Assembly (NCBI GenBank): GCA_029560585.1 | Contig: JAKQKQ010000201.1 | Span: 124,001 to 188,000 of the forward strand | Length of the DNA: 64,000 bases | Reading direction: 5' to 3' | From: Verrucomicrobiota bacterium | GTDB taxonomy: Bacteria > Verrucomicrobiota > Verrucomicrobiia > JADLBR01 | In this document: positions 1-64,000 of the stretch, one piece after another | How the letters are laid out: every line of letters begins with the position of its first letter | Position numbering within the stretch: the stretch's first letter is position 1 | Program-made: the position numbers and the translations under genes | Notes under the pieces: model-generated | What the model was told of the DNA's origin: nothing | Databases searched by the model: none | What the model saw: the letters and a program-made list of their open reading frames with translations, nothing else

Positions 1-801
1 TGCATCCAGAACAAGGGCTCCGACACGATGGTCAACGTCGCCCAGGCCTGGGCCGAGGAATACAGGGCGGTCGCCCCCGAAGTGGACGTTGAGATATCGG
101 GGGGCGGATCCGGCGTGGGGATCGCCGCGCTCATCAAGGGCGCCATCGACATCGCAAACGCCAGCCGGAACATGAAGCCCGAAGAAATTGAGCAGGCCAA
201 GAGGAACACCGGAAAGGAGCCCAGGGAGTTCATCGTGGGGCACGACGCATTGGCCATCTACGTCCACAGGGACAATCCGCTCAACGAGATCTCCATCGAT
301 CAGTTGGCCGATATCTTCGGCGAGGGCGGAAAAACGACCAAGTGGTCTGAGCTCGGCGTCTCCATCCCCGGCGGACAGGACGAGATCGTCCGCGTAAGCC
401 GGCAGTCGAGCTCCGGCACCTACGAATTCTTCCGCGAGCACGTGCTCAACAAGGAGGATTTCAAGCTCGGCTCCCGCGACATGAACGGATCCAAGGAGGT
501 CGTGGAACTGGTCGCGGGCACCCCCGGCGCCATCGGCTATAGCGGCATGGGCTACAATGTGCCCGGCAAAGTCAAGATGCTGAAAGTGGCCACGAGAAAA
601 GGCGAGCCCGCCGTCGAGCCCAGCGTCGCCAGCGCACTGGATAAGCGCTACCCCGTCGCGCGCTCGCTCTTGCTGTACACCTTGGGGGAACCCTCCGGCG
701 AGACCAAGGCCTACATCGACTGGATTCTATCGGACGCCGGCCAGAAGGTCGTTGAGGAGAGCGGCTACGTGCCATTGCCGGCAGACATGCGCCACAAGTG
801 A
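1..801 (+). CDS. pstS: Phosphate-binding protein PstS (5' partial)
   Basis: Exported substrate-binding protein that captures phosphate for the PstCAB ABC transporter. The reading frame is open from base 1, so the start codon, signal peptide and first strand of the fold lie outside the window. The visible 266 residues begin close to the usual KGSDT segment of PstS. Two Ser/Gly anion-binding loops are seen: SGGGSGVGI, and SRQSSSGTYEFF where many homologues have a GSGT loop. The C-terminal lobe ends in a typical DWILSDAGQKVVEESGY helix. pstC follows after about 100 bases, and four further pst genes follow in the same direction, which supports the assignment. Family membership is strong; specificity for phosphate rather than another oxyanion is inferred from the pst context. 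Confidence 0.9.
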   Translation, partial: CIQNKGSDTMVNVAQAWAEEYRAVAPEVDVEISGGGSGVGIAALIKGAIDIANASRNMKPEEIEQAKRNTGKEPREFIVGHDALAIYVHRDNPLNEISIDQLADIFGEGGKTTKWSELGVSIPGGQDEIVRVSRQSSSGTYEFFREHVLNKEDFKLGSRDMNGSKEVVELVAGTPGAIGYSGMGYNVPGKVKMLKVATRKGEPAVEPSVASALDKRYPVARSLLLYTLGEPSGETKAYIDWILSDAGQKVVEESGYVPLPADMRHK

Positions 802-907
802 TCGACGCCGGCACGCCCCCGGCTGATTGAACCGCGCCGACCGCCATCGGGGCGGGGCCCCGGGGGCACACGACGGAAACCCAGGACCACCCCGAACGCC
901 AACGACG

Positions 908-1855
908 ATGACAGATCCCAGCCCCCAGCCGACCGCCCAGTTCAGCTTCGCCGTCCGCTCGGCGCGTCGCCCCACGCTGTACGTCCTCGCCGAGCGATCC
1001 CTCACGGCACTCATCTACGCCTGCGGCATCAGCGCGATCTTCTTCGTCGTCGGCATATTCCTGTTCGTATTCAAGGAGGCGGCCCCGGTGCTGTTCAGCG
1101 ACCGTTTCAGCCTGTCGCAGTTCCTGTTCAGCGAACAATGGTATCCCACGTCCGAGCTGAACAAGCGATACGGCGTCCTGGCGATGACCGCCGGCACTTT
1201 CAGCGTCACCGCACTCGCCATGATGATTGCGGTCCCCTTCGGGCTCGGCGCCGCCATCTTCATCTCGGAATTCTGCGGCCCACGGCTGAGGGAGACCCTC
1301 AAGATCACGATCGAATTGCTGGCGGCCATCCCCAGCGTCGTGTGGGGTTTCATCGGCCTCACGGTGATGAGCAAGCTCATAGTCCAGCTCACCGGCGCCC
1401 CGGTGGGCGTCAACATCCTCAACGGCGGCATCATCCTCGCCCTGATGAGCGTGCCCATCATCGTGTCCATAGGCGAGGACGCCCTCAAGGCCGTCCCGGA
1501 TTCCTTCAGGGAGGCCGGGCTCGCCCTGGGCGCCACCCGCTGGCAGCTCGTCTGGCGCGTGCTCTTGCCCGCGGCCAAGAATGGCCTCCTCGCGGCCGTC
1601 CTTCTGGGGGTCGGTCGCGCCGTCGGCGAAACGATGGCGGTGCTGATGGCCACCGGCCACGCCGTGCAGATCCCGCACGGCATCCTGGATTCCGTGCGCA
1701 CCCTCACCGCAAATATCGCCGCCGAACTCGGCGAGGCCCCCGCGGGCTCGGATCATTACCGCGTCCTGTTCCTGATCGGGATCTTGCTCTTCACCATCAC
1801 GTTCGTCGTCAACCTCGCGGCCGACATGGCCGTCCGCGGTATCCGGAAAAAGTGA
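908..1855 (+). CDS. pstC: Phosphate ABC transporter permease PstC
   Basis: Inner-membrane permease half of the Pst phosphate importer, pairing with PstA. It has 315 residues from the ATG at 908. An in-frame ATG at 827 would add a Gly/Pro/Arg-rich stretch that does not look like protein, so I prefer 908. There is a cytoplasmic N-terminal segment, then about six hydrophobic helices. Near residues 197-225 lies the ABC permease EAA loop (EAGLALGATRWQLVWRVLLP), which docks on the ATPase. The segment VPFGLGAAIFISEF is typical of PstC. The stop overlaps the pstA start by one base (TGATG), so the two are likely translationally coupled. Confidence 0.93.
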   Translation: MTDPSPQPTAQFSFAVRSARRPTLYVLAERSLTALIYACGISAIFFVVGIFLFVFKEAAPVLFSDRFSLSQFLFSEQWYPTSELNKRYGVLAMTAGTFSVTALAMMIAVPFGLGAAIFISEFCGPRLRETLKITIELLAAIPSVVWGFIGLTVMSKLIVQLTGAPVGVNILNGGIILALMSVPIIVSIGEDALKAVPDSFREAGLALGATRWQLVWRVLLPAAKNGLLAAVLLGVGRAVGETMAVLMATGHAVQIPHGILDSVRTLTANIAAELGEAPAGSDHYRVLFLIGILLFTITFVVNLAADMAVRGIRKK

Positions 1856-2739
1856 TGTTCGCCGAAACCCCATTCGTCCGAAGCAAACGACGCTCCGAGG
1901 CGTTCGCCAAATGGTTGTTTTTCGCCATGTCGGCCGCGATGGTCCTGCCGCTGTTGCTGATCGTCGGATACCTGTTCGTGAAAGCGGCCCCCTCGCTGAA
2001 CATCAATTTCCTGCTCGATGTCCCGAGGCGCGGCATGACCCAGGGCGGGATCTGGCCGGCCTTCGTGGGCACGGTCTACCTGGTCTTCATCTCGCTCGCG
2101 ATCTCGGCCCCCGTCGGCATCCTGGCCGCCGTCTACCTCAACGAATACGCGAGGGACAACTGGCTCAATCGCATGATCAACCTGGCGGTCATCAACCTGG
2201 CCGGGGTTCCAAGCATCGTCCATGCGCTCTTCGGCCTCGGCGCCTTCGTCTACGCCGCCCGCTTGGGATACTCCATCCTCTCCGCCTCGCTCACCCTCGC
2301 GATCATGACCCTGCCGGTCATCATCGCCAGCACCCGCGAGGCCCTCGCCAGCGTCCCCATGAGCTTTCGCGAGGCGTGCTGGAACGTCGGCGCCACCCGG
2401 TGGCAGACGATCCGCGCCGTCGTGCTCCCCAATTCCATCAGCGGCATCCTCACCGGCGTCATCCTGCAAGTCAGCCGCGCCGCCGGCGAAACCGCCCCCA
2501 TCATGTTCACCGGCGCCGTCTTCTTTAAGGCTGTCCAGAAGGGCGAGGTGTTCGCATACCACCTCAACGAGCAGTGCATGGCCCTCTCCATGCACCTCTA
2601 CACGATCTCCACGCAGGTCCCCGGCGTGAAGGAGTCCATCCCCTTCGCCACCGCGGTCGTCCTCCTGGCTTCGGTCCTCCTGGTGAACGCCGCCGCCATC
2701 ACCCTGCGCGCCCTCATGCGCTCGAGAAAGAAATGGTGA
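1855..2739 (+). CDS. pstA: Phosphate ABC transporter permease PstA
   Basis: Second membrane subunit of the Pst importer, 294 residues. The frame is open far upstream through pstC, but the ATG at 1855 overlaps the pstC stop and opens a protein with a short cytoplasmic head and then a first helix (residues about 20-42). The conserved EAA loop reads EACWNVGATRWQTIRAVVLP. The segment APVGILAAVYLNEYA matches PstA homologues. About six transmembrane helices are visible. The first ATPase gene follows after seven bases. Assignment is firm by family and by position. Confidence 0.93.
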   Translation: MFAETPFVRSKRRSEAFAKWLFFAMSAAMVLPLLLIVGYLFVKAAPSLNINFLLDVPRRGMTQGGIWPAFVGTVYLVFISLAISAPVGILAAVYLNEYARDNWLNRMINLAVINLAGVPSIVHALFGLGAFVYAARLGYSILSASLTLAIMTLPVIIASTREALASVPMSFREACWNVGATRWQTIRAVVLPNSISGILTGVILQVSRAAGETAPIMFTGAVFFKAVQKGEVFAYHLNEQCMALSMHLYTISTQVPGVKESIPFATAVVLLASVLLVNAAAITLRALMRSRKKW

Positions 2740-2746
2740 CGCCGCG

Positions 2747-3508
2747 ATGAGCGCCCAAGCCCATATCCAGGTCCAGGACCTCCGGCTCGCCTACGGCACC
2801 AGAGAGGTCCTCCACGGCATATCGTTTGACATACGCCACAACGAGATCTTCGGGATCATCGGACCCGCCCAGTCCGGCAAGACATCCCTGCTCCGCTGCA
2901 TCAACCGCACGATCGACTTCTCCCCCGAAGCCTCCGTCTCCGGCGCGATCACCGTCGATGGCGAGGACGTCCGCAGGACCAAGGACCTCTTCGCCCTGCG
3001 CCGCAGAATCGGCATGGTCGCCCCCCTCCCCGTCGGCCTTCCGCTCAGCATCTACGACAACGTCGCCTTCGCGCCGCGATGCGCCGGCATGACGCGAAAG
3101 ACCGACCTCGACGCCATCGTCGAACAGTGCCTCCGCCAGGCCGCCCTCTGGGACGAGGTCAAAGACCGCCTCTCCAGCCTCGGCACCAAGCTCTCGGGCG
3201 GCCAGCAGCAGCGGCTCACCATCGCGCGCGCCCTCTCGCACCAGCCCGCGATCCTCTGCCTCGACGAGTTCAGCATCGCCATCGACCCCGTCACGACCAT
3301 GCGCATCGAGGACGTGATCAAGGAACTCCGCAGGGACATGACCGTCATCCTCGTGACCAACCTCACCCAGCAGGCCCGGCGCCTCGCCGACCGCACCATG
3401 TTCCTCTGGAACGGCGAGATCATCGAACTCGACTCCAGCGACATCATCTTCGGCGATCAGCCCCGCGACCGGCGGACCTACGAATACGTTAACGGCCTGT
3501 TCGGATGA
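2747..3508 (+). CDS. PstB-like ATPase with LSGGQ but degenerate Q- and H-loops
   Basis: ABC ATPase of the Pst transporter, 253 residues. Walker A is GPAQSGKT (39-46), the signature LSGGQ is intact (149-153) and Walker B is LCLDE (170-174), followed by Phe instead of the usual Pro. By alignment with its neighbour, the Q-loop glutamine is replaced by Pro93 (GMVAPLP against GMVFQRP). The H-loop histidine is replaced by Asn205 (VTNLTQQA against the PstB pattern VTHNMQQA). The protein therefore keeps a functional signature for its partner while its own nucleotide site looks impaired. It overlaps the next ATPase gene by ATGA (3505-3508). Inference: it forms an obligate heterodimer with that partner, unlike the PstB homodimer. 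It is not a pseudogene, because the frame, length and remaining motifs are intact. Confidence 0.85.
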   Translation: MSAQAHIQVQDLRLAYGTREVLHGISFDIRHNEIFGIIGPAQSGKTSLLRCINRTIDFSPEASVSGAITVDGEDVRRTKDLFALRRRIGMVAPLPVGLPLSIYDNVAFAPRCAGMTRKTDLDAIVEQCLRQAALWDEVKDRLSSLGTKLSGGQQQRLTIARALSHQPAILCLDEFSIAIDPVTTMRIEDVIKELRRDMTVILVTNLTQQARRLADRTMFLWNGEIIELDSSDIIFGDQPRDRRTYEYVNGLFG

Positions 3509-4281
3509 GCGAGCCCCCACAGCCCTGCATCACGACCCGCGGCCTCAATCTCTGGTACGCGGATTTCCAGGCCCTCTTCGATGTCAACCTGGATATCACA
3601 CGCGGGCTCATCACGTCTCTCATCGGGCCCTCCGGCTGCGGCAAGACCACCCTCCTGCGCTGCTTCAACCGCGTCAACGAGCGCTACGGCTACGTCACGA
3701 CCACCGGCGAGATCCGCATCCTTGGCAAGAATATCTACGACCCGGATGTCGCGCTGGTCGAACTCCGAAAATCCGTCGGCATGGTCTTCCAGCGCCCCAA
3801 CCCGCTCCCCATCTCCGTCTACGAAAACGTCGTCTTCGGCCTCCGCATCCACCACCCCCCCGGCACCTTCACCAGGGCCGAATTGGACGAGGCCGTCGAA
3901 AAAGCGCTGATCGAGGTCGGGCTCTGGAAAGACCTCCGGGATCGCCTCGACCGCAAGGCCACCAGCCTCCAGCTCGAACAGCAGCAGAAACTCTGCATCG
4001 CCCGCCTCCTCCCCCTCAAACCCGACGTCATCCTCATGGACGAGCCCTGCTCCGCCCTAGACGTCGAGGGAACCCGCGCCATCGAGGAACTCATGTTCGC
4101 GCTCAAGGGCCACTACACCATCCTCGTCGTCACCCACAACATGGCCCAGGCCCGCCGCGCCAGCGACGAGTGCATCTTCATGCTCCTCGGCAAGCTCATC
4201 GAGCACTCCCGCACCGAGGACCTCTTCCTCAACCCCAAAAACCCCAAGACCGCCGAATACATCGAGGGACGCTACGGCTAG
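3505..4281 (+). CDS. pstB: Phosphate ABC transporter ATPase PstB with degenerate signature motif
   Basis: ATPase subunit of the Pst importer, 258 residues. Walker A is GPSGCGKT (41-48). The Q-loop Gln96 sits in GMVFQRPNPLP, Walker B is ILMDEP with Asp179 and catalytic Glu180, and the H-loop His211 is in VVTHNMAQA. All are canonical for PstB. The signature, LSGGQ in PstB, is LQLEQ here (155-159), followed by the normal QQKLCIAR. The defect is the mirror image of that in the preceding ATPase, so a heterodimer would contain one complete site (this Walker A/B/Q/H plus the partner's LSGGQ) and one degenerate site. It is the last gene of the pst run; no phoU is visible before the next unrelated gene. 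Confidence 0.88.
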   Translation: MSEPPQPCITTRGLNLWYADFQALFDVNLDITRGLITSLIGPSGCGKTTLLRCFNRVNERYGYVTTTGEIRILGKNIYDPDVALVELRKSVGMVFQRPNPLPISVYENVVFGLRIHHPPGTFTRAELDEAVEKALIEVGLWKDLRDRLDRKATSLQLEQQQKLCIARLLPLKPDVILMDEPCSALDVEGTRAIEELMFALKGHYTILVVTHNMAQARRASDECIFMLLGKLIEHSRTEDLFLNPKNPKTAEYIEGRYG

Positions 4282-4345
4282 CAACCTGTTTAAATAAGGC
4301 CCTGCATTCTCCCTGATGGCGCACGTGGCCCGATTCCGCCGGGAG

Positions 4346-4365
4346 GGCCCGCGGCCTCGCGGGCC
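4346..4365 (+). terminator. GC hairpin downstream of pstB
   Basis: Perfect 8-bp stem GGCCCGCG / CGCGGGCC with a GCCT loop, 65 bases after the pstB stop. No U-run follows, so it may be a Rho-dependent or mRNA-stabilising hairpin rather than a classical intrinsic terminator. The surrounding gap, 4282-4558, shows no convincing gene. Confidence 0.35.
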
Positions 4366-4558
4366 GCGCATGACAGCTGCCTTTCGCTACCCTGTGGAGA
4401 CCCGGCATCGAAACGCGCGGGCGAAGGCGCACGGAACCCAATCTGTACACCCAGGCGCAGACGGATATGGTCCCCGAAAATCGAAACGGGAAGGAAACCG
4501 AACACATGGCCACGAGGACAAGGCCCCGCCCCTTCCCCAAAAACAGACCCTCAGGCAG

Positions 4559-4987
4559 ATGAACGAAATAGAATACAGCGCAGAGCGCAAGATCACCCCG
4601 GCGCAGTTCATTGACATCCTGTCGCGGTCGGGCTTGGCGGAACGACGGCCCGTTTCGGATCGGGGGCGGATCGCGACGATGCTGGACCATGCCGACCTGC
4701 TCTGCACGGCCTGGGCCGACGACAATCTGGTCGGCGTCGCACGCTCGGTGACGGATTTTGCGTACTCCTGTTATCTGTCGGATCTGGCGGTCGATCGCGC
4801 GTTTCAGGGCACTGGGATCGGCACCGAGCTGATTCGACTCACGCAAAGCCAACTGCACCCGAAGGCCCTGATCGTGCTGCTGTCCGCGCCGCAGGCGGCG
4901 GAGTACTACCCGAAGATTGGCATGACCCAACACCATTCCGCATGGGTCGCGCCCGCTTCGCCGCCCATTCCCGGAAGCCCGCCTTGA
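4559..4987 (+). CDS. GNAT family N-acetyltransferase
   Basis: Small cytoplasmic acetyl-CoA-dependent N-acetyltransferase, 142 residues; the substrate is not predictable. The hallmark acetyl-CoA motif A is visible as DRAFQGTGIGTELIR (about 80-94), preceded by the beta-4 strand YLSDLAVD. The final part (QAAEYYPKIGM) is the usual GNAT C-terminal strand-helix. The frame is open upstream to 4316, but that extension is Arg/Pro-rich and non-protein-like. The ATG at 4559 opens directly on the family fold. There is no strong Shine-Dalgarno. It stands alone between the pst operon and an exported protein on the same strand. Confidence 0.85.
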   Translation: MNEIEYSAERKITPAQFIDILSRSGLAERRPVSDRGRIATMLDHADLLCTAWADDNLVGVARSVTDFAYSCYLSDLAVDRAFQGTGIGTELIRLTQSQLHPKALIVLLSAPQAAEYYPKIGMTQHHSAWVAPASPPIPGSPP

Positions 4988-5061
4988 GGGGCGACGCCCG
5001 TGGCGCCCCACCCCTTTGCCTCTTTACTCCGCCGCGGCACCCCGCGCAGCATGTCCGCACG

Positions 5062-5823
5062 ATGAAAACCCTCTCGATCGCATGTGCCGCCGCCATTCTC
5101 CCCGCACATGCCCTCCTCGCCGATCTCGCCAGCATGCCGCCGCCCACCCTGATGACGAAAGCTGGCAAGCTGCTCGTGGCCGAGAACTTTTCAAAACCTC
5201 TCCCACCGCCCCAGGGCAGCACCGCCAACTACGCCAGCGGCTTCAAGGGCTGGCGCTGCAACGTCTCGGAGCGCGGCGGCCGATGGGACATCGTGGACGG
5301 CGCATTCCGCGGCATCGAGAACCCCAAGGTCAATCACCCGGCCTGCGCGTCCATCGGCCTCGACTTCAAGAACGTCATCATCGCCTGCGAGGCGCGCATG
5401 CACGACGTGCCCCTCGAGGGCCGGAAGTTCCGCGGCTTCAGCGTGCGTACCACCGACGCAAAGGACTACGTGTGCAGCGTCATGCTCAGCCAGGCCGGAA
5501 TGAGGATCCAGAAGGACGACAATGACCACGCTGGCCCCGACAAGGCAGTGCCCTTCGGGGAGATCAAGACGCCCATCAAGCTCGGCGAGTGGCAGACGAT
5601 CGTATTCGAGATCCTCGACGACGAGATGGTCGGCACCCTCAACGGCAAGAGCCTCACCGGCCAGCACCCGCTCATCGCTTCCGATAAACATAGCATCATG
5701 TTTGTCTCAAGCGTCGAGGGAAGCGTCCGCAACCTCAGGGTCTGGGAGGCACTGCCCAATCCCGACTGGACCAAGAACAAACGCACCATCCTCGCCGCAT
5801 CGAAGGGCTCCGCCAAAAAATAG
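5062..5823 (+). CDS. Exported DUF1080-like protein
   Basis: Secreted protein of 253 residues with a signal peptide (about 1-20, MKTLSIACAAAILPAHALLA). The body resembles the concanavalin-like fold of the DUF1080 / 3-keto-disaccharide hydrolase family: GFKGWRCNVSERGGRWDIVDGAFRG, then LGEWQTIVFEILDDEMVGTLNG (split here across the sandwich) and a final RVWEA strand. Such proteins are very common in PVC bacteria, often beside Gfo/Idh/MocA oxidoreductases as here, and several act on 3-keto-sugars. Enzymatic activity for this one is inferred, not shown. The ATG at 5062 was chosen because it begins the signal peptide; upstream in-frame sequence is not protein-like. Confidence 0.75.
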   Translation: MKTLSIACAAAILPAHALLADLASMPPPTLMTKAGKLLVAENFSKPLPPPQGSTANYASGFKGWRCNVSERGGRWDIVDGAFRGIENPKVNHPACASIGLDFKNVIIACEARMHDVPLEGRKFRGFSVRTTDAKDYVCSVMLSQAGMRIQKDDNDHAGPDKAVPFGEIKTPIKLGEWQTIVFEILDDEMVGTLNGKSLTGQHPLIASDKHSIMFVSSVEGSVRNLRVWEALPNPDWTKNKRTILAASKGSAKK

Positions 5824-6015
5824 CCCGCTCTCCCACGCTCCCCTCCGCCCCCGGGTTCCGCGCCAGATCCCGGGACCCCGTTCATGTCACAGGTCGCAAA
5901 AAAACCCTTGATCGACTCCCGCCCACCGTTATCGTCGGACCTCGATCAAATAAATGCGGACCGCAAAGGCACTCGAGCAGGGCGTTCTTATGGCTCGCCG
6001 AAAGGATCGACGATC

Positions 6016-7299
6016 ATGTTCCGACTGACGCGCAGGATGGACCGGCGGAAGTTCCTCAAGGAGACGGCCAAGGCGTGCGCGGCAATCGCTGCCCCCACGA
6101 TCATCCCCGCCTCAGCCCTCGGACTCGGCAATCGCGCCGCACCCAGCGAGCGCATCGTCCTCGGTGGCATCGGCATCGGCAACCGCGGCGGCAGCGTCCT
6201 CGCGGGCATGCTGCCGGAACCGGACGTGCAGTTCGTGGCCGTCGCCGATGTCCAGAAATCGAGGCGCGATGCGGTCAAGGCCATGGCCGACGCGCGCAAT
6301 GGCAACACCGATTGCGCGACGTACCAAGATTTCCGCGAAGTCCTCGCCCGTCCCGACATCGATGCCGTCCTGATAGCCACCGGCGATCGCTGGCACACGA
6401 TCGCGTCGATCCACGCCGCGGCCGCGGGCAAAGACATCTATTGTGAGAAACCCATCTCCATCACCATCGCCGAGACGCGCGCGATGCAATCGGCCGTGGA
6501 CCGCGCCGGCATCATCTTCCAGGGCGGCATGCAGCGCCGCAACGTCGGCAACTTCGTTTTCGCCGCAAACCTCGCCCGCTCAGGGAAGCTCGGCCGGATC
6601 CACACGGTCCATGCCCACATGATGGATCCCTCAACCACCCAGGAGTGGCTTCCCGCACAATCCGAGCCACCAAAAGAAGAGTGCGACTGGGACATGTGGC
6701 TCGGCCCCTGCCCCTGGCGACCATACAATAGCGCGTACCTCCGTGGCTGCGGCGCTTGGATCCCCCACTTCGATCTCAGCGCCGGCGGCATCCTCGGATG
6801 GGGCTCCCATACCATCGATCTCTGCCAATGGGGTGCCGACGTCGAGGATACCTCGGCCGTCGAATACGAGCCGAGGCCCGATGGAGGCGTCGCGCGCTAC
6901 GCCAATGGCATCAAACTCGTCATGCGCATGGAGGGCTGGATGGGCCTCGGCACCTGCTCCGCGCGCTATGAGGGCGACGAGGGCTGGGTCGAGGCCGGCG
7001 ATTCCGGGCAGGTCCGATGCCATCCCGCATCCCTGCTCGCCGAGCGCAAGATTCAGGCAGGTGAAGGCACCAGCCCCCTCGGCCACGGGCGCGAGTTCTT
7101 CGACTGCGTGAAATCGCGCCGCCGCCCCTCCGCCAACCATCATGTGGCCGCCCACTCCCACATCACATCCCACGCCGCCCAGATCGCTTGGTGGCTGAAT
7201 CGACCCCTCAAGTTCGACCCATCCAAGGACGAGTTCATCGGCGACGAGGCGGCCAACCGCCTCCGCTCCCGCGCCATGCGCGAGCCATGGAGCATCTAA
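6016..7299 (+). CDS. Tat-exported Gfo/Idh/MocA family oxidoreductase (copy 1)
   Basis: NAD(P)-dependent oxidoreductase of the Gfo/Idh/MocA family, 427 residues, probably acting on a sugar or cyclitol outside the cytoplasm. The N terminus carries a twin-arginine signal (MDRRKFLKETAKACAAIAAP). Next comes the Rossmann strand-loop IVLGGIGIGNRG and then VAVADVQ. The family EKP motif is present as CEKPISIT. The C-terminal half has the MWLGPCPWRPYN and GHGREFFDCVKSRR segments typical of PVC members. The start at 6016 places an AAAGGA ribosome-binding site about ten bases upstream and begins the Tat signal. A close paralogue starts 135 bases after this gene. Confidence 0.9.
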   Translation: MFRLTRRMDRRKFLKETAKACAAIAAPTIIPASALGLGNRAAPSERIVLGGIGIGNRGGSVLAGMLPEPDVQFVAVADVQKSRRDAVKAMADARNGNTDCATYQDFREVLARPDIDAVLIATGDRWHTIASIHAAAAGKDIYCEKPISITIAETRAMQSAVDRAGIIFQGGMQRRNVGNFVFAANLARSGKLGRIHTVHAHMMDPSTTQEWLPAQSEPPKEECDWDMWLGPCPWRPYNSAYLRGCGAWIPHFDLSAGGILGWGSHTIDLCQWGADVEDTSAVEYEPRPDGGVARYANGIKLVMRMEGWMGLGTCSARYEGDEGWVEAGDSGQVRCHPASLLAERKIQAGEGTSPLGHGREFFDCVKSRRRPSANHHVAAHSHITSHAAQIAWWLNRPLKFDPSKDEFIGDEAANRLRSRAMREPWSI

Positions 7300-7344
7300 C
7301 ACCACCAATGAACACGAATCCCGATTTAAGTCGGCTGCTTTCGG

Positions 7345-7374
7345 ATTCGCGCCCATTCACGCCCATTCGTGGTT
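7345..7374 (+). repeat. Three tandem 10-mers in the gap between the oxidoreductase paralogues
   Basis: Three successive near-identical 10-mers (ATTCGCGCCC, ATTCACGCCC, ATTCGTGGTT). An inverted match, CACGAAT, lies about 30 bases upstream at 7313-7319. This is a small palindromic intergenic repeat with no coding potential. Confidence 0.5.
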
Positions 7375-7434
7375 GAACCCCACCCCAACCAGAATTTAGC
7401 CCCAAGCCACATCCCGAAAGAAGGAGACAGACGC

Positions 7435-8712
7435 ATGTTCAGGAAAGACAGAAAACTCGGCCGACGCGACTTCCTCCGCGCCGCCGCAGGCGCCAGTGCC
7501 GCCATCGTTGCGCCCACCATCATTCCGGCCACGGCCCTCGGCCTTGGCAACCGTGCCGCCCCCAGCGAGCGCATCGTCCTCGGGGGCATCGGCGTCGGCA
7601 ACCGCGGCCGCGGCGTCCTCGCGGGCATGCTGCCCGAGCCAGATATCCAGTTTGTCGCCATTGCAGACGTGCAGCGCGTCCGCCGCCAGTTGGTCAAGGA
7701 CATGGTCGACAAACAGTACGGCAACTCCGACTGCGTCATGTACCAGAACATGTTCGATATCCTGACCCGCGATGATATCGATTCCGTCCTCATCGCCACC
7801 GGCGAGCGCTGGCACGCCATGGCGTCCATCACCACCGCCAAAGCCGGCAAGGACATGTATTGTGAAAAGCCATGCTCCATGACAATCGCGGATGCCCAGG
7901 CCCTCAACACCACCATGAGCCTTTATGGCCGCATCTATCAGGCCGGGACCCAGCGCCGCAGCGTCGGCAACTTCGTCTTCGCCGCGCAATTGGCCCTCAG
8001 TGGGAAACTCGGCAAAATCCACACCGTCCACGCCAACACCCTCGCCCCCGCCGCCAGCCACGACTGGCTCCCGGCCGAATCTGAACCGCCCAAAGAGGAA
8101 TGCGATTGGGACATGTGGCTCGGCCCATGCCCATGGCGACCCTACAATAGCAAGTACGTCGCCGGTGGCTGGCGCGGCCACCTCGACTTCCACGGCGGCG
8201 GCATCCTCGAATGGGGCTCTCACACCGTCGACCTCTGCCAGTGGGCCGCAGGCGCCGACGGCACCAATGCCGTCGATTACGAGCCGAACCCCACGGGCCT
8301 AGTCTGCCACTACGCCAACGGCGTCAAACTTGTCATGCGCCCCGATGGCTGGATGGGCCTCGGCACATGCTCGGTCCGCTACGAGGGCGATGAGGGCTGG
8401 GTCGAGGCGGGCGACTCCGGACAGGTCCGCTGCCACCCGGCGTCCCTGCTCGGCGAACGCAAGATCCAAGCCGGCGCGGGCACCGACCCAGCCGGCCACG
8501 GGCGCAACTTCTTCGACTGCGTCAAGAGCCGCAGCCTCCCTCACGCCAACCACATCCTGGCCTCCAGCTCCCACATCACCTGCCATGCCGCGCACATCGC
8601 CTGGCAGCTCGGCCGCCCCCTCAAGTGGGATCCGGCGAAGGCCGAATTCATCGGCGACGAAGAGGCCAACCGCATGCGCTCGCGCGCCCAGCGCGAGCCG
8701 TGGCGCTATTGA
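7435..8712 (+). CDS. Tat-exported Gfo/Idh/MocA family oxidoreductase (copy 2)
   Basis: Paralogue of the preceding gene, 425 residues. It shares nearly every motif: Tat signal RRDFLRAAAGASAAI, Rossmann loop LGGIGVGNRG, CEKPCSMT (EKP motif), MWLGPCPWRPYNS and the end motif ANRMRSRAQREPWRY. A strong ribosome-binding site, AAGGAGA, lies just upstream of the ATG at 7435, which fixes the start. The two copies look like a tandem duplication followed by divergence, possibly for two substrates or consecutive steps (oxidation, then reduction after hydrolysis). This is inference from context with the DUF1080-like gene. Confidence 0.9.
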   Translation: MFRKDRKLGRRDFLRAAAGASAAIVAPTIIPATALGLGNRAAPSERIVLGGIGVGNRGRGVLAGMLPEPDIQFVAIADVQRVRRQLVKDMVDKQYGNSDCVMYQNMFDILTRDDIDSVLIATGERWHAMASITTAKAGKDMYCEKPCSMTIADAQALNTTMSLYGRIYQAGTQRRSVGNFVFAAQLALSGKLGKIHTVHANTLAPAASHDWLPAESEPPKEECDWDMWLGPCPWRPYNSKYVAGGWRGHLDFHGGGILEWGSHTVDLCQWAAGADGTNAVDYEPNPTGLVCHYANGVKLVMRPDGWMGLGTCSVRYEGDEGWVEAGDSGQVRCHPASLLGERKIQAGAGTDPAGHGRNFFDCVKSRSLPHANHILASSSHITCHAAHIAWQLGRPLKWDPAKAEFIGDEEANRMRSRAQREPWRY

Positions 8713-8726
8713 ACTGAGGGACTGAA

Positions 8727-10733
8727 ATGAGAATCACCAACCCCAACCGGAATACCCAAATGAATATCATCACCCGTTGCATCACCGCAGGCGCCCTTGC
8801 GCTCCTAGTCGCCCGCGCCTCGGCGCTGGATTCGATCTACAACAAGGCCGAGGAGAAGCAGCTCATCGCCACCCTCCAGTCGGCAGAGGCCCCGCAGGCC
8901 GACAAGGTCCTTGCCTGCAAAAAACTCGCGGTCGTCGGCTCAAAAGATGCCATACCGGCCCTCGCTGCCCTGCTGGGTGACGAGAAGCTCTCCCACATGG
9001 CACGCTACGGCCTCGAGCCCATGCCCGATCCCGCCGCCGGACAGGCCCTCCGCGACGCGATGGGCAAAGTGAAGGGCAAACTCCTCGTCGGAGTCATCAA
9101 CTCGATCGGGAATCGGCGCGACGCCAAGGCCATCGGCGACCTGACCAACCTGCTCGGTGATGCCGATGCCAGCGCGGCGGCCGCCGCGGCCGCCGCGCTC
9201 GGGCGCATCGGCGATGCCACCTGCGCCAAAGCGCTTGAAAAAGCCATCGCCTCCGCGCCCGCCGACAGGAAGGTCGCCTTCGGCGATGCCTGCGTGCGCT
9301 GCGTCGAGGAACTCACCACATCCGGCCAGCGCGATGTTGCCGCATCGCTCGCCGACGCCACCCGGAAGACGGACCTGCCCGGCCACATTCGCCTGGCCGC
9401 CACCCGCGGGGCCATCCTCGCCCGAGGCAGCGACGGCGTCGCCCTCTTGCTCGAACAGTTGAAATCCCCCGATTGGCCCACCTTCGCCCTCGGCCTCCGC
9501 GTCGCACGCGAACTCAAGGGCGAATCGGTCACCAAAGCCTTGGTCGGTGCAATGGGTTCCCTCCCGCCCGACCGCCAGCCCTCCTTCCTCGTTGCCCTCG
9601 CCGACCGCGGCGATCCGGTGGCCACCCCGCCCATCGTCGCCGCCGCCAAGGACGGTCCCGCCCCCGCACGTATCGCCGCGATACAGGCCCTCGGGCGCAT
9701 TGGTGACGGAACAGCGGTCCCGGTGCTCGCCGCCGCCGCCGGTGCCGAACCCGCCGATGTCGCAGAGGCCGCGAAGATTGCTCTCGTGACCATAAAGGGC
9801 CAAGGCGCCCAAGAGGCGATTATCGCGCTCCTCGGGCAGGACAACGCCGCGGCGAAAAAGGTCGCCGTGCAGGTCGTGGGTGAACGCCACGCTCCCGCCG
9901 CCGCCCAGGCTCTGAAGGGGCTTGCCGCCGATGCCAACGACGAACTCCGCGCCGCTGCGATAGAGGCCCTTGGGAAATGTGCCGCCCCCGCGGACCTCGC
10001 CGTCCTGACGGACATCCTCACCCAACCCAAGCAACCGCGCGATGCCAGCCTCGCCGACGCCGCCCTCCGAAGCGCCTGCGCCCGGTTGCCCGAAAAGGAC
10101 GCCGTCGCCTCCCAGATCCTCGCCGCACTGCCAAAGGCCCAGGGAGCGGCGAAATCGGCCCTCCTCCGCCTCTTGAGCGCCACCGGCGGCAAGAAGGCGC
10201 TCGATGCCATCCGCACGAACCTGAAGGATCCCGACCCCCAGGTGCAGGACAGCGCCCTCCGCGCCCTCAGCGAGTGGTCAGACCCGGATGCCGCCCCGGC
10301 ATTGCTCGAATTAGCCAAGTCTCTCCCCGATGAGAAACAGCGCGTACTCGCGCTCCGTGGTTACGTCCGCCTGACCGACAGCAACAGCATCACCGATGAG
10401 CAGAAGGTCGCCATGTGCAAAGAGGCCATGGCCGCCGCCACCCGCGACGAGGAGAAGAAACTCGTTATCGGCGCCCTCAGCAACATCGCCACCGCCGAGG
10501 CCATGCTGCAGCTAGTGCCGCTCCTGGACAGCGCTACCCTCAAGGAAGAAGCCGGGGCCGCCATCGTCGCCATCTCCGACAAGCTCGCCAAGGTCTGGTG
10601 GAAGAAGAACGACCCGAAGCCGCTCCTGGATTGCCTGGAGAAAGTCGCCGCCTCCTGCCAAGATAAGCAGACGATCGCGCGCGCCAACGCCGTGCTTAAA
10701 AAACAGGGAAGAGGCCCCGCGAAAAAGAAATAG
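8727..10733 (+). CDS. Exported HEAT-repeat protein
   Basis: Large Ala-rich protein of 668 residues made almost entirely of HEAT / PBS-lyase-like helical repeats. Recurrent units such as DAKAIGDLTNLLGDADASAA, ALGRIGDGTAVPVLAAAA and AIEALGKCAAPADLAVL are visible from about residue 60 to the end. The N terminus has a hydrophobic signal segment (ITAGALALLVARASA), so it is exported. Start choice: ATG 8727 has GAGGGA upstream; a second ATG at 8760 would begin the signal peptide more tightly. It probably acts as a protein-protein scaffold. It lies 14 bases after the second oxidoreductase, so the two are probably co-transcribed. No catalytic motif was seen. Confidence 0.8.
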   Translation: MRITNPNRNTQMNIITRCITAGALALLVARASALDSIYNKAEEKQLIATLQSAEAPQADKVLACKKLAVVGSKDAIPALAALLGDEKLSHMARYGLEPMPDPAAGQALRDAMGKVKGKLLVGVINSIGNRRDAKAIGDLTNLLGDADASAAAAAAAALGRIGDATCAKALEKAIASAPADRKVAFGDACVRCVEELTTSGQRDVAASLADATRKTDLPGHIRLAATRGAILARGSDGVALLLEQLKSPDWPTFALGLRVARELKGESVTKALVGAMGSLPPDRQPSFLVALADRGDPVATPPIVAAAKDGPAPARIAAIQALGRIGDGTAVPVLAAAAGAEPADVAEAAKIALVTIKGQGAQEAIIALLGQDNAAAKKVAVQVVGERHAPAAAQALKGLAADANDELRAAAIEALGKCAAPADLAVLTDILTQPKQPRDASLADAALRSACARLPEKDAVASQILAALPKAQGAAKSALLRLLSATGGKKALDAIRTNLKDPDPQVQDSALRALSEWSDPDAAPALLELAKSLPDEKQRVLALRGYVRLTDSNSITDEQKVAMCKEAMAAATRDEEKKLVIGALSNIATAEAMLQLVPLLDSATLKEEAGAAIVAISDKLAKVWWKKNDPKPLLDCLEKVAASCQDKQTIARANAVLKKQGRGPAKKK

Positions 10734-10795
10734 CCGCGACCTCGGCCGCGGGCATCTCGTTTTCGGCCCCGGCGGGCGGGCGTTCGCGACTTTGG

Positions 10796-11647
10796 CTACC
10801 TCGCCGCGGCGGCCCGCCGGTACTGCTCCATGGCCGCGGGCATCAGTTCGCGCAAGCGCTGGATTCTCGTCCCGTGAGAGGGATGGGTCGACGCCCATTC
10901 CGGCGGGTTTGCGCCTCCGACTTCCTCCATCCGCAGCCAAAACCTGAGTGCCTCCTCGGGATCGTATCCCGCGCGGGCCATGTACATCAGCCCCATCTTA
11001 TCCGCCTCGTTCTCGTGGTCACGTCCGTACGGCAGCACCAGCCCGTACTGCACCCCGGCGCCCAGCACCCCCAGGATCGCGCGCTGCTGCTCAGGATCCA
11101 ACTCCGCCAGCGACCCCTGCATCCCCGACATCGCCGTCTGGAGCAGTTCGTTCTGAAAGATCCGTTGGGCGCCATGGCGCGCTGTTGCATGCGCGATCTC
11201 ATGCCCCATCACCGCGGCCAACCCGGCCTCGTTCTGGGTGATCGGCAGGATACCAGTGAACACCACGATCTTGCCCCCGGGGAGGCAGAAGGCATTCGGC
11301 ACATCGCTCTTGACCAGGGACGCGCTCCACTCGTAGCGGCGCGAGCGCTCGTCCAACAGTGGGATCAGGCGCCTAGCCACGCGCAAGACCATGTCGTGCT
11401 GCGGCCCAGAATCGACGGTCTGCGACTCTCTTAAAACCTGCTGGTAGCTCTGCAACCCGAGGGCCTGCTCCTGCTCCGACGACAGCGATACGCGCACGGT
11501 CTGCCCCGTCTCGGGATTCGTGAATTCCTCGGCAGTGAAATACTTGAACGCTATGATTGCCAGCGCTATCAGAATCGGCCCGATCAGGAAACGCCGCCGC
11601 CGCCGCGGTGCCCCAGGACCCAATTCCTCCTCCGGCTCAGGGTTCAT
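10796..11647 (-). CDS. Membrane-anchored M48-family metalloprotease
   Basis: Zinc peptidase of 283 residues. The N terminus is charged (RRRRRF) and followed by one membrane helix (about 20-37). The catalytic HExxH is HEIAH (149-153), and the third ligand Glu212 lies in HENEADKMGL. The PEWASTHPSHGTRIQRLREL segment near the end is typical of the LoiP/BepA-like M48 group, which performs quality control on envelope proteins. The catalytic domain is therefore predicted to be periplasmic. It converges with the HEAT-repeat gene. Identification as M48 is firm; the exact orthologue is not assigned. Confidence 0.9.
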   Translation of the reverse strand: MNPEPEEELGPGAPRRRRRFLIGPILIALAIIAFKYFTAEEFTNPETGQTVRVSLSSEQEQALGLQSYQQVLRESQTVDSGPQHDMVLRVARRLIPLLDERSRRYEWSASLVKSDVPNAFCLPGGKIVVFTGILPITQNEAGLAAVMGHEIAHATARHGAQRIFQNELLQTAMSGMQGSLAELDPEQQRAILGVLGAGVQYGLVLPYGRDHENEADKMGLMYMARAGYDPEEALRFWLRMEEVGGANPPEWASTHPSHGTRIQRLRELMPAAMEQYRRAAAAR

Positions 11648-11687
11648 ACGAGATCTCTATTAGACCGTACACCAGACATGGCATCTG

Positions 11688-11712
11688 GGCACGCGCGAAT
11701 CACGCGCGTGCC
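11688..11712 (-). terminator. Strong hairpin between lactate permease and M48 peptidase genes
   Basis: Perfect 10-bp stem GGCACGCGCG / CGCGCGTGCC with a 5-base loop, directly downstream of the permease stop on the minus strand. It lacks a U-run, so termination is plausible but not certain. Confidence 0.45.
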
Positions 11713-11727
11713 AGCCCACGCGCTCGC

Positions 11728-13332
11728 CTACAGGCTCGCGTTCAACGCGGTGACCAGCCCGATCACAGCGGCCAGCAATACGCTGTGTCCTAGCGTGAAC
11801 CGGAACAGCTTGCCCTCTTCGGAGGTCGCCATCCCGGTTGCCGCCGCCGCCACCGCAATGCTCTGCAGGCTGATCATCTTGCCCATCACGCCACCGCTGG
11901 AATTCGCCGCCGCCATCAGCACAGGGTCCAGGCCCAAGGTGCCGGCCGTCACGGCCTGAAGATTGCCGAACAATGCGTTGGCCGATGTATCGCTACCGGT
12001 GAGGAACACACCCACCCAGCCGAGCATCGCGCTGAAAAACGGGAATGCGCGCCCAGTCGCCGCAAACGCCAGCCCCAGCGTCGCCGTGGCGCCAGAATAG
12101 TTCATGAGGAATGCCAGGGCCAGCACGGCAGCGACGGTCACCATCGGCAACGCCAATTGCCGCGCGGTCTTGCGGATCACACCCCCGAGCGCCGATGGGC
12201 GCATCCCAAGAAGCGCCGCCGAAATCAGCGCGGCCGCGAGGCACGCGGTCCCGGACGCGGCCAGCCACTCAAAACTGTAGACGGCGGGATAAACGGCGGG
12301 CGATGCGACCACCGGAGGAGTGCGCACGACGCACCCGTGTAATCCCGGCCACGGAACCGCCACGCTCGCCTGCCCCAGCCAACCCTTGCCGAACCCCCAT
12401 GCCAGCACCAACAGCACGAGTACGCCATAGGGCGCCCACGCGCGCAGCAGCACCCGCCCCGGGTGCCGCTTCACCTCACCCGACTCGCCGGCGTGATGCC
12501 CCTCCAGGTCAAACCCATCCGCCGGACGCCAGAACCGCATCAGCACCAGCAGCGCCCCGATCGCCGCCAGCGAACTCAGTATGTCGGTCAACTGCGGGCC
12601 GATGTGCCGCGAGACGAGAAATTGCGCCGCCGCGAATGCCCCCCCGCACGCCAGGGCGGCAGGCCACACGCCCTTGAGCGCCCGCCATCCCCCCATCACC
12701 GCCAAAAGATAGGCGGGCACAAACAGGCTCACCGGCGCACTGAGTTGTCCCACCTTCGCGCTCAATTGATCCACCGGAAGGCCCGTGACCGCACCCAGCG
12801 TCAAGATCGGTGTCCCGATGGAACCAAAGGCCACCGGTGCAGTATTCGCCAACAGGCAAATCCCAGCCGCGTAAAAAGGAGAAAAGCCCAATCCCGTCAG
12901 CATCGCCGCCGCCACCGCCACCGGAGTGCCGAATCCGGCCGCCCCCTCGATGAATGCGCCGAACGCGAAGGCGATCAGCAGCGCCTGCAATCGCCTGTCA
13001 TCTGTGATCCCACCCACCGAATCTTTCACTATCTCAAACTGCCCAGTCTCAACCGTGATCCGATACAACAGGATCGCGTTGAACACCACCCACCCGATCG
13101 GAAACAACCCGAACACCGCGCCCAGCCCCGCCGCCGACGCCGCCAGCCCCGCCGGCATCCCGTACGCCACCACCGAAACGAGCGCGGCAATCCCCAACCC
13201 AACGAGCGCGGATACCCATGCCGGTTTCCGCATCACACCCAGCAACACCAGCAGCGCGATCAGCGGCCCACCCGCCACCAGAGCCGACCACCACACGCTG
13301 CCACCCAAAGGCGTATAACCCTGTGACCACAT
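11728..13332 (-). CDS. lldP: L-lactate permease family transporter
   Basis: Multi-pass inner-membrane carrier, 534 residues from the ATG at 13332, of the LctP/LldP family, which imports lactate or glycolate with protons. Family signatures are plain: TVETGQFEIVKDS, FGAFIEGAAGFGTPVAVAAA, LLANTAPVAFGSIGTPI and, near the end, FLTGSDTSANALFGNLQ and NSSGGVMGKMISLQSIAV. The frame remains open to 13395, but starting at 13332 gives MWSQGYTPLGG, which lines up with the N terminus of known LldP proteins. The gene is unlinked to a visible lactate dehydrogenase. Substrate preference between L-lactate, D-lactate and glycolate cannot be told from sequence. Confidence 0.92.
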   Translation of the reverse strand: MWSQGYTPLGGSVWWSALVAGGPLIALLVLLGVMRKPAWVSALVGLGIAALVSVVAYGMPAGLAASAAGLGAVFGLFPIGWVVFNAILLYRITVETGQFEIVKDSVGGITDDRRLQALLIAFAFGAFIEGAAGFGTPVAVAAAMLTGLGFSPFYAAGICLLANTAPVAFGSIGTPILTLGAVTGLPVDQLSAKVGQLSAPVSLFVPAYLLAVMGGWRALKGVWPAALACGGAFAAAQFLVSRHIGPQLTDILSSLAAIGALLVLMRFWRPADGFDLEGHHAGESGEVKRHPGRVLLRAWAPYGVLVLLVLAWGFGKGWLGQASVAVPWPGLHGCVVRTPPVVASPAVYPAVYSFEWLAASGTACLAAALISAALLGMRPSALGGVIRKTARQLALPMVTVAAVLALAFLMNYSGATATLGLAFAATGRAFPFFSAMLGWVGVFLTGSDTSANALFGNLQAVTAGTLGLDPVLMAAANSSGGVMGKMISLQSIAVAAAATGMATSEEGKLFRFTLGHSVLLAAVIGLVTALNASL

Positions 13333-13419
13333 TTTGGTCTTGTAGCTCTTGATCGAAGCACACGAAAGCCCCAACTCGCATTGCAACCGCACCATTCATG
13401 GGGAAACTCGACGCCCGTC

Positions 13420-13472
13420 GCCGCCTGACACAGGCGGCCCACAAGACTTGTGGGGCGTCTCTGCGAGACGCC
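13420..13472. repeat. Three back-to-back hairpins (REP-like)
   Basis: Three consecutive perfect stems: GCCGCCTG-ACA-CAGGCGGC (13420-13438), CCACAAG-A-CTTGTGG (13439-13453) and GGCGTCT-CTGCG-AGACGCC (13454-13472). The first is the exact reverse complement of the hairpin at 43831-43849, which marks it as a dispersed element. Confidence 0.6.
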
Positions 13473-13562
13473 AAACGCGTGCGAAGTTCCATGTGAGACA
13501 TCATCCCCAGCCGTCCGCCCGCCGGCGGGCATTCGGGGCACCACCGGGGGTGAAAATGAGAC

Positions 13563-13612
13563 GTAGGAGCGCGCTCGCGCGCGATGCGAATCGCCTGCAA
13601 GCAGGCTCCTGC
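13563..13612. repeat. REP-like palindrome with GTAGGAGC / GCTCCTGC ends
   Basis: The ends GTAGGAGC and GCTCCTGC are near-inverted copies and enclose CGCGCTCGCGCGCG and GCCTGC-AA-GCAGGC stems. The layout is that of a repetitive extragenic palindrome; no transposase is nearby. Confidence 0.5.
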
Positions 13613-13652
13613 TGCCCGGCATCTGAATTTTCGATTCAGCCCCGGGGGCCGT

Positions 13653-13795
13653 TTTGGACTGCGGTGGCAAAGCGAAGCGGCGACACCGCTTTTGCCCCCG
13701 GCGGAGCCGAAGCCGATGGCCCCGGCCCGCGCTTCGCGCGATGCCAAAGCGGTGGCGCCGTCCGGCAACCGCCGGACTCTGCCACCGCAGTCCAA
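13653..13795. repeat. 143-bp nested palindromic element
   Basis: The outer 16-bp inverted repeat is perfect (TTGGACTGCGGTGGCA at 13653-13668, its reverse complement at 13780-13795). A second inner pair, 13678-13693 and 13745-13760, matches at 14 of 16 positions. The whole unit could fold into one long cruciform or hairpin and looks like a MITE or REP-type mobile repeat. No target-site duplication was identified. Confidence 0.6.
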
Positions 13796-13929
13796 GGCCC
13801 TCCCGGCCCGGATCCTGGGTCGGGGCACGAGCCGCGCCCGAGAACAGCGCCCGAAGTTTCAGGTCAGGCTCTGCGACCGCATCCTCAGCGGCCCATCAGC
13901 CCATAGAGCCCCCCGCCCTGCCACCACAA

Positions 13930-14634
13930 TCAGGAAATTCCCCGCCGCTTCCAGCGCGCGATCAGCAGGGCCAGCGCACCAAACCCGATGCCCACCAGCG
14001 CAGAAGGCTCCGGGATCACCGCGTCGATCATCGCGATGGGATCGATGTTGCCGCCGATCGAGGCGTTATTGAAAATGCCAAATCCCAAAATGTACTGGCC
14101 CGATACAGACACCGGACCCGTGTTGTACACCTGATAGCCGATCGGGTTCCCGCTCACGGCATTGTTCGTCAACACAACCACCGAGTTCGGCGTGTCCGAA
14201 ACCAGATGCAGCGTGTAAAATAAAGAATCCAGGTTCGCTCCTGAGGAGACCTGCCCGTTCGGAACGAATGCCCACGAAAACTCAACCCAGTCGCCCGCCG
14301 CCAGATCAATCGTCTGGGCCATTGCCGAACCCTCCGGCGGTCCGCCAATCGTGTTGATGCTGTTTAGAGCCCCCGGAGCCAAACCCAAGAAAGTCTCCAT
14401 CGCCGCCTGGCTCACGGTCCCAGGAAACCCCGAGATCACCGCCTGAAAACTGCCCTCAGCCGGCGCAATGTTCGATACGGAACCCGCCGCCACGCTCACC
14501 ACGCCCGTCGCCGTCCACGGCCCGAGCGTCCCCGTCTCGAATCCGCCGTTCGTTATTGGCATCGCCGCCACAGGGTTCGCCCAAAGCGGAACAACCGTCG
14601 CGCAACAACACCCCAACAATTGACGTAGCCGCAT
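13930..14634 (-). CDS. PEP-CTERM sorting-domain protein
   Basis: Secreted protein of 234 residues. It has a signal peptide (about 1-24) and a body resembling a carbohydrate-binding beta-sandwich (NGGFETGTLGPWTATG near the start, aromatic strands later). The C-terminal sorting signal is IPEPSALVGIGFGALALLIARWKRR: PEP motif, hydrophobic helix, basic tail. Such proteins are processed by an exosortase, which is not in this window. GGAGGAG at 14641-14647 fixes the start at 14634; the in-frame ATG at 14649 would lie upstream of that site. It sits just downstream of the PqqD/glycosyltransferase operon on the same strand, so it may be a client of that surface pathway; this is inference. Confidence 0.85.
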   Translation of the reverse strand: MRLRQLLGCCCATVVPLWANPVAAMPITNGGFETGTLGPWTATGVVSVAAGSVSNIAPAEGSFQAVISGFPGTVSQAAMETFLGLAPGALNSINTIGGPPEGSAMAQTIDLAAGDWVEFSWAFVPNGQVSSGANLDSLFYTLHLVSDTPNSVVVLTNNAVSGNPIGYQVYNTGPVSVSGQYILGFGIFNNASIGGNIDPIAMIDAVIPEPSALVGIGFGALALLIARWKRRGIS

Positions 14635-14717
14635 CAGTATCTCCTCCAAAGCTACTAATCTTCCCCGGTCGGATCAGCTTGTCAAATTGCAACGGGCTCC
14701 TGTGCTGCTCCGCCATT

Positions 14718-16640
14718 TCAGGGTACCGGGCCGCGCGGGGCCGGGTTTCGTCCGGCCCCCGACTCGTGGATCAGCCGCATGTTGTGCAAGGCGTCTTCGT
14801 AATCGGGCCTGAGTGAAAGCGCGCGCCCGACCGCCTCCTTCGCCTCGCGCAAGCCCCCTTTCTTCATGTAGACGGCACCAAGGCCATTCCATGCCTCAGG
14901 ATACTCCGGATCCGCCTCGACGGCGGCGCGATATTCCCGAACGGCCTCGTCCAACTGGTCTCTCCGCGAAAGGGCCAACGCCAGATTGAATCGGGCCACG
15001 GCATTGGTCGGCGCAAGCGCGACCGCGCGCCGAAAAGACGCCTCCGCGGCCAACAGGTCCCCGAACCCCGCCTCTAGCACGCCAAGGTTCAGATGCAGCG
15101 CGGCACAATCCGGATGCGATCGCACGCCCCCCCGATAAAGCGTAACGGCTTCGGTCACGGCGCCCTTCCGGGCCAAAGCCGCCCCCAGATTCAAGATCGC
15201 CTCCTCCGAACCGGCATCGATGGCTAGTGCCCTGCGAAAGGCCGCAATCGCACCGTCAGTCTTGCCCTCCTTCAGAAGATGGTCCCCGTGATTGATCTGT
15301 GCCTTGACGCTGCGCGGCGCCGTTTCGGCCGTTGCCTTCCACAGCGTCGCCTCGTCCCGCCAGTCTGCGTTCCTCGCGAGCGTTCGCGCCACCAGTCCCA
15401 ACAGCGCCGCCGCGCAGGCCACCGCCACCGCGCCACGCCGCATTCGCCGGGCGGCGCCCCCTTCCCATGCCCGGGCCCAAAGCAAACCCGCGACCATGCA
15501 GAAACCCAACGAGGGCAGATACAGCAGGCGCTCCGCCTGGATCACTCCTATCAACACCAGAAGGTTGGATGTCGGCACGATAGACAAAAAGAAGAACGCG
15601 ATCCCAAACCACGCCCTGCCACCTCTCCAAAACGACAAACCGCCACACAGCAGCAGCGCCAGAAGCACCAACAATGCGGCAATCACCGCCGGCTCTCCTA
15701 GCCCACCGGCAATCCGGACCTGATCGAAAGAGTAATCGGCCGAGAGGACCCGCGGCCAGACCAGGAGGCGCACGTAGTCGGCGAGTATCCAGATTGCGGT
15801 GCACGCGCGCTCCAGGGGTCCGACCGACACGAGCGGATTGTCGTAGTGCCCGATCTGCGATGGCACCCGCATGAAGGGCCGCTCGTACAGCGCGTGCCGG
15901 AAGGCGAAGTACGCCAACGCCACCACGATGTACGCCGCGCAACGCAAGAGCGCCCCGCGCGATATCCAACGCGGCCCCCCCGCACCGCCCGTCGCGCGCG
16001 CGCGCAGCACCTCCGTCAGCAACAGTGCCACAGGCAGCACGAGCACGTGCTCCTTGCACAGCAAGCCCAAGAAAAATGCGGCCAGCGACGCCGCTAACGG
16101 CCAGGCCCTCAAACGCCCCCCCATCGTGGCCCGCAGATACAGCAGCCAGCCCGCCAAAAACATGGCCGCCCCAAGCAACTCCGCCCGGCCGCTGATCCAC
16201 GCCACCGCTTCCGCGTGGATCGGGTGGACGGCGAAAAGCGCGCCAGCCATGCCCGCCACCGCCCTCGAATCAAAAAGCCGCAGCACCAATAGAAACGCCA
16301 GCGCCGAATTGATGGCGTGCAGCAGCACGTTCACGAGGTGATATCCCGCGGGTTCCACGTCGCCCACGAGGTGATTCAGCGCAAATGAGAGCGTCACGAG
16401 CGGGCGATATCCCCCCTGCCCCGCGTAGTGTCCGGCTGTGAATATCCTCGGCATAAGCGCCGTGTCACGCGTGTAGGGATGCTCCAAGATCAAGAAACGA
16501 TCATCGGTGACAAACCCGCCAGCCAGGCTGTTGAGATAGACGACAAAGCCAACGGCCGCAACCAGCACCGCAATCCATCGCTCCGATTGATCGCGCGCGA
16601 TCTCAACCGTCGGCACGGCCACTTCCCTACCCACGATCAT
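14718..16640 (-). CDS. TMTC/GT-C-like membrane protein with C-terminal TPR repeats
   Basis: Integral membrane protein of 640 residues. The first 400 contain about ten hydrophobic helices and, in the first periplasmic loop, an acidic pair (FVTDDRFLI, Asp46-Asp47), as in GT-C glycosyltransferases that use lipid-linked sugars. The segment YRPLVTLSFALNHLVG and AVHPIHAEAVAWISGRAE match TMTC-type proteins. From about residue 420 to 620 there are four or more TPR units (for example YPEAWNGLGAVYMKKGGLREA). It overlaps the next upstream gene by 14 bases and ends the six-gene operon. Likely role: transfer of a sugar to a protein or lipid acceptor at the membrane, with the TPR part recognising the acceptor. 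The acceptor is unknown. Confidence 0.8.
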   Translation of the reverse strand: MIVGREVAVPTVEIARDQSERWIAVLVAAVGFVVYLNSLAGGFVTDDRFLILEHPYTRDTALMPRIFTAGHYAGQGGYRPLVTLSFALNHLVGDVEPAGYHLVNVLLHAINSALAFLLVLRLFDSRAVAGMAGALFAVHPIHAEAVAWISGRAELLGAAMFLAGWLLYLRATMGGRLRAWPLAASLAAFFLGLLCKEHVLVLPVALLLTEVLRARATGGAGGPRWISRGALLRCAAYIVVALAYFAFRHALYERPFMRVPSQIGHYDNPLVSVGPLERACTAIWILADYVRLLVWPRVLSADYSFDQVRIAGGLGEPAVIAALLVLLALLLCGGLSFWRGGRAWFGIAFFFLSIVPTSNLLVLIGVIQAERLLYLPSLGFCMVAGLLWARAWEGGAARRMRRGAVAVACAAALLGLVARTLARNADWRDEATLWKATAETAPRSVKAQINHGDHLLKEGKTDGAIAAFRRALAIDAGSEEAILNLGAALARKGAVTEAVTLYRGGVRSHPDCAALHLNLGVLEAGFGDLLAAEASFRRAVALAPTNAVARFNLALALSRRDQLDEAVREYRAAVEADPEYPEAWNGLGAVYMKKGGLREAKEAVGRALSLRPDYEDALHNMRLIHESGAGRNPAPRGPVP

Positions 16641-17925
16641 GACCTCCAGCGCCCATCAGCCGCGCAAAGCGCGCCCTCGCGTGGCACCCGAGGACGCCAG
16701 CCATCAAACCCACGCACATGGCCATGCCGCGGATCGCGTGCGCCAAAATCTTCCCGGCCCCCCACGTTGCGCGCGCGGGACATGAACCTCGCCCGGGAAA
16801 CAAGAACTCCCCGAGATCCAAGAGTCGCACCAGCCTCAGCTCGAAATCTTTCCTGGTCGGCAACATCATCCGCCGCACGAAATCACGTGTCCGATCCCGC
16901 GCCCCGCACCCAGAATGGGAAAGGCGGCCGGCCAACCACCTCCGAAACCACCCGGCCGTCCCCCCGCCCAGCGCCTTGAGCGCCCCGTCGCCCACGATCG
17001 TCCCCAGCAGCGCCACCAGCATGGCAAGGCTCGTTCCCACGGAATCCGCCATCCCCCACGTCCGACTCCGTTCCACAACGGTGCCCCAGTCAAGCGCGCC
17101 CCCGTGCCGCTCGCACACCTCGTGCAAATCCGTGAACCAGATCAACCGATTTGCGCTCAACCCATCCAGCGCAAAAGCCCGTTCGCGCCCCGAGCCCACC
17201 ACGCCCCGATTCAGGTATCCATGCTTATCCAGATGCAACGCCAGATACACAACCAGGTCCTCCGGGGCCAGCACCCGCGCCGGGGCGCCGCCGATCTGCA
17301 CCTCGCGCGAACGTGCCCAGATCGCCTCATGCTCCATGGCGTGGCTGCTGAACCTGTCCGTCAGTCTCCAGTGCAACTCTACGTGGACGGGCCGGTCGCC
17401 GCGCTTGAGGAGCGGCAGATTGACATGGTATCGGCGATTGAGCGCGACCGAAAGCAACCCGGGCGCCAGATCGTAGCCGGCCCCCGCCAGCAGAATCAGC
17501 GCCCGGTCCACATCACCAGGGCAGACCAGCAGGTCGATGTCGGCGAAGGGCCGAAGCGCCGGATCCCCGTAGACGAGCGGGGCGAGATGCGCCCCTTTCA
17601 AGACGATCACGCCCACCCCGCCGTCTGCCAGGGCACGGAGTGCCAGAGCCAGCTGGCCGATGTGAAAGCTGTTCCGAAAGGCCGCGCGAACATAGCATTG
17701 TCGCAGGCTGTGGCGGATCGCCGCCGGGATCAGGCCGCCCCCATCAACCCGGGAGATATGCCAACACATCAACGGCGCCACCCCGTGCCGCCATGCCGAT
17801 TCGATCAGCGTCTCCCATCGCGCGTCGGACCCGAGCAGCAACCGCAGGCGCTCCACCCCCTCATCCGCCACCTTCTGGCGAGCGACGGCCAGCAGGATCT
17901 CGCGCTCGATTTCCGTCAAGTTCAC
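16627..17925 (-). CDS. PF14907-type nucleotidyltransferase family protein
   Basis: Protein of 432 residues of the uncharacterised nucleotidyltransferase group often found beside PqqD, HPr-kinase-like and exosortase or lasso-peptide genes. Visible features are VIVLKGAHLAPLVYGD (106-121), then RPFADIDLLV with Asp129 and Asp131 as probable metal ligands, and an HVELHWRL strand further on. The C-terminal 150 residues are helical with Arg-rich segments. It overlaps its upstream neighbour by ATGA (17922-17925) and its downstream neighbour by 14 bases, so it is translationally coupled. The reaction is unproved; nucleotidyl transfer to a peptide or sugar is the family-based expectation. Confidence 0.82.
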   Translation of the reverse strand: MNLTEIEREILLAVARQKVADEGVERLRLLLGSDARWETLIESAWRHGVAPLMCWHISRVDGGGLIPAAIRHSLRQCYVRAAFRNSFHIGQLALALRALADGGVGVIVLKGAHLAPLVYGDPALRPFADIDLLVCPGDVDRALILLAGAGYDLAPGLLSVALNRRYHVNLPLLKRGDRPVHVELHWRLTDRFSSHAMEHEAIWARSREVQIGGAPARVLAPEDLVVYLALHLDKHGYLNRGVVGSGRERAFALDGLSANRLIWFTDLHEVCERHGGALDWGTVVERSRTWGMADSVGTSLAMLVALLGTIVGDGALKALGGGTAGWFRRWLAGRLSHSGCGARDRTRDFVRRMMLPTRKDFELRLVRLLDLGEFLFPGRGSCPARATWGAGKILAHAIRGMAMCVGLMAGVLGCHARARFARLMGAGGHDRG

Positions 17926-18587
17926 GGCCCAAAGCCCCCCAAGCCCCTCCTCCGGTCCAGCGAGGCCTTCAGAGCCAAGAGATAACCGCCCATGTCGCGC
18001 TCCCGGATCCCGCGGTTGTCCCCGTGGATCCTGCGCCGATAGACCACCTCCGGCAGCATCCGCATGCGCACGCCAGCCTCCGTGGCGCGCAGGTACCAGT
18101 CAACCGTCTCTTTCGACCCGGGATCCTCATCGAACCCGCCGACCCTATCAAACGTCTCCCGCCGTATCAGCATCGTACCAGGCACGGGACCCGGCATCGC
18201 CTCACCCTCGCCATCCTCCCAGAATGGAACCACGTGGCCGAATACCGCCTCCAGGGTCGGGTCACCCGCAAGCACCGCCGTCTGGAGCGCCAGCTTGTCA
18301 CGGGCCCAGATGTCGTCCGCATCAAGGAACGCAAGGATCGCACCACAGGATCGTGCCACCCCCAGATTGCGCGCCGCCCCCGCCCCGCCTGGCGTAGCCC
18401 GCGCGATATATCGCACGTCCGGCCATTGCCGCGCCAATTTCCCAGTGCCATCCGTCGAGGCGTCATCCACCACCAAGATCTCCAGCGGATGATAACGCTG
18501 CGCGCGCACGCTCTCGACCGCCTCCGCCAAGTACCGCACCCCGTTGCGGACGGGAATGATAACGCTCACCAGAGATGCCTGACCCAT
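17922..18587 (-). CDS. Glycosyltransferase family 2 (first of two)
   Basis: Cytoplasmic GT-A fold glycosyltransferase, 221 residues. The N-terminal strand is VSVIIPVRNG, the nucleotide-binding VVDDASTDGT has Asp41-Asp42, and the metal motif is FLDADDIW (D89, D91). A downstream RRETFDRVGGFDE acceptor loop is typical of GT2. The ribosome-binding site GAGGG lies five bases before the ATG. It overlaps the nucleotidyltransferase gene by four bases. It is shorter than many GT2 enzymes and has no membrane helix, so it probably works with the membrane proteins encoded in the same operon. Confidence 0.88.
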   Translation of the reverse strand: MGQASLVSVIIPVRNGVRYLAEAVESVRAQRYHPLEILVVDDASTDGTGKLARQWPDVRYIARATPGGAGAARNLGVARSCGAILAFLDADDIWARDKLALQTAVLAGDPTLEAVFGHVVPFWEDGEGEAMPGPVPGTMLIRRETFDRVGGFDEDPGSKETVDWYLRATEAGVRMRMLPEVVYRRRIHGDNRGIRERDMGGYLLALKASLDRRRGLGGFGP

Positions 18588-18594
18588 GCCGCCC

Positions 18595-19308
18595 TCACTG
18601 CCCCGGCCCTATCGCTCGCTTGCGTTCCAACGAGGCCTTCAGCGCGCGCAGGAGAAGATGCGATTTGGCTCCCCCCTCCGCAGACGCATTCCGATCGTGC
18701 ACCCGCTTGCGGACCAGCGCCTCGGGCACAACGGCGGACCGCAATCCCGCGTCCCGCGCGCGAGCAAACCAGTCCGTGTCCTCGCCCACGACGTAGGTCG
18801 GATCGAACAAACCAACCGCCTCGAATGCGGCGCGTCGGGCCAGCATCGTCTCGGGGACCCATCCCTCCTGATCGCGCTCGAACCACTCGCGCCGTGACCC
18901 GGCGGGCCGCGCGCACCCCGGTTCAAGGAACAGCCTCATCCGCGTCACCACCAGATCCAACCCGAGATCCCCGTCCAGGAGCCCGACCTGAACGCGCAGC
19001 TTCTGGGGCTCCCACAGATCATCGTGCGACATGAACGCGATGAGCTCGCCGCGCGCCAATCCGATGCCCCGATTCCGCGCCGAGGCGATGCCCCCGTGTT
19101 CCTGTCGGACATAGATCGCGCCCCCCCTCGCCTTGGCCAGGGCCCTGGTCCCGTCCGTGGAACCATCGTCAACCACGATCAACTCGAGATCTCGATAGTC
19201 CTGCCCCTCCACGGAATCCATCGCCTCGCCCAGGAACCGATCGCCATCGCGCACCGCCAGCACCACGCTGACGCGCGGCACGCCAATCCTCATTTCGCCA
19301 GCGGTCAT
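18595..19308 (-). CDS. Glycosyltransferase family 2 (second of two)
   Basis: GT-A fold glycosyltransferase of 237 residues, a paralogue of its neighbour. The N-terminal strand is VSVVLAVRDG, then VVDDGSTDGT, and the metal-binding loop is FMSHDDLW (residues 92-99), where the usual first Asp of DxD is Ser; this SHDD variant occurs in other GT2 enzymes. The ARRAAFEAVGLFD acceptor loop is present. Its ATG overlaps the stop of the HPr-kinase-like gene (19305-19308), and seven bases separate it from the other GT2. The sugar donor cannot be predicted. Confidence 0.88.
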   Translation of the reverse strand: MTAGEMRIGVPRVSVVLAVRDGDRFLGEAMDSVEGQDYRDLELIVVDDGSTDGTRALAKARGGAIYVRQEHGGIASARNRGIGLARGELIAFMSHDDLWEPQKLRVQVGLLDGDLGLDLVVTRMRLFLEPGCARPAGSRREWFERDQEGWVPETMLARRAAFEAVGLFDPTYVVGEDTDWFARARDAGLRSAVVPEALVRKRVHDRNASAEGGAKSHLLLRALKASLERKRAIGPGQ

Positions 19309-20381
19309 CTCGCCCCCGCCCCCGACAGGATCTCCCGCACGACGGGCGCAATCCCAGAGTAATCCGTCCCCAGATCGAGATGATAGCAGGGCAGGCGTCG
19401 CACCAACCCGGACAGGAGATCAAAGGCCCCTTCCCCTGCCCCAGAGAGCTGGAATATGGAACTCGGTGCTAGAGAACGAAGGGCCTCGGACGCCCCGGCC
19501 ACTCGCAGCCTTGTCCCGGCACGCCCGGTCACCCTCGGCAGCAGCACCGCCCGCAGCGGCAGCCTTGACGCGAACCACCCCGGCATCGCCCCCGCCAAGA
19601 ACAGAAGCGCCTTGCCCTGCGGCCCCGGCTCGGGCGACACCCGCGCGGCCAGCCCCGGGAGCCGCGCCAAATCCTCTCGCGTCATCTTCGCCGTGCCATA
19701 GAGGCTGCATACTTCCAACGACGGATGCGTTCGCAAAAGACAGTAGTCATCTCCAAGGAACAACATACCCCCCTCCGCACAGATCAGCGCGGTCGTCGAT
19801 TTTCCAGACCCACCCGGGCCCGCGAAAAGAACCGCCCCATCGCCAATCCCCACCGCAGCCCCGTGCGCCAGCATGCAGCCATGGTTCCCCATCCACCCAT
19901 TCAGTATCGCCCGGAACGGTGCCCCCCTTTCGTGCCCGGGCACCCGCTCGCCATCCCTTATCCAATAAACCGCGCGACCGCTCGCCCGATCCACGAGGCT
20001 CAACGCCCCACTGCCGTGGTCGAATGCGGTCATGAATCGCGCGTCGTTGAAACCCCGGATCTCCCCCCGCCGCCCATAGTCTTCCGTCCCCCACGGCGGC
20101 GCCGGCATCGGCACGCCGCTGGCCGCGCTGTCCCACGCCCGGATATCCAGATCCCAAGAGCCCTGCCGCGACATCCTCAGGTGTTCAAAGGCCGCGAAAA
20201 ACCGCCCTGCCAACCTTCCCCCAAGAGTCATCCGGACCTTGAATCCCCCAATATCGAACCACCGCTCCCCCGCGCCCGCCCCTGCGCCCAGCGCCCGGCA
20301 ACCCCTCTCCCAGGCAGTTTCGAAAAATGCCTCGGCGCCAACCGCCGCATGACACCGACCTTTCTCTGGCGCGGCGCTCAT
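19305..20381 (-). CDS. HPr-kinase-like ATPase
   Basis: Protein of 358 residues with an HPr kinase/phosphorylase-like P-loop domain. Walker A is GPGGSGKSTT (188-197), followed after a short helix by an acidic Walker-B-like LGDDY (about 211). The N-terminal half, with a WFDIGGFKVRMTL strand, is unlike HPr kinase and matches the extended versions found next to PqqD proteins. Related stand-alone kinases in lasso-peptide clusters phosphorylate the precursor peptide, so a peptide kinase role is a reasonable inference here. The ATG at 20381 overlaps the PqqD-protein stop by ATGA; an earlier in-frame ATG at 20420 would overlap that gene by more than 40 bases. Confidence 0.8.
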   Translation of the reverse strand: MSAAPEKGRCHAAVGAEAFFETAWERGCRALGAGAGAGERWFDIGGFKVRMTLGGRLAGRFFAAFEHLRMSRQGSWDLDIRAWDSAASGVPMPAPPWGTEDYGRRGEIRGFNDARFMTAFDHGSGALSLVDRASGRAVYWIRDGERVPGHERGAPFRAILNGWMGNHGCMLAHGAAVGIGDGAVLFAGPGGSGKSTTALICAEGGMLFLGDDYCLLRTHPSLEVCSLYGTAKMTREDLARLPGLAARVSPEPGPQGKALLFLAGAMPGWFASRLPLRAVLLPRVTGRAGTRLRVAGASEALRSLAPSSIFQLSGAGEGAFDLLSGLVRRLPCYHLDLGTDYSGIAPVVREILSGAGAR

Positions 20382-20845
20382 CGCTCGCCCGCTACCGCCC
20401 CCCCGGCCGGCTTCGGCCAACCCATCTCATCCAATTCATGGATCGGGTCCAGCAGAAGAAGTTCACGCATGTCCGTAAACTTCTCAAACACCGGCCGCTC
20501 GTATGGGCGACACCGCGCCGAGGCCCGCGCCGGCGCACCGGATTCGGCTCCCGGAGCATCGGCACCCCGCGCCTCTGCTGGCACGATCAGCCCCTCGCGG
20601 AGCAGTTCCCCGCAAAGCACACGGACCCCCTCTTCGATCTCTTCCCGCCCCACCCTAGCCTCTCCGGGCCTCAACAGATCGGCCACGATCTCATCCTCCG
20701 ACAGGCGCCTCACAATCCTGTCCCAAATGTCCGCGCCCGAACCCCGGAGACTGAAATAATCGCCCGTCTCCAGATTCACGATGACCACCTCAGACTCGAA
20801 TGTCTGGTGAATCACCGCCGGACTGTTCACCCTGAAACGCGCCAT
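20378..20845 (-). CDS. PqqD-domain protein fused to a precursor-like C-terminal tail
   Basis: Protein of 155 residues from the ATG at 20845. Residues 1-95 form a PqqD-type peptide-recognition domain (FRVNSPAVIHQTF, VIVNLETGDYFSL, GSGADIWDRIV). A linker rich in Ala, Glu and Gly follows, then a distinctive tail at residues 115-146 (bases 20408-20503) containing FEKFTDMRELLLLDPIHE and EMGWPKP. PqqD proteins bind RiPP precursor leaders, and this tail looks like such a peptide attached in cis. It is the first gene of the six-gene operon. The frame is open to 20971, but the extra N terminus is Arg/Ser-rich and outside the family. Confidence 0.8.
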   Translation of the reverse strand: MARFRVNSPAVIHQTFESEVVIVNLETGDYFSLRGSGADIWDRIVRRLSEDEIVADLLRPGEARVGREEIEEGVRVLCGELLREGLIVPAEARGADAPGAESGAPARASARCRPYERPVFEKFTDMRELLLLDPIHELDEMGWPKPAGGAVAGER

Positions 20846-20903
20846 CGCCACAATCCATAGCCCCGATTCTCCACAAACTCCAGTTCGCGCACGCCCGGGG
20901 TCC

Positions 20904-20941
20904 GGACTCCAACGGCTTCGGTCGAGCGAACCAAAAGCCCT
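20904..20941 (+). repeat. Dispersed 38-bp repeat, copy A
   Basis: Matches 28013-28050 at 36 of 38 positions (core GGTCGAGCG followed by ACCAAAAGCCC or CACCAAAAGCCC). It lies in the divergent gap between the PqqD-fusion gene and the LamG gene. Confidence 0.6.
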
Positions 20942-20986
20942 GGCCGAAGACCGTCTTGACATCGGGTTCATCTCGTAGGAATGGTA

Positions 20987-21880
20987 ATGGTTGCCATGAT
21001 TCGAAAAATAGGTCTTTGGCCGTCAGCGATTCGTGTCCTGGGTGCCCTGTCTCTCGGGCTAGGCGCGGCACTCTTCGTTTCCGCCGCGGAACCCCCCAAG
21101 GGCCTCGTTCTCCATTTCGATTTTGACAAGACGGACACCGCGGGAACGATCGCCGACGGGAGCGGCCAGAGCAACAACGGCAAAACCACCGGCGCCAAAT
21201 GGACGTCCACCGGCAAGAAGGGTGGCGGCTACGAACTCAACCCCACGAATAGCTGCATCCGGGTGGCCAACAGCCCATCCTTGACCGTCAAGCAGGCCAC
21301 TTTTTCCATCTGGTTCAAGATCTCGAAATCCGACTCGGCCTGTCGGCGCATCCTGAACCGCGGACAAGACGGTGCCTTCGCCCTCAGTGTCGGCGGCGAC
21401 CCTGCGGACGCGAATGCCCAGGGCAAACTGACCGTCAGGCTCAACGGCCGTCAGGTGGCCCAGAGCGACAATTCCGTCGCCGATGGCCAATGGCACAGCG
21501 CCGCGGCCACCTTCGACGGCAAAGAACTCCGGCTCTACGTTGACGGCCAGCCCCAGAAGCAGGTGGTCCCCTGTCCCGCAGATGCTGTCCCCGCGAATGG
21601 CGACGTGACCCTTGGCATGGTCAAGGCCGGCGCCGCACCACCACAGGGCGGCCAGTCGCTCGATGGTTTGATCGACGAGGTCAAGGTTTTCAACCGCGCG
21701 CTCTCCGCCGACGAGGTCAAGGCCATGGTCTTGGCCTTCGACCCGAACCCAGGGAAACCCAAGTTTACAAAATCGCAGGTCGCGGGCCGACTCCGGCAGC
21801 TCAAGCTCCTGTATGAGGAGGGGCTCCTCACCGACGAGTTCTACGCCGAAAAAGTCAAAGAGTGCGAGGCCGCGGAATAG
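20987..21880 (+). CDS. Exported LamG-domain protein with SHOCT-like tail
   Basis: Secreted protein of 297 residues with a signal peptide (about 1-33). The central concanavalin A-like LamG/laminin G domain shows HFDFDKTDTAGTIADGSG, ATFSIWFKISK, DGQWHSAAATFDGKELRLYVDG and LDGLIDEVKVFNRALSADEV. The last 35 residues (LRQLKLLYEEGLLTDEFYAEKV) resemble a SHOCT-type short oligomerisation helix. AGGA at 20977-20980 is six bases from the ATG at 20987, the preferred start; ATGs at 20981 and 20996 are also in frame. Likely a cell-surface carbohydrate-binding or structural protein. It diverges from the PqqD operon. Confidence 0.85.
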   Translation: MVAMIRKIGLWPSAIRVLGALSLGLGAALFVSAAEPPKGLVLHFDFDKTDTAGTIADGSGQSNNGKTTGAKWTSTGKKGGGYELNPTNSCIRVANSPSLTVKQATFSIWFKISKSDSACRRILNRGQDGAFALSVGGDPADANAQGKLTVRLNGRQVAQSDNSVADGQWHSAAATFDGKELRLYVDGQPQKQVVPCPADAVPANGDVTLGMVKAGAAPPQGGQSLDGLIDEVKVFNRALSADEVKAMVLAFDPNPGKPKFTKSQVAGRLRQLKLLYEEGLLTDEFYAEKVKECEAAE

Positions 21881-21969
21881 AGGCCTTGTTCCTCCTTCAC
21901 CCTCCCAGCACGCTCTTACGGCATTCGGCGGAATCTGCTGACCTGAAACTTCACGCCGCGCCCAAGACC

Positions 21970-22162
21970 GTGGGGCGGACAATCCTGTCCGCCAACCCAC
22001 GATGTGGCAACGTCTTGTGATTGCAGACAAGATTGCCCGCACCACGTCGCGGAAGTTTCCACATGGATGATGCGGCGCGCTCTCGATCCGGTCGGCCCCG
22101 CCGCGCGCCGGCGGCGGGGCTAGCCCGGAATTTCACGCCGATGCGTGAAATATGCAGGCTAG
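21970..22162. repeat. Cluster of hairpins in a convergent gap
   Basis: Between two convergent genes there are at least three perfect stems: GGCGGACA-ATCC-TGTCCGCC (21974-21993), CCCCGCCG / CGGCGGGG (22096-22119) and ATTTCACGC-CGAT-GCGTGAAAT (22130-22151). The last is enclosed by CTAGCC / GGCTAG, which reaches into the stop codon of the minus-strand gene. It could serve as a bidirectional terminator and looks like a REP cluster. Confidence 0.55.
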
Positions 22163-24246
22163 GGCTTGCTGGACGCCGTGGCCAATTTGCTTACCCGCTT
22201 TGGCGGACGCTGGTAGCTCGGATCATAGACCAGGGCCTTCAGTTCTTTCGCGGGAACCAGATGGCGCCAGAGGAAGGCCTGCATCCTGTCCTCCGCCGGC
22301 ACCGCCACATGGGCGAGCTCCCCTGACCCGACCTTCGCGCGCCCCTCGATCAAGAGGTTGACGGGCTCGTTCGTGTCTTTCAGGTCTGTCTTGATCGTAA
22401 CCCGAGTCACCATCTGCGTGCCCACCAGAGAAGCCGGTGGCATCGAAAACCCGGGGGGCGGATCCTTCAGCGCCAGAGTGATCGTATTGGTGAATCCGTC
22501 CTGCCGGATCGCATACACGCTAACGCCCTCCGCAGACCTGCTCCGGATACCTATGCTGGAGGGCACGACGCGCAGCGCGAAATCGGGCTGCGCCGCGCTG
22601 ATTCGCAGGCGATAGGCATACTCCTCACCGCCGTTCCGCTCGGTATCGGCCACGCGGACATAGTAGGTCCCGTCCGCGGGCAGCTTCGTCATGATGTAGG
22701 AATCCGCGTGGTGCGTGTTCACGCCCGCACCCAGGTCCTCGGCATCGTCGCAGAAGGCCAGAAGCTTGCCCGAGGCGTCCGTGAGCCTGATCTGGGAATC
22801 CATCGGCGAATCGAGCCGCCGGGCCTCAACTTCCGCGACTACCGCGTCACCCGCCTTGCCCGAAAACTGGAACACGTCTGCGTCATCCCGCCTATCCATC
22901 CGCCCGTTGACAATAATCGGGAGCTGCACCCTCTGGGCCTTCGCCGGGCTGTTGTTATCCTCCTTGTCGAGGCATTCGGGCAACGTATCGAGCGCGAAGG
23001 GCACCCGGTTGGAGACGAGTCTCCCCTTCGTTGCGGCGATCTGAAAAACGCCCGAACCCGCGTCCTTGGGTGGCGGCGACAGCGACGCCTGGTCGAGATT
23101 CCACCCCCTCATCTGGATCGGCCCGGGCGCTCCCGCACGGCCGCCCAAAGGAAAGATGCTCGTCACAAACGGCATTTCGCCGATGGTGATGCGGTAGACG
23201 AAATCCTCGCGGCCGCGATAGATGGCATCGTAGACGTTCAGGACATACTCCCCATCGCTGGGGACCTCGTAGAGGATGATCGGATCGGGCTTGAACCGGA
23301 AATCGTCGTCGTACATCAGCTCGTTTCCGGCCGCGTCGCGCAACACCATGACAGGCTGGAACCACCCCGGAACGGCGTCGGCAATGTACGGGATCAACTG
23401 CCGCGCGAGCGATGATATGACAAGCCGCTGGCCCTTGCGGGCCTGGAACCGGTACTTGTTCACCTCTCCGGAGGCGATCTGGCCATTGACGGTGCAGGGC
23501 AGGTTGATGCGAACCTCTTCCTCTTCCGGCGGCCTCTTCCGAAGGGCCAGTTCCTCCTTGCCGAGCACCTGGAACTCGGCGGTTCTCATCGGTTTTCTGA
23601 CGCTTTCGGGCACCTGGCCGATGTGAAACGGAAGTGGATTCGACACCCCGCGCGGCGTCACCAGCCGCAGTTCGTGCTCGCCTGGCGCCGCGTCGGGAGC
23701 CGCCGTAACCTCGACAAAGGCGATGTCGGCCAGCGAAGCGCAAGCCGGCCTGAGGACGTATTCGCGGATTCGTCTCTCGATCTTGTGGATGAGCTGCACG
23801 ATTGCCTCGTTGCTCCCGGGCGCCGGCGGGGCCGTTCTCACGGCGGTGGACGGGATCATCATCGGGTCCGTCGCCATCGCCGCCCCCCCCCCCGATGAAG
23901 ACATCATCATCATCATCGCGTCGCCCGATTCTGGCTTCGTGGTGGAGGCCAAGGCGGATTTCGGCACCAGCTTCTTCAGGTCCCTGAGCTGCTCGTTCAA
24001 CAGCTGGATTTCCTGGGGGCCCAGTTTCTTGTTGAACTCGGCGACCTTGACTTTGAGACCTGTTCCTGAAACGAGCGCCTCTTCAAGCCCATCGAGCCCT
24101 TGTCCGCCCACCTTGACCCGAAACGTCGTGCCCTGTTGGCCGCCGGCGGGGAACACATAACCGATATACGGTCGCTGTGCCTGCGCCGAAGGCATGATCA
24201 GCCAACCGGCCATACCCAAGACCGCGAGGCATTTTGCTTTGCTCAT
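22159..24246 (-). CDS. Secreted protein with TIG-like and two pre-peptidase C-terminal domains
   Basis: Exported protein of 695 residues. The start at 24246 has GGGAG nine bases upstream and opens a signal peptide ending at SAQAQ. An IPT/TIG-like opening follows (FPAGGQQGTTFRVKVGGQG). Then comes a low-complexity stretch with five Met, three Ser and three Gly in a row (about 111-121). Two PPC beta-sandwich domains follow, one starting near VNGQIASGEVNKYRFQARKG and one at VNGRMDRRDDADVFQFSGKA. It is the 3' gene of a three-gene minus-strand set with DUF1501 and DUF1549/1553 genes, a combination very common in Planctomycetota and Verrucomicrobiota. A role in the envelope or in polymer binding is assumed; no catalytic motif was recognised. 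Confidence 0.82.
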   Translation of the reverse strand: MSKAKCLAVLGMAGWLIMPSAQAQRPYIGYVFPAGGQQGTTFRVKVGGQGLDGLEEALVSGTGLKVKVAEFNKKLGPQEIQLLNEQLRDLKKLVPKSALASTTKPESGDAMMMMMSSSGGGAAMATDPMMIPSTAVRTAPPAPGSNEAIVQLIHKIERRIREYVLRPACASLADIAFVEVTAAPDAAPGEHELRLVTPRGVSNPLPFHIGQVPESVRKPMRTAEFQVLGKEELALRKRPPEEEEVRINLPCTVNGQIASGEVNKYRFQARKGQRLVISSLARQLIPYIADAVPGWFQPVMVLRDAAGNELMYDDDFRFKPDPIILYEVPSDGEYVLNVYDAIYRGREDFVYRITIGEMPFVTSIFPLGGRAGAPGPIQMRGWNLDQASLSPPPKDAGSGVFQIAATKGRLVSNRVPFALDTLPECLDKEDNNSPAKAQRVQLPIIVNGRMDRRDDADVFQFSGKAGDAVVAEVEARRLDSPMDSQIRLTDASGKLLAFCDDAEDLGAGVNTHHADSYIMTKLPADGTYYVRVADTERNGGEEYAYRLRISAAQPDFALRVVPSSIGIRSRSAEGVSVYAIRQDGFTNTITLALKDPPPGFSMPPASLVGTQMVTRVTIKTDLKDTNEPVNLLIEGRAKVGSGELAHVAVPAEDRMQAFLWRHLVPAKELKALVYDPSYQRPPKRVSKLATASSKP

Positions 24247-24347
24247 AAGCGCCACTCCCTGTCTGTGCCGGGGCACTGCCACGTCTCGCGCGGCCGACCC
24301 ACGCGATTCTCCGCGTCCGTCCGCGCGTTCCGTGTCGCCCCTCTCCG

Positions 24348-25697
24348 CTACATGATCTCCGTCAAAAGTCCGCCCGACTTCACACCCTCCGACGGGGCCG
24401 GCAGCACGTGCGCCTCCAATCCTTCCGGATGAGGCAGCCGCGCGTTGGCATCGATGCCCGCCAACTTGTAGATGCTGCCAAGCAAGTCCACCGGATACAC
24501 GGGCCGCTCTTTGACCTCTTCGGCTTTCGCGTCAGAGGAACCGACCACCTGCCCGCCCTTGAAGCCGCCGCCGGCCACCAGGACCGTGAAGACGTTGCCG
24601 TAATGGTTGCGTCCGCCATTCCAGGGCGGCTGCCAATCGATCTTCGGACCCCGGCCAAACTCACCGCAGCACCAGACGATCGTGCTCTCCAACAGGCCGC
24701 GATCACTCAAATCGCGCAGGAGCGCCGCTAGCCCTTGGTCGAGCTGCGGGCACTGCCGGCGCATCGTGGCGAAGTGGTTGCTGTGGGTGTCCCAACCGCC
24801 GGGATAATTGATGCAGACGTATGGGACGCCCGTTTCGACCATGCGCCGCGCCACCAGACATTCCTGCCCGAATGTGTGTCGGCCATAGCGGTTCCTCAGA
24901 TCTGGCGTCTCCTTCGAGAGATCGAACACCTCTTTGCCGGGACCCAGGATCAGTTCATAGGCCTTCTTTTTGGCGTCCTCGGCTTCCTTCACCTGCGAGC
25001 TGGCCGCCATGAGGTTGCCCATCGTGTTCATCTTCCCAAGCAGCTCGCGCCGTGCCTTCTGCCGGTCGTCCGTGATGCCCCTGGCGATGACCCCCTCGAC
25101 CTCGAAGCGCTCGGCATTGGGATCGCCGCCGGTGGCGAACGGCTTGTACTTGGCGCCGAGGAAGCCCTCTTCCGAGAACCGTCCGGCCGGCTGCGTGAGC
25201 ACCACATAGGGAGGGATTATGCCCTTGTACGCGGGGCTCTTGAACAACGCGAACACCGCGCCGATGCCAGGATAGGCCAACCGCTCGCCGGGCGCGTGCC
25301 CAGTCTGCATCAGATAGGCCGCAGTCTCATGGCCGTTGTTGCGGTGCGTCATGCTGCGGACCAGGGCGAACTTGTCGGCCACCTTCGCCAGTTCGGGAAA
25401 CAGCGCGCCGAGCTGGATCCCATCGACATTGGTCGGTATGACCTTGGAAAACTCGCCCATGTACTCGTTGCCCGAGTCGGGCTTCGGATCCCAGGTGTCG
25501 TTGTGCGACATGCCGCCCCACAGGAATATCTGAATGACTGACTTGGCCTTGGCGGGCGCGGGTTCCGCGGCGGCCGCCATTGCGGTGGACCCGAGGCGAT
25601 CACCCAGCACCAACCCCGCCGCCCCATACAGGCCCCGGCGCACCATCTCACGTCGGGAGATTCCTTCGATACCACTCGGACTATTGCTCGTGCTCAT
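24348..25697 (-). CDS. DUF1501 family secreted protein
   Basis: Protein of 449 residues of the DUF1501 family, related to the alkaline phosphatase/sulfatase superfamily. The N terminus has a Tat-like signal (ISRREMVRRGLYGAAGL). Signature stretches are QIFLWGGMSHNDTWDPKP, VRSMTHRNNGHETAAYLMQTG, YPGGWDTHSNHF and CGEFGRGPKID, with Asp, His and Asn residues that may bind metal. AAAGGAA about nine bases upstream supports the ATG at 25697. It lies between the PPC gene and the DUF1549/1553 gene on one strand, so probably works with them in the same envelope process. The substrate is unknown. Confidence 0.88.
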   Translation of the reverse strand: MSTSNSPSGIEGISRREMVRRGLYGAAGLVLGDRLGSTAMAAAAEPAPAKAKSVIQIFLWGGMSHNDTWDPKPDSGNEYMGEFSKVIPTNVDGIQLGALFPELAKVADKFALVRSMTHRNNGHETAAYLMQTGHAPGERLAYPGIGAVFALFKSPAYKGIIPPYVVLTQPAGRFSEEGFLGAKYKPFATGGDPNAERFEVEGVIARGITDDRQKARRELLGKMNTMGNLMAASSQVKEAEDAKKKAYELILGPGKEVFDLSKETPDLRNRYGRHTFGQECLVARRMVETGVPYVCINYPGGWDTHSNHFATMRRQCPQLDQGLAALLRDLSDRGLLESTIVWCCGEFGRGPKIDWQPPWNGGRNHYGNVFTVLVAGGGFKGGQVVGSSDAKAEEVKERPVYPVDLLGSIYKLAGIDANARLPHPEGLEAHVLPAPSEGVKSGGLLTEIM

Positions 25698-25774
25698 GTG
25701 CTCAGGTTCCTTTCCTCAATTCCGATAGGGCCTTGCCCACTCGTAATTATATTCCCTCTCATCCCGGTGGCAAC

Positions 25775-27667
25775 TCAGTGCCGATATTGAAACTCTTCGC
25801 TGTTGATCAAGGACCAGATGAAATCCACCCAGTCCTCACGCCGTTTGGGCCCACCCGCCCTGCCATACGCCTCGAAGGTCTTCACCTCCTCAGGCGTCGG
25901 GAAGCGCGACAGGATCGTCAGAAAGAGTTCCTCGACGATCTCCCCGGGCTTCCGCTTCGGATCGACGAGCGCCCTGATTTTTGGCCCCTGGTCGATCTTG
26001 CGATAGATGTGGCTCGAATTGAGCATGTGCATCCACTGGGCGGGAACGGGCTTGTTGATGCGCTCGTTTTCCATGCCGGTGGCACGCGCGGATCGTCCGA
26101 ACAGGGCCAGGAAGGGGCTGGTGATGCTCCCATCTGCCAGCGCGACGGCGGGCTTATCCTGCGGGATATACGTGAAGGGCTCTGGAATGGGGCTGGTGTA
26201 AAGATCCGTCGCGCCGGTGATCTTGTTGACCGCGTCGATGAGCACCTCGGCCTCCAAACGACGCATTCCGTAGATCCCAAAACGCGCTTCGGCCTGGGGG
26301 ACGTTGGGCCTTGGCATCGATGAGAACTGGTAGGTCTTTGAATTGAGTATCAGCCTGAACATGCGCTTCATGTCGTACTTGTTGGCGATCATCTCCTTTT
26401 CCAAGTAGGCCAGCAGCGCGGGATTGCTCGGGGGATTGTTATCCCGGATATCGTCCGGCTCATGGATGATGCCGCGACCCAGCAGCCACGCCCATAGCCG
26501 GTTGGCGATGTTGCGCGTGAACCACGGATTCTTCGGGTTGATTAACCAGTCGGCAAAAACCTCCCGCGGATCCCGTTCGGTGGTCAATTTCACCCGCGTG
26601 CCATCAGGAAATACCCCGACGGTCGGAGGCAAGTTGACGACCGGCACCGGCGTCAGCGGAACCGTGATCGGCGGCGGGGGCGCCTTGGCCGACGTCGCGG
26701 GCTTGGGGGGCGCGCCCGGGGCCTTGGCCGTCGCCGCCGGCTTGTTGGTTCCCGCCGGGGCCGAGGAGGCTTTGCTCGGAGTCGCCGACTTGTTCGTCGC
26801 CGCCGCCGGGCCCGGTGCCGGGGCCCCCAACAGCGGGGGGCGATTCTCCGCCACCGTGATTGTGACCTGGCTCACGGTCTTGGCGGGCGCGCTGTTGGTC
26901 ACGGATGCAGGCGCGCTGTTGGTTGCGGACGAGGGTGGGCTGTTGGTCCCCATCGTGCCAAGACCCAGCGGGTCCCAGAAGACGATCTCCTCCTTCCACT
27001 CGCGACTCGGCTTGTATCCGACCTGGGAGAAAAAGGCCGCCATGCCCGCCAGACGCTCCTTCGGCCAACTGTCGGTCCGGGTCCCCATGAACGTCAGGGC
27101 CACTGCCATGGCAATGCCCTCCGGCGTCCTGTTCTGGATGGCGCGATAGAAATTCACCGGCCCGACCCGGAAATTGCTCCCGCTGGATGTCAGCATCTCC
27201 CGCACGAACTTGTCGTACGGCTTATTCTCGGCGATCGAGGCCACCACCCAGCGGTGATACGCCTGCGCCGCATTGGGCCATAGATTGACGGGGAATTCCG
27301 CCTTGATCCGCAGGATGTCGCCCCACTTCATCGACCAATACTCGGCGAATTCATCCCGCTCAAGGAGCCGATCGATCAACAGCCGACGCTTGTTCTTCGC
27401 GTCAGGATCCTGAATGAATTCCCGGGCCTCCTTCGCGGTGGGCAATGTCCCAATCACGTCCAGAAAAGCCCGTCGCACAAACACCGCATCGGAACAGATG
27501 GTCGGTTGGAAATTCAACGGAATCACCTTGACGTAGACCAGCTTATCGAGCGGGCTGTCGGGCGTCGGGGAAAGGGAACTCTCGAAAATCTTCGCCCCCG
27601 AATCCAGCGACGCGGCCTCGCCAGCGACCGCAAGAAAAACAACCGCCAAAGTTGTTAATATTCTCAT
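25775..27667 (-). CDS. DUF1549/DUF1553 domain protein
   Basis: Exported protein of 630 residues. It has a signal peptide (about 1-19), then a DUF1549-like part (FVRRAFLDVIGTLPTAKEAREF, YWSMKWGDILRIKAEFP). A long Pro/Ala/Thr/Asn-rich linker (about 245-345) comes next, then the DUF1553 part (PWFTRNIANRLWAWLLGRGI, FSSMPRPNVPQAEARFGIYG). No CxxCH is present, so this copy lacks the Planctomycete-type cytochrome domain seen in some relatives. The start is the ATG at 27667; a GTG immediately before it is also possible. It is the first gene of the minus-strand trio. Function is unproven in the family; linkage to DUF1501 proteins is constant. Confidence 0.85.
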   Translation of the reverse strand: MRILTTLAVVFLAVAGEAASLDSGAKIFESSLSPTPDSPLDKLVYVKVIPLNFQPTICSDAVFVRRAFLDVIGTLPTAKEAREFIQDPDAKNKRRLLIDRLLERDEFAEYWSMKWGDILRIKAEFPVNLWPNAAQAYHRWVVASIAENKPYDKFVREMLTSSGSNFRVGPVNFYRAIQNRTPEGIAMAVALTFMGTRTDSWPKERLAGMAAFFSQVGYKPSREWKEEIVFWDPLGLGTMGTNSPPSSATNSAPASVTNSAPAKTVSQVTITVAENRPPLLGAPAPGPAAATNKSATPSKASSAPAGTNKPAATAKAPGAPPKPATSAKAPPPPITVPLTPVPVVNLPPTVGVFPDGTRVKLTTERDPREVFADWLINPKNPWFTRNIANRLWAWLLGRGIIHEPDDIRDNNPPSNPALLAYLEKEMIANKYDMKRMFRLILNSKTYQFSSMPRPNVPQAEARFGIYGMRRLEAEVLIDAVNKITGATDLYTSPIPEPFTYIPQDKPAVALADGSITSPFLALFGRSARATGMENERINKPVPAQWMHMLNSSHIYRKIDQGPKIRALVDPKRKPGEIVEELFLTILSRFPTPEEVKTFEAYGRAGGPKRREDWVDFIWSLINSEEFQYRH

Positions 27668-27918
27668 CACTGTCTCTCGCTTACACTGATCTATTAGCCC
27701 TCAGGGCCATCGTGTTTTCCACCGCATTTTCCAGGACCGGACCACACTACAGGACACCGGGGAACTGATGCCCGCCAACAGGTATCTGGCCTCCGCCGGG
27801 CCGGGGCATCGATGACCCAAAAAATGAGCCCACGATCACAGAAGCCGATCCATGGATCGATTCCGACCATGCCGATAGTGTAGCGGATCGGGCCTGAGAT
27901 TCCAGCGCTATCCATGGA

Positions 27919-27944
27919 CCAAAGCCCCAACCCCAGGGCTTTGG
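27919..27944. repeat. Perfect 9-bp hairpin
   Basis: CCAAAGCCC / GGGCTTTGG with an 8-base loop, beside a larger palindrome. It may help terminate transcription of the kinase gene, whose stop is about 190 bases away on the minus strand. Confidence 0.4.
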
Positions 27945-27962
27945 GTTATTCGACAGCAACCT

Positions 27963-28050
27963 GTTGGAGCTCAACCTTTAGGCTGAATCGGGCACGAAAC
28001 AGGCTAAAGCCTGGACTCCAACGGTTTCGGTCGAGCGCACCAAAAGCCCT
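27963..28050. repeat. 60-bp palindrome plus 38-bp dispersed repeat copy B
   Basis: GTTGGAGCTCAACCTTTAGG at 27963 is answered by the near-inverted AGGCTAAAGCCTGGACTCCA ending at 28022. The right end runs into a 38-base segment (28013-28050) that matches 20904-20941 at 36 positions. Two copies in one 64-kb window point to a genome-wide repeat family. Confidence 0.6.
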
Positions 28051-28134
28051 GCTGCCCCGCCAGAGGCCCGGCCCGCCCGCATTCACCCCATGCACGTGGG
28101 CGCCATCATGAACCAGCCGAGACGCTCATTGCCC

Positions 28135-31100
28135 TCACTGTGGGGGAAGGGTCAGCACGCAACGGAAACCGAGCCACTCATGACGGTCTGCGGGAGCGTA
28201 TCCCCCCCGAGCGGCGGAAAGGAGCAGGACACCGTACCCCCGCCACGAACCCCCCCTCACGACACGCAACACCTGACCGCTCTTGATCGCCTGCTGCTCT
28301 TCGACCGGCAACTCGTGCCCGCTGCCCGCCACGTGAAGTCGGTAGATCTCCTCACTGAACCAGTCCGACACCCATTCGCGGACGTTCCCGCCCATGTCGA
28401 ACAGGCCGAACCGATTCGCCCGATACGAGCCCACGGGCGCGGTGCGCGCATGGGCATCCTCAAAACCTCTCTTGGCCACCTTCGATTCCTTCCCCGCCAA
28501 GGCGCCGACCTCGTCCCCGCCCACATTGTCCGAACCAGGCGGCGGTGGAAACTCGTCCCCCCACGGGTATTTGCCCTTGCCCACGGCAACGTCCCACTCC
28601 GCGTCGGTCGGCAACCGGTATTCAAGGCCCTCCTTCTTGGCGAGCCATGCGCAGAAAGCCGTCGCGTCATCCCAGCTGACCAGGACCACGGGATGATCGG
28701 GTCCCTGCTCGAATGGCACGATGGTCTGCCTGCTGTGCCCAGTGTCCTTCACGAACGCGTCAAAGTCCTGGACCCGGGTCTCCCAGATGCAGAAAAGGGC
28801 ACCGGTCCCCTTGACCGGCACGAACTTCATCCCCAACGAGTTCTCGAAAGGCTTGTCCTTTGTCGCCGAAGCCAACGTCACCGCCACGATGGGCGACACC
28901 GAGGTCGCCTTGGGCAGGGCGATCGGCCCAGCCCCTGCGCCAGGGACTTCCCCCTTCTCCACCTTTGCCGCCAGCATCCTGACCTTGAGCGCCGCCTCCA
29001 GTCGGGCCGTTCGCGTAAGCCGCAGCTCCATCATTCGAAGCGACTGTGCGGCCCGGCTGCCCTCCCGCTTGACCACCGGCTCGGTCCGGCTTGCGACAAA
29101 CCCAAGATCTCGGTCCACGAAGTAGCGCAGGTTGTGGTACTCGGACGGCATGCGGACAGAACTATCCGGTTTCGGCGGCACCTGCCCACCGGCCCACGCC
29201 TCGCGCTCCCTCCTCACGGCCAGCGCCCCATCCAGATCGCCGCGGGCCGCCACCCGCTTCTCCAAATCCTCGAGCTCTGCAACATACCTGGCCACCCGCT
29301 CATCCGAAGCCTGCTTGCCCGCCGAAAATGCCTCGCGGAGCGGTGCGAGGATCGACTCGATCTCCGCCTGCTCCTCGGCCGTCAACGCATCGGGAGGCAT
29401 AGCCGCAGTCGCCCCGGCCAAGTTCGTGGAGAAACCCACCGCCGCAGGAGCGGCGTTCGAGGTGCCGCCCGCTGGCGGCGCGGTGGCCGCTGGGGCGACC
29501 GCGACGGGAAATGCCGATGGCGCAATCAGCGCGCAGCGGAAACCTATCCCAGCATCCCGCTCGCCCGGCTCGGCCATCCCTCGATACGAGGAGGCCGCCG
29601 CGGACCCACTGCTGACCTGCCACCCCCCGCCCCGCACCACGCGCACGACATCCCCCTTCCGGATCCCCTGGAGCAGGGCCTCGGAGAAACCCTCATCCGG
29701 CGCCCCCCCATCCTTGTGCCGCTTGAGCACCTCATTCGTGTACCAGTCTTCAACCCACTCCCTCACGTTGCCCCCCAGATCATATAGGCCCAGCCCATTG
29801 GCACCATAAGTGCCCACCGGGGCCGTCCGCGGACGCCCGTCGCGCCAACCGGCAATGGAACCACCCCGCGGATCCGATGCGTCGCCAAGGATGGCCTCTT
29901 CCCCCGCCAGATTCTCCGCATTGGTGCTAGGTGGCCAGACATCACCCCAGGGATACCGTCCCTTGCCCACCGCCACATCCCATTCCTCGTCCGTCGGCAA
30001 CCGATACTCCAAACCCTCCTTCGCCGAAAGCCACGAGCAAAAGTCCTTCGCATCCTGCCAGCCAACCCCCGCCACCGGTTCCTCAGGCCCCTGATCAAAC
30101 GGCACTTTGCCTTCCAAACGATGGCCGGTCGCCGCCAGAAACGTCCGGAAATCCTTCACCCGAGTCTCCCAGGTCGACAGGAGGATCCGCGTTCCCGGCA
30201 CCGGCACAAATTTCATCCCAAGCGAATTGATGAATGGCCGTTCCCGCGATCCGGAGGCGAGTTCTTCCGCGGACGCGATCGGCGCCCCATGCCTCGCCAG
30301 CCCTTTCACGCCCTCCACCGCCGCTTTACCCTCGCCCGCCGCCCCCGCTGGCACCGCCGCCTCCACCCTCTGCCGATGCACCTTGGCGCCACCCTTGGCC
30401 GCCTTGGCTCGACCCTCCGCGCCCCCCTTGGAAGCCATCCCCGCGTCAACCCCCCGCGGCATCTCTCCGCCACCCGGCAGAGACGGCGGTTGACCCGCCG
30501 GAACCTCCTGCGAAACCACCGGCTGAGATCCCGGCCCCGTCTCCTCCGTCCCGCGCCTCGCCAAATAACCCGCCACGGCAATAATCAAGAAAACCCCCCC
30601 GCACGCCACCCATAGCGGCCACGTGTGCTCGGGCTTCACAAACACTTCGGTCTTCGGATGGGGCGCAGGCGACTCCGCCACCACCGATGCCCCCGCCGTG
30701 ATCCGAGAACTCGCCTTGTCGCGCTGCCGCACCACCGAATGACAATGCTCCAGCGAATCCAACAATTCCTCATGGGTGCCGGGACGCTCGTTGGGCGACT
30801 TGCCCATCAGCCGCCGGATAAGATCCGAAAACGGCTGGCAGAGCGTCGGGTTTCTCATCCGGGGACTGGGCACCGGCTCCGTGAGCTGCTTTGAAAGAAT
30901 CGCACCCGCCGTCGCCCCGTCATACGGCACCTGCGCCGTCGCAAGATGAAAGAGCGTCGCACCCAGACTGTAAAAATCCGACCGGTGGTCAACCTTTCCG
31001 TCCCCGCGCGCCTGCTCGGGCGACATGTATAGCGGCGTCCCAACGCTCGTCCCCGGCATCGTCAGCGAAACATCGGAATCCAGCTCGTGCATGTGGGCAA

Positions 31101-31596
31101 GACCCAGGTCCGCCAGCTTCACCACGCCCTTGCCCGTCAGCAGCAGGTTATCCGGCTTCACGTCGCGATGGATGATCCCCGCCTCGTGCGCCGCCTGCAG
31201 GGCCAACGTCACCTCGCGCCCTATCTCTATGCACTCCAGTTCGGAGAACCGCTCCCCGCGCCGGAGGTACGCCCCCAGGCTGAGCCCATCCACCAGCTCC
31301 ATCACGTAGAAATACGTCCCCGCCGCCTGGCCAAAATCGTGGATCTGCACCAGATTCGGATGGTTGATGGCCGCAGCCGCCTTCGCCTCCCGCAGAAACC
31401 TCGCCACCAGATCCCCGCGCGACGCCAAGCTCGCGCTCATCGCCTTCAGCGCCACGGGACGATCCAGCGTCACCTGCCGGGCGCGATACACCGTCCCCAT
31501 CGATCCGCGGCCCAGCGGCTTCTCGATCACATAGCCACCGAGCCGCTTCCCGATCAACGGATCCTGCGCGTGATCAGTCTGCGGTGATTCACCCAT
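28135..31596 (-). CDS. Hanks-type Ser/Thr kinase with two sulfatase-modifying-factor domains
   Basis: Membrane signalling protein of 1153 residues. The N-terminal kinase (about 20-285) has a Gly loop LGRGSMGTVYRA, Lys51, catalytic HRDVKPDN with Asp145 and DLG at 163-165 in place of DFG. A single membrane helix spans about 327-347 after a Ser/Pro linker. Outside are two FGE/SUMF1-like domains in tandem (455-690 and 913-1153), each opening with NSLGMKFVPV and containing a RLPTDxEWDVAVGKG..YPWGD pattern and GGNVREWV. They are separated by a helical segment (740-880). The FGE repeats probably bind ligands rather than oxidise Cys, as I see no catalytic Cys pair. Stand-alone gene. Confidence 0.9.
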   Translation of the reverse strand: MGESPQTDHAQDPLIGKRLGGYVIEKPLGRGSMGTVYRARQVTLDRPVALKAMSASLASRGDLVARFLREAKAAAAINHPNLVQIHDFGQAAGTYFYVMELVDGLSLGAYLRRGERFSELECIEIGREVTLALQAAHEAGIIHRDVKPDNLLLTGKGVVKLADLGLAHMHELDSDVSLTMPGTSVGTPLYMSPEQARGDGKVDHRSDFYSLGATLFHLATAQVPYDGATAGAILSKQLTEPVPSPRMRNPTLCQPFSDLIRRLMGKSPNERPGTHEELLDSLEHCHSVVRQRDKASSRITAGASVVAESPAPHPKTEVFVKPEHTWPLWVACGGVFLIIAVAGYLARRGTEETGPGSQPVVSQEVPAGQPPSLPGGGEMPRGVDAGMASKGGAEGRAKAAKGGAKVHRQRVEAAVPAGAAGEGKAAVEGVKGLARHGAPIASAEELASGSRERPFINSLGMKFVPVPGTRILLSTWETRVKDFRTFLAATGHRLEGKVPFDQGPEEPVAGVGWQDAKDFCSWLSAKEGLEYRLPTDEEWDVAVGKGRYPWGDVWPPSTNAENLAGEEAILGDASDPRGGSIAGWRDGRPRTAPVGTYGANGLGLYDLGGNVREWVEDWYTNEVLKRHKDGGAPDEGFSEALLQGIRKGDVVRVVRGGGWQVSSGSAAASSYRGMAEPGERDAGIGFRCALIAPSAFPVAVAPAATAPPAGGTSNAAPAAVGFSTNLAGATAAMPPDALTAEEQAEIESILAPLREAFSAGKQASDERVARYVAELEDLEKRVAARGDLDGALAVRREREAWAGGQVPPKPDSSVRMPSEYHNLRYFVDRDLGFVASRTEPVVKREGSRAAQSLRMMELRLTRTARLEAALKVRMLAAKVEKGEVPGAGAGPIALPKATSVSPIVAVTLASATKDKPFENSLGMKFVPVKGTGALFCIWETRVQDFDAFVKDTGHSRQTIVPFEQGPDHPVVLVSWDDATAFCAWLAKKEGLEYRLPTDAEWDVAVGKGKYPWGDEFPPPPGSDNVGGDEVGALAGKESKVAKRGFEDAHARTAPVGSYRANRFGLFDMGGNVREWVSDWFSEEIYRLHVAGSGHELPVEEQQAIKSGQVLRVVRGGSWRGYGVLLLSAARGGYAPADRHEWLGFRCVLTLPPQ

Positions 31597-31958
31597 CTGC
31601 CTGCTTCATGTCAGGATGCCTGCCCGCCGCCCGACTTCAAAGATCAAAGTTCAAGGCCCCTCGACCGCATCCGCCCGCCAGAATCCCCTTGCCCATCCCC
31701 GCACTTCCACCGGCGCCATTAGCCGCCCTTCAATCGCCCCCTCACCCCCCCGCGCAAAAGTTCACGCACTTCGCACTTGCGGGAGGCAGCTCGCTTGTTA
31801 CGTTTCGCCGCGTCCGCGGCAAGGCGAGAGGAGGAGAGTGTGGCCGGAGCGAAATTAGCAGTGCTGATTGCTCTGAAAAACATTCTCATTTTTAGAACCC
31901 GTTTCTCCCGCCATCGTTCGGGGACGACTGACTGATACCGGATCGAGCGAACAAGTGC
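31597..31958. other. Divergent intergenic region between kinase and respiratory operon
   Basis: About 360 bases with no credible gene. It should contain the promoters of the kinase (leftward) and of the act-cco operon (rightward). The right end is AT-richer (31855-31900), with TTGCTC at 31868 and TTTAGA at 31891 at 17-base spacing as a weak promoter candidate. A short GCCGCG/CGCGGC stem lies at 31807-31820. Confidence 0.4.
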
Positions 31959-32612
31959 ATGGCAAACATCTTCCCGCGCTGGTCGAATTGGCTGCCGCTG
32001 CAAATCGCGGCGTGCCTGCTCGTCGCCGGGCCGCTCCTGGTGGTCGGGGTCACGTATTATTTTACCCCCAAGTACACCCGCATCGGCTACGAGCCGACCC
32101 AGCCGGTATCCTTCGACCACTCGCTGCATGTGACCCAGCTCGGCATGGATTGCCGCTACTGCCATAGCGGGGTCGAGGTCTCCTCCCATTCCAACGTGCC
32201 CAACACCCAGACCTGCATGAACTGCCACACTCATGTGCAGGCCACCAACCCCAAGCTCGCCCCCGTAAAGAGCAGTTTTGAGACGGGGCGGCCCATCGAA
32301 TGGGTCCGCGTCCACCAGGCGCCGGACTATGTGTATTTCAATCACGCGGTCCACGTGAACCGCGGCATCTCCTGCCGCGAGTGCCATGGCGAGGTCAACA
32401 AGATGACCGTCATCCGGCACGATCAGCCCATGAGCATGGGATGGTGCCTCTCGTGCCACCGCGATCCCGCCGCCAAGATCCGGCCCCTGGATAAAGTGTA
32501 CGACCTGACGTGGAAGGCGGAATCCCCGCAGGCACAGCTCGAGCAGGGGCGGCGCCTCGTGGAACAGTGGGATGTGAAACCGCCCCAAGATTGCGCGGGG
32601 TGCCACCGATGA
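31959..32612 (+). CDS. actA: Alternative complex III subunit ActA (pentaheme cytochrome c)
   Basis: Membrane-anchored multiheme cytochrome, 217 residues, that takes electrons from the quinol-oxidising core of alternative complex III. One N-terminal membrane helix (about 12-34) is followed by a periplasmic domain with exactly five CxxCH haem-binding motifs: CRYCH (65), CMNCH (86), CRECH (139), CLSCH (163) and CAGCH (212). Extra His residues (FDHSLHV, FNHAVHV) are likely distal ligands. The actB start overlaps its stop by four bases. Length, haem count and gene order fit ActA well. Confidence 0.93.
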   Translation: MANIFPRWSNWLPLQIAACLLVAGPLLVVGVTYYFTPKYTRIGYEPTQPVSFDHSLHVTQLGMDCRYCHSGVEVSSHSNVPNTQTCMNCHTHVQATNPKLAPVKSSFETGRPIEWVRVHQAPDYVYFNHAVHVNRGISCRECHGEVNKMTVIRHDQPMSMGWCLSCHRDPAAKIRPLDKVYDLTWKAESPQAQLEQGRRLVEQWDVKPPQDCAGCHR

Positions 32613-35600
32613 AATCCGACCTCCAGCACTCGAGCGCCACCGGCCGCCGCTACTGGAAGGGCCTCGATGAACTCGCCGGCACGCCCGAATTCGACCAGTG
32701 GCTCCACCGCGAATTCCCCGCCGGGGCCTCCGAGTTGGCCGCCGATGGCACGTCCCGCCGCGCATTTCTTCAGCTGATGGGCGCATCCCTCGGCCTCGCC
32801 GGTCTCGCCGGCTGCCGCCGCCCCGAGGCCCACATCGTCCCCTTCACCAAGTCCCCGGAATGGATGATCCCAGGTCGCGCGCTCCAGTACGCGACCGCCA
32901 TGCCCCGCCGCCGAGGCGCCATGCCCCTTCTCGTCACCACTTTCAACGGCCGCCCCACCAAGATCGAGGGCAACCCCCTCCACCCCATGAGCGGCGGAAA
33001 GACGGACACTTTCGCCCAGGCTTCCATCCTCGATCTCTACGACCCCGACCGCAGCCGCCAGATTCTTAAAGGCGGTGTTCCCTCCGACGCCAAGGCCCTC
33101 CAAGACCAGATCGCCGCGTGGCGAACGGCCTGGGCCGCGGACGGAGCCAAGGGCGTCGCCATGATCGCCGACGAGACCCTCAGCCCCACCCGACTCCGCC
33201 TCGCGGGCGAACTGCTCAAACAGTTCCCCAACATGACCGGCTGCATCCACGAGCCATTCCTGGACTGCGACGATGACCTCGAGGCCACGCGCGCCGCGTT
33301 CGGTCCCCGTGGCCACGCCGTCGTCGATTTCGGCAAGGCCGATGTCGTGCTCGCGATTGGCTCCGACTTCCTCGGTGCGGACGATGGCACGCTGGCGGAC
33401 GTGCGGGAGTTCTCGCTGCGCCGCCGCCCCGGCGAGGACGGCAAGGCAATGAACCGCCTCTACGTGGCCGAGCATGCGTTCACGATCACCGGTGGTTCGG
33501 CCGACCATCGCTTCCGCATCCCCGCCTCGCTCCTCCCACATTTCGCCGCGGAAATCGCGCGCGAATTGCTCAAGCAGGGCAAGGACAACGGCCTCCGGGA
33601 CGTCGTCGAGGCCATGCCGCCCGCGCCGCACTGGACCGAGACCCAGTCTGCCTGGATCCGCGAGTGCGCCAAAGACCTCGCCGCCCACGCGGGCCGCTGC
33701 GCCGTCGTCGCCGGCCTCGCACAGCACCGCGCCACCCAAGTCCTCGCACACGCGATCAACGCCTCGCTCGACAATGTCGGCAAGACCGTAACGCCCAAGC
33801 CCAAACCCGGATTCGATCCCAAAGAAAAAATCCTCGACCTGGCCGGGGTCGCCAGGCGCATCGCCGCCGGTGAGATCCACACGCTCTTCGTCCTCGGCGC
33901 CAACCCCGCCCACACCGCGCCCGCCGACCTCAACTTCGGCCAGTTGCTCAAGCAGGTGAAGACGGTGGTCCACCACGGACTGCACTACGACGAGACCGCC
34001 GAGGCCGCCCACTGGCACATCCCCGCGGCGCACTATCTTGAGTCCTGGGGCGACACGATCGCGCCCGACCATTCCCATTGCTCCATCCAGCCGATGATCC
34101 TGCCGCTGTTCGGCGGCTGGTCGCAGATCCAGCTGCTCGCCGCCCTCGCCGGCAAACCCTTCTCCGACGGCCCCGAAGAAGTCCAGGAAACGTTCCGCAA
34201 AAAGACCGGCATGGCCCCGGGTCCCGATTTCGACCAGGCCTGGACCCGGTTCGTGCACGATGGGTTCACCCACGTGGCTCGACCAACCAACCCGACCCCC
34301 GGCCAGTTCAACGCCGCCGCTGCCGCCAGCGCCATCAAAGGACATCTCCCCGCGGATTCCGCCCCGGCCCAGGAAAGCCTCGAGGTGGTTCTCGCCGCCG
34401 ATTACCGCGTGGACGACGGCAGGTATATAAACAACGGATGGATGCAGGAGTTCCCCGACCCCATCACGAAGCTGACGTGGGAGAATGCGGCGCTCATGAG
34501 CCCGGCCACCGCCAAGGCCCTCGACCTGCGTGTCCTGAGGCGCGGCGGCGTGGTGAAGGACGGCGTCACCGTCGGCCAGATCATCAAGATCGCGGTCGAT
34601 GGCCGTACGGTCGAGGCGCCAGTGCTCGAGGCCCCCGGCCATGCAGATAATTCCATCACCCTCCACCTCGGCTACGGTCGCAGGATCATCGGCAAGGTCG
34701 GCACCGGCAGCGGCTTCAACGCCTACGCCCTTCGCACCACCGACAGACCGCACGTCCTCACCGGCGCAAAGATCGAGAAGACCGGACGGGTGCACCGCTT
34801 CGCGGTCACCCAGGAACATCACTCCCTCGAGGGCCGCGACCACGTCCGCGAGGCTCCGCTGGAGCATTTTAAGAAGGCCCCCGACTTCGCCAAACATCTC
34901 GGCGTCCACAGCCCTCCGCTGAGAAACGCCTTCGAGTCTAAGCCATTCCTCACCGCGCCCCACCAGTGGGCCATGGCGGTCGATCTCTCGGCTTGCACCG
35001 GCTGCGGCACCTGCATGGTCGCCTGCCAGGCCGAGAACAATATCCCCATCGTCGGCGCCGAGCAGGTCCGAAACGGTCGCGAGATGCACTGGGTCCGCAT
35101 CGATCGCTATTTCACCAGCCACGAGGACTACAGCCCCGATCTCGGCACGGCGCCCTCGGATCCGGCGATGCTCAACCAGCCGGTCATGTGCCAGCATTGC
35201 GAGAATGCGCCGTGCGAGGTCGTCTGCCCAGTCAATGCCACCATCCACAACGAAGAAGGGCTCAACGTCATGGCCTACAACCGTTGTGTCGGCACGCGAT
35301 ATTGCGCCAACAACTGCCCCTACAAGGTCCGCCGCTTCAACTTCTTCGACTACAATCAGCGGCCCGTGCTCGAGCGCCACAGGTTCCTCGGTTTCGACAT
35401 CGGCGGGCTCTACTTCGGCCCCGCGCGCCCCAAGGGATCGCCCGAGACGCTCAAGCTACAGAAGAACCCCAACGTCACCGTCCGGATGCGCGGCGTGATG
35501 GAGAAATGTACCTTCTGCGTACAGCGGCTCGAGGCCGCAAAAATCGACCAGAAGGTCAAGGCGGGTGCCACGCCGAACGTGACTGTGCCCCCCGGCACTA

Positions 35601-35920
35601 TCCAGACCGCCTGCCAGCAGGCGTGTCCCGCCAACGCCATCACATTCGGCAACGAGAAGGACGCCGGAAGCGACATCGCCAGGGCGAGGAAAATGGTCCT
35701 CTCCTACGAGGTCCTCTCCTTCCTCAATACCCGGCCCCGCGTCTCTTACCTCGCCAAGATCCGCAACCCGAACCCCGCCATGCCCGGCGCCGAATACGTC
35801 GGCATGAGCTCCCTGCACGAGGCGCAGGACCACGGGCAATCCCGCGCCGGCGAACACGCCCCGGGACACGGCGGCACCGCGCCCCCTGAATCCACCGCTA
35901 AACCACACGGGGGGCATTGA
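32609..35920 (+). CDS. actB: Alternative complex III subunit ActB (iron-sulfur protein)
   Basis: Large periplasmic subunit of 1103 residues that joins a molybdopterin-oxidoreductase-like half without apparent cofactor to an iron-sulfur half. A Tat-type signal lies at about 46-70 ([22 protein letters not shown]), with a Cys that may be lipidated. From about residue 795 four Cys-rich groups appear: [42 protein letters not shown] with a later CQQAC. These suit three 4Fe-4S clusters and one 3Fe-4S cluster. The frame extends upstream to 32510, but the ATG at 32609 overlapping the actA stop gives the conserved N terminus. The C-terminal 40 residues are His/Gly-rich. Confidence 0.93.
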
Positions 35921-35922
35921 TC

Positions 35923-37464
35923 ATGGCCGACGCGATTCTCAATCCACCCGTGGCGCATCCCGACGCCCATCTCGTCGCCCGACAGCCGCTCGTCCTCAAC
36001 CGGCGGCCCATGGCATGGATCACCGAGCACGTCGCCCGCATCGTCGAGGACAAATCCAAGATGTGGTGGTGGATCTCTATCCTCATCACCGGCGCGATCG
36101 CATCCCTCGTCCCAATCGAATTGACCTACCTCGTCTCGACCGGCGTCGGCGTCTGGGGACTCAATCATCCCGTCGGCTGGGCCTGGGATATCACCAACTT
36201 CGTCTTCTGGATCGGTATCGGCCACGCCGGCACCCTCATCTCCGCCATCCTTTTCCTCACCCGCCAGCGATGGCGCACGTCCATCAACCGCTCCGCCGAG
36301 GCCATGACGATCTTCGCGGTGATCTGCGCCGGCATATTCCCCGCCTTCCACGTCGGCCGCCTCTGGATGGTCTGGTTCCTCGCGCCCGTCCCCAACGCCA
36401 ACGTCATTTGGCCCAACTTCAAGAGCCCCCTGCTCTGGGACGTGTTCGCCGTCTCCACCTACTTCACCGTCTCCCTGATCTTCTGGTATGTCGGCCTCAT
36501 CCCCGACTTCGCCACCATCCGCGACCGAGCCAGGGATCCCATCCGCAAGTTCATCTACGGGCTGCTCGCGCTCGGTTGGCGCGGTTCCAACCGCCAGTGG
36601 AGCCACTACGAGAAGGCCTACCTCGTGCTCGCCGGCATCTCCACCCCGCTGGTCCTCTCGGTCCACAGCGTCGTCTCCTTCGACTTTGCAACCTCGGTCA
36701 TCCCCGGCTGGCACACCACCATCTTCCCCCCCTACTTCGTGGCGGGCGCCATCTTTGGCGGCTTCGCCATGGTGCTCACGCTCCTCGTCCCCTGCCGATG
36801 GCTCTTCGGGCTCCAGGATCTCATCACCACCAAGCACATCGACAACATGTGCAAGATCGTCCTGCTCACCGGTACGATCGTCGGATACGCGTACATGATG
36901 GAACTCTTCATCGCGTGGTATTCCGGCAACCCGTACGAGTGGCACGCATTCCTCCGAAACCGCATCGCCGACCCCTACATCATCGGCCCCGCCACCGGCG
37001 TGCCCCCCGCCCCCTACTGGTGGGCCTACTGGACCATGATGACCTGCAACGTCCTCGCGCCCCAACTCTTCTGGTTCAAACCCTGCCGCCAGAAAGCCTG
37101 GATCGTGTGGATCATCGTGTGCTTCGGCCCGAACGTGGGCATGTGGTTCGAGCGCTTCGTCATCATCGTCACGTCGCTGCACCGCGACTTCATGCCCGGC
37201 GCCTGGGGCTACTTCGTGCCCACGATCAATGACATCCTCCTCTTCTCGGGCACCGTCGGACTCTTCGTTTTCCTCTTCCTGCTCTTCGTTCGCTTCTTCC
37301 CGATGATCACCATGTTCGAGGTCAAGGCCGTCCTCCCCGAGGCCGACCCCCACCACCTCCCCGAACCCCGTCCGCCACAAGGCCACAACGGCGGGGCCAT
37401 CCAAGGCGAAGTCCGCGAGATCCTCGCCCGGCGCGAGGCCAAGGCCAGGGGGGGCCACGCGTGA
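35923..37464 (+). CDS. actC: Alternative complex III subunit ActC (NrfD-like)
   Basis: Ten-helix membrane protein of 513 residues in the NrfD/PsrC family; it carries the quinol site of alternative complex III. Recognisable segments are [58 protein letters not shown] and [18 protein letters not shown] conserved His and Asp near the positive side suit quinol oxidation. The ATG at 35923 lies two bases after the actB stop codon with a G-rich tract before it. It overlaps actD by four bases. Confidence 0.93.
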
Positions 37465-38042
37465 GCGACGCCGCACAGCGCCGCCTCTATGGCTTCGCGG
37501 CGGAGTTCGCCTCCGCGGCCGCCCTCTACCACGCCGCGGAGAAGGTCCGCGACAAGGGTTTCCGCCGTTGGGACGTCCATTCCCCCTACCCCATCCATGG
37601 CATGGACGACGCCATGGGCCTCAAGGGATCCAAGGTGTCCCTGGTCTCTCTGCTCGGCGGCGCCACCGGCCTCACGCTCGCGTTCCTCATGATCAGCCTC
37701 GCCGGCGACGACCACGGCATCGTCAAGGCGATCATGGGCAACTTCAACTACCCCCTGATCGTGGCGGGCAAAACCCCATTCGACGTCGAACCATCCGTTC
37801 CCATCTTCTTCGAACTGACGATCCTCCTCACCGCCTTTGGCACCGTCCTCGGCCTGCTCCTGCTCGGCCGGATTCCCCAGCTCCACCATCCCATGTTCGA
37901 GTGGGATCGCTTCGAAAAGGTCACCGACGACGGCTTCTTCATCGCGATCCGCGCCGATGACGCCCTCTTCGACGAGGCCGAGACCCGCCAATTCTTGGAA
38001 GCCATAGGCGGCACCGCCGTGTCGCGCATCGAGGAATCCTGA
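37461..38042 (+). CDS. actD: Alternative complex III subunit ActD (DUF3341)
   Basis: Membrane protein of 193 residues with the DUF3341 pattern: a soluble head ([40 protein letters not shown]), then two hydrophobic helices (about 53-75 and 110-132) and a short tail. It starts with GTG at 37461, overlapping the actC stop. ActD helps hold ActC and the periplasmic subunits together. The final segment [16 protein letters not shown] matches the family end. Confidence 0.92.
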
Positions 38043-38045
38043 CCC

Positions 38046-38780
38046 ATGCGCGCGCTTCCCGTCATCAAGTGGTTCCTGGCCGGCCTCGCCATCACCGGCA
38101 TCGTGGGCCTGGCCATCTTTGGCTTCCGCGGTACGAGGTCATCGGCCCCGCCCATCGAGATCTTCCCCGACATGGACCGGCAGCCAAAATTCAAGTCCCA
38201 GCAGCCCTCCCCCTTCTTCGCCGATGGCCGCGCCGACCGCCCACCGGTCCCAGGCACCGTTCCTTTTGATGTCCCCGTCGATAACCCCTACCTCACCACG
38301 GGGATAATGGGCGACCGCTGGGGGGACGGGATCCCGCTGACGGTCGACCGCGCCCTCATCGACCGCGGCCAGCAGCGGTTCACCATCAATTGCCTCCCCT
38401 GCCACGGTGCCCTCGCCAATGGCAAAGGCATCGTCCAGCAGTACGGCTTCAACGTCATCGCAAACCTCCATCAGCCCCGGATCATCGAGATGGCCGACGG
38501 CGAGATCTTCAACACCATCACCCACGGCAAGGGCCAGATGGGCGCCTACCCGCACACCCGGCCCGAGGACCGCTGGGCCATCATCGCCTACCTCCGCGTC
38601 CTCCAGAAGGCCCGCAACGCCACAATTGCCGATGTCCCCGCCGCCGAGCGCGCGAAACTTGAGGCCGCCAAAGCGGAACCCGCTCCGGGCGCCACCAATG
38701 CCCCCCCCTCTGCCACATCGCCTCCAACCTCTAACGCACCACCCGCTGCGGTCCCCGCGCCCAGTCCCCCGAAGCCATGA
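38046..38780 (+). CDS. actE: Alternative complex III subunit ActE (monoheme cytochrome c)
   Basis: Cytochrome of 244 residues with an N-terminal membrane anchor (about 8-27) and one CLPCH haem motif near residue 118, followed by YGFNVIANLHQPRI and an ITHGKGQMGAYP loop that should supply the axial Met. The last 35 residues are a Pro/Ala/Asn-rich tail (ATNAPPSAT and further). Similar tails occur in two other proteins of this operon. It starts three bases after actD and overlaps actF by four bases. Confidence 0.92.
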   Translation: MRALPVIKWFLAGLAITGIVGLAIFGFRGTRSSAPPIEIFPDMDRQPKFKSQQPSPFFADGRADRPPVPGTVPFDVPVDNPYLTTGIMGDRWGDGIPLTVDRALIDRGQQRFTINCLPCHGALANGKGIVQQYGFNVIANLHQPRIIEMADGEIFNTITHGKGQMGAYPHTRPEDRWAIIAYLRVLQKARNATIADVPAAERAKLEAAKAEPAPGATNAPPSATSPPTSNAPPAAVPAPSPPKP

Positions 38781-40012
38781 GCGAACACACCGCCAGCGCC
38801 CCAGCCCCCGAGCGGTTCCGCCGAGCCTCGGCAGGCGCCCTGCCCCTCGCCTTTCTCGGCGGTGGCGCGCTCTGCCTGGCCATCGCGCTGGTGTGGGGCC
38901 TCGCCGTAGACCGTCAACAATTCGCCCACTCCTGGCTGCTCGGCTTCATGTACTGTTTCACGATCTGCGCCGGCTCGCTCTTCTGGATCCTCCTCCACCA
39001 TGCGGTCGACGCGAATTGGTCGGTCGTCGTCCGCCGCCTCTTCGAACACGTGGCCGCGCTCTTCCCCTATCTCGTCGCGCTCTTCATCCCGTTGCTCTTC
39101 TGCCTGCCCGATCTCTACCGGTGGCTCACTCTAGACCCTCTCGCCGATCACGCCCTCGCCCATAAATCCCCCTACCTCAACAAGGGCTTTCTCCTCTTCC
39201 GGCTCGCGTTCTACTTCCTCTATTTCACCTTCGCGGCCCTCCTCTTCAAAACGAAATCCGTCATGCAAGACGAGACCGGTGACCCGAGGCTGTCCCTGGG
39301 CATGCGCCGCTGGTCCAACGGCCTGATGCTGCTCTTCGCCGTATCAATCACGTTCGCCGGCTTCGACTTGCTCATGGCCCTTGATCACACGTGGTATTCG
39401 ACCATGTGGGGCGTCTACATCTTCGCGGGATCCGCGCTGTCCTCCATCGCCCTCACCATATTGGTCTCCTCCCTCCTGAGGGACGCCGGCTACCTCAAGG
39501 GCGTTCTCACCGTCGAGCACGACCACATCATGGGCAAGCTCATGTTCGCCTTCGTGATCTTCTGGGCCTACATCGGCTTCAGCCAGTACCTCCTCATCTA
39601 TTATTCCAACATCCCCGAGGAGACCCTCTTCTTTTTCCGACGCAACACCGGCTCCTGGCTATACGTCAGCCTCGTCCTGGTCGTCGGACACTTTATCCTG
39701 CCATTCCTGATCATCCTCACCCAACCCGCCAAACGCGGCGGGAAACGCCTCTTGTTCGCCGCGGGCTGGATCCTCTTCATGCACGCGGTGGATCTGTTTT
39801 GGATCATCGCCCCCTCCCTCCAGACGTACCGCGACCTCGCTGCCGGGGGCGGCGGCGACACATCCGGCTTTGCGATCCACCCCATCGACATCCTCTGCCT
39901 CCTCGGTTTCGTCGGGGTGCTCGGCGCCCTCCTCTTCCGAATGCTGGAGAAAACTGATCTCTTCCCATCGCGCGATCCCCGACTCATGGAATCCATCGCC
40001 CTCAAGAATTGA
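38777..40012 (+). CDS. actF: Alternative complex III subunit ActF
   Basis: Ten-helix integral membrane subunit of 411 residues, distantly related to ActC but lacking its quinol-site pattern. Typical stretches are SWLLGFMYCFTICAGSLFWI, HHAVDANWSVVVRRLFEH, SPYLNKGFLLFR and LTVEHDHIMGKLMFAFVIFW, the last followed by a GFSQYLLIYYSNIPEET loop that is strongly conserved in ActF. It belongs to the membrane arm of alternative complex III. The next gene begins two bases after its stop. Confidence 0.92.
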   Translation: MSEHTASAPAPERFRRASAGALPLAFLGGGALCLAIALVWGLAVDRQQFAHSWLLGFMYCFTICAGSLFWILLHHAVDANWSVVVRRLFEHVAALFPYLVALFIPLLFCLPDLYRWLTLDPLADHALAHKSPYLNKGFLLFRLAFYFLYFTFAALLFKTKSVMQDETGDPRLSLGMRRWSNGLMLLFAVSITFAGFDLLMALDHTWYSTMWGVYIFAGSALSSIALTILVSSLLRDAGYLKGVLTVEHDHIMGKLMFAFVIFWAYIGFSQYLLIYYSNIPEETLFFFRRNTGSWLYVSLVLVVGHFILPFLIILTQPAKRGGKRLLFAAGWILFMHAVDLFWIIAPSLQTYRDLAAGGGGDTSGFAIHPIDILCLLGFVGVLGALLFRMLEKTDLFPSRDPRLMESIALKN

Positions 40013-40014
40013 CC

Positions 40015-40545
40015 ATGGCCCCCGACCACCAGACCGCACCCCGCCGCCTCGGCCCCCTGGGCCTGACAGCCATCGTCGCGGGATTCCTGATCTTTGGCGC
40101 GGCAACGCTCTGGCTCCGAAATCAGCCGGCCGACCGCACGGACCTCGAAACCGACCGCGCGCAGCAACGCACCGAGCGACTCGCCAAGCTCCGCGAGAGC
40201 GACACCAAGGCCCTCGCCGAATACAACTGGGTCGACCGCGGGGCCGGCGTCGTTGGATTGCCCCTGGAGCGCGCCATCGAACTGGCCCTGCCACAGCTGA
40301 AATCAAAACCCGTCCGCCCCGGCCCCCTCATACCGCCCCCGGTCGCCACCAACGCCCCGCCCGCCGGCGCCACCAGCGCCGCACCTCCCACCGCCACGCC
40401 AAGCCCTGCCCCCACGAACGCCGCCCCCGCCGCCGCGCCAGTCGGACCCGGACCGTCCTCCTCCCTGTTCGCTCCACGCATCCATCTTCAAACTTCTGCC
40501 TCCGAGCTTCCATCTTCCGTCTTCCGCCCGCCATCCATCCTATGA
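40015..40545 (+). CDS. Small membrane-anchored protein of the act-cco operon
   Basis: Protein of 176 residues with one N-terminal helix (about 18-37). A short soluble motif, YNWVDRGAGVVGLPLERAI, resembles small proteins I know only from act and cytochrome oxidase operons. A long Pro/Ala/Thr/Asn tail (about 105-150) follows. No haem or metal motif is present. It overlaps the ccoS-like start by ATGA. It is probably an assembly or linker subunit between alternative complex III and the oxidase; function unproven. ATG 40015 is preferred over an in-frame TTG at 40009. Confidence 0.7.
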   Translation: MAPDHQTAPRRLGPLGLTAIVAGFLIFGAATLWLRNQPADRTDLETDRAQQRTERLAKLRESDTKALAEYNWVDRGAGVVGLPLERAIELALPQLKSKPVRPGPLIPPPVATNAPPAGATSAAPPTATPSPAPTNAAPAAAPVGPGPSSSLFAPRIHLQTSASELPSSVFRPPSIL

Positions 40546-40778
40546 CGACCGCCTACCTCATCCTCGGGTTTTCGCTCGTCGCGTTCGGCGCGATGGCCGT
40601 GACCGCGCTGGTCTGGGCGGCCCGCGCCGGTCAATTCGAGAACTTCAAGGCGGGCTCCGAATCGATCTTTGACTCCGGCGAGCCCATCGGGGAACCCACC
40701 GACGTCTTCCCCGGCATGAAACGCTCGCTGCTCGCCGGCAGTCCAACCCGCGCCATGAAAGGGCCCCCAAGACCGTGA
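40542..40778 (+). CDS. ccoS: CcoS-like cbb3 oxidase assembly protein
   Basis: Small protein of 78 residues. One N-terminal membrane helix (ILGFSLVAFGAMAVTALVWA) is directly followed by RAGQFENF, matching the helix-then-GQFDD pattern of CcoS, a cbb3 maturation factor. The tail is longer than in typical CcoS (about 50-70 residues) and ends basic. It overlaps its upstream gene by four bases, and the GTG start of ccoN (40775) overlaps its stop. CcoS identity is inferred from pattern and position. Confidence 0.65.
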   Translation: MTTAYLILGFSLVAFGAMAVTALVWAARAGQFENFKAGSESIFDSGEPIGEPTDVFPGMKRSLLAGSPTRAMKGPPRP

Positions 40779-42313
40779 GCCAAACCAGTGGAAACAACCC
40801 GGCGGGCGCCATGCCCCCGCCCACCGATGCCGCGGAGCGCGCCTACATCGACCGATCGTGCCGTGCGCCGGTCCTCTTCTTCTTCGGATCGGCACTCTTC
40901 TGGTTGCTCGTGGGCACGTTCTTCGCGCTCGTTACGTCCATAAAGCTCCATGATCCCGAGTTCATGACCCGCGCACCCCTGCCGGATGTCGCCAAGTTCC
41001 AGGCGGGTGGATCACTGAATGCGAATCCCATCTCGATGCAGGACGTCGGATTCCTCACCTTTGGACGCTTCCGGGCCTCGCACCTCAATGCGGTCGCCTA
41101 CGGCTGGGCTTCTTCCGCCGCCATCGGGGTCGGCGTTTGGCTCATGGCGCGCCTCTGTCGCGTCCCGCTCCGCCGCCCCGCGCTCGTTACGACCGCCGGT
41201 GTCCTGTGGAACATAGGTATCGCCGTCGGCATAGCCGGCATCCTCGCCGGCCAAAGCACCTCCGTCGAATGGCTGGAGTTCCCGCCCTACGCCGCGCTCA
41301 TCATCGGGATCGCCTACGCCATGATCGCCGTCTGGGCCGTGGACATGTTCGCGTCGCGGCAATGTGACCACGTCTACGTGACGCTCTGGTACGTGCTCGC
41401 CGCCTTCTTCTGGTTCCCCTGGCTGTATGCTACGGCCAACATCCTGATATTGCTCAAGCCCGTGCAGGGCTCCGTGCAGGCCATCGTCAACTGGTGGTTC
41501 GGGCACAACGTCCTCGGCCTCTGGTTCACCCCCATCGGCATCGGCGCCGCTTACTACATGATCCCCAAGGTCATCGGCCGACCCATCCACAGCTATTATC
41601 TTTCCGCCATCGGTTTCTGGTCGCTCGCCCTATTCTATTCCTGGAACGGGGGGCACCACCTCATCGGCGGACCACTGCCCGCCTGGGTGATCACCGCCAG
41701 CATCGTGGCCAGCGTCATGATGGTCATCCCCGTGGTCGTCACCGCGGTCAACCACCACATGACCATGCGCGGCCACTTCGGCATGCTGCGCTACAGCCCG
41801 ACCCTCCGCTTCATCGTGTTCGGCGCCATGAGCTACACGCTCGTCAGCCTCCAGGGCAGCTCCATGGCCATTCGTTCCCTCAACAAGATCTCCCATTTCA
41901 CCCACTACACCATCGGCCACGCGCATTTTGGGCTCTACGCGTTCTTCACCATGGTCATGTTCGGCTGCATGTACTACATCGTGCCGCGGCTCTGCGGCTG
42001 CGAGTGGCGCTCCGCCTACCTCATCCGCCTGCATTTCTGGGCGGCCGCCTACGGCATCTTCTTCATGATCATCGCACTCACGGTCGGCGGCCTCGTCCAG
42101 GGCCTCATGCTCGCCGATCCCGCCAAGGATTTCGTCGGCGAGATCGTCCCGATGACAAGGCCCTATCTCGTGGGACGATCGCTGTCCGGCGTGCTCCTCA
42201 GCATCGGCCACGTCGTTTTCGCCTACCATTTCATCCTCATGGTCCTCCAGCTGGGTCGCCGCGAGGGCGGGCCAGTCTATTTCAACCCCGTCGAGGCGGA
42301 GGTGCGCCCATGA
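40775..42313 (+). CDS. ccoN: cbb3-type cytochrome c oxidase subunit I (CcoN)
   Basis: Catalytic haem-copper oxidase subunit of 512 residues with about 12 helices. Haem b ligand His lies in RFRASHLNAVAYGW. The Cu-B region reads WWFGHNVLGLWFTPIG with the Cu-B His and then GGHHLIGGP with two more Cu-B His. The haem pair ligands lie in HFTHYTIGHAHFGLYAF. This arrangement is that of C-family (cbb3) oxidases, which have high oxygen affinity. It starts with GTG at 40775 overlapping the previous stop and ends overlapping ccoO by ATGA. Confidence 0.94.
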   Translation: MSQTSGNNPAGAMPPPTDAAERAYIDRSCRAPVLFFFGSALFWLLVGTFFALVTSIKLHDPEFMTRAPLPDVAKFQAGGSLNANPISMQDVGFLTFGRFRASHLNAVAYGWASSAAIGVGVWLMARLCRVPLRRPALVTTAGVLWNIGIAVGIAGILAGQSTSVEWLEFPPYAALIIGIAYAMIAVWAVDMFASRQCDHVYVTLWYVLAAFFWFPWLYATANILILLKPVQGSVQAIVNWWFGHNVLGLWFTPIGIGAAYYMIPKVIGRPIHSYYLSAIGFWSLALFYSWNGGHHLIGGPLPAWVITASIVASVMMVIPVVVTAVNHHMTMRGHFGMLRYSPTLRFIVFGAMSYTLVSLQGSSMAIRSLNKISHFTHYTIGHAHFGLYAFFTMVMFGCMYYIVPRLCGCEWRSAYLIRLHFWAAAYGIFFMIIALTVGGLVQGLMLADPAKDFVGEIVPMTRPYLVGRSLSGVLLSIGHVVFAYHFILMVLQLGRREGGPVYFNPVEAEVRP

Positions 42314-42930
42314 ACCGGATGCGCAACCTCTTCATCGGCTTCTTCGCCACGTTCATCTGCTCCTGGCTCGGGCTCGTGCTCGCGCCCCACATCCAGTTCG
42401 GGGGCCTCAAGGAATACCTCAACGAGGATGACAACCAGTACCTCCCACCGGCCCGCACCGGGCTCGCCGAACGAGGTTCCCAGGTGTACGCCGCCAACGG
42501 CTGCATCTACTGCCACACCCAGCAGGTTCGCCCCGCCCACCAGGGCTACGACTTGGCCCGCGGCTGGGGAGCCCGACGAACCGTCGCCCGCGACTACATC
42601 CACGATCGACCGCATTTCCTCGGAACGATGCGAACCGGCCCCGATCTCACGAACATCGGCCACCGCCAAAACAGCGTGGCCTGGCACCACAAGCACCTCT
42701 TTGCGCCCGCGACGGTGTCCAAGGGCTCGATCATGCCGCCGTTCCGGTACCTGTATAGAAAGCAGCGCATCGTCGGCGCGCCCTCCCCCGACGCCCTGCA
42801 GATCGAGGGCCCCGACGCCCCCGAGCCCGGCTTCGAGATCGTCCCGACCGAGGACGCCAAAGCCCTCGTCGCCTATCTCGTTTCCCTGAACCGCATGTAC
42901 CCTCTGCCAGAAGCCCCGGTGGACCAGTGA
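42310..42930 (+). CDS. ccoO: cbb3 oxidase monoheme subunit CcoO
   Basis: Membrane-anchored cytochrome c of 206 residues. One N-terminal helix (about 8-27) and a single CIYCHTQQVRP haem site near residue 61, which is the CcoO signature. GTMRTGPDLTNIGHRQ and IMPPFRYLYRK supply the Met-ligand loop. It overlaps the ccoN stop (ATGA). It transfers electrons to the haem b/b3 site of CcoN. Length and motifs are canonical. Confidence 0.94.
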   Translation: MNRMRNLFIGFFATFICSWLGLVLAPHIQFGGLKEYLNEDDNQYLPPARTGLAERGSQVYAANGCIYCHTQQVRPAHQGYDLARGWGARRTVARDYIHDRPHFLGTMRTGPDLTNIGHRQNSVAWHHKHLFAPATVSKGSIMPPFRYLYRKQRIVGAPSPDALQIEGPDAPEPGFEIVPTEDAKALVAYLVSLNRMYPLPEAPVDQ

Positions 42931-42940
42931 GGATCTCGCG

Positions 42941-43813
42941 ATGGCCGACGACTTGAGACCCCCGCCAGAAGCCCACGACATCGATCCCACCCTGCCCGGA
43001 GTGGACTACTCCGAGCGCGTGAGTGTCACTGGCATCCACGCCGCCGTCCTGAGGGAGAAAATCGAACCGCGCGAGGGCATGGAACCCATGCCGATCTGGC
43101 TGTGGCTCGCCGTCTCCCTGCTCATCGGCTGGGGTGGCTGGTACCTCGGGACTTTCTCCGGCGGCTATCGCGCGGACAATTTTGACGAGCGCATCGGAAG
43201 CGCCATCGCCGGCGGTGCTGTCGCCGGGACTGCCGCTGGCGGCACGGCTGCCAAGGAGGATCCCGCCGCCGCCTTCGCCAAACTCGGCAAACGCCAGTTC
43301 ACCGCAAACTGCCAGTCCTGCCACCAGGCCACGGGCCTCGGCCAAGCCGGCGTCTATCCGCCGCTCGCCGGTTCGGAGTACGTGCTCGGCAACAAAAAGC
43401 GCGTCATCGCCATCGTCCTCAAGGGCCTCCAGGGTCCGTTCAAGGTCAAAGGCAACACCTACAACAACGTCATGCAGTCATGGGAACCGGTCCTGGATGA
43501 CAAGAAGATCGCCGCCATCCTCACCTACGTCCGCAACGAGTGGGGCAACAAGGCCGAACCCATCACCCCGGAAGAAGTCGCCGCCGTCCGCGCCGAATTC
43601 GCGTCCCGCAAGGTCGCCTGGACCGAGGCCGACCTGCTAGCCATCCCCGAAAACGCCACCATCAACGTCGCGCCGGCCACCAATGCCACGCCGCCCGCCG
43701 CCGCCCCATCGGCTCCGACCCCGGCAGCTCCCGCCCCACCGGTCCCCGCCCCGAAGGCCCCGAGCCCGGCGGCCATAGCCCCACAGGCACCGGCCGACCG
43801 GCCCTACACTTGA
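42941..43813 (+). CDS. CcoP-like membrane cytochrome c with a single haem
   Basis: Cytochrome of 290 residues, last gene of the operon. It has a cytoplasmic N-terminal stretch, one helix (about 50-70), a globular domain with one CQSCH haem site (near 122-126) and a later VMQSW Met loop. The C-terminal 60 residues are a Pro/Ala-rich tail. Canonical CcoP has two haem motifs; only one is present here, so this is a reduced version of that subunit or a different donor cytochrome. The position right after ccoO argues for a CcoP role. Confidence 0.82.
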   Translation: MADDLRPPPEAHDIDPTLPGVDYSERVSVTGIHAAVLREKIEPREGMEPMPIWLWLAVSLLIGWGGWYLGTFSGGYRADNFDERIGSAIAGGAVAGTAAGGTAAKEDPAAAFAKLGKRQFTANCQSCHQATGLGQAGVYPPLAGSEYVLGNKKRVIAIVLKGLQGPFKVKGNTYNNVMQSWEPVLDDKKIAAILTYVRNEWGNKAEPITPEEVAAVRAEFASRKVAWTEADLLAIPENATINVAPATNATPPAAAPSAPTPAAPAPPVPAPKAPSPAAIAPQAPADRPYT

Positions 43814-43830
43814 CCCGGACGGATGTGAAC

Positions 43831-43849
43831 GCCGCCTGTGTCAGGCGGC
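43831..43849. repeat. REP-like hairpin in convergent gap
   Basis: GCCGCCTG-TGT-CAGGCGGC, the exact reverse complement of the hairpin at 13420-13438. It lies between the convergent cytochrome and fusion-protein genes and could act as a terminator in both directions. Confidence 0.6.
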
Positions 43850-43907
43850 GATGAACGCGGGCGCCTCATGATGGCTGGGGTTCTGGCCAACACCGCTCCG
43901 ATGCGGC

Positions 43908-44990
43908 CTACCTGCCCGCCGCCATGCGGATATCCACCGTCTCCCCGGGCATCAGCTGGAGCCCCTTGGGCAATCCGATCAGCATCGGCAGGCCGTACTC
44001 GCTCACCCCATCCTGCAGTGCCACCGGCAACAGCGCCGGATTGATCATCTCAAGTTGGGTGCCCACCTGCAGGACCTTGGCCATGGCCGAGGCGCGCCCG
44101 GAAGAGCGAGACCGGACCTCCACCGAGTCGCCAACCTTGGGCTTGATGTTCAGCGGCTGGCGCACGAACCCGACGATGCGCTCGGACTCGGTGCTGCTGA
44201 CAAGCACGATCGCGTCCCCGCGCACCACCTTCTCGCCCTTGCGCTTGTAGATCGCGCTGATCATGCCCGCGATCGGCGCCTTGATCACCTGCGGCTTGGA
44301 CGCCATCCTGATGGCGTCCTGCTTGCCCTTGATGGCCCGCACGATGGGATCCGTTTCGCTGGCCGCTCCCGACGCATCGTCCGGGGGCTTCAGTTTCACG
44401 AGGCTCGCCTCCATCTCGGAAATAAGCGTGTCCAATTGCGCCACCTTCTCTTGAAGCGAGTCCCGCGTGGTCTTCGCCAGATCATGCTCCGACTCCGACA
44501 CCGTCCTCTCTTTGAGGAGCTTCTCGGACCGCTGGAACTCCGTGATCGCATGCTGCAGGTTCACATTCTCCGCGGCACGCTCCACCCGCCGCATCGCCAG
44601 CCCGTGTTTCAGGCTCTCGTAGTCTTCCAGGATGCGCACATTGCTTTGCCGCAGGCGCTCCTCCAAGATCACCAGGTCCGCCTCCTCGCTCCGAATGGTG
44701 GCCTGCACCGTGTCATCCTCCATGACGCTGACGACCGCGATCGGGTCATCTTTTGCCACCCGCTGCAACAGGTCCACCTTGAGGTCTAAGATCTCGCCCG
44801 GCGCCGTCGCCGTGATGCTCGATCGCACGATCTCCACCTCCCCGACAATGACGGGGGGCGCCACGTGACCCATCCAAAGATTGATCGAGCACCCGAGCAC
44901 CAGGACGAATACGATGACCGGCAGATAGCTGCGCCGGAATTCATCCCAATAATAGGCTTTGGGGCTCGGGATTTTTGGCAACGCGCTCAT
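43908..44990 (-). CDS. HlyD-family membrane fusion protein
   Basis: Protein of 360 residues with one N-terminal helix (about 22-42). It is followed by the first half of a biotinyl-lipoyl domain (VGEVEIVRSSITATAPGEIL, LLQRVAKDDPIAVV). A long coiled coil comes next (about 95-215, many Glu/Arg/Leu), then the second lipoyl half (VIKAPIAGMISAIYKRKGEKVVRGDAIV) and a beta-barrel domain. It normally bridges an inner-membrane pump and the outer membrane, but no pump is encoded next to it. It is followed upstream by DUF4956 and VTC genes on the same strand with only 10-base spacing, so it likely belongs to their system. Confidence 0.85.
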   Translation of the reverse strand: MSALPKIPSPKAYYWDEFRRSYLPVIVFVLVLGCSINLWMGHVAPPVIVGEVEIVRSSITATAPGEILDLKVDLLQRVAKDDPIAVVSVMEDDTVQATIRSEEADLVILEERLRQSNVRILEDYESLKHGLAMRRVERAAENVNLQHAITEFQRSEKLLKERTVSESEHDLAKTTRDSLQEKVAQLDTLISEMEASLVKLKPPDDASGAASETDPIVRAIKGKQDAIRMASKPQVIKAPIAGMISAIYKRKGEKVVRGDAIVLVSSTESERIVGFVRQPLNIKPKVGDSVEVRSRSSGRASAMAKVLQVGTQLEMINPALLPVALQDGVSEYGLPMLIGLPKGLQLMPGETVDIRMAAGR

Positions 44991-45000
44991 GGATGAACCT

Positions 45001-45687
45001 TCAGATCTCCGACTCGTCCTCCGCCCTCATGCTGACGACACGGGACACCCCCGCCATCGCCTTGAGTTCAGTCAACAGATCCTGTTCGCGGAGCGAGTCC
45101 CGGAGCATCAGCCGATAACTGACTTCAGCCCCCTCCTCACCCTCGCCCGTCCTCTGGCCCGCGCACTGGATCCTACGGCTATGCCGTTCCAGCAACCGCA
45201 TCAGGTCACCCAGATCCTTGATCGGCCGCCCCCACCGGAGGTTTAGGATCAGATTATACCGGTGCCGCTCCCCAAACATGCTCAGGTTCAGGTAAAGCAA
45301 GACCGCGGAAACCACAAGGCAGGTGGCCACCGCCGCCGGAAACCGGTGGGTGCCCGTGCCCATGCCAATAACGATGGCCGCCAGAATGAAGGCGGTATCC
45401 AGGGTGTCGCGCAGGATGTTTCGAAACCGCACGATCGCAAAAACCGCCATCAGGCCGAACGCCGTCACCAGATTGTTTGACAGGACCATCATCACACCCG
45501 TCACGATGATCGGCATCACGATCAATGCGTTGACAAACGACTTGGAATAGGAGAGGCCCGAATGCGTGTATATGTACACCCAGGCGATCACGTGCCCCCC
45601 GAGAAACGCCAGGCAAAAGGCCAAGAGCATCGCCGGCAAATCCATCGGCTGCGCGGCATAATCGCCTCTCAGAAACGCCTCTAACAT
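45001..45687 (-). CDS. DUF4956 membrane protein
   Basis: Membrane protein of 228 residues. Four or five hydrophobic helices fill about 18-145, with the DUF4956 hallmark FGLMAVFAIVRFRNILRDTLD between them. A soluble C-terminal domain (about 150-228) has an RYNLILNLRWG strand and a ferredoxin-like pattern. DUF4956 proteins are typically encoded beside VTC-domain polyphosphate polymerases, as here, and are suspected to help translocate or regulate the product. Weak ribosome-binding site; the start is 25 bases after the VTC stop. Confidence 0.85.
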   Translation of the reverse strand: MLEAFLRGDYAAQPMDLPAMLLAFCLAFLGGHVIAWVYIYTHSGLSYSKSFVNALIVMPIIVTGVMMVLSNNLVTAFGLMAVFAIVRFRNILRDTLDTAFILAAIVIGMGTGTHRFPAAVATCLVVSAVLLYLNLSMFGERHRYNLILNLRWGRPIKDLGDLMRLLERHSRRIQCAGQRTGEGEEGAEVSYRLMLRDSLREQDLLTELKAMAGVSRVVSMRAEDESEI

Positions 45688-45712
45688 AGTCGGTTCTTCG
45701 CCCGTGAGCCTC

Positions 45713-46570
45713 TCAATCGCAACACGTCAGGGAAAACGCCCTGCGCTCCATGGCCCGCACCTGCGCCACGCCCGGCCGGTTGCAGCCCAGTCGGGAAAAC
45801 CTCTCTTCCCCAGCGATGCAGATCCCGTCCACGTATTTCGCCGCCGAACACTGCACCAAACCAAAACCCCGGACCAGATCCTTGAACCAGTGCGGGTATC
45901 GGCCGGTGAATTTCAACTCCAGGATCACGTGTTTGGCGGCCGGCGGAGGCTCAAAGCGGTTTGGATTATCGAAAGGGAATGCGGGATCGACCATGTCGGT
46001 CGTCAGATTCACCGTGTGATCTGGACAGCATCGCACGTTGCGGTCCATCGTGACCCGGACAGAGTTGCTCGCGGGACTGATCCATGCCTCTCGCTCGTAT
46101 GCGACGTGTGCCGTCGGGCCCGCCTGGCTTCGTCTCATCAGATCGCAAAAATGCCGCACCGCCATCCAATGCTTCGTGTTCTCCTCATCAATCATCATCC
46201 GGGGTGTCGGGCATTGCCCCGAGAGGATCGCGCCCACGTACCCCCGCATCACGGCCCCCCGCTCCTTCGATATCGAATTGTTCATCCGCCGCTTCGTTTC
46301 GAAATAAACCGGCGCGTCCGGATCGCCATTGTAGAACCTGACTCGCAATTTGAAGCGGTTCTTGTCCCCATTGATCGTGCTCCAATAGCTCTGAAGATCG
46401 TCGGAATCCAAATAGAGACTGTGCACCGGATACGACAGATTCTTGAAAGTGGCCCCAAATTCATCGATGACCAGATAACTGCTGACGAATTTCCGCACCT
46501 CCAGCGCACGCTCCTCCCGAATAATGTACTTCAATTCAAGGCGCTGCAGCTGAAGACGGTCAGTTAACAT
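45713..46570 (-). CDS. VTC-domain protein, probable polyphosphate polymerase
   Basis: Cytoplasmic protein of 285 residues with the VTC tunnel fold that, in eukaryotic Vtc4 and some bacterial homologues, makes polyphosphate from ATP. Charged tunnel residues are all present: ELKYII (start), FKLRVRFY, YFETKRRMNNSISKER, YEREAW, RVTMDRNV and ILELKFTG. The length equals a lone VTC core, without SPX or membrane domain. First gene of a three-gene minus-strand set with DUF4956 and the fusion protein. Family is certain; the actual product (polyphosphate or another nucleotide-derived phosphate) is inferred. Confidence 0.88.
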   Translation of the reverse strand: MLTDRLQLQRLELKYIIREERALEVRKFVSSYLVIDEFGATFKNLSYPVHSLYLDSDDLQSYWSTINGDKNRFKLRVRFYNGDPDAPVYFETKRRMNNSISKERGAVMRGYVGAILSGQCPTPRMMIDEENTKHWMAVRHFCDLMRRSQAGPTAHVAYEREAWISPASNSVRVTMDRNVRCCPDHTVNLTTDMVDPAFPFDNPNRFEPPPAAKHVILELKFTGRYPHWFKDLVRGFGLVQCSAAKYVDGICIAGEERFSRLGCNRPGVAQVRAMERRAFSLTCCD

Positions 46571-47017
46571 TGCCAGTGTCGCCTCAAATCTTGTCTCAGG
46601 TCATCGTCACCGATTCGACCACACTATTAGCGTAATGCATCAGGGGCCCCACGTCCATCCGGATTGCTCTGATGAGCAACCGTCTCTGCGCGCGTGCGAA
46701 AAACGGTGCCGCCCGAATCCCCCAGCCCGCCCGATTGAACATGCGGCAGTCCCGCACGGTCCGGCGAACCCCGCGGCACACCGGCGATTCGAGAATCCAG
46801 TTCCTTGGGGTATTTCGTACGCAAAGCGTTTATTTATAATATGTTATGAGTTCCATTGGCGGTGTCCGCGTGTGGGTCTCCAGAGCTATCGCGCTCCCGT
46901 AGCCGTGGAATTGCGTGACGGATCACCGCCAATCCGGTGATCCGCATCTTGGGCTGCGGAGTCCGAACGCGCTCTTGTCGCGGACTGGAGAGCATGCCAA
47001 ACTTTTGGGTTAGCGAT
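46571..47017. other. Divergent intergenic region upstream of uvrA
   Basis: About 450 bases between VTC and uvrA, no convincing gene. The AT-rich part 46825-46855 includes a TATAAT box. I looked for an SOS (LexA) operator near it and found no clear CTG-N10-CAG or GAAC-type palindrome. Confidence 0.5.
46835..46840 (+). promoter_or_regulatory. Putative -10 box for uvrA
   Basis: Perfect TATAAT in a locally AT-rich patch, about 180 bases before the preferred uvrA start. There is no good -35 at the expected distance (best TTTCGT at 16 bases), so it may need an activator or be fortuitous. Confidence 0.4.
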
Positions 47018-49933
47018 ATGGAGGACCCGCACATCACCATAACCGGGGCCCGGCAACACAACCTGAGGGCCATCTCGCTCAGGATCCCCAGAAACCGGCT
47101 CGTGGTCATCACGGGGCCCAGCGGCTCGGGCAAGTCCTCCCTCGCTTTCGACACGCTCTTCGCCGAAGGCCAGCGCCGTTACATCGAAAGCCTCTCGGCC
47201 TATGCGCGCCAGTTCTTGGACCGCCTCCAGAAGCCCGATGTCGACTTCATCGGTGGACTATCCCCCGCCATCGCCATCGAACAGCGCACGTCCGCCACAA
47301 ATCCACGATCCACGATCGCCACGACGACTGAGATCTTCGATTTCCTGCGCCTCCTGTTTGCGAGCGTCGGGGTGCCGCATAACCCGAATACCGGCAGGCC
47401 GTTGCGCCGCATGACCGTCGAGGAAATCGTCGATGCCCTCATGGCCGAGCAGCCGGGCACCCGCCTCGTCGTGCTCGCCCCTCTCGTGCGGCGGACCCGG
47501 GGCGAATTCCGCGACGTGATCGAACGGATCCGGCGCGATGGGTTCGTCCGGGCACGGATCGACGGCGAGATCATCGACCTGGAACCCTCGCCGCGGCTCA
47601 ACAAAGCCGACGCCCACGACATCGAGGCCGTCGTTGACCGGCTCGTCTGTGGACCAGACGCTAGGGGCAGGCTCACCGACTCCGTCGAACTGGCCGTCAA
47701 CCGGGGGGGCGGCGTCGTAATCGCCCTCCTTCGGCCACCCGGGGCCGCCGACGAGGACTGGCGCGAGACCGCGTTCAGTAACCGCAATTTTGACCCCAGC
47801 TCTGGCGAGTGCTTCGGCGATCTCACGCCGCGCCACTTTTCATTCAACAGCCCCCTGGGCGCCTGTCCCCGGTGCCACGGACTGGGTTCCATCATGGTCA
47901 TCGACGAGGATCTTGTCATCAGCGACCCCGACCGCTCCCTCGAAAAGGGGGCGATCGTCCCCTGGCGACGTGGGGCCCGCCGACTCGCCGCGTATTACCG
48001 GGGCCTGATCCAGGACGTCGCCTCCCATTGTGGCGCGCCGCTGAACAAGCCATGGCGCCAGCTCGACCCCGCGTTCCGTCAGATGATGCTCCACGGATCG
48101 GGCGATCAGGCGATCCGCCTCACGCACGGGCGGGCCAGCTCCGGCCCGCCTACCGAGAAACCATTTGAGGGCGTCATCCCGCAGATGGAGCGCCTGCATG
48201 GCGAAAGCGAGAGCGAAGCAACGCGCCGCCGAATCGAGTCTTTCATGGGCCGGCGCCCTTGCCCCGACTGCAAGGGCGCGCGATTCAAGCCCGAGATCCT
48301 GGCGGTCACCATCGGTGGACCGCTGCGGGAGGAAGGGCAATGCCCCCCGGGGAAAGGTATCCACCAGATCTGCGCGATGTCGGTCAATGCCGCACTGGCC
48401 TTCCTATCCGGCATCGGCCTCGCGGACCACCAGCGCAAGATCGCGGGCGAGGTGCTGGCCGAAATAACGCGTCGCCTGAGATTCCTGAGCGATGTCGGCC
48501 TCGGATACCTCACCCTCGACCGCGAAAGCGGCACCCTCTCCGGCGGCGAGGCCCAGCGCATCCGGCTCGCCACGCAAATCGGTTCCGGTCTCACCGGCGT
48601 GCTCTACATCCTCGACGAACCCAGCATCGGCCTCCACCAGCGAGATAATGACCGCCTCATTGGCACGCTCCGTGGACTCCGCGACCTCGGCAACTCCGTC
48701 ATCGTCGTCGAACACGACGAGGATACCATTCGCGCCGCCGACCACGTCATCGACCTGGGTCCGGGAGCTGGCGTTCTCGGCGGCCAACTCGTGGCCGAGG
48801 GCCCGCCCGCGACGATTGCCGCCCACGAAAAGTCGCTGACCGGCCAGTACATGTCCGGGCGCAGGCGGATCGCCGTTCCCCGCCGACGCTGCGAGGGCAC
48901 GGGTCAGTGGCTGACCGTTCGCGGCGCCCGCGCCAACAACCTCAAAAACATCACGGCGCGCTTCCCGCTGGGCACGCTGACCTGCGTCACCGGTGTCAGC
49001 GGATCGGGCAAGAGCACCCTCGTCAACGATATCCTCACCCGCTCGTTGTTCCGCCACTTCTACGGCTCCAAAGAGCGACCGGGTGAACACGGCGCCATCG
49101 CAGGGCTCGGCGAGATCGACAAGGTGGTCACCATCGACCAGTCCCCACTGGGCCGCACACCCAGGAGCAATCCAGCCACCTACACCGGGGCCTTCAACGT
49201 CATCCGCGACCTGTTCGCCGGCCTCCCGTCGTCGCGCGTGCGCGGCTACGGCCCCGCCCGCTTCACGTTCAACAGCCACGGCGGCCGCTGCGATACATGT
49301 CAGGGCGCGGGGTCCAAACGCATCCCCATGCACTTCCTGCCCGACGTCTTCGTGACCTGCGAGGCATGCGGCGGGCGACGCTTCAACCGCGAGACCCTGG
49401 AGATCACCTACAAGGGCCGCAATATCTCCGATGTGCTCGACATGACCATCGAGGAGGCGCGCTCGTTCTTTCGCCACGTGCCCGCCCTTCAGGAGAAGCT
49501 GGAATCCCTCTCTCGCGTCGGCCTCGGCTACCTCCGACTCGGCCAGCCGGCCGACACCCTCTCGGGCGGCGAAGCCCAGCGGGTCAAACTCTCCGCCGAA
49601 CTTGGCCGCCGCCAGACCGGCCGCACGCTATACCTCCTCGACGAGCCAACGACCGGCCTCCATTTCGCCGACATCGAACTGCTCATCGATGTCTTGCTGC
49701 GCCTCCGCTCATCCGGCAACACGGTCATCGTCATCGAGCATAACCTCGATGTCGTGAAGTGCGCCGACCATGTCATCGACCTAGGCCCCGAAGGGGGCGA
49801 AGCCGGTGGGCGCATCGTGGCCTGCGGCACCCCCGAGGAGATTGCCCGCTGCCCGGAGAGCATCACCGGACGCCACCTCGCCCACCGTCTGACAGACACG
49901 CCGCGGGTCTTGCCGCAAACCGTCGCCGCATGA
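47018..49933 (+). CDS. uvrA: Excinuclease ABC subunit A (UvrA)
   Basis: DNA-damage recognition ATPase of nucleotide excision repair, 971 residues, two ABC modules. Walker A motifs are GPSGSGKSS (about 29-37) and GVSGSGKST; signatures are LSGGEAQR twice; Walker B regions read ILDEPSIGLH and LLDEPTTGLH. Zinc sites: ACPRCHG and, in module II, CDTCQG plus CEACGG are intact. The first CxxC of the first zinc finger, expected just before the PRxFSFN segment, is missing (the sequence there is SSGECFGDLTP). The start at 47018 gives the usual MEDPHITITGARQHN; an ATG at 46994 has GGAG only three bases before it. The TPR gene starts inside its stop (ATGA). Confidence 0.93.
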   Translation: MEDPHITITGARQHNLRAISLRIPRNRLVVITGPSGSGKSSLAFDTLFAEGQRRYIESLSAYARQFLDRLQKPDVDFIGGLSPAIAIEQRTSATNPRSTIATTTEIFDFLRLLFASVGVPHNPNTGRPLRRMTVEEIVDALMAEQPGTRLVVLAPLVRRTRGEFRDVIERIRRDGFVRARIDGEIIDLEPSPRLNKADAHDIEAVVDRLVCGPDARGRLTDSVELAVNRGGGVVIALLRPPGAADEDWRETAFSNRNFDPSSGECFGDLTPRHFSFNSPLGACPRCHGLGSIMVIDEDLVISDPDRSLEKGAIVPWRRGARRLAAYYRGLIQDVASHCGAPLNKPWRQLDPAFRQMMLHGSGDQAIRLTHGRASSGPPTEKPFEGVIPQMERLHGESESEATRRRIESFMGRRPCPDCKGARFKPEILAVTIGGPLREEGQCPPGKGIHQICAMSVNAALAFLSGIGLADHQRKIAGEVLAEITRRLRFLSDVGLGYLTLDRESGTLSGGEAQRIRLATQIGSGLTGVLYILDEPSIGLHQRDNDRLIGTLRGLRDLGNSVIVVEHDEDTIRAADHVIDLGPGAGVLGGQLVAEGPPATIAAHEKSLTGQYMSGRRRIAVPRRRCEGTGQWLTVRGARANNLKNITARFPLGTLTCVTGVSGSGKSTLVNDILTRSLFRHFYGSKERPGEHGAIAGLGEIDKVVTIDQSPLGRTPRSNPATYTGAFNVIRDLFAGLPSSRVRGYGPARFTFNSHGGRCDTCQGAGSKRIPMHFLPDVFVTCEACGGRRFNRETLEITYKGRNISDVLDMTIEEARSFFRHVPALQEKLESLSRVGLGYLRLGQPADTLSGGEAQRVKLSAELGRRQTGRTLYLLDEPTTGLHFADIELLIDVLLRLRSSGNTVIVIEHNLDVVKCADHVIDLGPEGGEAGGRIVACGTPEEIARCPESITGRHLAHRLTDTPRVLPQTVAA

Positions 49934-52485
49934 AAATCCACCAGCCCACCACCGCCATCCTCCTCGCGGGACTCGTCGCCGCAGCCCCCGCCGCCCAGCC
50001 AGCACCCGCGGAAAACGAGGAGGCGGCGCTCGAGGCCATCCGGCGGACGGTCGATGCCCAGATCTTCCCCGTCGTGGAGACCAAGGCCTCCTCGTTCCTC
50101 GCCAGTTTCCCCAAGAGCCCGTCGGCACCGCTCGTCCGGCAGTGGCTCGCGAAGGCCCAGCACCAACAGGGCCGACACGGTGAGGCACTTGCCACCCTCG
50201 AGCCGCTGATCAAAGAGACACAGCGCAAGAAACCGGGGCCCGAGGCGCTTCACATCGCGGCCGATTGCACCGCGGATCTCGGTCGGTTTGAGGACGCCGA
50301 ACGCCTCTATCGCGACCTCCTCACCCTCAATCCAGACTACCCCGGCGCGCCCGACGCGCGACTCGGGTTCGCCTGGACCCTCCTTAACCTCGGCGGCGAT
50401 AAAGCCAAAGAGGGCGAGGGCATACTGGATGTCATCGCGCGTAGCCCCGGTGCCCCAGATTTTGCCCAGGGCGCGCGCGTGCTCCACGCCCGATGGCAAC
50501 TCCGCGCCGGGCGCACCGCCGACGCCGCCCAGACGCTCACTGATCTCCTCGTTTCCCAGCCGGCTCGCCCCGCGCGACTCGAGGCCCATTTCTGGCTCGG
50601 GGAAATCCTCTTGGCGTCCAAAGACACAGCCAAGGCACTCGGCCATTTTGAGCAAATCACTCAGGAGCCGGGACCCGTGCGAAATGACCTGCTCATCAAC
50701 GCGTGGCTCCGGCGCGGCGAATGTGCCCTCGCGATGAACGACCCGACCAAGGCGCTCGAGTCCTTCGAGAAGGTCCTTCTCTCGGGATCCGACGAGGCCG
50801 CCCGGCTCGTCGCCGCCAAGAAGATGATCGAGGCCGCCGCCAATGCCGGCGCCCTTCGCGACACGCTCTCCAGACTCCGGCGCATCGCCGACGAAGAGCC
50901 GGTCACCCACGTCGCCGCACCATGCCTGCTCGCCATCGCCGAGGCCGAACTTGCCTCCCAACAGCCTGAAGCCGCCCTGGCCACCTGGAATGCCACCGCG
51001 AAGCGATTCCCCAAGACCTCATGGGCCGCCGCCGCGCTGTCCCGGGCGGGAGAGACCATCGCCGCGCGGGGAGACCCTGATCGCGGCCTGGCCCTCCTTC
51101 GCGCCGCGACCGAACAATCGCCCGAACCATCCCAGGCCGCCGAATGCCGGTTCCGCTCCGCCGGGATCCTCTTCGGCCTCGGGCGCTTCGGAGATGCGCA
51201 CGACGAATTCCTTGCCATCGCAAAGATGCCCGAGGCGTCACCGATCCACGAGAAGGCGCTGTTTAATGCCATGCTCTGCCTGGCCCGCCAGGGCAAGCCG
51301 GAGCAGCTCGTCCAACTCTACCATCGCTTCTCCTCCCTTTTTCCCCAGAGCCTCCTCCGCGAGACTGCCGTCGCCGAACAGGGACGCCTTGAGAGCCAGA
51401 TGGGCAAAGAGGGCGAAGCCAGGGCCAAATGGCAACAGATACTCGATGCCTTCCCAGACTCCCCCAAGCGGCACATCGTCCTTTTCGAGATCGCCAGATC
51501 GCTCATGCGCGAGGGCAAGCTCCAAGATGCCGTCAGGAAGCTCCAGGAACTCATCGCGCGATACCCGACCGGCGCTCACATCCCAGAGGCTCAGTTTCTC
51601 ATGATCGCCGCCCGACGACAGCTGGGCGCCGATAGCCCCGAGGCATCCATCGCCTCCCTCAAGGACCTTCTTCAGAAATTCCCCGATTCCCCGGTCACCG
51701 GCGACATCCTTTTCCAGATCGGCGAGGCCTATTTCACCGGCGAAGATTTCGCCAACGCCCAGACCTGGTTCACCCGACTCGCCCGAAACGTCGTCGACCA
51801 CGATCTCGCGGACGACGCCCTCTATTTTGCCGGCCTCGCCGCCCTGCGGCGCGACGACCCGGGACCGGCCATAGCCCTCTTCGAAGAACTCGCGAAAGAA
51901 CACCCAAAGTCGCCTCGGCTTGCCGAGGCCCGCGTCGGCCAGGGCCACGCGCTGCGCCTCCAAGCGAAGTTTGAGGAGGCGCTCGCGGTCTACGCGTCTG
52001 TCGCCACCATATCGCCACCCCCGGCCATCGAAGTGCTCGCCATGGCCCGCATCGGCGAGGCCGACGCACACTATCGCCTCGCTGCCGACGACCCTAAGCG
52101 GTACGCCCGGGCGATCGCCATCTATGACGAAGTGCTCTCCGAAGAAAACCTGCGCGTCTTCCGGCCCGACCTGATCCACGAGGCCGGATGGAAAAAAGGC
52201 CAGACCCTTGAGAAGGCCGGCCGCACCACAGAGGCCCTCGAGGCCTACACCGATGTCGTCTACGGTAACCTGACCGGCAAGGGCGCGGCCTTGCCCTCCA
52301 AGGTGCCCGAGTACCACTGGTTTGGAAAGGCCGCATCCGATGCCGCGCGCATCCTCGAATCCGGCGGCGATTGGGCCGGTGCCCTCTCCATCTACCGCCT
52401 CGCCGAATCCATCGGAGGACCCGACGCCACCGCTTGGCGCACCCGTCGCCTAAAACTGCAGCGAGAGCATTTCCTCTACGACTGA
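49930..52485 (+). CDS. Exported TPR-repeat protein
   Basis: Large protein of 851 residues beginning with a signal peptide (about 1-27, MKIHQPTTAILLAGLVAAAP). From about residue 40 to the end it consists of tetratricopeptide repeats, for example EALATLEPLIKETQRKKPG, RLYRDLLTLNPDYPGAP and AIALFEELAKEHPKSPRL. The pattern resembles BamD/CpoB-type envelope TPR proteins but is much longer. It is coupled to uvrA by a four-base overlap although the roles seem unrelated. Likely a periplasmic scaffold; no partner can be named. Confidence 0.82.
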   Translation: MKIHQPTTAILLAGLVAAAPAAQPAPAENEEAALEAIRRTVDAQIFPVVETKASSFLASFPKSPSAPLVRQWLAKAQHQQGRHGEALATLEPLIKETQRKKPGPEALHIAADCTADLGRFEDAERLYRDLLTLNPDYPGAPDARLGFAWTLLNLGGDKAKEGEGILDVIARSPGAPDFAQGARVLHARWQLRAGRTADAAQTLTDLLVSQPARPARLEAHFWLGEILLASKDTAKALGHFEQITQEPGPVRNDLLINAWLRRGECALAMNDPTKALESFEKVLLSGSDEAARLVAAKKMIEAAANAGALRDTLSRLRRIADEEPVTHVAAPCLLAIAEAELASQQPEAALATWNATAKRFPKTSWAAAALSRAGETIAARGDPDRGLALLRAATEQSPEPSQAAECRFRSAGILFGLGRFGDAHDEFLAIAKMPEASPIHEKALFNAMLCLARQGKPEQLVQLYHRFSSLFPQSLLRETAVAEQGRLESQMGKEGEARAKWQQILDAFPDSPKRHIVLFEIARSLMREGKLQDAVRKLQELIARYPTGAHIPEAQFLMIAARRQLGADSPEASIASLKDLLQKFPDSPVTGDILFQIGEAYFTGEDFANAQTWFTRLARNVVDHDLADDALYFAGLAALRRDDPGPAIALFEELAKEHPKSPRLAEARVGQGHALRLQAKFEEALAVYASVATISPPPAIEVLAMARIGEADAHYRLAADDPKRYARAIAIYDEVLSEENLRVFRPDLIHEAGWKKGQTLEKAGRTTEALEAYTDVVYGNLTGKGAALPSKVPEYHWFGKAASDAARILESGGDWAGALSIYRLAESIGGPDATAWRTRRLKLQREHFLYD

Positions 52486-52507
52486 ACCGTCCCTCGCCCC
52501 GCCCGCG

Positions 52508-52822
52508 TCACACCGCGCCCGACCGCATCCCGAAACGCTCCCCTGCCCCGCGGCGAACGAACGCGGTCAGATCAAAGGCCCCAGGCTCATCGAACGCCGG
52601 CGCACATTCAACGACGGTCCCACACACCGACACATCTCCATCCGGCGTCCTGAGGGTCAGCGCAAGCTCCACCCCAATGTCAAATGACCATCGCGTCCGC
52701 ATTCGAATCCCACACGGGTGCACCTCGAAGGAAGTGGCGGCAAAACATGGCGAATCCGCCATCGCGGGGACGGTGCTCTGAACACGCGTGAACCCTCCAC
52801 AGCGTCGCCGCCTATAACCCAT
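52508..52822 (-). CDS. PilZ-like small protein
   Basis: Protein of 104 residues whose core (EVHPCGIRMRTRWSFDIG, ELALTLRTPDGDVSVCGTVVEC, and AFDLTAFV at the end) has the beta-barrel strand pattern of PilZ domains. The c-di-GMP-binding RxxxR and (D/N)xSxxG motifs are not clearly present: RRRR near the start may stand in for the first. GGAG six bases before the ATG at 52822 fixes the start. It has its own promoter-like region (see 52858-52887). The reading is tentative; a divergent PilZ or an unrelated small barrel are both possible. Confidence 0.6.
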   Translation of the reverse strand: MGYRRRRCGGFTRVQSTVPAMADSPCFAATSFEVHPCGIRMRTRWSFDIGVELALTLRTPDGDVSVCGTVVECAPAFDEPGAFDLTAFVRRGAGERFGMRSGAV

Positions 52823-52857
52823 TCTCTTCTCCAATGATCTTGCCGCCCAGAAACACT

Positions 52858-52887
52858 TATAAATAACACGGTGACACAAACTGTCAA
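52858..52887 (-). promoter_or_regulatory. Promoter of the PilZ-like gene with overlapping palindrome
   Basis: On the minus strand a perfect TTGACA (52882-52887) stands 18 bases from TTTATA (52858-52863), followed about 30 bases later by the ribosome-binding site. A TGACA-N5-TGTCA inverted repeat (52872-52886) covers the -35 box and could be a repressor operator. Confidence 0.5.
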
Positions 52888-53028
52888 ATGACCCCAAAAA
52901 TCCCGCCTGAATTATCCGAAAGATCTTGCCGGATCCGCGCCAGATTTCGCGAAAGCCGACAAGTTTTGATCACCATTCCCCATGGTGAAACGATTTCTTC
53001 CGGTGCGCCCCCTTCACGCGGCCCCGCC

Positions 53029-53046
53029 ATCAGGGCTCACCCTGAT
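53029..53046 (-). terminator. Hairpin after fabH
   Basis: Perfect 7-bp stem ATCAGGG / CCCTGAT with a 4-base loop, immediately downstream of the fabH stop. No U-run; a likely 3' end structure of the fab operon. Confidence 0.4.
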
Positions 53047-53047
53047 C

Positions 53048-54076
53048 TCACCAGTGGATAACGGCGCTGCCCCAGGTCAACCCACCGCCGAAAGCCACTA
53101 GCAGCACATTGTCGCCGCGTTTGACCTTGCCCATTCGCACGGCTTCGGCAAGGGCCACGGGAATCGATGCCGCGGACGTGTTGCCGTAGTGCTGAAGATT
53201 CACGTGGAACCGATCCATCCCGACCTTAAGCCGATCTGAGATCGCCTCGATGATCCGCATGTTGGCCTGGTGCGGAATCACGCAGTTGATATCGGAGAGC
53301 GCCAGCCCGCTCTTTTCAACCGCCCCCCTCGCCGCACTCAGCATCGCATTCACCGCAAGCTTGAACACCTCCCGCCCGCTCATGCGAATGAAGTGCATCT
53401 TGTCGCGCACGGTCTGCTCCGTGGCCGGCATGGCCGAACCCCCGGCCGGCACATTGAGGATTTCCTTCTGGGAGCCGTCCGCCCCCAGGTGCGTCGAAAG
53501 GATGCCCCGCCGCCCCGGTTCGTGCCGCAGCACGGCCGCGCCCGCGGCATCCCCAAAGAGGACGCATGTCGCCCGGTCGGTCCAGTCCGTGATCGCCGAA
53601 AGCTTGTCGGCCCCCACCACCAGAACGGTGTCATGCGTCCCGCTCGCCACGAATTGCCGCCCCACCTCCAGCGCGTAGATGAATCCAGAACAGGCGGCAG
53701 AAAGATCAAACGCCGCCACTTTCCGCGCGCCCAGCTTGTGCTGCAATTGGCACGCGGTCGATGGAAACAGCATGTCGGGACTCGCGGTCGCAACCAGGAT
53801 TAGGTCCACGTCGCCAGCCGCCAACCCCGCATCGGCCAACGCCGCCCTCGCCGCCTCCACCCCAAGGTCCGAGGTCGCCTGCCCCGGGGCCGCTATGTGA
53901 CGCTCCCGTATTCCGGAACGCGTCAGGATCCACTCGTCGGTGGTGTCCACCATCTTCTCGAGTTCCTGGTTCGTCAGCACCCGCTCGGGCGCGTACGATC
54001 CGATCCCCGCGATATGGACGCTTCTACCTAACCGGGCGGTGCCCGGCGCGCTCGTATCAGACTCGGCTGGCTTCAT
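53048..54076 (-). CDS. fabH: 3-oxoacyl-[ACP] synthase III (FabH)
   Basis: Condensing enzyme that starts fatty-acid synthesis from acetyl-CoA and malonyl-ACP, 342 residues. The catalytic Cys is in DLSAACSGFIYAL, His in IPHQANMRI and Asn in HYGNTSAASIP. TDEWILTRSGIRERHI is the typical N-terminal stretch. The start at 54076 overlaps the plsX stop region; an ATG at 54118 would add 14 basic residues not seen in the family. Last gene of the coaD-yceD-rpmF-plsX-fabH block. Confidence 0.95.
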   Translation of the reverse strand: MKPAESDTSAPGTARLGRSVHIAGIGSYAPERVLTNQELEKMVDTTDEWILTRSGIRERHIAAPGQATSDLGVEAARAALADAGLAAGDVDLILVATASPDMLFPSTACQLQHKLGARKVAAFDLSAACSGFIYALEVGRQFVASGTHDTVLVVGADKLSAITDWTDRATCVLFGDAAGAAVLRHEPGRRGILSTHLGADGSQKEILNVPAGGSAMPATEQTVRDKMHFIRMSGREVFKLAVNAMLSAARGAVEKSGLALSDINCVIPHQANMRIIEAISDRLKVGMDRFHVNLQHYGNTSAASIPVALAEAVRMGKVKRGDNVLLVAFGGGLTWGSAVIHW

Positions 54077-54077
54077 G

Positions 54078-55121
54078 CTATGCTTGGGGTTGGGGCGCGG
54101 CCTCCTCGGCCGGGCCAAACAGTTCGCGGGCGGCCGCGATCCTTTCTACGATGTGCGGGTTCAGGTCGTGGCTTATCGATTCCGCCGCCACGCGGATGGC
54201 GTTGGTGATTGCTAAAGGACTCGATGCCCCGTGCGCGATAATGCAGACGCCATTGACTCCGAGCAGCGGCGATCCGCCATACTCCTCGTAGTTCGTCTTT
54301 CGCCGGATCGCCCGGAACGCGCCCCTCGCGAGCATCGCCCCGAACATCCTCACCGGATTCTGCGCCAGCTCGTGCTTCAGCCAGTGGAGCATCGCCCCGG
54401 CGATGCTCTCCGTGGTCTTCAGCATCACGTTGCCCACGAAACCATCCGTCACCACCACCTCCACCGGATGCTCGAAAAGATCGTGCCCCTCCACATTCCC
54501 GCGAAAGTTTATGGGCAGCGCGCTCAGCAGCTTGAACACCTCCCGCGTCAGGTCGTTGCCCTTGGCCTCCTCGGTCCCGATGCTCATCAACCCAACCGAG
54601 GGATTCGTGTAGCCCAGCACGTGCTCCGAATACGCCGCCCCCATGATCGCGTACTGCCCGAGATGCACCGGCTTCGCATCGATGTTCGCCCCCGCGTCAA
54701 TCAGTACGAAAAGATTGGTCTCCGTCGGCATCACGGTCGCGATGCCCGGGCGCACGACGCCGGGCAGGGTCCGCAGTCGCACCGTGGACGCCGCGACCGC
54801 CGCCCCCGTGTGACCCGCTGACACCACCGCCTGCGCGTCGCCGCGCTTGACCAGATCCACCGCCCGGCTGATCGAGGAATCCTTCTTCCGGCGCACGCTG
54901 TCGATAGCCGCGTCGCCCATCTCCACTACCTGCAATGCCGGAACGATCTCCACCCGCGGCGAAACCGGCCCGTGCTTGTCCAGCTCCGCCTTCAGGTCGG
55001 CCTCGCGGCCCACGAGATACAGCCTCTCGATCTGGGGAAACCTCCGGAGGGCCTCAATGGCTCCCGAGACGGGATTGGCCGGGGCCCAATCCCCCCCCAT
55101 GCCATCGAGGGCGATCTTCAT
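54078..55121 (-). CDS. plsX: Phosphate acyltransferase PlsX
   Basis: Makes acyl-phosphate from acyl-ACP for phospholipid synthesis, 347 residues. Family stretches: IALDGMGGDWAPANPVSGAI, VVSAGHTGAAVAAS, LIDAGANIDAKP, VTDGFVGNVMLKTTE and YEEYGGSPLLGVNG. The position between rpmF and fabH is the classic bacterial order. Twenty bases follow the rpmF stop before its ATG on the minus strand. Confidence 0.95.
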   Translation of the reverse strand: MKIALDGMGGDWAPANPVSGAIEALRRFPQIERLYLVGREADLKAELDKHGPVSPRVEIVPALQVVEMGDAAIDSVRRKKDSSISRAVDLVKRGDAQAVVSAGHTGAAVAASTVRLRTLPGVVRPGIATVMPTETNLFVLIDAGANIDAKPVHLGQYAIMGAAYSEHVLGYTNPSVGLMSIGTEEAKGNDLTREVFKLLSALPINFRGNVEGHDLFEHPVEVVVTDGFVGNVMLKTTESIAGAMLHWLKHELAQNPVRMFGAMLARGAFRAIRRKTNYEEYGGSPLLGVNGVCIIAHGASSPLAITNAIRVAAESISHDLNPHIVERIAAARELFGPAEEAAPQPQA

Positions 55122-55140
55122 CGCGCGTGCGCCCGGTGGC

Positions 55141-55329
55141 TCACTCTGCCGCCGACTCGATGGTCAGCACCTGCCTGCCACGATGGTACCCGCATGACGG
55201 GCAAACGCGGTGCGACAAGAATTTCGCCCCGCACTGCGGGCACTCGGTCAGCTTCGGAGCGCGCCAGCGATTCGCCGCCTTGCGGATCCGCATTCGCATC
55301 TTTGAACTTCTGCGCTTCGGGACGCCCAT
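55141..55329 (-). CDS. rpmF: 50S ribosomal protein L32
   Basis: Ribosomal protein of 62 residues. It starts MGVPKRRSSKMR, with a basic N-terminal third, and has a zinc ribbon CPQC ... CPSC (about 30-46) that marks the Zn-binding type of L32. The usual neighbours are yceD upstream (six bases) and plsX downstream. Confidence 0.95.
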   Translation of the reverse strand: MGVPKRRSSKMRMRIRKAANRWRAPKLTECPQCGAKFLSHRVCPSCGYHRGRQVLTIESAAE

Positions 55330-55335
55330 AATCTA

Positions 55336-55803
55336 TCAATCCTTCTCTTCCTTTTCCTCGCCCAGCTTATCAAGGGCCGACCAGACATCAGAATGCATCG
55401 ATGTCGGCCTATCACCAGCCACACCACCCCAGCTTTCGCCCGTTATCGGGCACCGCTGCGATGCGTCCAATTCGCACCGGACGTAGGCGGGTAAAGCAAG
55501 TAGGATGTCTTCCCGGACCTGTTCCGTCAAGTCCACGCACTCGGCTTCGGGTTTCTCTACCAGGACCGTGAAATCGGCCACCTCCACGGATACCGGCAGC
55601 GGGTGCAAACAGCGAGCGCAGGGCGACGTGCCCTCCAAACTGAGTTTGCCCCTCACTAAAAGGCTCCCGCCGCGGTACGTCGCCTCCACGCGATAGCGGA
55701 CGGGGCCCGCGGGTGTAAAATCCGGCCAGGCAACGAGATCTGGAGGCTCCTCGCCCTCCAAGACCAGCCCTTCGTCGGGGATCTGAAGAACATGAATTTT
55801 CAT
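55336..55803 (-). CDS. DUF177 (YceD-like) protein
   Basis: Protein of 155 residues with the DUF177 pattern, including a paired-Cys motif CARCLHPL (about 62-69) and a later acidic ECVDLTEQVREDILLALP. In many bacteria YceD sits before rpmF and is linked to 23S rRNA processing or accumulation. It overlaps coaD by ATGA (55800-55803). The C-terminal tail is Lys/Glu-rich. Confidence 0.88.
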   Translation of the reverse strand: MKIHVLQIPDEGLVLEGEEPPDLVAWPDFTPAGPVRYRVEATYRGGSLLVRGKLSLEGTSPCARCLHPLPVSVEVADFTVLVEKPEAECVDLTEQVREDILLALPAYVRCELDASQRCPITGESWGGVAGDRPTSMHSDVWSALDKLGEEKEEKD

Positions 55804-56300
55804 CGTGTGGCCCGAAACTTGACCCGCAGGGCCCGATCTACGTTGGGCGGCACCAGGGCGGAAACATCCCCGTCCAGTTGCGAGATCTCTTTGATCAGCG
55901 ACGAACTCAGATAAATCAGGCTCTCCTTGGGCATCAGGAAGATCGTCTCGATCTCCGGCGCGAAATTGCGATTCACCAGCGCGAGCTGGAACTCGAACTC
56001 GAAATCCGCCACGGCCCGGAGTCCCCGGACGATGGCGGTCACCTGCCGCCGCCGGGCGAAGTTTATCAGCAGGCCCTCGAACACCACGATCTCGACGCGG
56101 TCCCCGGCCCCCGCCAAGGCCTCCCGGGCCAGCGCCATGCGTTCCTGGGCCGTGAACAGCGTTGTCTTCGGGGTATGGACCGCGATCCCGACGATCACAC
56201 GGTCAAAGAGCTCAAGCGCCCTTTGCGTAACGTCCAAGTGCCCGTTCGTTAACGGGTCGAAACTGCCGGGATACAGTGCCACTCTTTCGGGCCGGTCCAT
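55800..56300 (-). CDS. coaD: Phosphopantetheine adenylyltransferase
   Basis: Penultimate enzyme of coenzyme A synthesis, 166 residues, nucleotidyltransferase superfamily. The signature GSFDPLTNGH (12-21) holds the TxGH active-site motif. AIVRGLRAVADFEFEFQLAL and the ESLIYLSSSLIKEIS segment supply the second ATP-binding motif. It is the first gene of the minus-strand block ending in fabH, and it diverges from argH. Confidence 0.94.
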   Translation of the reverse strand: MDRPERVALYPGSFDPLTNGHLDVTQRALELFDRVIVGIAVHTPKTTLFTAQERMALAREALAGAGDRVEIVVFEGLLINFARRRQVTAIVRGLRAVADFEFEFQLALVNRNFAPEIETIFLMPKESLIYLSSSLIKEISQLDGDVSALVPPNVDRALRVKFRATR

Positions 56301-56355
56301 CTATGCACTTTTCGGCCCGAAGACCCATCATTCAACCTAAATCTTGGCCTGGGAC

Positions 56356-56396
56356 GTCGGTTGTTGGATGTCCGTTGTTGGGGGTTGAAGACCCCC
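56356..56396. repeat. Short direct repeats and hairpin before argH
   Basis: Two 12-mers, GTCGGTTGTTGG (56356-56367) and GTCCGTTGTTGG (56370-56381), 14 bases apart, are followed by a 6-bp stem GGGGGT / ACCCCC (56380-56396). They lie in the 119-bp divergent gap and may be a binding site or a small repeat. Confidence 0.35.
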
Positions 56397-56419
56397 GGCC
56401 CGCGGGTTAGCCTGCCCCC

Positions 56420-57871
56420 ATGGCTGGCACAGGTGCCAATACACCCTGGGGCGGGCGCTTTCATGAGCCGCCCGAGGAAAAGGTCCGCCGATTCACGGAA
56501 TCGGTCTCCTTCGACCGCCGCCTCGCGGAGCACGACATCCGCGGAAGCCTCGCGCACGCCCGCATGCTCGCCTCCAGCAGCCTCATTACAGCCCAGGAAT
56601 GCTCGGACATCCAGGGCGGCCTTGCGAAAATCGCCGCAGACATCCGGGACGGCCGGTTCACGTGGCGCGAGGACCTCGAGGATGTCCACATGAACATCGA
56701 GGCGGCGCTCACCGAGATCACGCCCGCCGGGGCCAAGCTTCACACCGCGCGCAGCCGCAACGACCAGGTCGCCACCGCCATGCGCCTCTGGCTGAAGGAT
56801 GAGATCCGCGCCCAGCAGGCCGCCATCCGGCGCCTCCAGGGCTCCCTCCTCCGCGCCGCGAGCGACCAACCCGGCGCCGTGATGCCCGGCTACACCCACA
56901 TGCAGCGGGCCCAGCCCGTGTCCCTCGCCCACCACCTCTTGGCCTACGTCGAGATGCTCGACCGCGACCACGGCCGACTGGGTGATGCCTTTGCCCGGAC
57001 CAACGTCTGCCCCCTCGGCTGCGGGGCGATCGCCGGAAGCACGCTCCCCGTCGATCGGGAGTTCACCGCACGCGACCTCGGTTTCGTCGACGCGCGCGGA
57101 CGGCCACGCATCGCCATGAATTCCATGGACGCGGTCAGCGACCGCGATTTCGTCGCCGAATTCCTCGCGTCGGCCGCGCTCTGCGCCGTGCACCTCTCCC
57201 GCCTCGCCGAGGACCTCATCCTCTGGTGTTCCGCGGAGTTCGGGTTCGCCCGGCTCGCCGACGCCCATACGACGGGTTCCAGCCTCATGCCGCAGAAGAA
57301 GAACCCCGACGTGCCAGAGCTGGTGCGCGGCAAGTGCGGCCGCGTCACGGGCAACCTGGTGGCCCTCCTCGTCACCCTCAAGGGCCTGCCCATGACCTAC
57401 AACCGCGACCTGCAGGAGGACAAACAGCGGCTTTTCGACACCGCGGACACGCTCCGCGACTCTCTCGACCTCATGGCCGACGTCGTGGCCGGCGCACAAT
57501 TCAACGGCAAGGCCATGCGCCGCGCCGCGTCCGATCCATCCGCCCTCGCAACCGACATCGCCGACGATCTGGTCCGCCGCGGTGTTCCCTTCCGGGAGGC
57601 GCACCGGCTGGTGGGCACCGCCGTCCGAATCGCTCAAGATTCTGGACGGGACATCGGCGGGCTCGAGCGGGAGGAGTGGCTCGCCATCTCCCCCGCACTG
57701 GCCAGCGCCGCAGACCTCCTCCGCTCCGGCGCCCGCCGACGGCTCGATGCCCGCACGTCAGCCGGCTCTCCAAACCCCCGTCTGGTCCGCAAAGAGATCG
57801 CGCGCTGGCGACGCCTCCTCAGAGATGAACCGCCCACCGCGGGACACCCCAAAGACACCCGCGATGCCTAG
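56420..57871 (+). CDS. argH: Argininosuccinate lyase
   Basis: Last enzyme of arginine synthesis: splits argininosuccinate into arginine and fumarate; 483 residues. The fumarase/aspartase superfamily signature GSSLMPQKKNPD is present, as are EDVHMNIEAAL, LHTARSRNDQVATAM and the GYTHMQRAQPVSLAHH loop with the catalytic His. The C-terminal extension (about 455-483) is Arg/Pro-rich. The start fits the usual WGGRF motif close behind it. It overlaps the NnrS-like gene by 8 bases. Confidence 0.95.
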   Translation: MAGTGANTPWGGRFHEPPEEKVRRFTESVSFDRRLAEHDIRGSLAHARMLASSSLITAQECSDIQGGLAKIAADIRDGRFTWREDLEDVHMNIEAALTEITPAGAKLHTARSRNDQVATAMRLWLKDEIRAQQAAIRRLQGSLLRAASDQPGAVMPGYTHMQRAQPVSLAHHLLAYVEMLDRDHGRLGDAFARTNVCPLGCGAIAGSTLPVDREFTARDLGFVDARGRPRIAMNSMDAVSDRDFVAEFLASAALCAVHLSRLAEDLILWCSAEFGFARLADAHTTGSSLMPQKKNPDVPELVRGKCGRVTGNLVALLVTLKGLPMTYNRDLQEDKQRLFDTADTLRDSLDLMADVVAGAQFNGKAMRRAASDPSALATDIADDLVRRGVPFREAHRLVGTAVRIAQDSGRDIGGLEREEWLAISPALASAADLLRSGARRRLDARTSAGSPNPRLVRKEIARWRRLLRDEPPTAGHPKDTRDA

Positions 57872-59039
57872 GCGCCCTTTCACCGCGCTTATCGCGGGCC
57901 AGCCCTACCGTTTGCTGTTCCCAACGGGGACATTGCTCGCCATCCACGGGGCGCTCCTCTGGCCGCTGCACGCCTGGGGCTTCCTCCCAACGTACCCCGG
58001 CGTCGCGCACGCGCGGATCATGACCCAGGGTTTTCTCGCGTGCTTCGTGTTCGGGTTCCTCGGAACGGCCGCCCCCCGCCTAATCGGTGCGCCGGGGCTC
58101 ACGCTCATCGAGGTGGCCTCCATCGCCGCACTGCTGGTCGCGGCCGCGGGCCTGCACACCACCGGTCATTCACTGTGGGGCGACCAGATCTTCCTCCTCG
58201 CACTGCTCTTCCTGATCGCCGCGTTCGGTCTTCGGATCATCATCCGCAGGGACGTGCCGCCCCCTTCCTTCGCGATCGCCGCGCTAGGGTTGCTGTCCGC
58301 ACTGGTGGGCGATGCGCTCTTCATTTTTGGGCCGCTCGCCGACCTGCCACCGTGGCATGATGCGCTCGCGCGGCTTCTGGTATATCAGGGATTTCTCCTC
58401 CTGCCCGTGCTCGGGGTGGGGGCGTTCCTCTTGCCCCGTTTCTTTGATCTGCCCAACCGGCAGGACTTCCCAGAATCCATCGCGCCCCCAAAGGGCTGGA
58501 CATTGGCCACCGCATGGTCGCTGGCGTGTGGAATGGCGGTGCTCCTGTCCTTCGTCTGGGAGGCCCTGGGCCACAAAAGGTCGGCCAACCTCGGCCGGGC
58601 GCTCGTGGTGGGCACTTTCCTCCTCTGGCAATTGCCACCATTCCGGGCCAAGGCAACGGGCACGATCTCCCGCTGCGTCGCCACGGCCCTCCTGTTCCTG
58701 ACGTGTGCCTACCCCACCGCCGCCCTCGCGCCTCCCCCTGCGGTTGCCTGGGCGCATCTGCTCTTCATCGGCGGGTTCGGCATGCTCACCTTCGCGGTCG
58801 CGACCCGCGTCATTCTCGGCCACAGCGGCGCCGGACACCTGTTTCGCAAACCCATCCGTTCCCTCCTGGCCTTCGCCATCCTGGCCGTCCTCGCGCTGGC
58901 CACGCGAGTTTCCGCAGACTTTTTGCCCACCATCCGCCTCTCCCACCTCGCCTACGCGGCCATAGCTTGGATCGCGGGCGTCGTCACTTGGTCCGCCGCC
59001 GTACTTCCGCGGGTCGCCACACCAGACCCGGAGGATTAG
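57864..59039 (+). CDS. NnrS-family membrane protein
   Basis: Integral membrane protein of 391 residues with about 12 helices. NnrS-type signatures include LLFPTGTLLAIHGALLWP, ARIMTQGFLACFVFGFLGTA and AWAHLLFIGGFGMLTFAVATRVILGHSG, with the conserved His residues that in NnrS are thought to bind haem and copper. NnrS proteins protect against nitric oxide. Starting at 57864 overlaps argH by eight bases, so it is likely co-transcribed although metabolically unrelated. Confidence 0.82.
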   Translation: MPRRPFTALIAGQPYRLLFPTGTLLAIHGALLWPLHAWGFLPTYPGVAHARIMTQGFLACFVFGFLGTAAPRLIGAPGLTLIEVASIAALLVAAAGLHTTGHSLWGDQIFLLALLFLIAAFGLRIIIRRDVPPPSFAIAALGLLSALVGDALFIFGPLADLPPWHDALARLLVYQGFLLLPVLGVGAFLLPRFFDLPNRQDFPESIAPPKGWTLATAWSLACGMAVLLSFVWEALGHKRSANLGRALVVGTFLLWQLPPFRAKATGTISRCVATALLFLTCAYPTAALAPPPAVAWAHLLFIGGFGMLTFAVATRVILGHSGAGHLFRKPIRSLLAFAILAVLALATRVSADFLPTIRLSHLAYAAIAWIAGVVTWSAAVLPRVATPDPED

Positions 59040-59122
59040 GCCACCCCGAGGTTCGCTTTGACAAACGCTTGGAATCGCACACAGGATTAATCTATCGCGG
59101 TCACCACCCCAAAATCACCCCC

Positions 59123-60139
59123 ATGCCTCAAAAAGCTTACGCGCGCGCCGGCGTCGATATCGACCTCGCCAATCGTCTGAAATCACGACTCGGAGCCAGG
59201 CTCCGGACGACCCACCGACCGGAGGTACTCGGTCGCGTCGGCGGATTCGGCGGCCTGTTCCGCGCCAGTTTTCCGGGCCATCGCGATCCCGTCCTCGTCG
59301 CCTCCATCGATGGCGTGGGCACCAAGCTCAAGGTCGCATTCCTTCTGGACAAGCACGACACCGTCGGGGCCGACCTCGTCAATCACTGCATCAACGACAT
59401 CCTCACGCTCGGCGCCGAACCGCTGTTCTTCCTGGACTACATCGGAGCCGGAAAACTTGAGCCGCGCATCTTCGGGTCCCTCATCAAGGGCATGTCCAAG
59501 GCCTGCGCCCAAGCCGGTTGCGCGCTGCTGGGCGGCGAGACCGCGCAGATGCCGGGATTCTACCCACCGGGCGAGTACGACCTCGCGGGCTGCATCGTCG
59601 GACTGGTCGATCGCGCCCGAATCATCGATGGCTCCTCGATCCGGCCGGGCGACGCCATCATCGGCCTCCCCGCATCCGGCCTCCACACCAACGGCTATAG
59701 CCTGGCGCGCAAGATCCTGTTCGACGACATGGGCCTCGGCCCGCGCGATCGACTCCCCGGCCTGCGGTTGCCCATCGGCCAAGAACTCCTCCGCACGCAC
59801 GTCTGCTACCTGCCGGCGATCCGCCGGCTCATGCGGCGAATCCCCGTCAAAGGGATGGCCCACATCACCGGTGGCGGGCTCGTGGATAATCTCCCCCGCA
59901 TTTTGCCCGACGGCGCCCGCGCCATCATCGATACGAAGTCTTGGTCCGTGCCCTCGCTCTTCAAAACCCTGCGCGACCGGGGCGGTTTGGGCGACGCCGA
60001 GGCCTATCAGGTCTTCAACATGGGCATCGGTTACGTCGTCATCGTCGATGCCCGCCACGCCAAGCGCACCATGACCATTCTGCGCGGCCGACGGATCGGC
60101 TCCGTCGAGCGAGGCCCCACAGGCGTCGCCCTGGTCTGA
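59123..60139 (+). CDS. purM: Phosphoribosylformylglycinamidine cyclo-ligase
   Basis: AIR synthetase of purine biosynthesis, 338 residues. The N-terminal GVDIDLANRLK, the catalytic GGFGGLF, the nucleotide-binding ASIDGVGTKLKVA, GGETAQMPGFY, and GLPASGLHTNGYSLARK and HITGGGLVDNLPR are all canonical. The frame is open upstream, but the ATG at 59123 gives the conserved start. An isolated TTGACA at 59058 may be part of its promoter, though no good -10 is at the right spacing. Confidence 0.95.
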   Translation: MPQKAYARAGVDIDLANRLKSRLGARLRTTHRPEVLGRVGGFGGLFRASFPGHRDPVLVASIDGVGTKLKVAFLLDKHDTVGADLVNHCINDILTLGAEPLFFLDYIGAGKLEPRIFGSLIKGMSKACAQAGCALLGGETAQMPGFYPPGEYDLAGCIVGLVDRARIIDGSSIRPGDAIIGLPASGLHTNGYSLARKILFDDMGLGPRDRLPGLRLPIGQELLRTHVCYLPAIRRLMRRIPVKGMAHITGGGLVDNLPRILPDGARAIIDTKSWSVPSLFKTLRDRGGLGDAEAYQVFNMGIGYVVIVDARHAKRTMTILRGRRIGSVERGPTGVALV

Positions 60140-60167
60140 CCGAAAACTGGCGCGCCACTTGCCCGAA

Positions 60168-60944
60168 TCAGCGACTATTGAGTACTTGGATCACCTCGCC
60201 GTGCAAACCGGGCGGCGCCGCCACGGCCGAGTTTCCGGCGAGCACATCGCTGCCGTCCCATGCCGTGATCAAGCCGCCCGCACCGCGCACCACCGGCACG
60301 AGCGGCAGCACGTCCCAGGGCATCATGACCGCATCCATCATCACGTCGGCAAGACCGGCCGCCAAAAGAAAGTACCCGTAGCAATCGCCCCAACCCCGGA
60401 TCACCCCGGCCCGCCCCATCAGGCGACGTAATCCAGCGGACCCCTTGTGCTGCTCGATCAGGCGCTCGTCGGTGTACAGCACGGTCGCGTCCTCGATCCG
60501 CACCGTGCCCCGCACCCTGACCTCCCGGCCATCAAGCGTCGTCCTGAAACCGTCCCCGAGGCACAGGTGCCCCAAGGCGGGAAGATGGATTGCGCCCGCG
60601 ATGGGCTTCCCGCCCTTGAGCAATCCTATCAGCGTGCCAAACAGCGGGCAGCCATGGACAAAGGAGATTGTCCCATCAATCGGATCCAGGATCCACTTGA
60701 ACTCGGCCCCAGGATTATCCTCCCCATACTCCTCCCCAAGAATCCCGTGCGCCGGAAAACGCGCGCGGATCATTTCGCGCATGAGGCACTCGGCCTCTCG
60801 ATCCGCCCGAGTGACGACCGATCGATCCGCCTTTCGCTCCACCGCCAGCCCCGGCCGCTCAAAATACTTCCCGATCAATTCCCCGCTCGCCTCGGCCAGT
60901 TCCTGCATGAATTTCAAAAATGACCCAACTGCTTCCTGTGCCAC
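60168..60944 (-). CDS. Inositol-monophosphatase-family phosphatase (HisN-like)
   Basis: Mg-dependent sugar-phosphate phosphatase, 258 residues if GTG at 60944 is the start. The family metal sites are GILGEEYG (Glu) and WILDPIDGTISFVHG (the DPxDGT motif); near the C terminus, MPWDVLPLVPVVRGAGG supplies the third Asp. The segment KADRSVVTRADREAE matches histidinol-phosphatase (HisN) type members better than inositol phosphatase. An internal ATG at 60908 would make the first helix too short. No his genes are nearby, so the substrate stays open. Confidence 0.85.
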   Translation of the reverse strand: MAQEAVGSFLKFMQELAEASGELIGKYFERPGLAVERKADRSVVTRADREAECLMREMIRARFPAHGILGEEYGEDNPGAEFKWILDPIDGTISFVHGCPLFGTLIGLLKGGKPIAGAIHLPALGHLCLGDGFRTTLDGREVRVRGTVRIEDATVLYTDERLIEQHKGSAGLRRLMGRAGVIRGWGDCYGYFLLAAGLADVMMDAVMMPWDVLPLVPVVRGAGGLITAWDGSDVLAGNSAVAAPPGLHGEVIQVLNSR

Positions 60945-61083
60945 GGGACCGAGCTTATGCGTCGTGCCGGTGGACCTCAAGGCCCCATCGCCGCGACCGG
61001 CCCCCGCAGGTGGTCGTCCGCTGTCCTTGAGACGACGAACGCCTTCGCTGGCGCAATCGCCCAGATCCGCATACATTACCCCA

Positions 61084-61812
61084 GTGAAGCCCGGCCTCAT
61101 GTGCGTCGCGATCGCCTTGGCCTCCGCGCTTGCCGCGGGCAGGGCCACCGCCGCACCGCGCGATCAGCCCGCCTACAAAGATGCGGACGCCTATGACAAC
61201 GCCATGTCCGCCATGCGGCGTGGCAAGGACCCCAATAAACTCGCCACCCGCTCCGCAATCGACAGCCGCGTTCTCACTTTGGGCACAAATGGCCAGTGGA
61301 GGGTCGAGAAACCTGGCAGCGCGGGTTACTATCAGGATACCGCCACCGTGCTCCAGCGCGACAACGGCGGCGGCCTCCAGGTCACCCAGAAGGGCGAGGG
61401 CATCAAAGACCGCTCCGCCAACCGCTATGCGTCCGATATGCAGATCGTCCGAGAGCAACTCGCGAACGCACAGCGCTTCAAATACGCCATCACGGATAGC
61501 TGGGGCCGCCCCGAGGACATGGAAAAATACAAGAAGGGTGACTGCGCCGACAAGAGCTTCTGGCTCGCGGCAAAATTGACCGAGTACGGCTTCAATGACG
61601 TCCGCGTTGTCCTCGGTCACCGCGAGGGTGCCCCCGTCGGCCACGCCTGGGTCGAATTGCCCGTCAACGGCACCGCCTACATCCTCGAAACCACCACCGC
61701 CGACCCCCCTCAGAAAAGAGAGGTTGCCGGTTATCGCTACGACGCCGAACACCCCACCGTCGGCTTCTTCGACAGAGACGGATTCCACCCCGTGGCCAAG
61801 AAATCGCCGTAG
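61084..61812 (+). CDS. Exported transglutaminase-like cysteine protein
   Basis: Exported protein of 242 residues, probable signal peptide (about 1-24, starting VKPGLMCVAIALASALAAG). The body contains KKGDCADKSFWLAAKL (candidate nucleophile Cys) and VGHAWVELPVNGTAYILETT (candidate His and acidic residue). This is the order of a bacterial transglutaminase-like cysteine peptidase. The GTG at 61084 gives a basic n-region; ATG 61099 is an alternative. It diverges from the phosphatase gene and is convergent with recR. Proteolytic or cross-linking activity is inferred. Confidence 0.72.
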   Translation: MKPGLMCVAIALASALAAGRATAAPRDQPAYKDADAYDNAMSAMRRGKDPNKLATRSAIDSRVLTLGTNGQWRVEKPGSAGYYQDTATVLQRDNGGGLQVTQKGEGIKDRSANRYASDMQIVREQLANAQRFKYAITDSWGRPEDMEKYKKGDCADKSFWLAAKLTEYGFNDVRVVLGHREGAPVGHAWVELPVNGTAYILETTTADPPQKREVAGYRYDAEHPTVGFFDRDGFHPVAKKSP

Positions 61813-61833
61813 CGCGGGGCACCGGCGCAAGGT

Positions 61834-62442
61834 TCATGCGCCGACATCCTGCCGGTGCTGGAGTGCCCGGCCGAGCGTCAGCACATCGGCCACATCCAGG
61901 GATCCCCCCACCGGCAATCCGAGGGCCGGCCTCGTGATGCGCGCGGGCGCGTCGCGCAATTGCTGCGCTATGTACAGGCTCGTGGTCTCGCCCTCGACAT
62001 CGGTCCCCAGGGCAAGCACGACTTCGATGGGTTTCTCCTCCCGCACCCGGCGCAAAAGTGCCCCGATGGCCAGATCGCCGGGGCCAACGTTCTCTATGGG
62101 CGACAGCTTCCCGCCGAGGCAATGGTAAAGGCCGCGGAAAACACCGGCGCGCTCGATCGGGAGAACATCGTTGGCCGTCTCCACCACGCAGATGATCGTG
62201 GCGTCCCGTTTCGGGTCGCGGCATATCTCGCAGGGGGCATCCCCCTCGCTGAAAAAGCCGCACCGGCAACACGGTCGCACGTTCGCGCGCGCCGCGCGGA
62301 TCGCATCGGCCAATTCCTCGGGCCAAGCCTCCCGCGCGCGCAGCACCGCGATCGCGATGCGCTGGGCGTTGCGCGCGCCAATGCCCGGCAGCCGACGCAG
62401 CCCGTCGGCCAGCCGACGCACGCTGGGCGGAAGATCGGCCAT
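61834..62442 (-). CDS. recR: Recombination mediator protein RecR
   Basis: DNA-binding clamp of the RecFOR pathway, 202 residues. The N-terminal helix-hairpin-helix GLRRLPGIGARNAQRIA, the zinc finger CRCGFFSEGDAPCEIC and the Toprim domain (CVVETANDVLPIE, YHCLGGKLSPIENVG) are in the usual order. Length equals the family norm. Convergent with the transglutaminase-like gene; 150 bases separate it from the next secreted-protein gene on the same strand. Confidence 0.95.
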   Translation of the reverse strand: MADLPPSVRRLADGLRRLPGIGARNAQRIAIAVLRAREAWPEELADAIRAARANVRPCCRCGFFSEGDAPCEICRDPKRDATIICVVETANDVLPIERAGVFRGLYHCLGGKLSPIENVGPGDLAIGALLRRVREEKPIEVVLALGTDVEGETTSLYIAQQLRDAPARITRPALGLPVGGSLDVADVLTLGRALQHRQDVGA

Positions 62443-62593
62443 GAATTAGCTCCGCATAGCCCTCCAAAGGCATGAAATCAAGTCGCGGAACTTCGCCACG
62501 GCGCCCGACCCCCGGCCCTGCAGCCCCCGGGCGTCAGATTCGGAACTGATGCCCTGTTCGATGCTCCTGCGAGTTTTCCCCCAGTGCCGAAAA

Positions 62594-63721
62594 TCAGGGC
62601 GGCACCCCAACTGCCTCGACCTTGCCAAAGAGGGATCCGCCGGAAGCCAGCAGGCCGGTGTCCTGACAAGTGACCCGCTCCATGTGATTCCCGAGGGATA
62701 CCGCCCCGATCTCCTCAACGTAGGTGCTCCCCGCATACCAAGTCTTCAAATCGGCAGACACCTTCGGCGCATACCTGACACCCGGGTCGTCGGTCCTCCG
62801 GTTGTAGGAGAAACGGAGCCGCGTCCCCCCGCCCCCGATCTCCGCCATCGCGGAAAGCGTTGCCACAGCGGCATCCCCAACGCGCGGATCGCCACCGAAT
62901 ACGTACTCGCGCCAGTTGCCGATGGTGTCATGGTCCGGGTCCGCATCGTCTCCCCAGACCGTCGCCTCCTTGCCCGGATCCCCGAGATCTGCCGACGAAA
63001 AATGATCGAGCCGCCACTGCCGCAATGGGGTCAGGATGAAACCCGGAGCCACCCCCAGCGTGTAGTCGTCCGAACCCAAAACCGCCATTCCCTCCAATTG
63101 GCCCTCCTCGGTGAGCTGAAGCGTGCCGGTGATGATCACATCGGTGAACCCATCCGGATCAATGATCCCGATGAACTGATGACCCACGCCTGGGTTATCG
63201 CCCGGGTACATGGCACCGTATCCCTGCAACACGTAGCCCGGACTATCCGCGGTGTTTCGGCCGGGAAAGAGGAATCCGATGTCCTGCAGATCCGGATTGC
63301 TGTCCACCCAGAGGCCAACCCCATAGATGGGTTCCGGCACCCTGATGCGGATCGTCGATGCCAGGTACGTATCAAAAATGCCCCACCCCTCGCCACGGGC
63401 CCAATTCGGGTTGGTGGTGATGTACGACGGCCCGCCCGAGGGCCACAGGTCATGTCTGGCCGATGACCAAGTTACCCGCTGGGTGGTGTTCGATAGCGCC
63501 ACGCTCTGGTTCGGATAGATCGAACGCAGGCCATCCCAGTCGCTGCCCTCGAACCCCTCCACCAGCGTCGAGTGGCCGAGCTGTGCCAAACGGGCCAGAT
63601 AATCAGCCTCCACCTTGTACCGCTCGACTGCCGCAAGGAGTCCCACAGGACATAGCACCCAAGTCAGTGCTAACACCATAGCACCACAAAAACCCCGGCG
63701 CCCTCTGCCATCTTCATCCAT
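62594..63721 (-). CDS. Secreted protein with verrucomicrobial-type C-terminal region
   Basis: Exported protein of 375 residues, function unknown. It has an N-terminal signal segment (about 10-30, GFCGAMVLALTWVLCPVGLLA). The middle (about 35-220) is beta-rich (ITGTLQL, GFTDVII). A Ca-binding-like acidic spacer, DDADPDHDTIGNWREYVFGG, is of the kind that ends many verrucomicrobial secreted proteins. GGAGGAG at 63727-63733 decides the start at 63721; an upstream in-frame ATG at 63826 lacks such a site. No catalytic residues or sorting signal recognised. Confidence 0.75.
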   Translation of the reverse strand: MDEDGRGRRGFCGAMVLALTWVLCPVGLLAAVERYKVEADYLARLAQLGHSTLVEGFEGSDWDGLRSIYPNQSVALSNTTQRVTWSSARHDLWPSGGPSYITTNPNWARGEGWGIFDTYLASTIRIRVPEPIYGVGLWVDSNPDLQDIGFLFPGRNTADSPGYVLQGYGAMYPGDNPGVGHQFIGIIDPDGFTDVIITGTLQLTEEGQLEGMAVLGSDDYTLGVAPGFILTPLRQWRLDHFSSADLGDPGKEATVWGDDADPDHDTIGNWREYVFGGDPRVGDAAVATLSAMAEIGGGGTRLRFSYNRRTDDPGVRYAPKVSADLKTWYAGSTYVEEIGAVSLGNHMERVTCQDTGLLASGGSLFGKVEAVGVPP

Positions 63722-63956
63722 CTCAACTCCTCCACACCGACCCCTGCCCTCGTTCGGGTCGGCACAGCCCACCCGAAGGCGCCACGTCGAATCCATCCCA
63801 ATTAACCCAGAAATCGAAACCGTCAAAATGGGTCAGAGACCCGCGTCTCCAGCATCCCTCGACCGACGCCTGATCCAAAAGGTGCTGGTGCCGAATGCGT
63901 CAGCGTCTGGGAATGAGCCAACTGCCGCCCGGCTCGAGAATAGCCAGAGACAGTGT

Positions 63957-63999
63957 CCGAGCCGATAATGGCTCGGTCCGCCTGGCAGCTATTGCCAGG
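63957..63999. repeat. Two adjacent perfect hairpins
   Basis: CCGAGCC-GATAAT-GGCTCGG (63957-63976) and CCTGGCA-GCTAT-TGCCAGG (63981-63999) stand side by side at the window edge, of the same REP-like kind as elsewhere. The rest of 63722-63956 shows no gene. Confidence 0.5.
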
Positions 64000-64000
64000 T

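Follow-up and report, generated by a model that had tools for sequence, protein, structure and literature searches.

The genome of a Verrucomicrobiota bacterium carries three adjacent genes, for a VTC-domain protein, a DUF4956 membrane protein and an HlyD-type periplasmic adaptor, that near certainly form a conserved unit: this arrangement is repeated at 34 loci of a phylum-wide sample and at 74 of 80 loci from an independent scan, more than chance would give. The VTC protein has a conserved Vtc4-type active site, the adaptor has an adaptor fold with a TolC-docking motif, and in many relatives a TolC-family gene follows the adaptor gene. This polymerase-membrane protein-adaptor unit is a concrete and strong candidate for a polyphosphate secretion machine, in which we infer polymerase activity, a channel function of DUF4956, physical coupling of the parts and export itself. 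Extracellular polyphosphate is known in bacteria, and we know of no dedicated bacterial machine for its export. The literature searched likewise contained no such machine and, among the papers listed, no description of the triple (VTC or polyphosphate polymerase together with HlyD or adaptor), and seldom mentioned DUF4956.

The unit lies on the minus strand of the 64,000-nucleotide stretch analysed here (the window), and according to the ORF calls it is transcribed in the order VTC, DUF4956, HlyD, with gaps of 25 nt and then 10 nt. The first gene (45713..46570) encodes a VTC-domain protein of 285 aa (Pfam PF09359, E=1.1e-38), a predicted ATP-dependent polyphosphate polymerase; the second (45001..45687) a DUF4956 membrane protein of 228 aa (PF16316, E=4.2e-12), the proposed inner-membrane channel; and the third (43908..44990) an HlyD-type periplasmic adaptor, or membrane fusion protein, of 360 aa, identified by an AF2 model, Foldseek and NCBIfam. 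Both neighbours run on the opposite strand: on one side a cytochrome-c gene ends at 43813, and on the other uvrA starts at 46937. The intergenic region divergent from uvrA (46571..46936, no strand assigned) is the presumed promoter site of the unit; no sigma-70-like promoter was matched in it, and a promoter and terminator scan gave nothing convincing. The compact set that an earlier note on this DNA had described is thereby confirmed as three isolated, co-directional ORFs, and the note's remark that the HlyD-type protein comes without a pump holds at this locus, where neither ORFs nor Pfam matches revealed an adjoining pump gene (ABC, MFS or RND) or TolC gene. No pump family recurs in the flanks of relatives: the 25 Pfam families most often found in 111 flanking ORFs include no ABC, MFS or RND transporter, a result that, since the ORFs come from a greedy caller, tests for recurring pumps and does not prove that pumps are absent. 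The plus-strand respiratory cluster that ends just before the HlyD gene (32510-43813) encodes a 4Fe-4S protein, an NrfD-like protein, c-type cytochromes and COX1, and looks like an alternative complex III with an oxidase.

The source genome (7.06 Mb, 336 contigs, 95.7% complete) has a single copy of the VTC gene. PPK1 is also present, as it is in nine relatives; we accordingly reject the idea that the VTC unit replaces PPK1, and the presence of a second polymerase suggests a separate destination for its product. Several TolC-family (OEP) genes lie elsewhere in the genome. There are also two CotH genes, both away from the unit; a CotH-domain gene (G000:C254:57637-58425) stands on the same contig about 110 kb from the triple, outside the window, with no link to the triple shown.

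The distribution of the unit was examined in two ways. DUF4956 was found in 57 of the 289 genomes of the phylum sample, and the neighbourhoods were labelled with HMMs built from the families themselves. VTC is near 66 of the 69 DUF4956 ORFs, and HlyD lies directly 3' of DUF4956 on the same strand at 34 loci, nearly all with gaps of -19 to +37 nt; the other main arrangements are VTC-DUF4956-CotH (20 ORFs) and VTC-DUF4956-Porin_O_P (6). The VTC-DUF4956 pair, which the earlier note had called known and sometimes joined by CotH, is thus near-constant, while CotH proves to be only an alternative or additional partner and no part of the core. With the window's HlyD as a protein query, matches were obtained in 49 genomes, the strongest outside the window adjoining DUF4956. 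The independent scan searched 84,980 species genomes with a DUF4956 alignment (A1), and the best 80 of 434 confirmed relatives were kept; HlyD is 3' of DUF4956 in 74 of these 80 loci, most commonly at a distance of 4 nt, and two of the six exceptions end at a contig edge. Among the same best 80 of 434, the closest records that bear a name belong to uncultured Verrucomicrobiota, several of them under the label Pedosphaera or Limisphaerales; as most of the genomes were assembled from metagenomes, organism labels may in some cases be wrong. The earlier note had counted confinement of the triple to this genome as a refutation of its reading; the triple is instead widespread, occurring in about 100 examined Verrucomicrobia genomes, although the loci counted are related and do not represent independent events. 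The flanking genes of window-type loci vary, and no extra conserved operon genes were found in the window's subfamily. Across 91 complete triples, the distance matrices of the three proteins correlate at 0.81-0.87 (at least part of which is accounted for by shared genome ancestry), with median identities of 47% for VTC, 57% for DUF4956 and 29% for HlyD.

The VTC protein is probably a polyphosphate polymerase, judging from its residues. It scores 133.6 bits against PF09359 (cut-off 23), and a PDB sequence search matches it to the catalytic domain of yeast Vtc4 (3g3q, E=2.4e-4). Among the VTCs of HlyD-bearing loci, the positions aligned to Vtc4 K200, R264, R266, K281, K294, Y359, R361, R373 and K458 are invariant in all 102 sequences, whereas K300 and K455 have no conserved counterpart. 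K458 is a catalytic residue of Vtc4 but dispensable in a tripolyphosphatase, and Vtc4 has basic residues in place of the acidic patch on which hydrolytic tunnel enzymes depend for a second metal (PMC4641920). The corresponding feature here is the invariant E218-L-K220 (45911..45919, minus strand), combining the metal glutamate with a basic replacement of the second acidic-patch glutamate; E218 and K220 are conserved in 102/102 HlyD-type and 33/33 other VTCs, E218 being equated with Vtc4 E426 by the ExK motif, as the HMMER alignment is shifted at this point. Two of the three ygiF-type site-2 positions are basic and invariant (R10 and K220), while the third retains its acidic residue (E12). A hydrolytic tunnel enzyme is disfavoured by the replacement of two acidic-patch glutamates by R10 and K220, and these replacements, together with the invariant Vtc4-type residues, favour a polymerase. 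PF09359 and PF16316 were the only Pfam matches in the VTC and DUF4956 proteins, with no SPX domain and no Vtc1-type (DUF202) membrane domain found. In the literature searched, no bacterial VTC-domain polymerase had been demonstrated biochemically.

The DUF4956 protein would serve as the inner-membrane channel for the chain. Its AF2 model (62 sequences, mean pLDDT 80.5) has predicted helices at residues 17-41, 49-68, 73-87, 95-112 and 116-136, followed by a C-terminal ferredoxin/ACT-like domain. Between the third and fourth of these helices (73-87 and 95-112) lies a cluster of basic and acidic residues, R87-F88-R89...R93-D94...D97 (45397..45429, minus strand), that does not vary among 24 sequences from across the phylum or among 62 close relatives. 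Foldseek gives weak PDB matches (best E=2e-3), which fall on the soluble domain and include ribosomal S6, ACT domains and the MgtC C-terminal domain; no solved homologue was found for the membrane part. The C-terminal domain matches that of Mycobacterium tuberculosis MgtC (2lqj) with probability 1.00 and E=7e-3, alongside numerous generic ferredoxin-like and ACT folds. Like the MgtC/SapB family, DUF4956 has membrane helices followed by an ACT-like C-terminal domain; it differs in having no match to the MgtC Pfam family (only PF16316), and the fold match is weak and limited to the soluble domain. This ACT/MgtC-like regulatory resemblance suits a sensor as well as a channel.

The third protein is, on its structure model, a periplasmic adaptor of MacA/EmrA type with a TolC-docking motif. 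Its Pfam match to HlyD_3 is sub-threshold (7e-4), and the NCBIfam models MdtN, EmrA and RND_mfp give E values of 2e-9 to 7e-8, all well below their cut-offs. In the AF2 model (52 sequences, mean pLDDT 89.9), an N-terminal helix (residues 11-42), barrel-sandwich parts, a long hairpin (93-160/166-200) and a beta barrel can be recognized, and Foldseek finds MacA (9qgy, E=2.7e-17) and EmrA (8zal, E=1.2e-16); global TM-scores are modest (0.38-0.47), as expected for flexible multi-domain adaptors. We regard the identity of the protein as settled by the NCBIfam adaptor models and the modelled structure taken together. At the hairpin turn, residues 154-165 (RSEKLLKERTVS; 44496..44531, minus strand) form the pattern RxxxLxxxxxxS, the RLS motif that contacts TolC in MacA, AcrA and HlyD (PMC3391258). 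R154 is kept in 92, L158 in 87 and S165 in 70 of 97 relatives. Since an RLS-like pattern anywhere in the protein is expected by shuffling in as many as 42 of 97, what counts is that the motif is conserved at one aligned position, the tip of the hairpin.

Outer-membrane partners appear in many relatives. At 20 of the 34 phylum-sample loci HlyD is followed by an OEP gene on the same strand, and six of these 20 also carry CotH. Pfam confirmed the identity of representative OEP, CotH and porin proteins, with one OEP group of the two scoring just below the cut-off (18.7 vs 22 bits). Convergent OEPs occur at two window-type loci (L154 and L172) and next to the triple in the sister genome (L108). The last has no match at E<=1e-3 in the source genome or in six other genomes, so that no dedicated OEP partner elsewhere in the genome can be named from it.

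These parts suggest the following route. The VTC tunnel enzyme would make polyphosphate from ATP in the cytoplasm and feed the growing chain into DUF4956, which would stand in for the membrane channel that the yeast VTC complex contains; HlyD would extend the path across the periplasm and dock on an outer-membrane channel of the TolC family, whose gene belongs to the operon in many relatives and here would lie elsewhere in the genome. The drive would be polymerisation itself, and such a push would explain the absence of an ABC, MFS or RND pump. Synthase-driven export is the simplest reading of a VTC protein that has no recognised membrane domain, has a constant membrane partner, has an adaptor as the third component and often has a TolC-family protein as the fourth. 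We give polymerase-driven polyphosphate export by the complete path from VTC through DUF4956 and HlyD to TolC about an even chance, and a somewhat lower one, a little short of even, to a polymerase-powered tripartite exporter that would thread nascent polyphosphate to the cell surface. The polyphosphate export route proposed in the earlier note gains from the Vtc4-type active site, the MacA/EmrA-like adaptor with its RLS motif, the OEP genes at 20 of 34 loci and a Hymenobacter locus described below, and is weakened by the lack of an operonic TolC gene in the window's subfamily. Points against export also include the non-conservation of K300 and K455, the retained E12, the ACT/MgtC-like domain, the lack of VTC at the Hymenobacter locus and a deletion result for the streptococcal VTC gene SIR_1593. 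If export is confirmed, bacteria would have a dedicated polyphosphate secretion machine with chain growth in place of the usual pump, TolC-adaptor systems would extend to a case with no energised transporter, and the large DUF4956 family would gain a role.

In synthase-dependent exopolysaccharide export (cellulose, alginate and Gram-negative Pel), a processive cytoplasmic synthase drives the polymer across the envelope with no separate pump. The parallel with the proposed polymerase-driven export is one of working principle; the polymerase fold, the product and the periplasmic and outer-membrane parts are all different. With tripartite TolC-dependent systems and type I secretion the unit shares a MacA/EmrA-fold adaptor bearing an RLS motif and, at 20 of the 34 sample loci though not in the window, a TolC-family partner gene, but it has no ABC, MFS or RND transporter, and DUF4956 would be the inner-membrane partner and the polymerase the drive. 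The eukaryotic VTC complex (Vtc1/Vtc3/Vtc4), in which cytosolic polyphosphate synthesis is coupled in yeast to passage through the complex's own membrane channel (PMC9911596), has the same catalytic tunnel domain and catalytic residues, and in both systems the polymerase would pair with a membrane channel receiving the nascent chain. Unlike it, the bacterial polymerase has neither SPX nor a DUF202/Vtc1-type membrane domain, the membrane part falls to a distinct protein from a different family, DUF4956, and a periplasmic adaptor is added.

The main alternative is that polyphosphate is moved to the periplasm alone, as a store, metal chelator or phosphate donor, with HlyD acting as a periplasmic receptor or anchor and no conduit to the outside. 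We consider this unlikely, although the window-type operon has no OEP gene (no same-strand OEP at any of the 80 loci kept from the 434 scan relatives), Porin_O_P or CotH stands in the adaptor's place in other Verrucomicrobiota, and PPK1 is available for cytoplasmic polyphosphate. Against it, the hairpin-tip motif is kept even where no OEP gene is at hand: the full R-L-S/T set is present in 57 of 76 loci with no nearby OEP (and in 8 of 21 with one). The adaptor may then dock on a channel of the TolC family whose gene lies elsewhere, and the genome has several. At six Verrucomicrobiota loci (L064, L066, L068, L069, L070 and L071), the gene that follows VTC-DUF4956 in place of HlyD encodes a Porin_O_P-type outer-membrane protein.

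Polyphosphate export by the VTC unit also has to be weighed against what DUF4956 does in other settings, which were followed beyond Verrucomicrobiota in plasmid records. On a plasmid of Hymenobacter volaticus (Bacteroidota; NZ_CP095062.1, L221, 3772-7012), genes for an adaptor-like protein, DUF4956 and a TolC-family protein follow one another, and the 10.6 kb read contains no VTC; the first protein was recognized as an adaptor from weak matches (NCBIfam HlyD 6e-6, hhalign 4e-6) and from reading its sequence. DUF4956 may thus partner adaptor/TolC systems in the inner membrane more widely, and the three-gene set at that locus may carry something else. In the Gram-positive Planococcus and Nonomuraea, the arrangement is VTC-DUF4956-CotH, with no adaptor within the stretch read; the appearance of outer-membrane parts in Gram-negative loci fits an envelope-crossing role, on the few examples outside the phylum. 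On pSymA of Sinorhizobium meliloti (L222, 3260-5630), a DUF4956 gene with no VTC match nearby adjoins an ORF of 538 aa that looks from its sequence like a caspase-type protein. Streptococcus intermedius mutants lacking the DUF4956-type gene SIR_1592 aggregate less and have more cell-associated Pel, whereas mutants lacking the VTC gene SIR_1593 still aggregate, with no aggregation phenotype reported (PMC12345266). The Hymenobacter, Sinorhizobium and Streptococcus observations, together with the hint of sensing in the MgtC/ACT-like domain, speak for a general DUF4956-HlyD-TolC export or sensing unit with another substrate (metal, lipid, peptide or glycan), VTC being a coupled regulator or energy source and not the producer of what is carried. 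We think this rather improbable, as the almost invariable presence of VTC beside DUF4956 in the phylum sample, with its active site invariant, fits a working polymerase at the centre of the system.

A further reading gives exported polyphosphate a use, as the phosphate donor with which secreted CotH-family kinases phosphorylate surface proteins or glycans. CotH accompanies 20 VTC-DUF4956 loci that lack HlyD and six HlyD loci in the phylum sample, two CotH genes lie elsewhere in the source genome, and Gram-positive Pel clusters carry cotH-polyphosphate polymerase-DUF4956 groups (PMC7112168, PMC12345266); but the window locus and most HlyD-type loci lack CotH, its use of polyphosphate is hypothetical, and we find the reading very unlikely. 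Those Gram-positive groups share the VTC-DUF4956 pair with the window locus, which differs in having an HlyD adaptor and neither Pel genes nor CotH. Their position beside pel operons, as in streptococci and bifidobacteria, is the argument for an accessory role in making Pel or another exopolysaccharide, a most improbable explanation here: PelG is absent from all eight genomes tested (the source genome and seven relatives), by which a Pel role is rejected for this lineage, and no glycan-synthesis family recurs among the commonest families of the flanks. One genome carries two separate VTC-DUF4956-CotH units within about 10 kb (L111 and L112, G158:C79).
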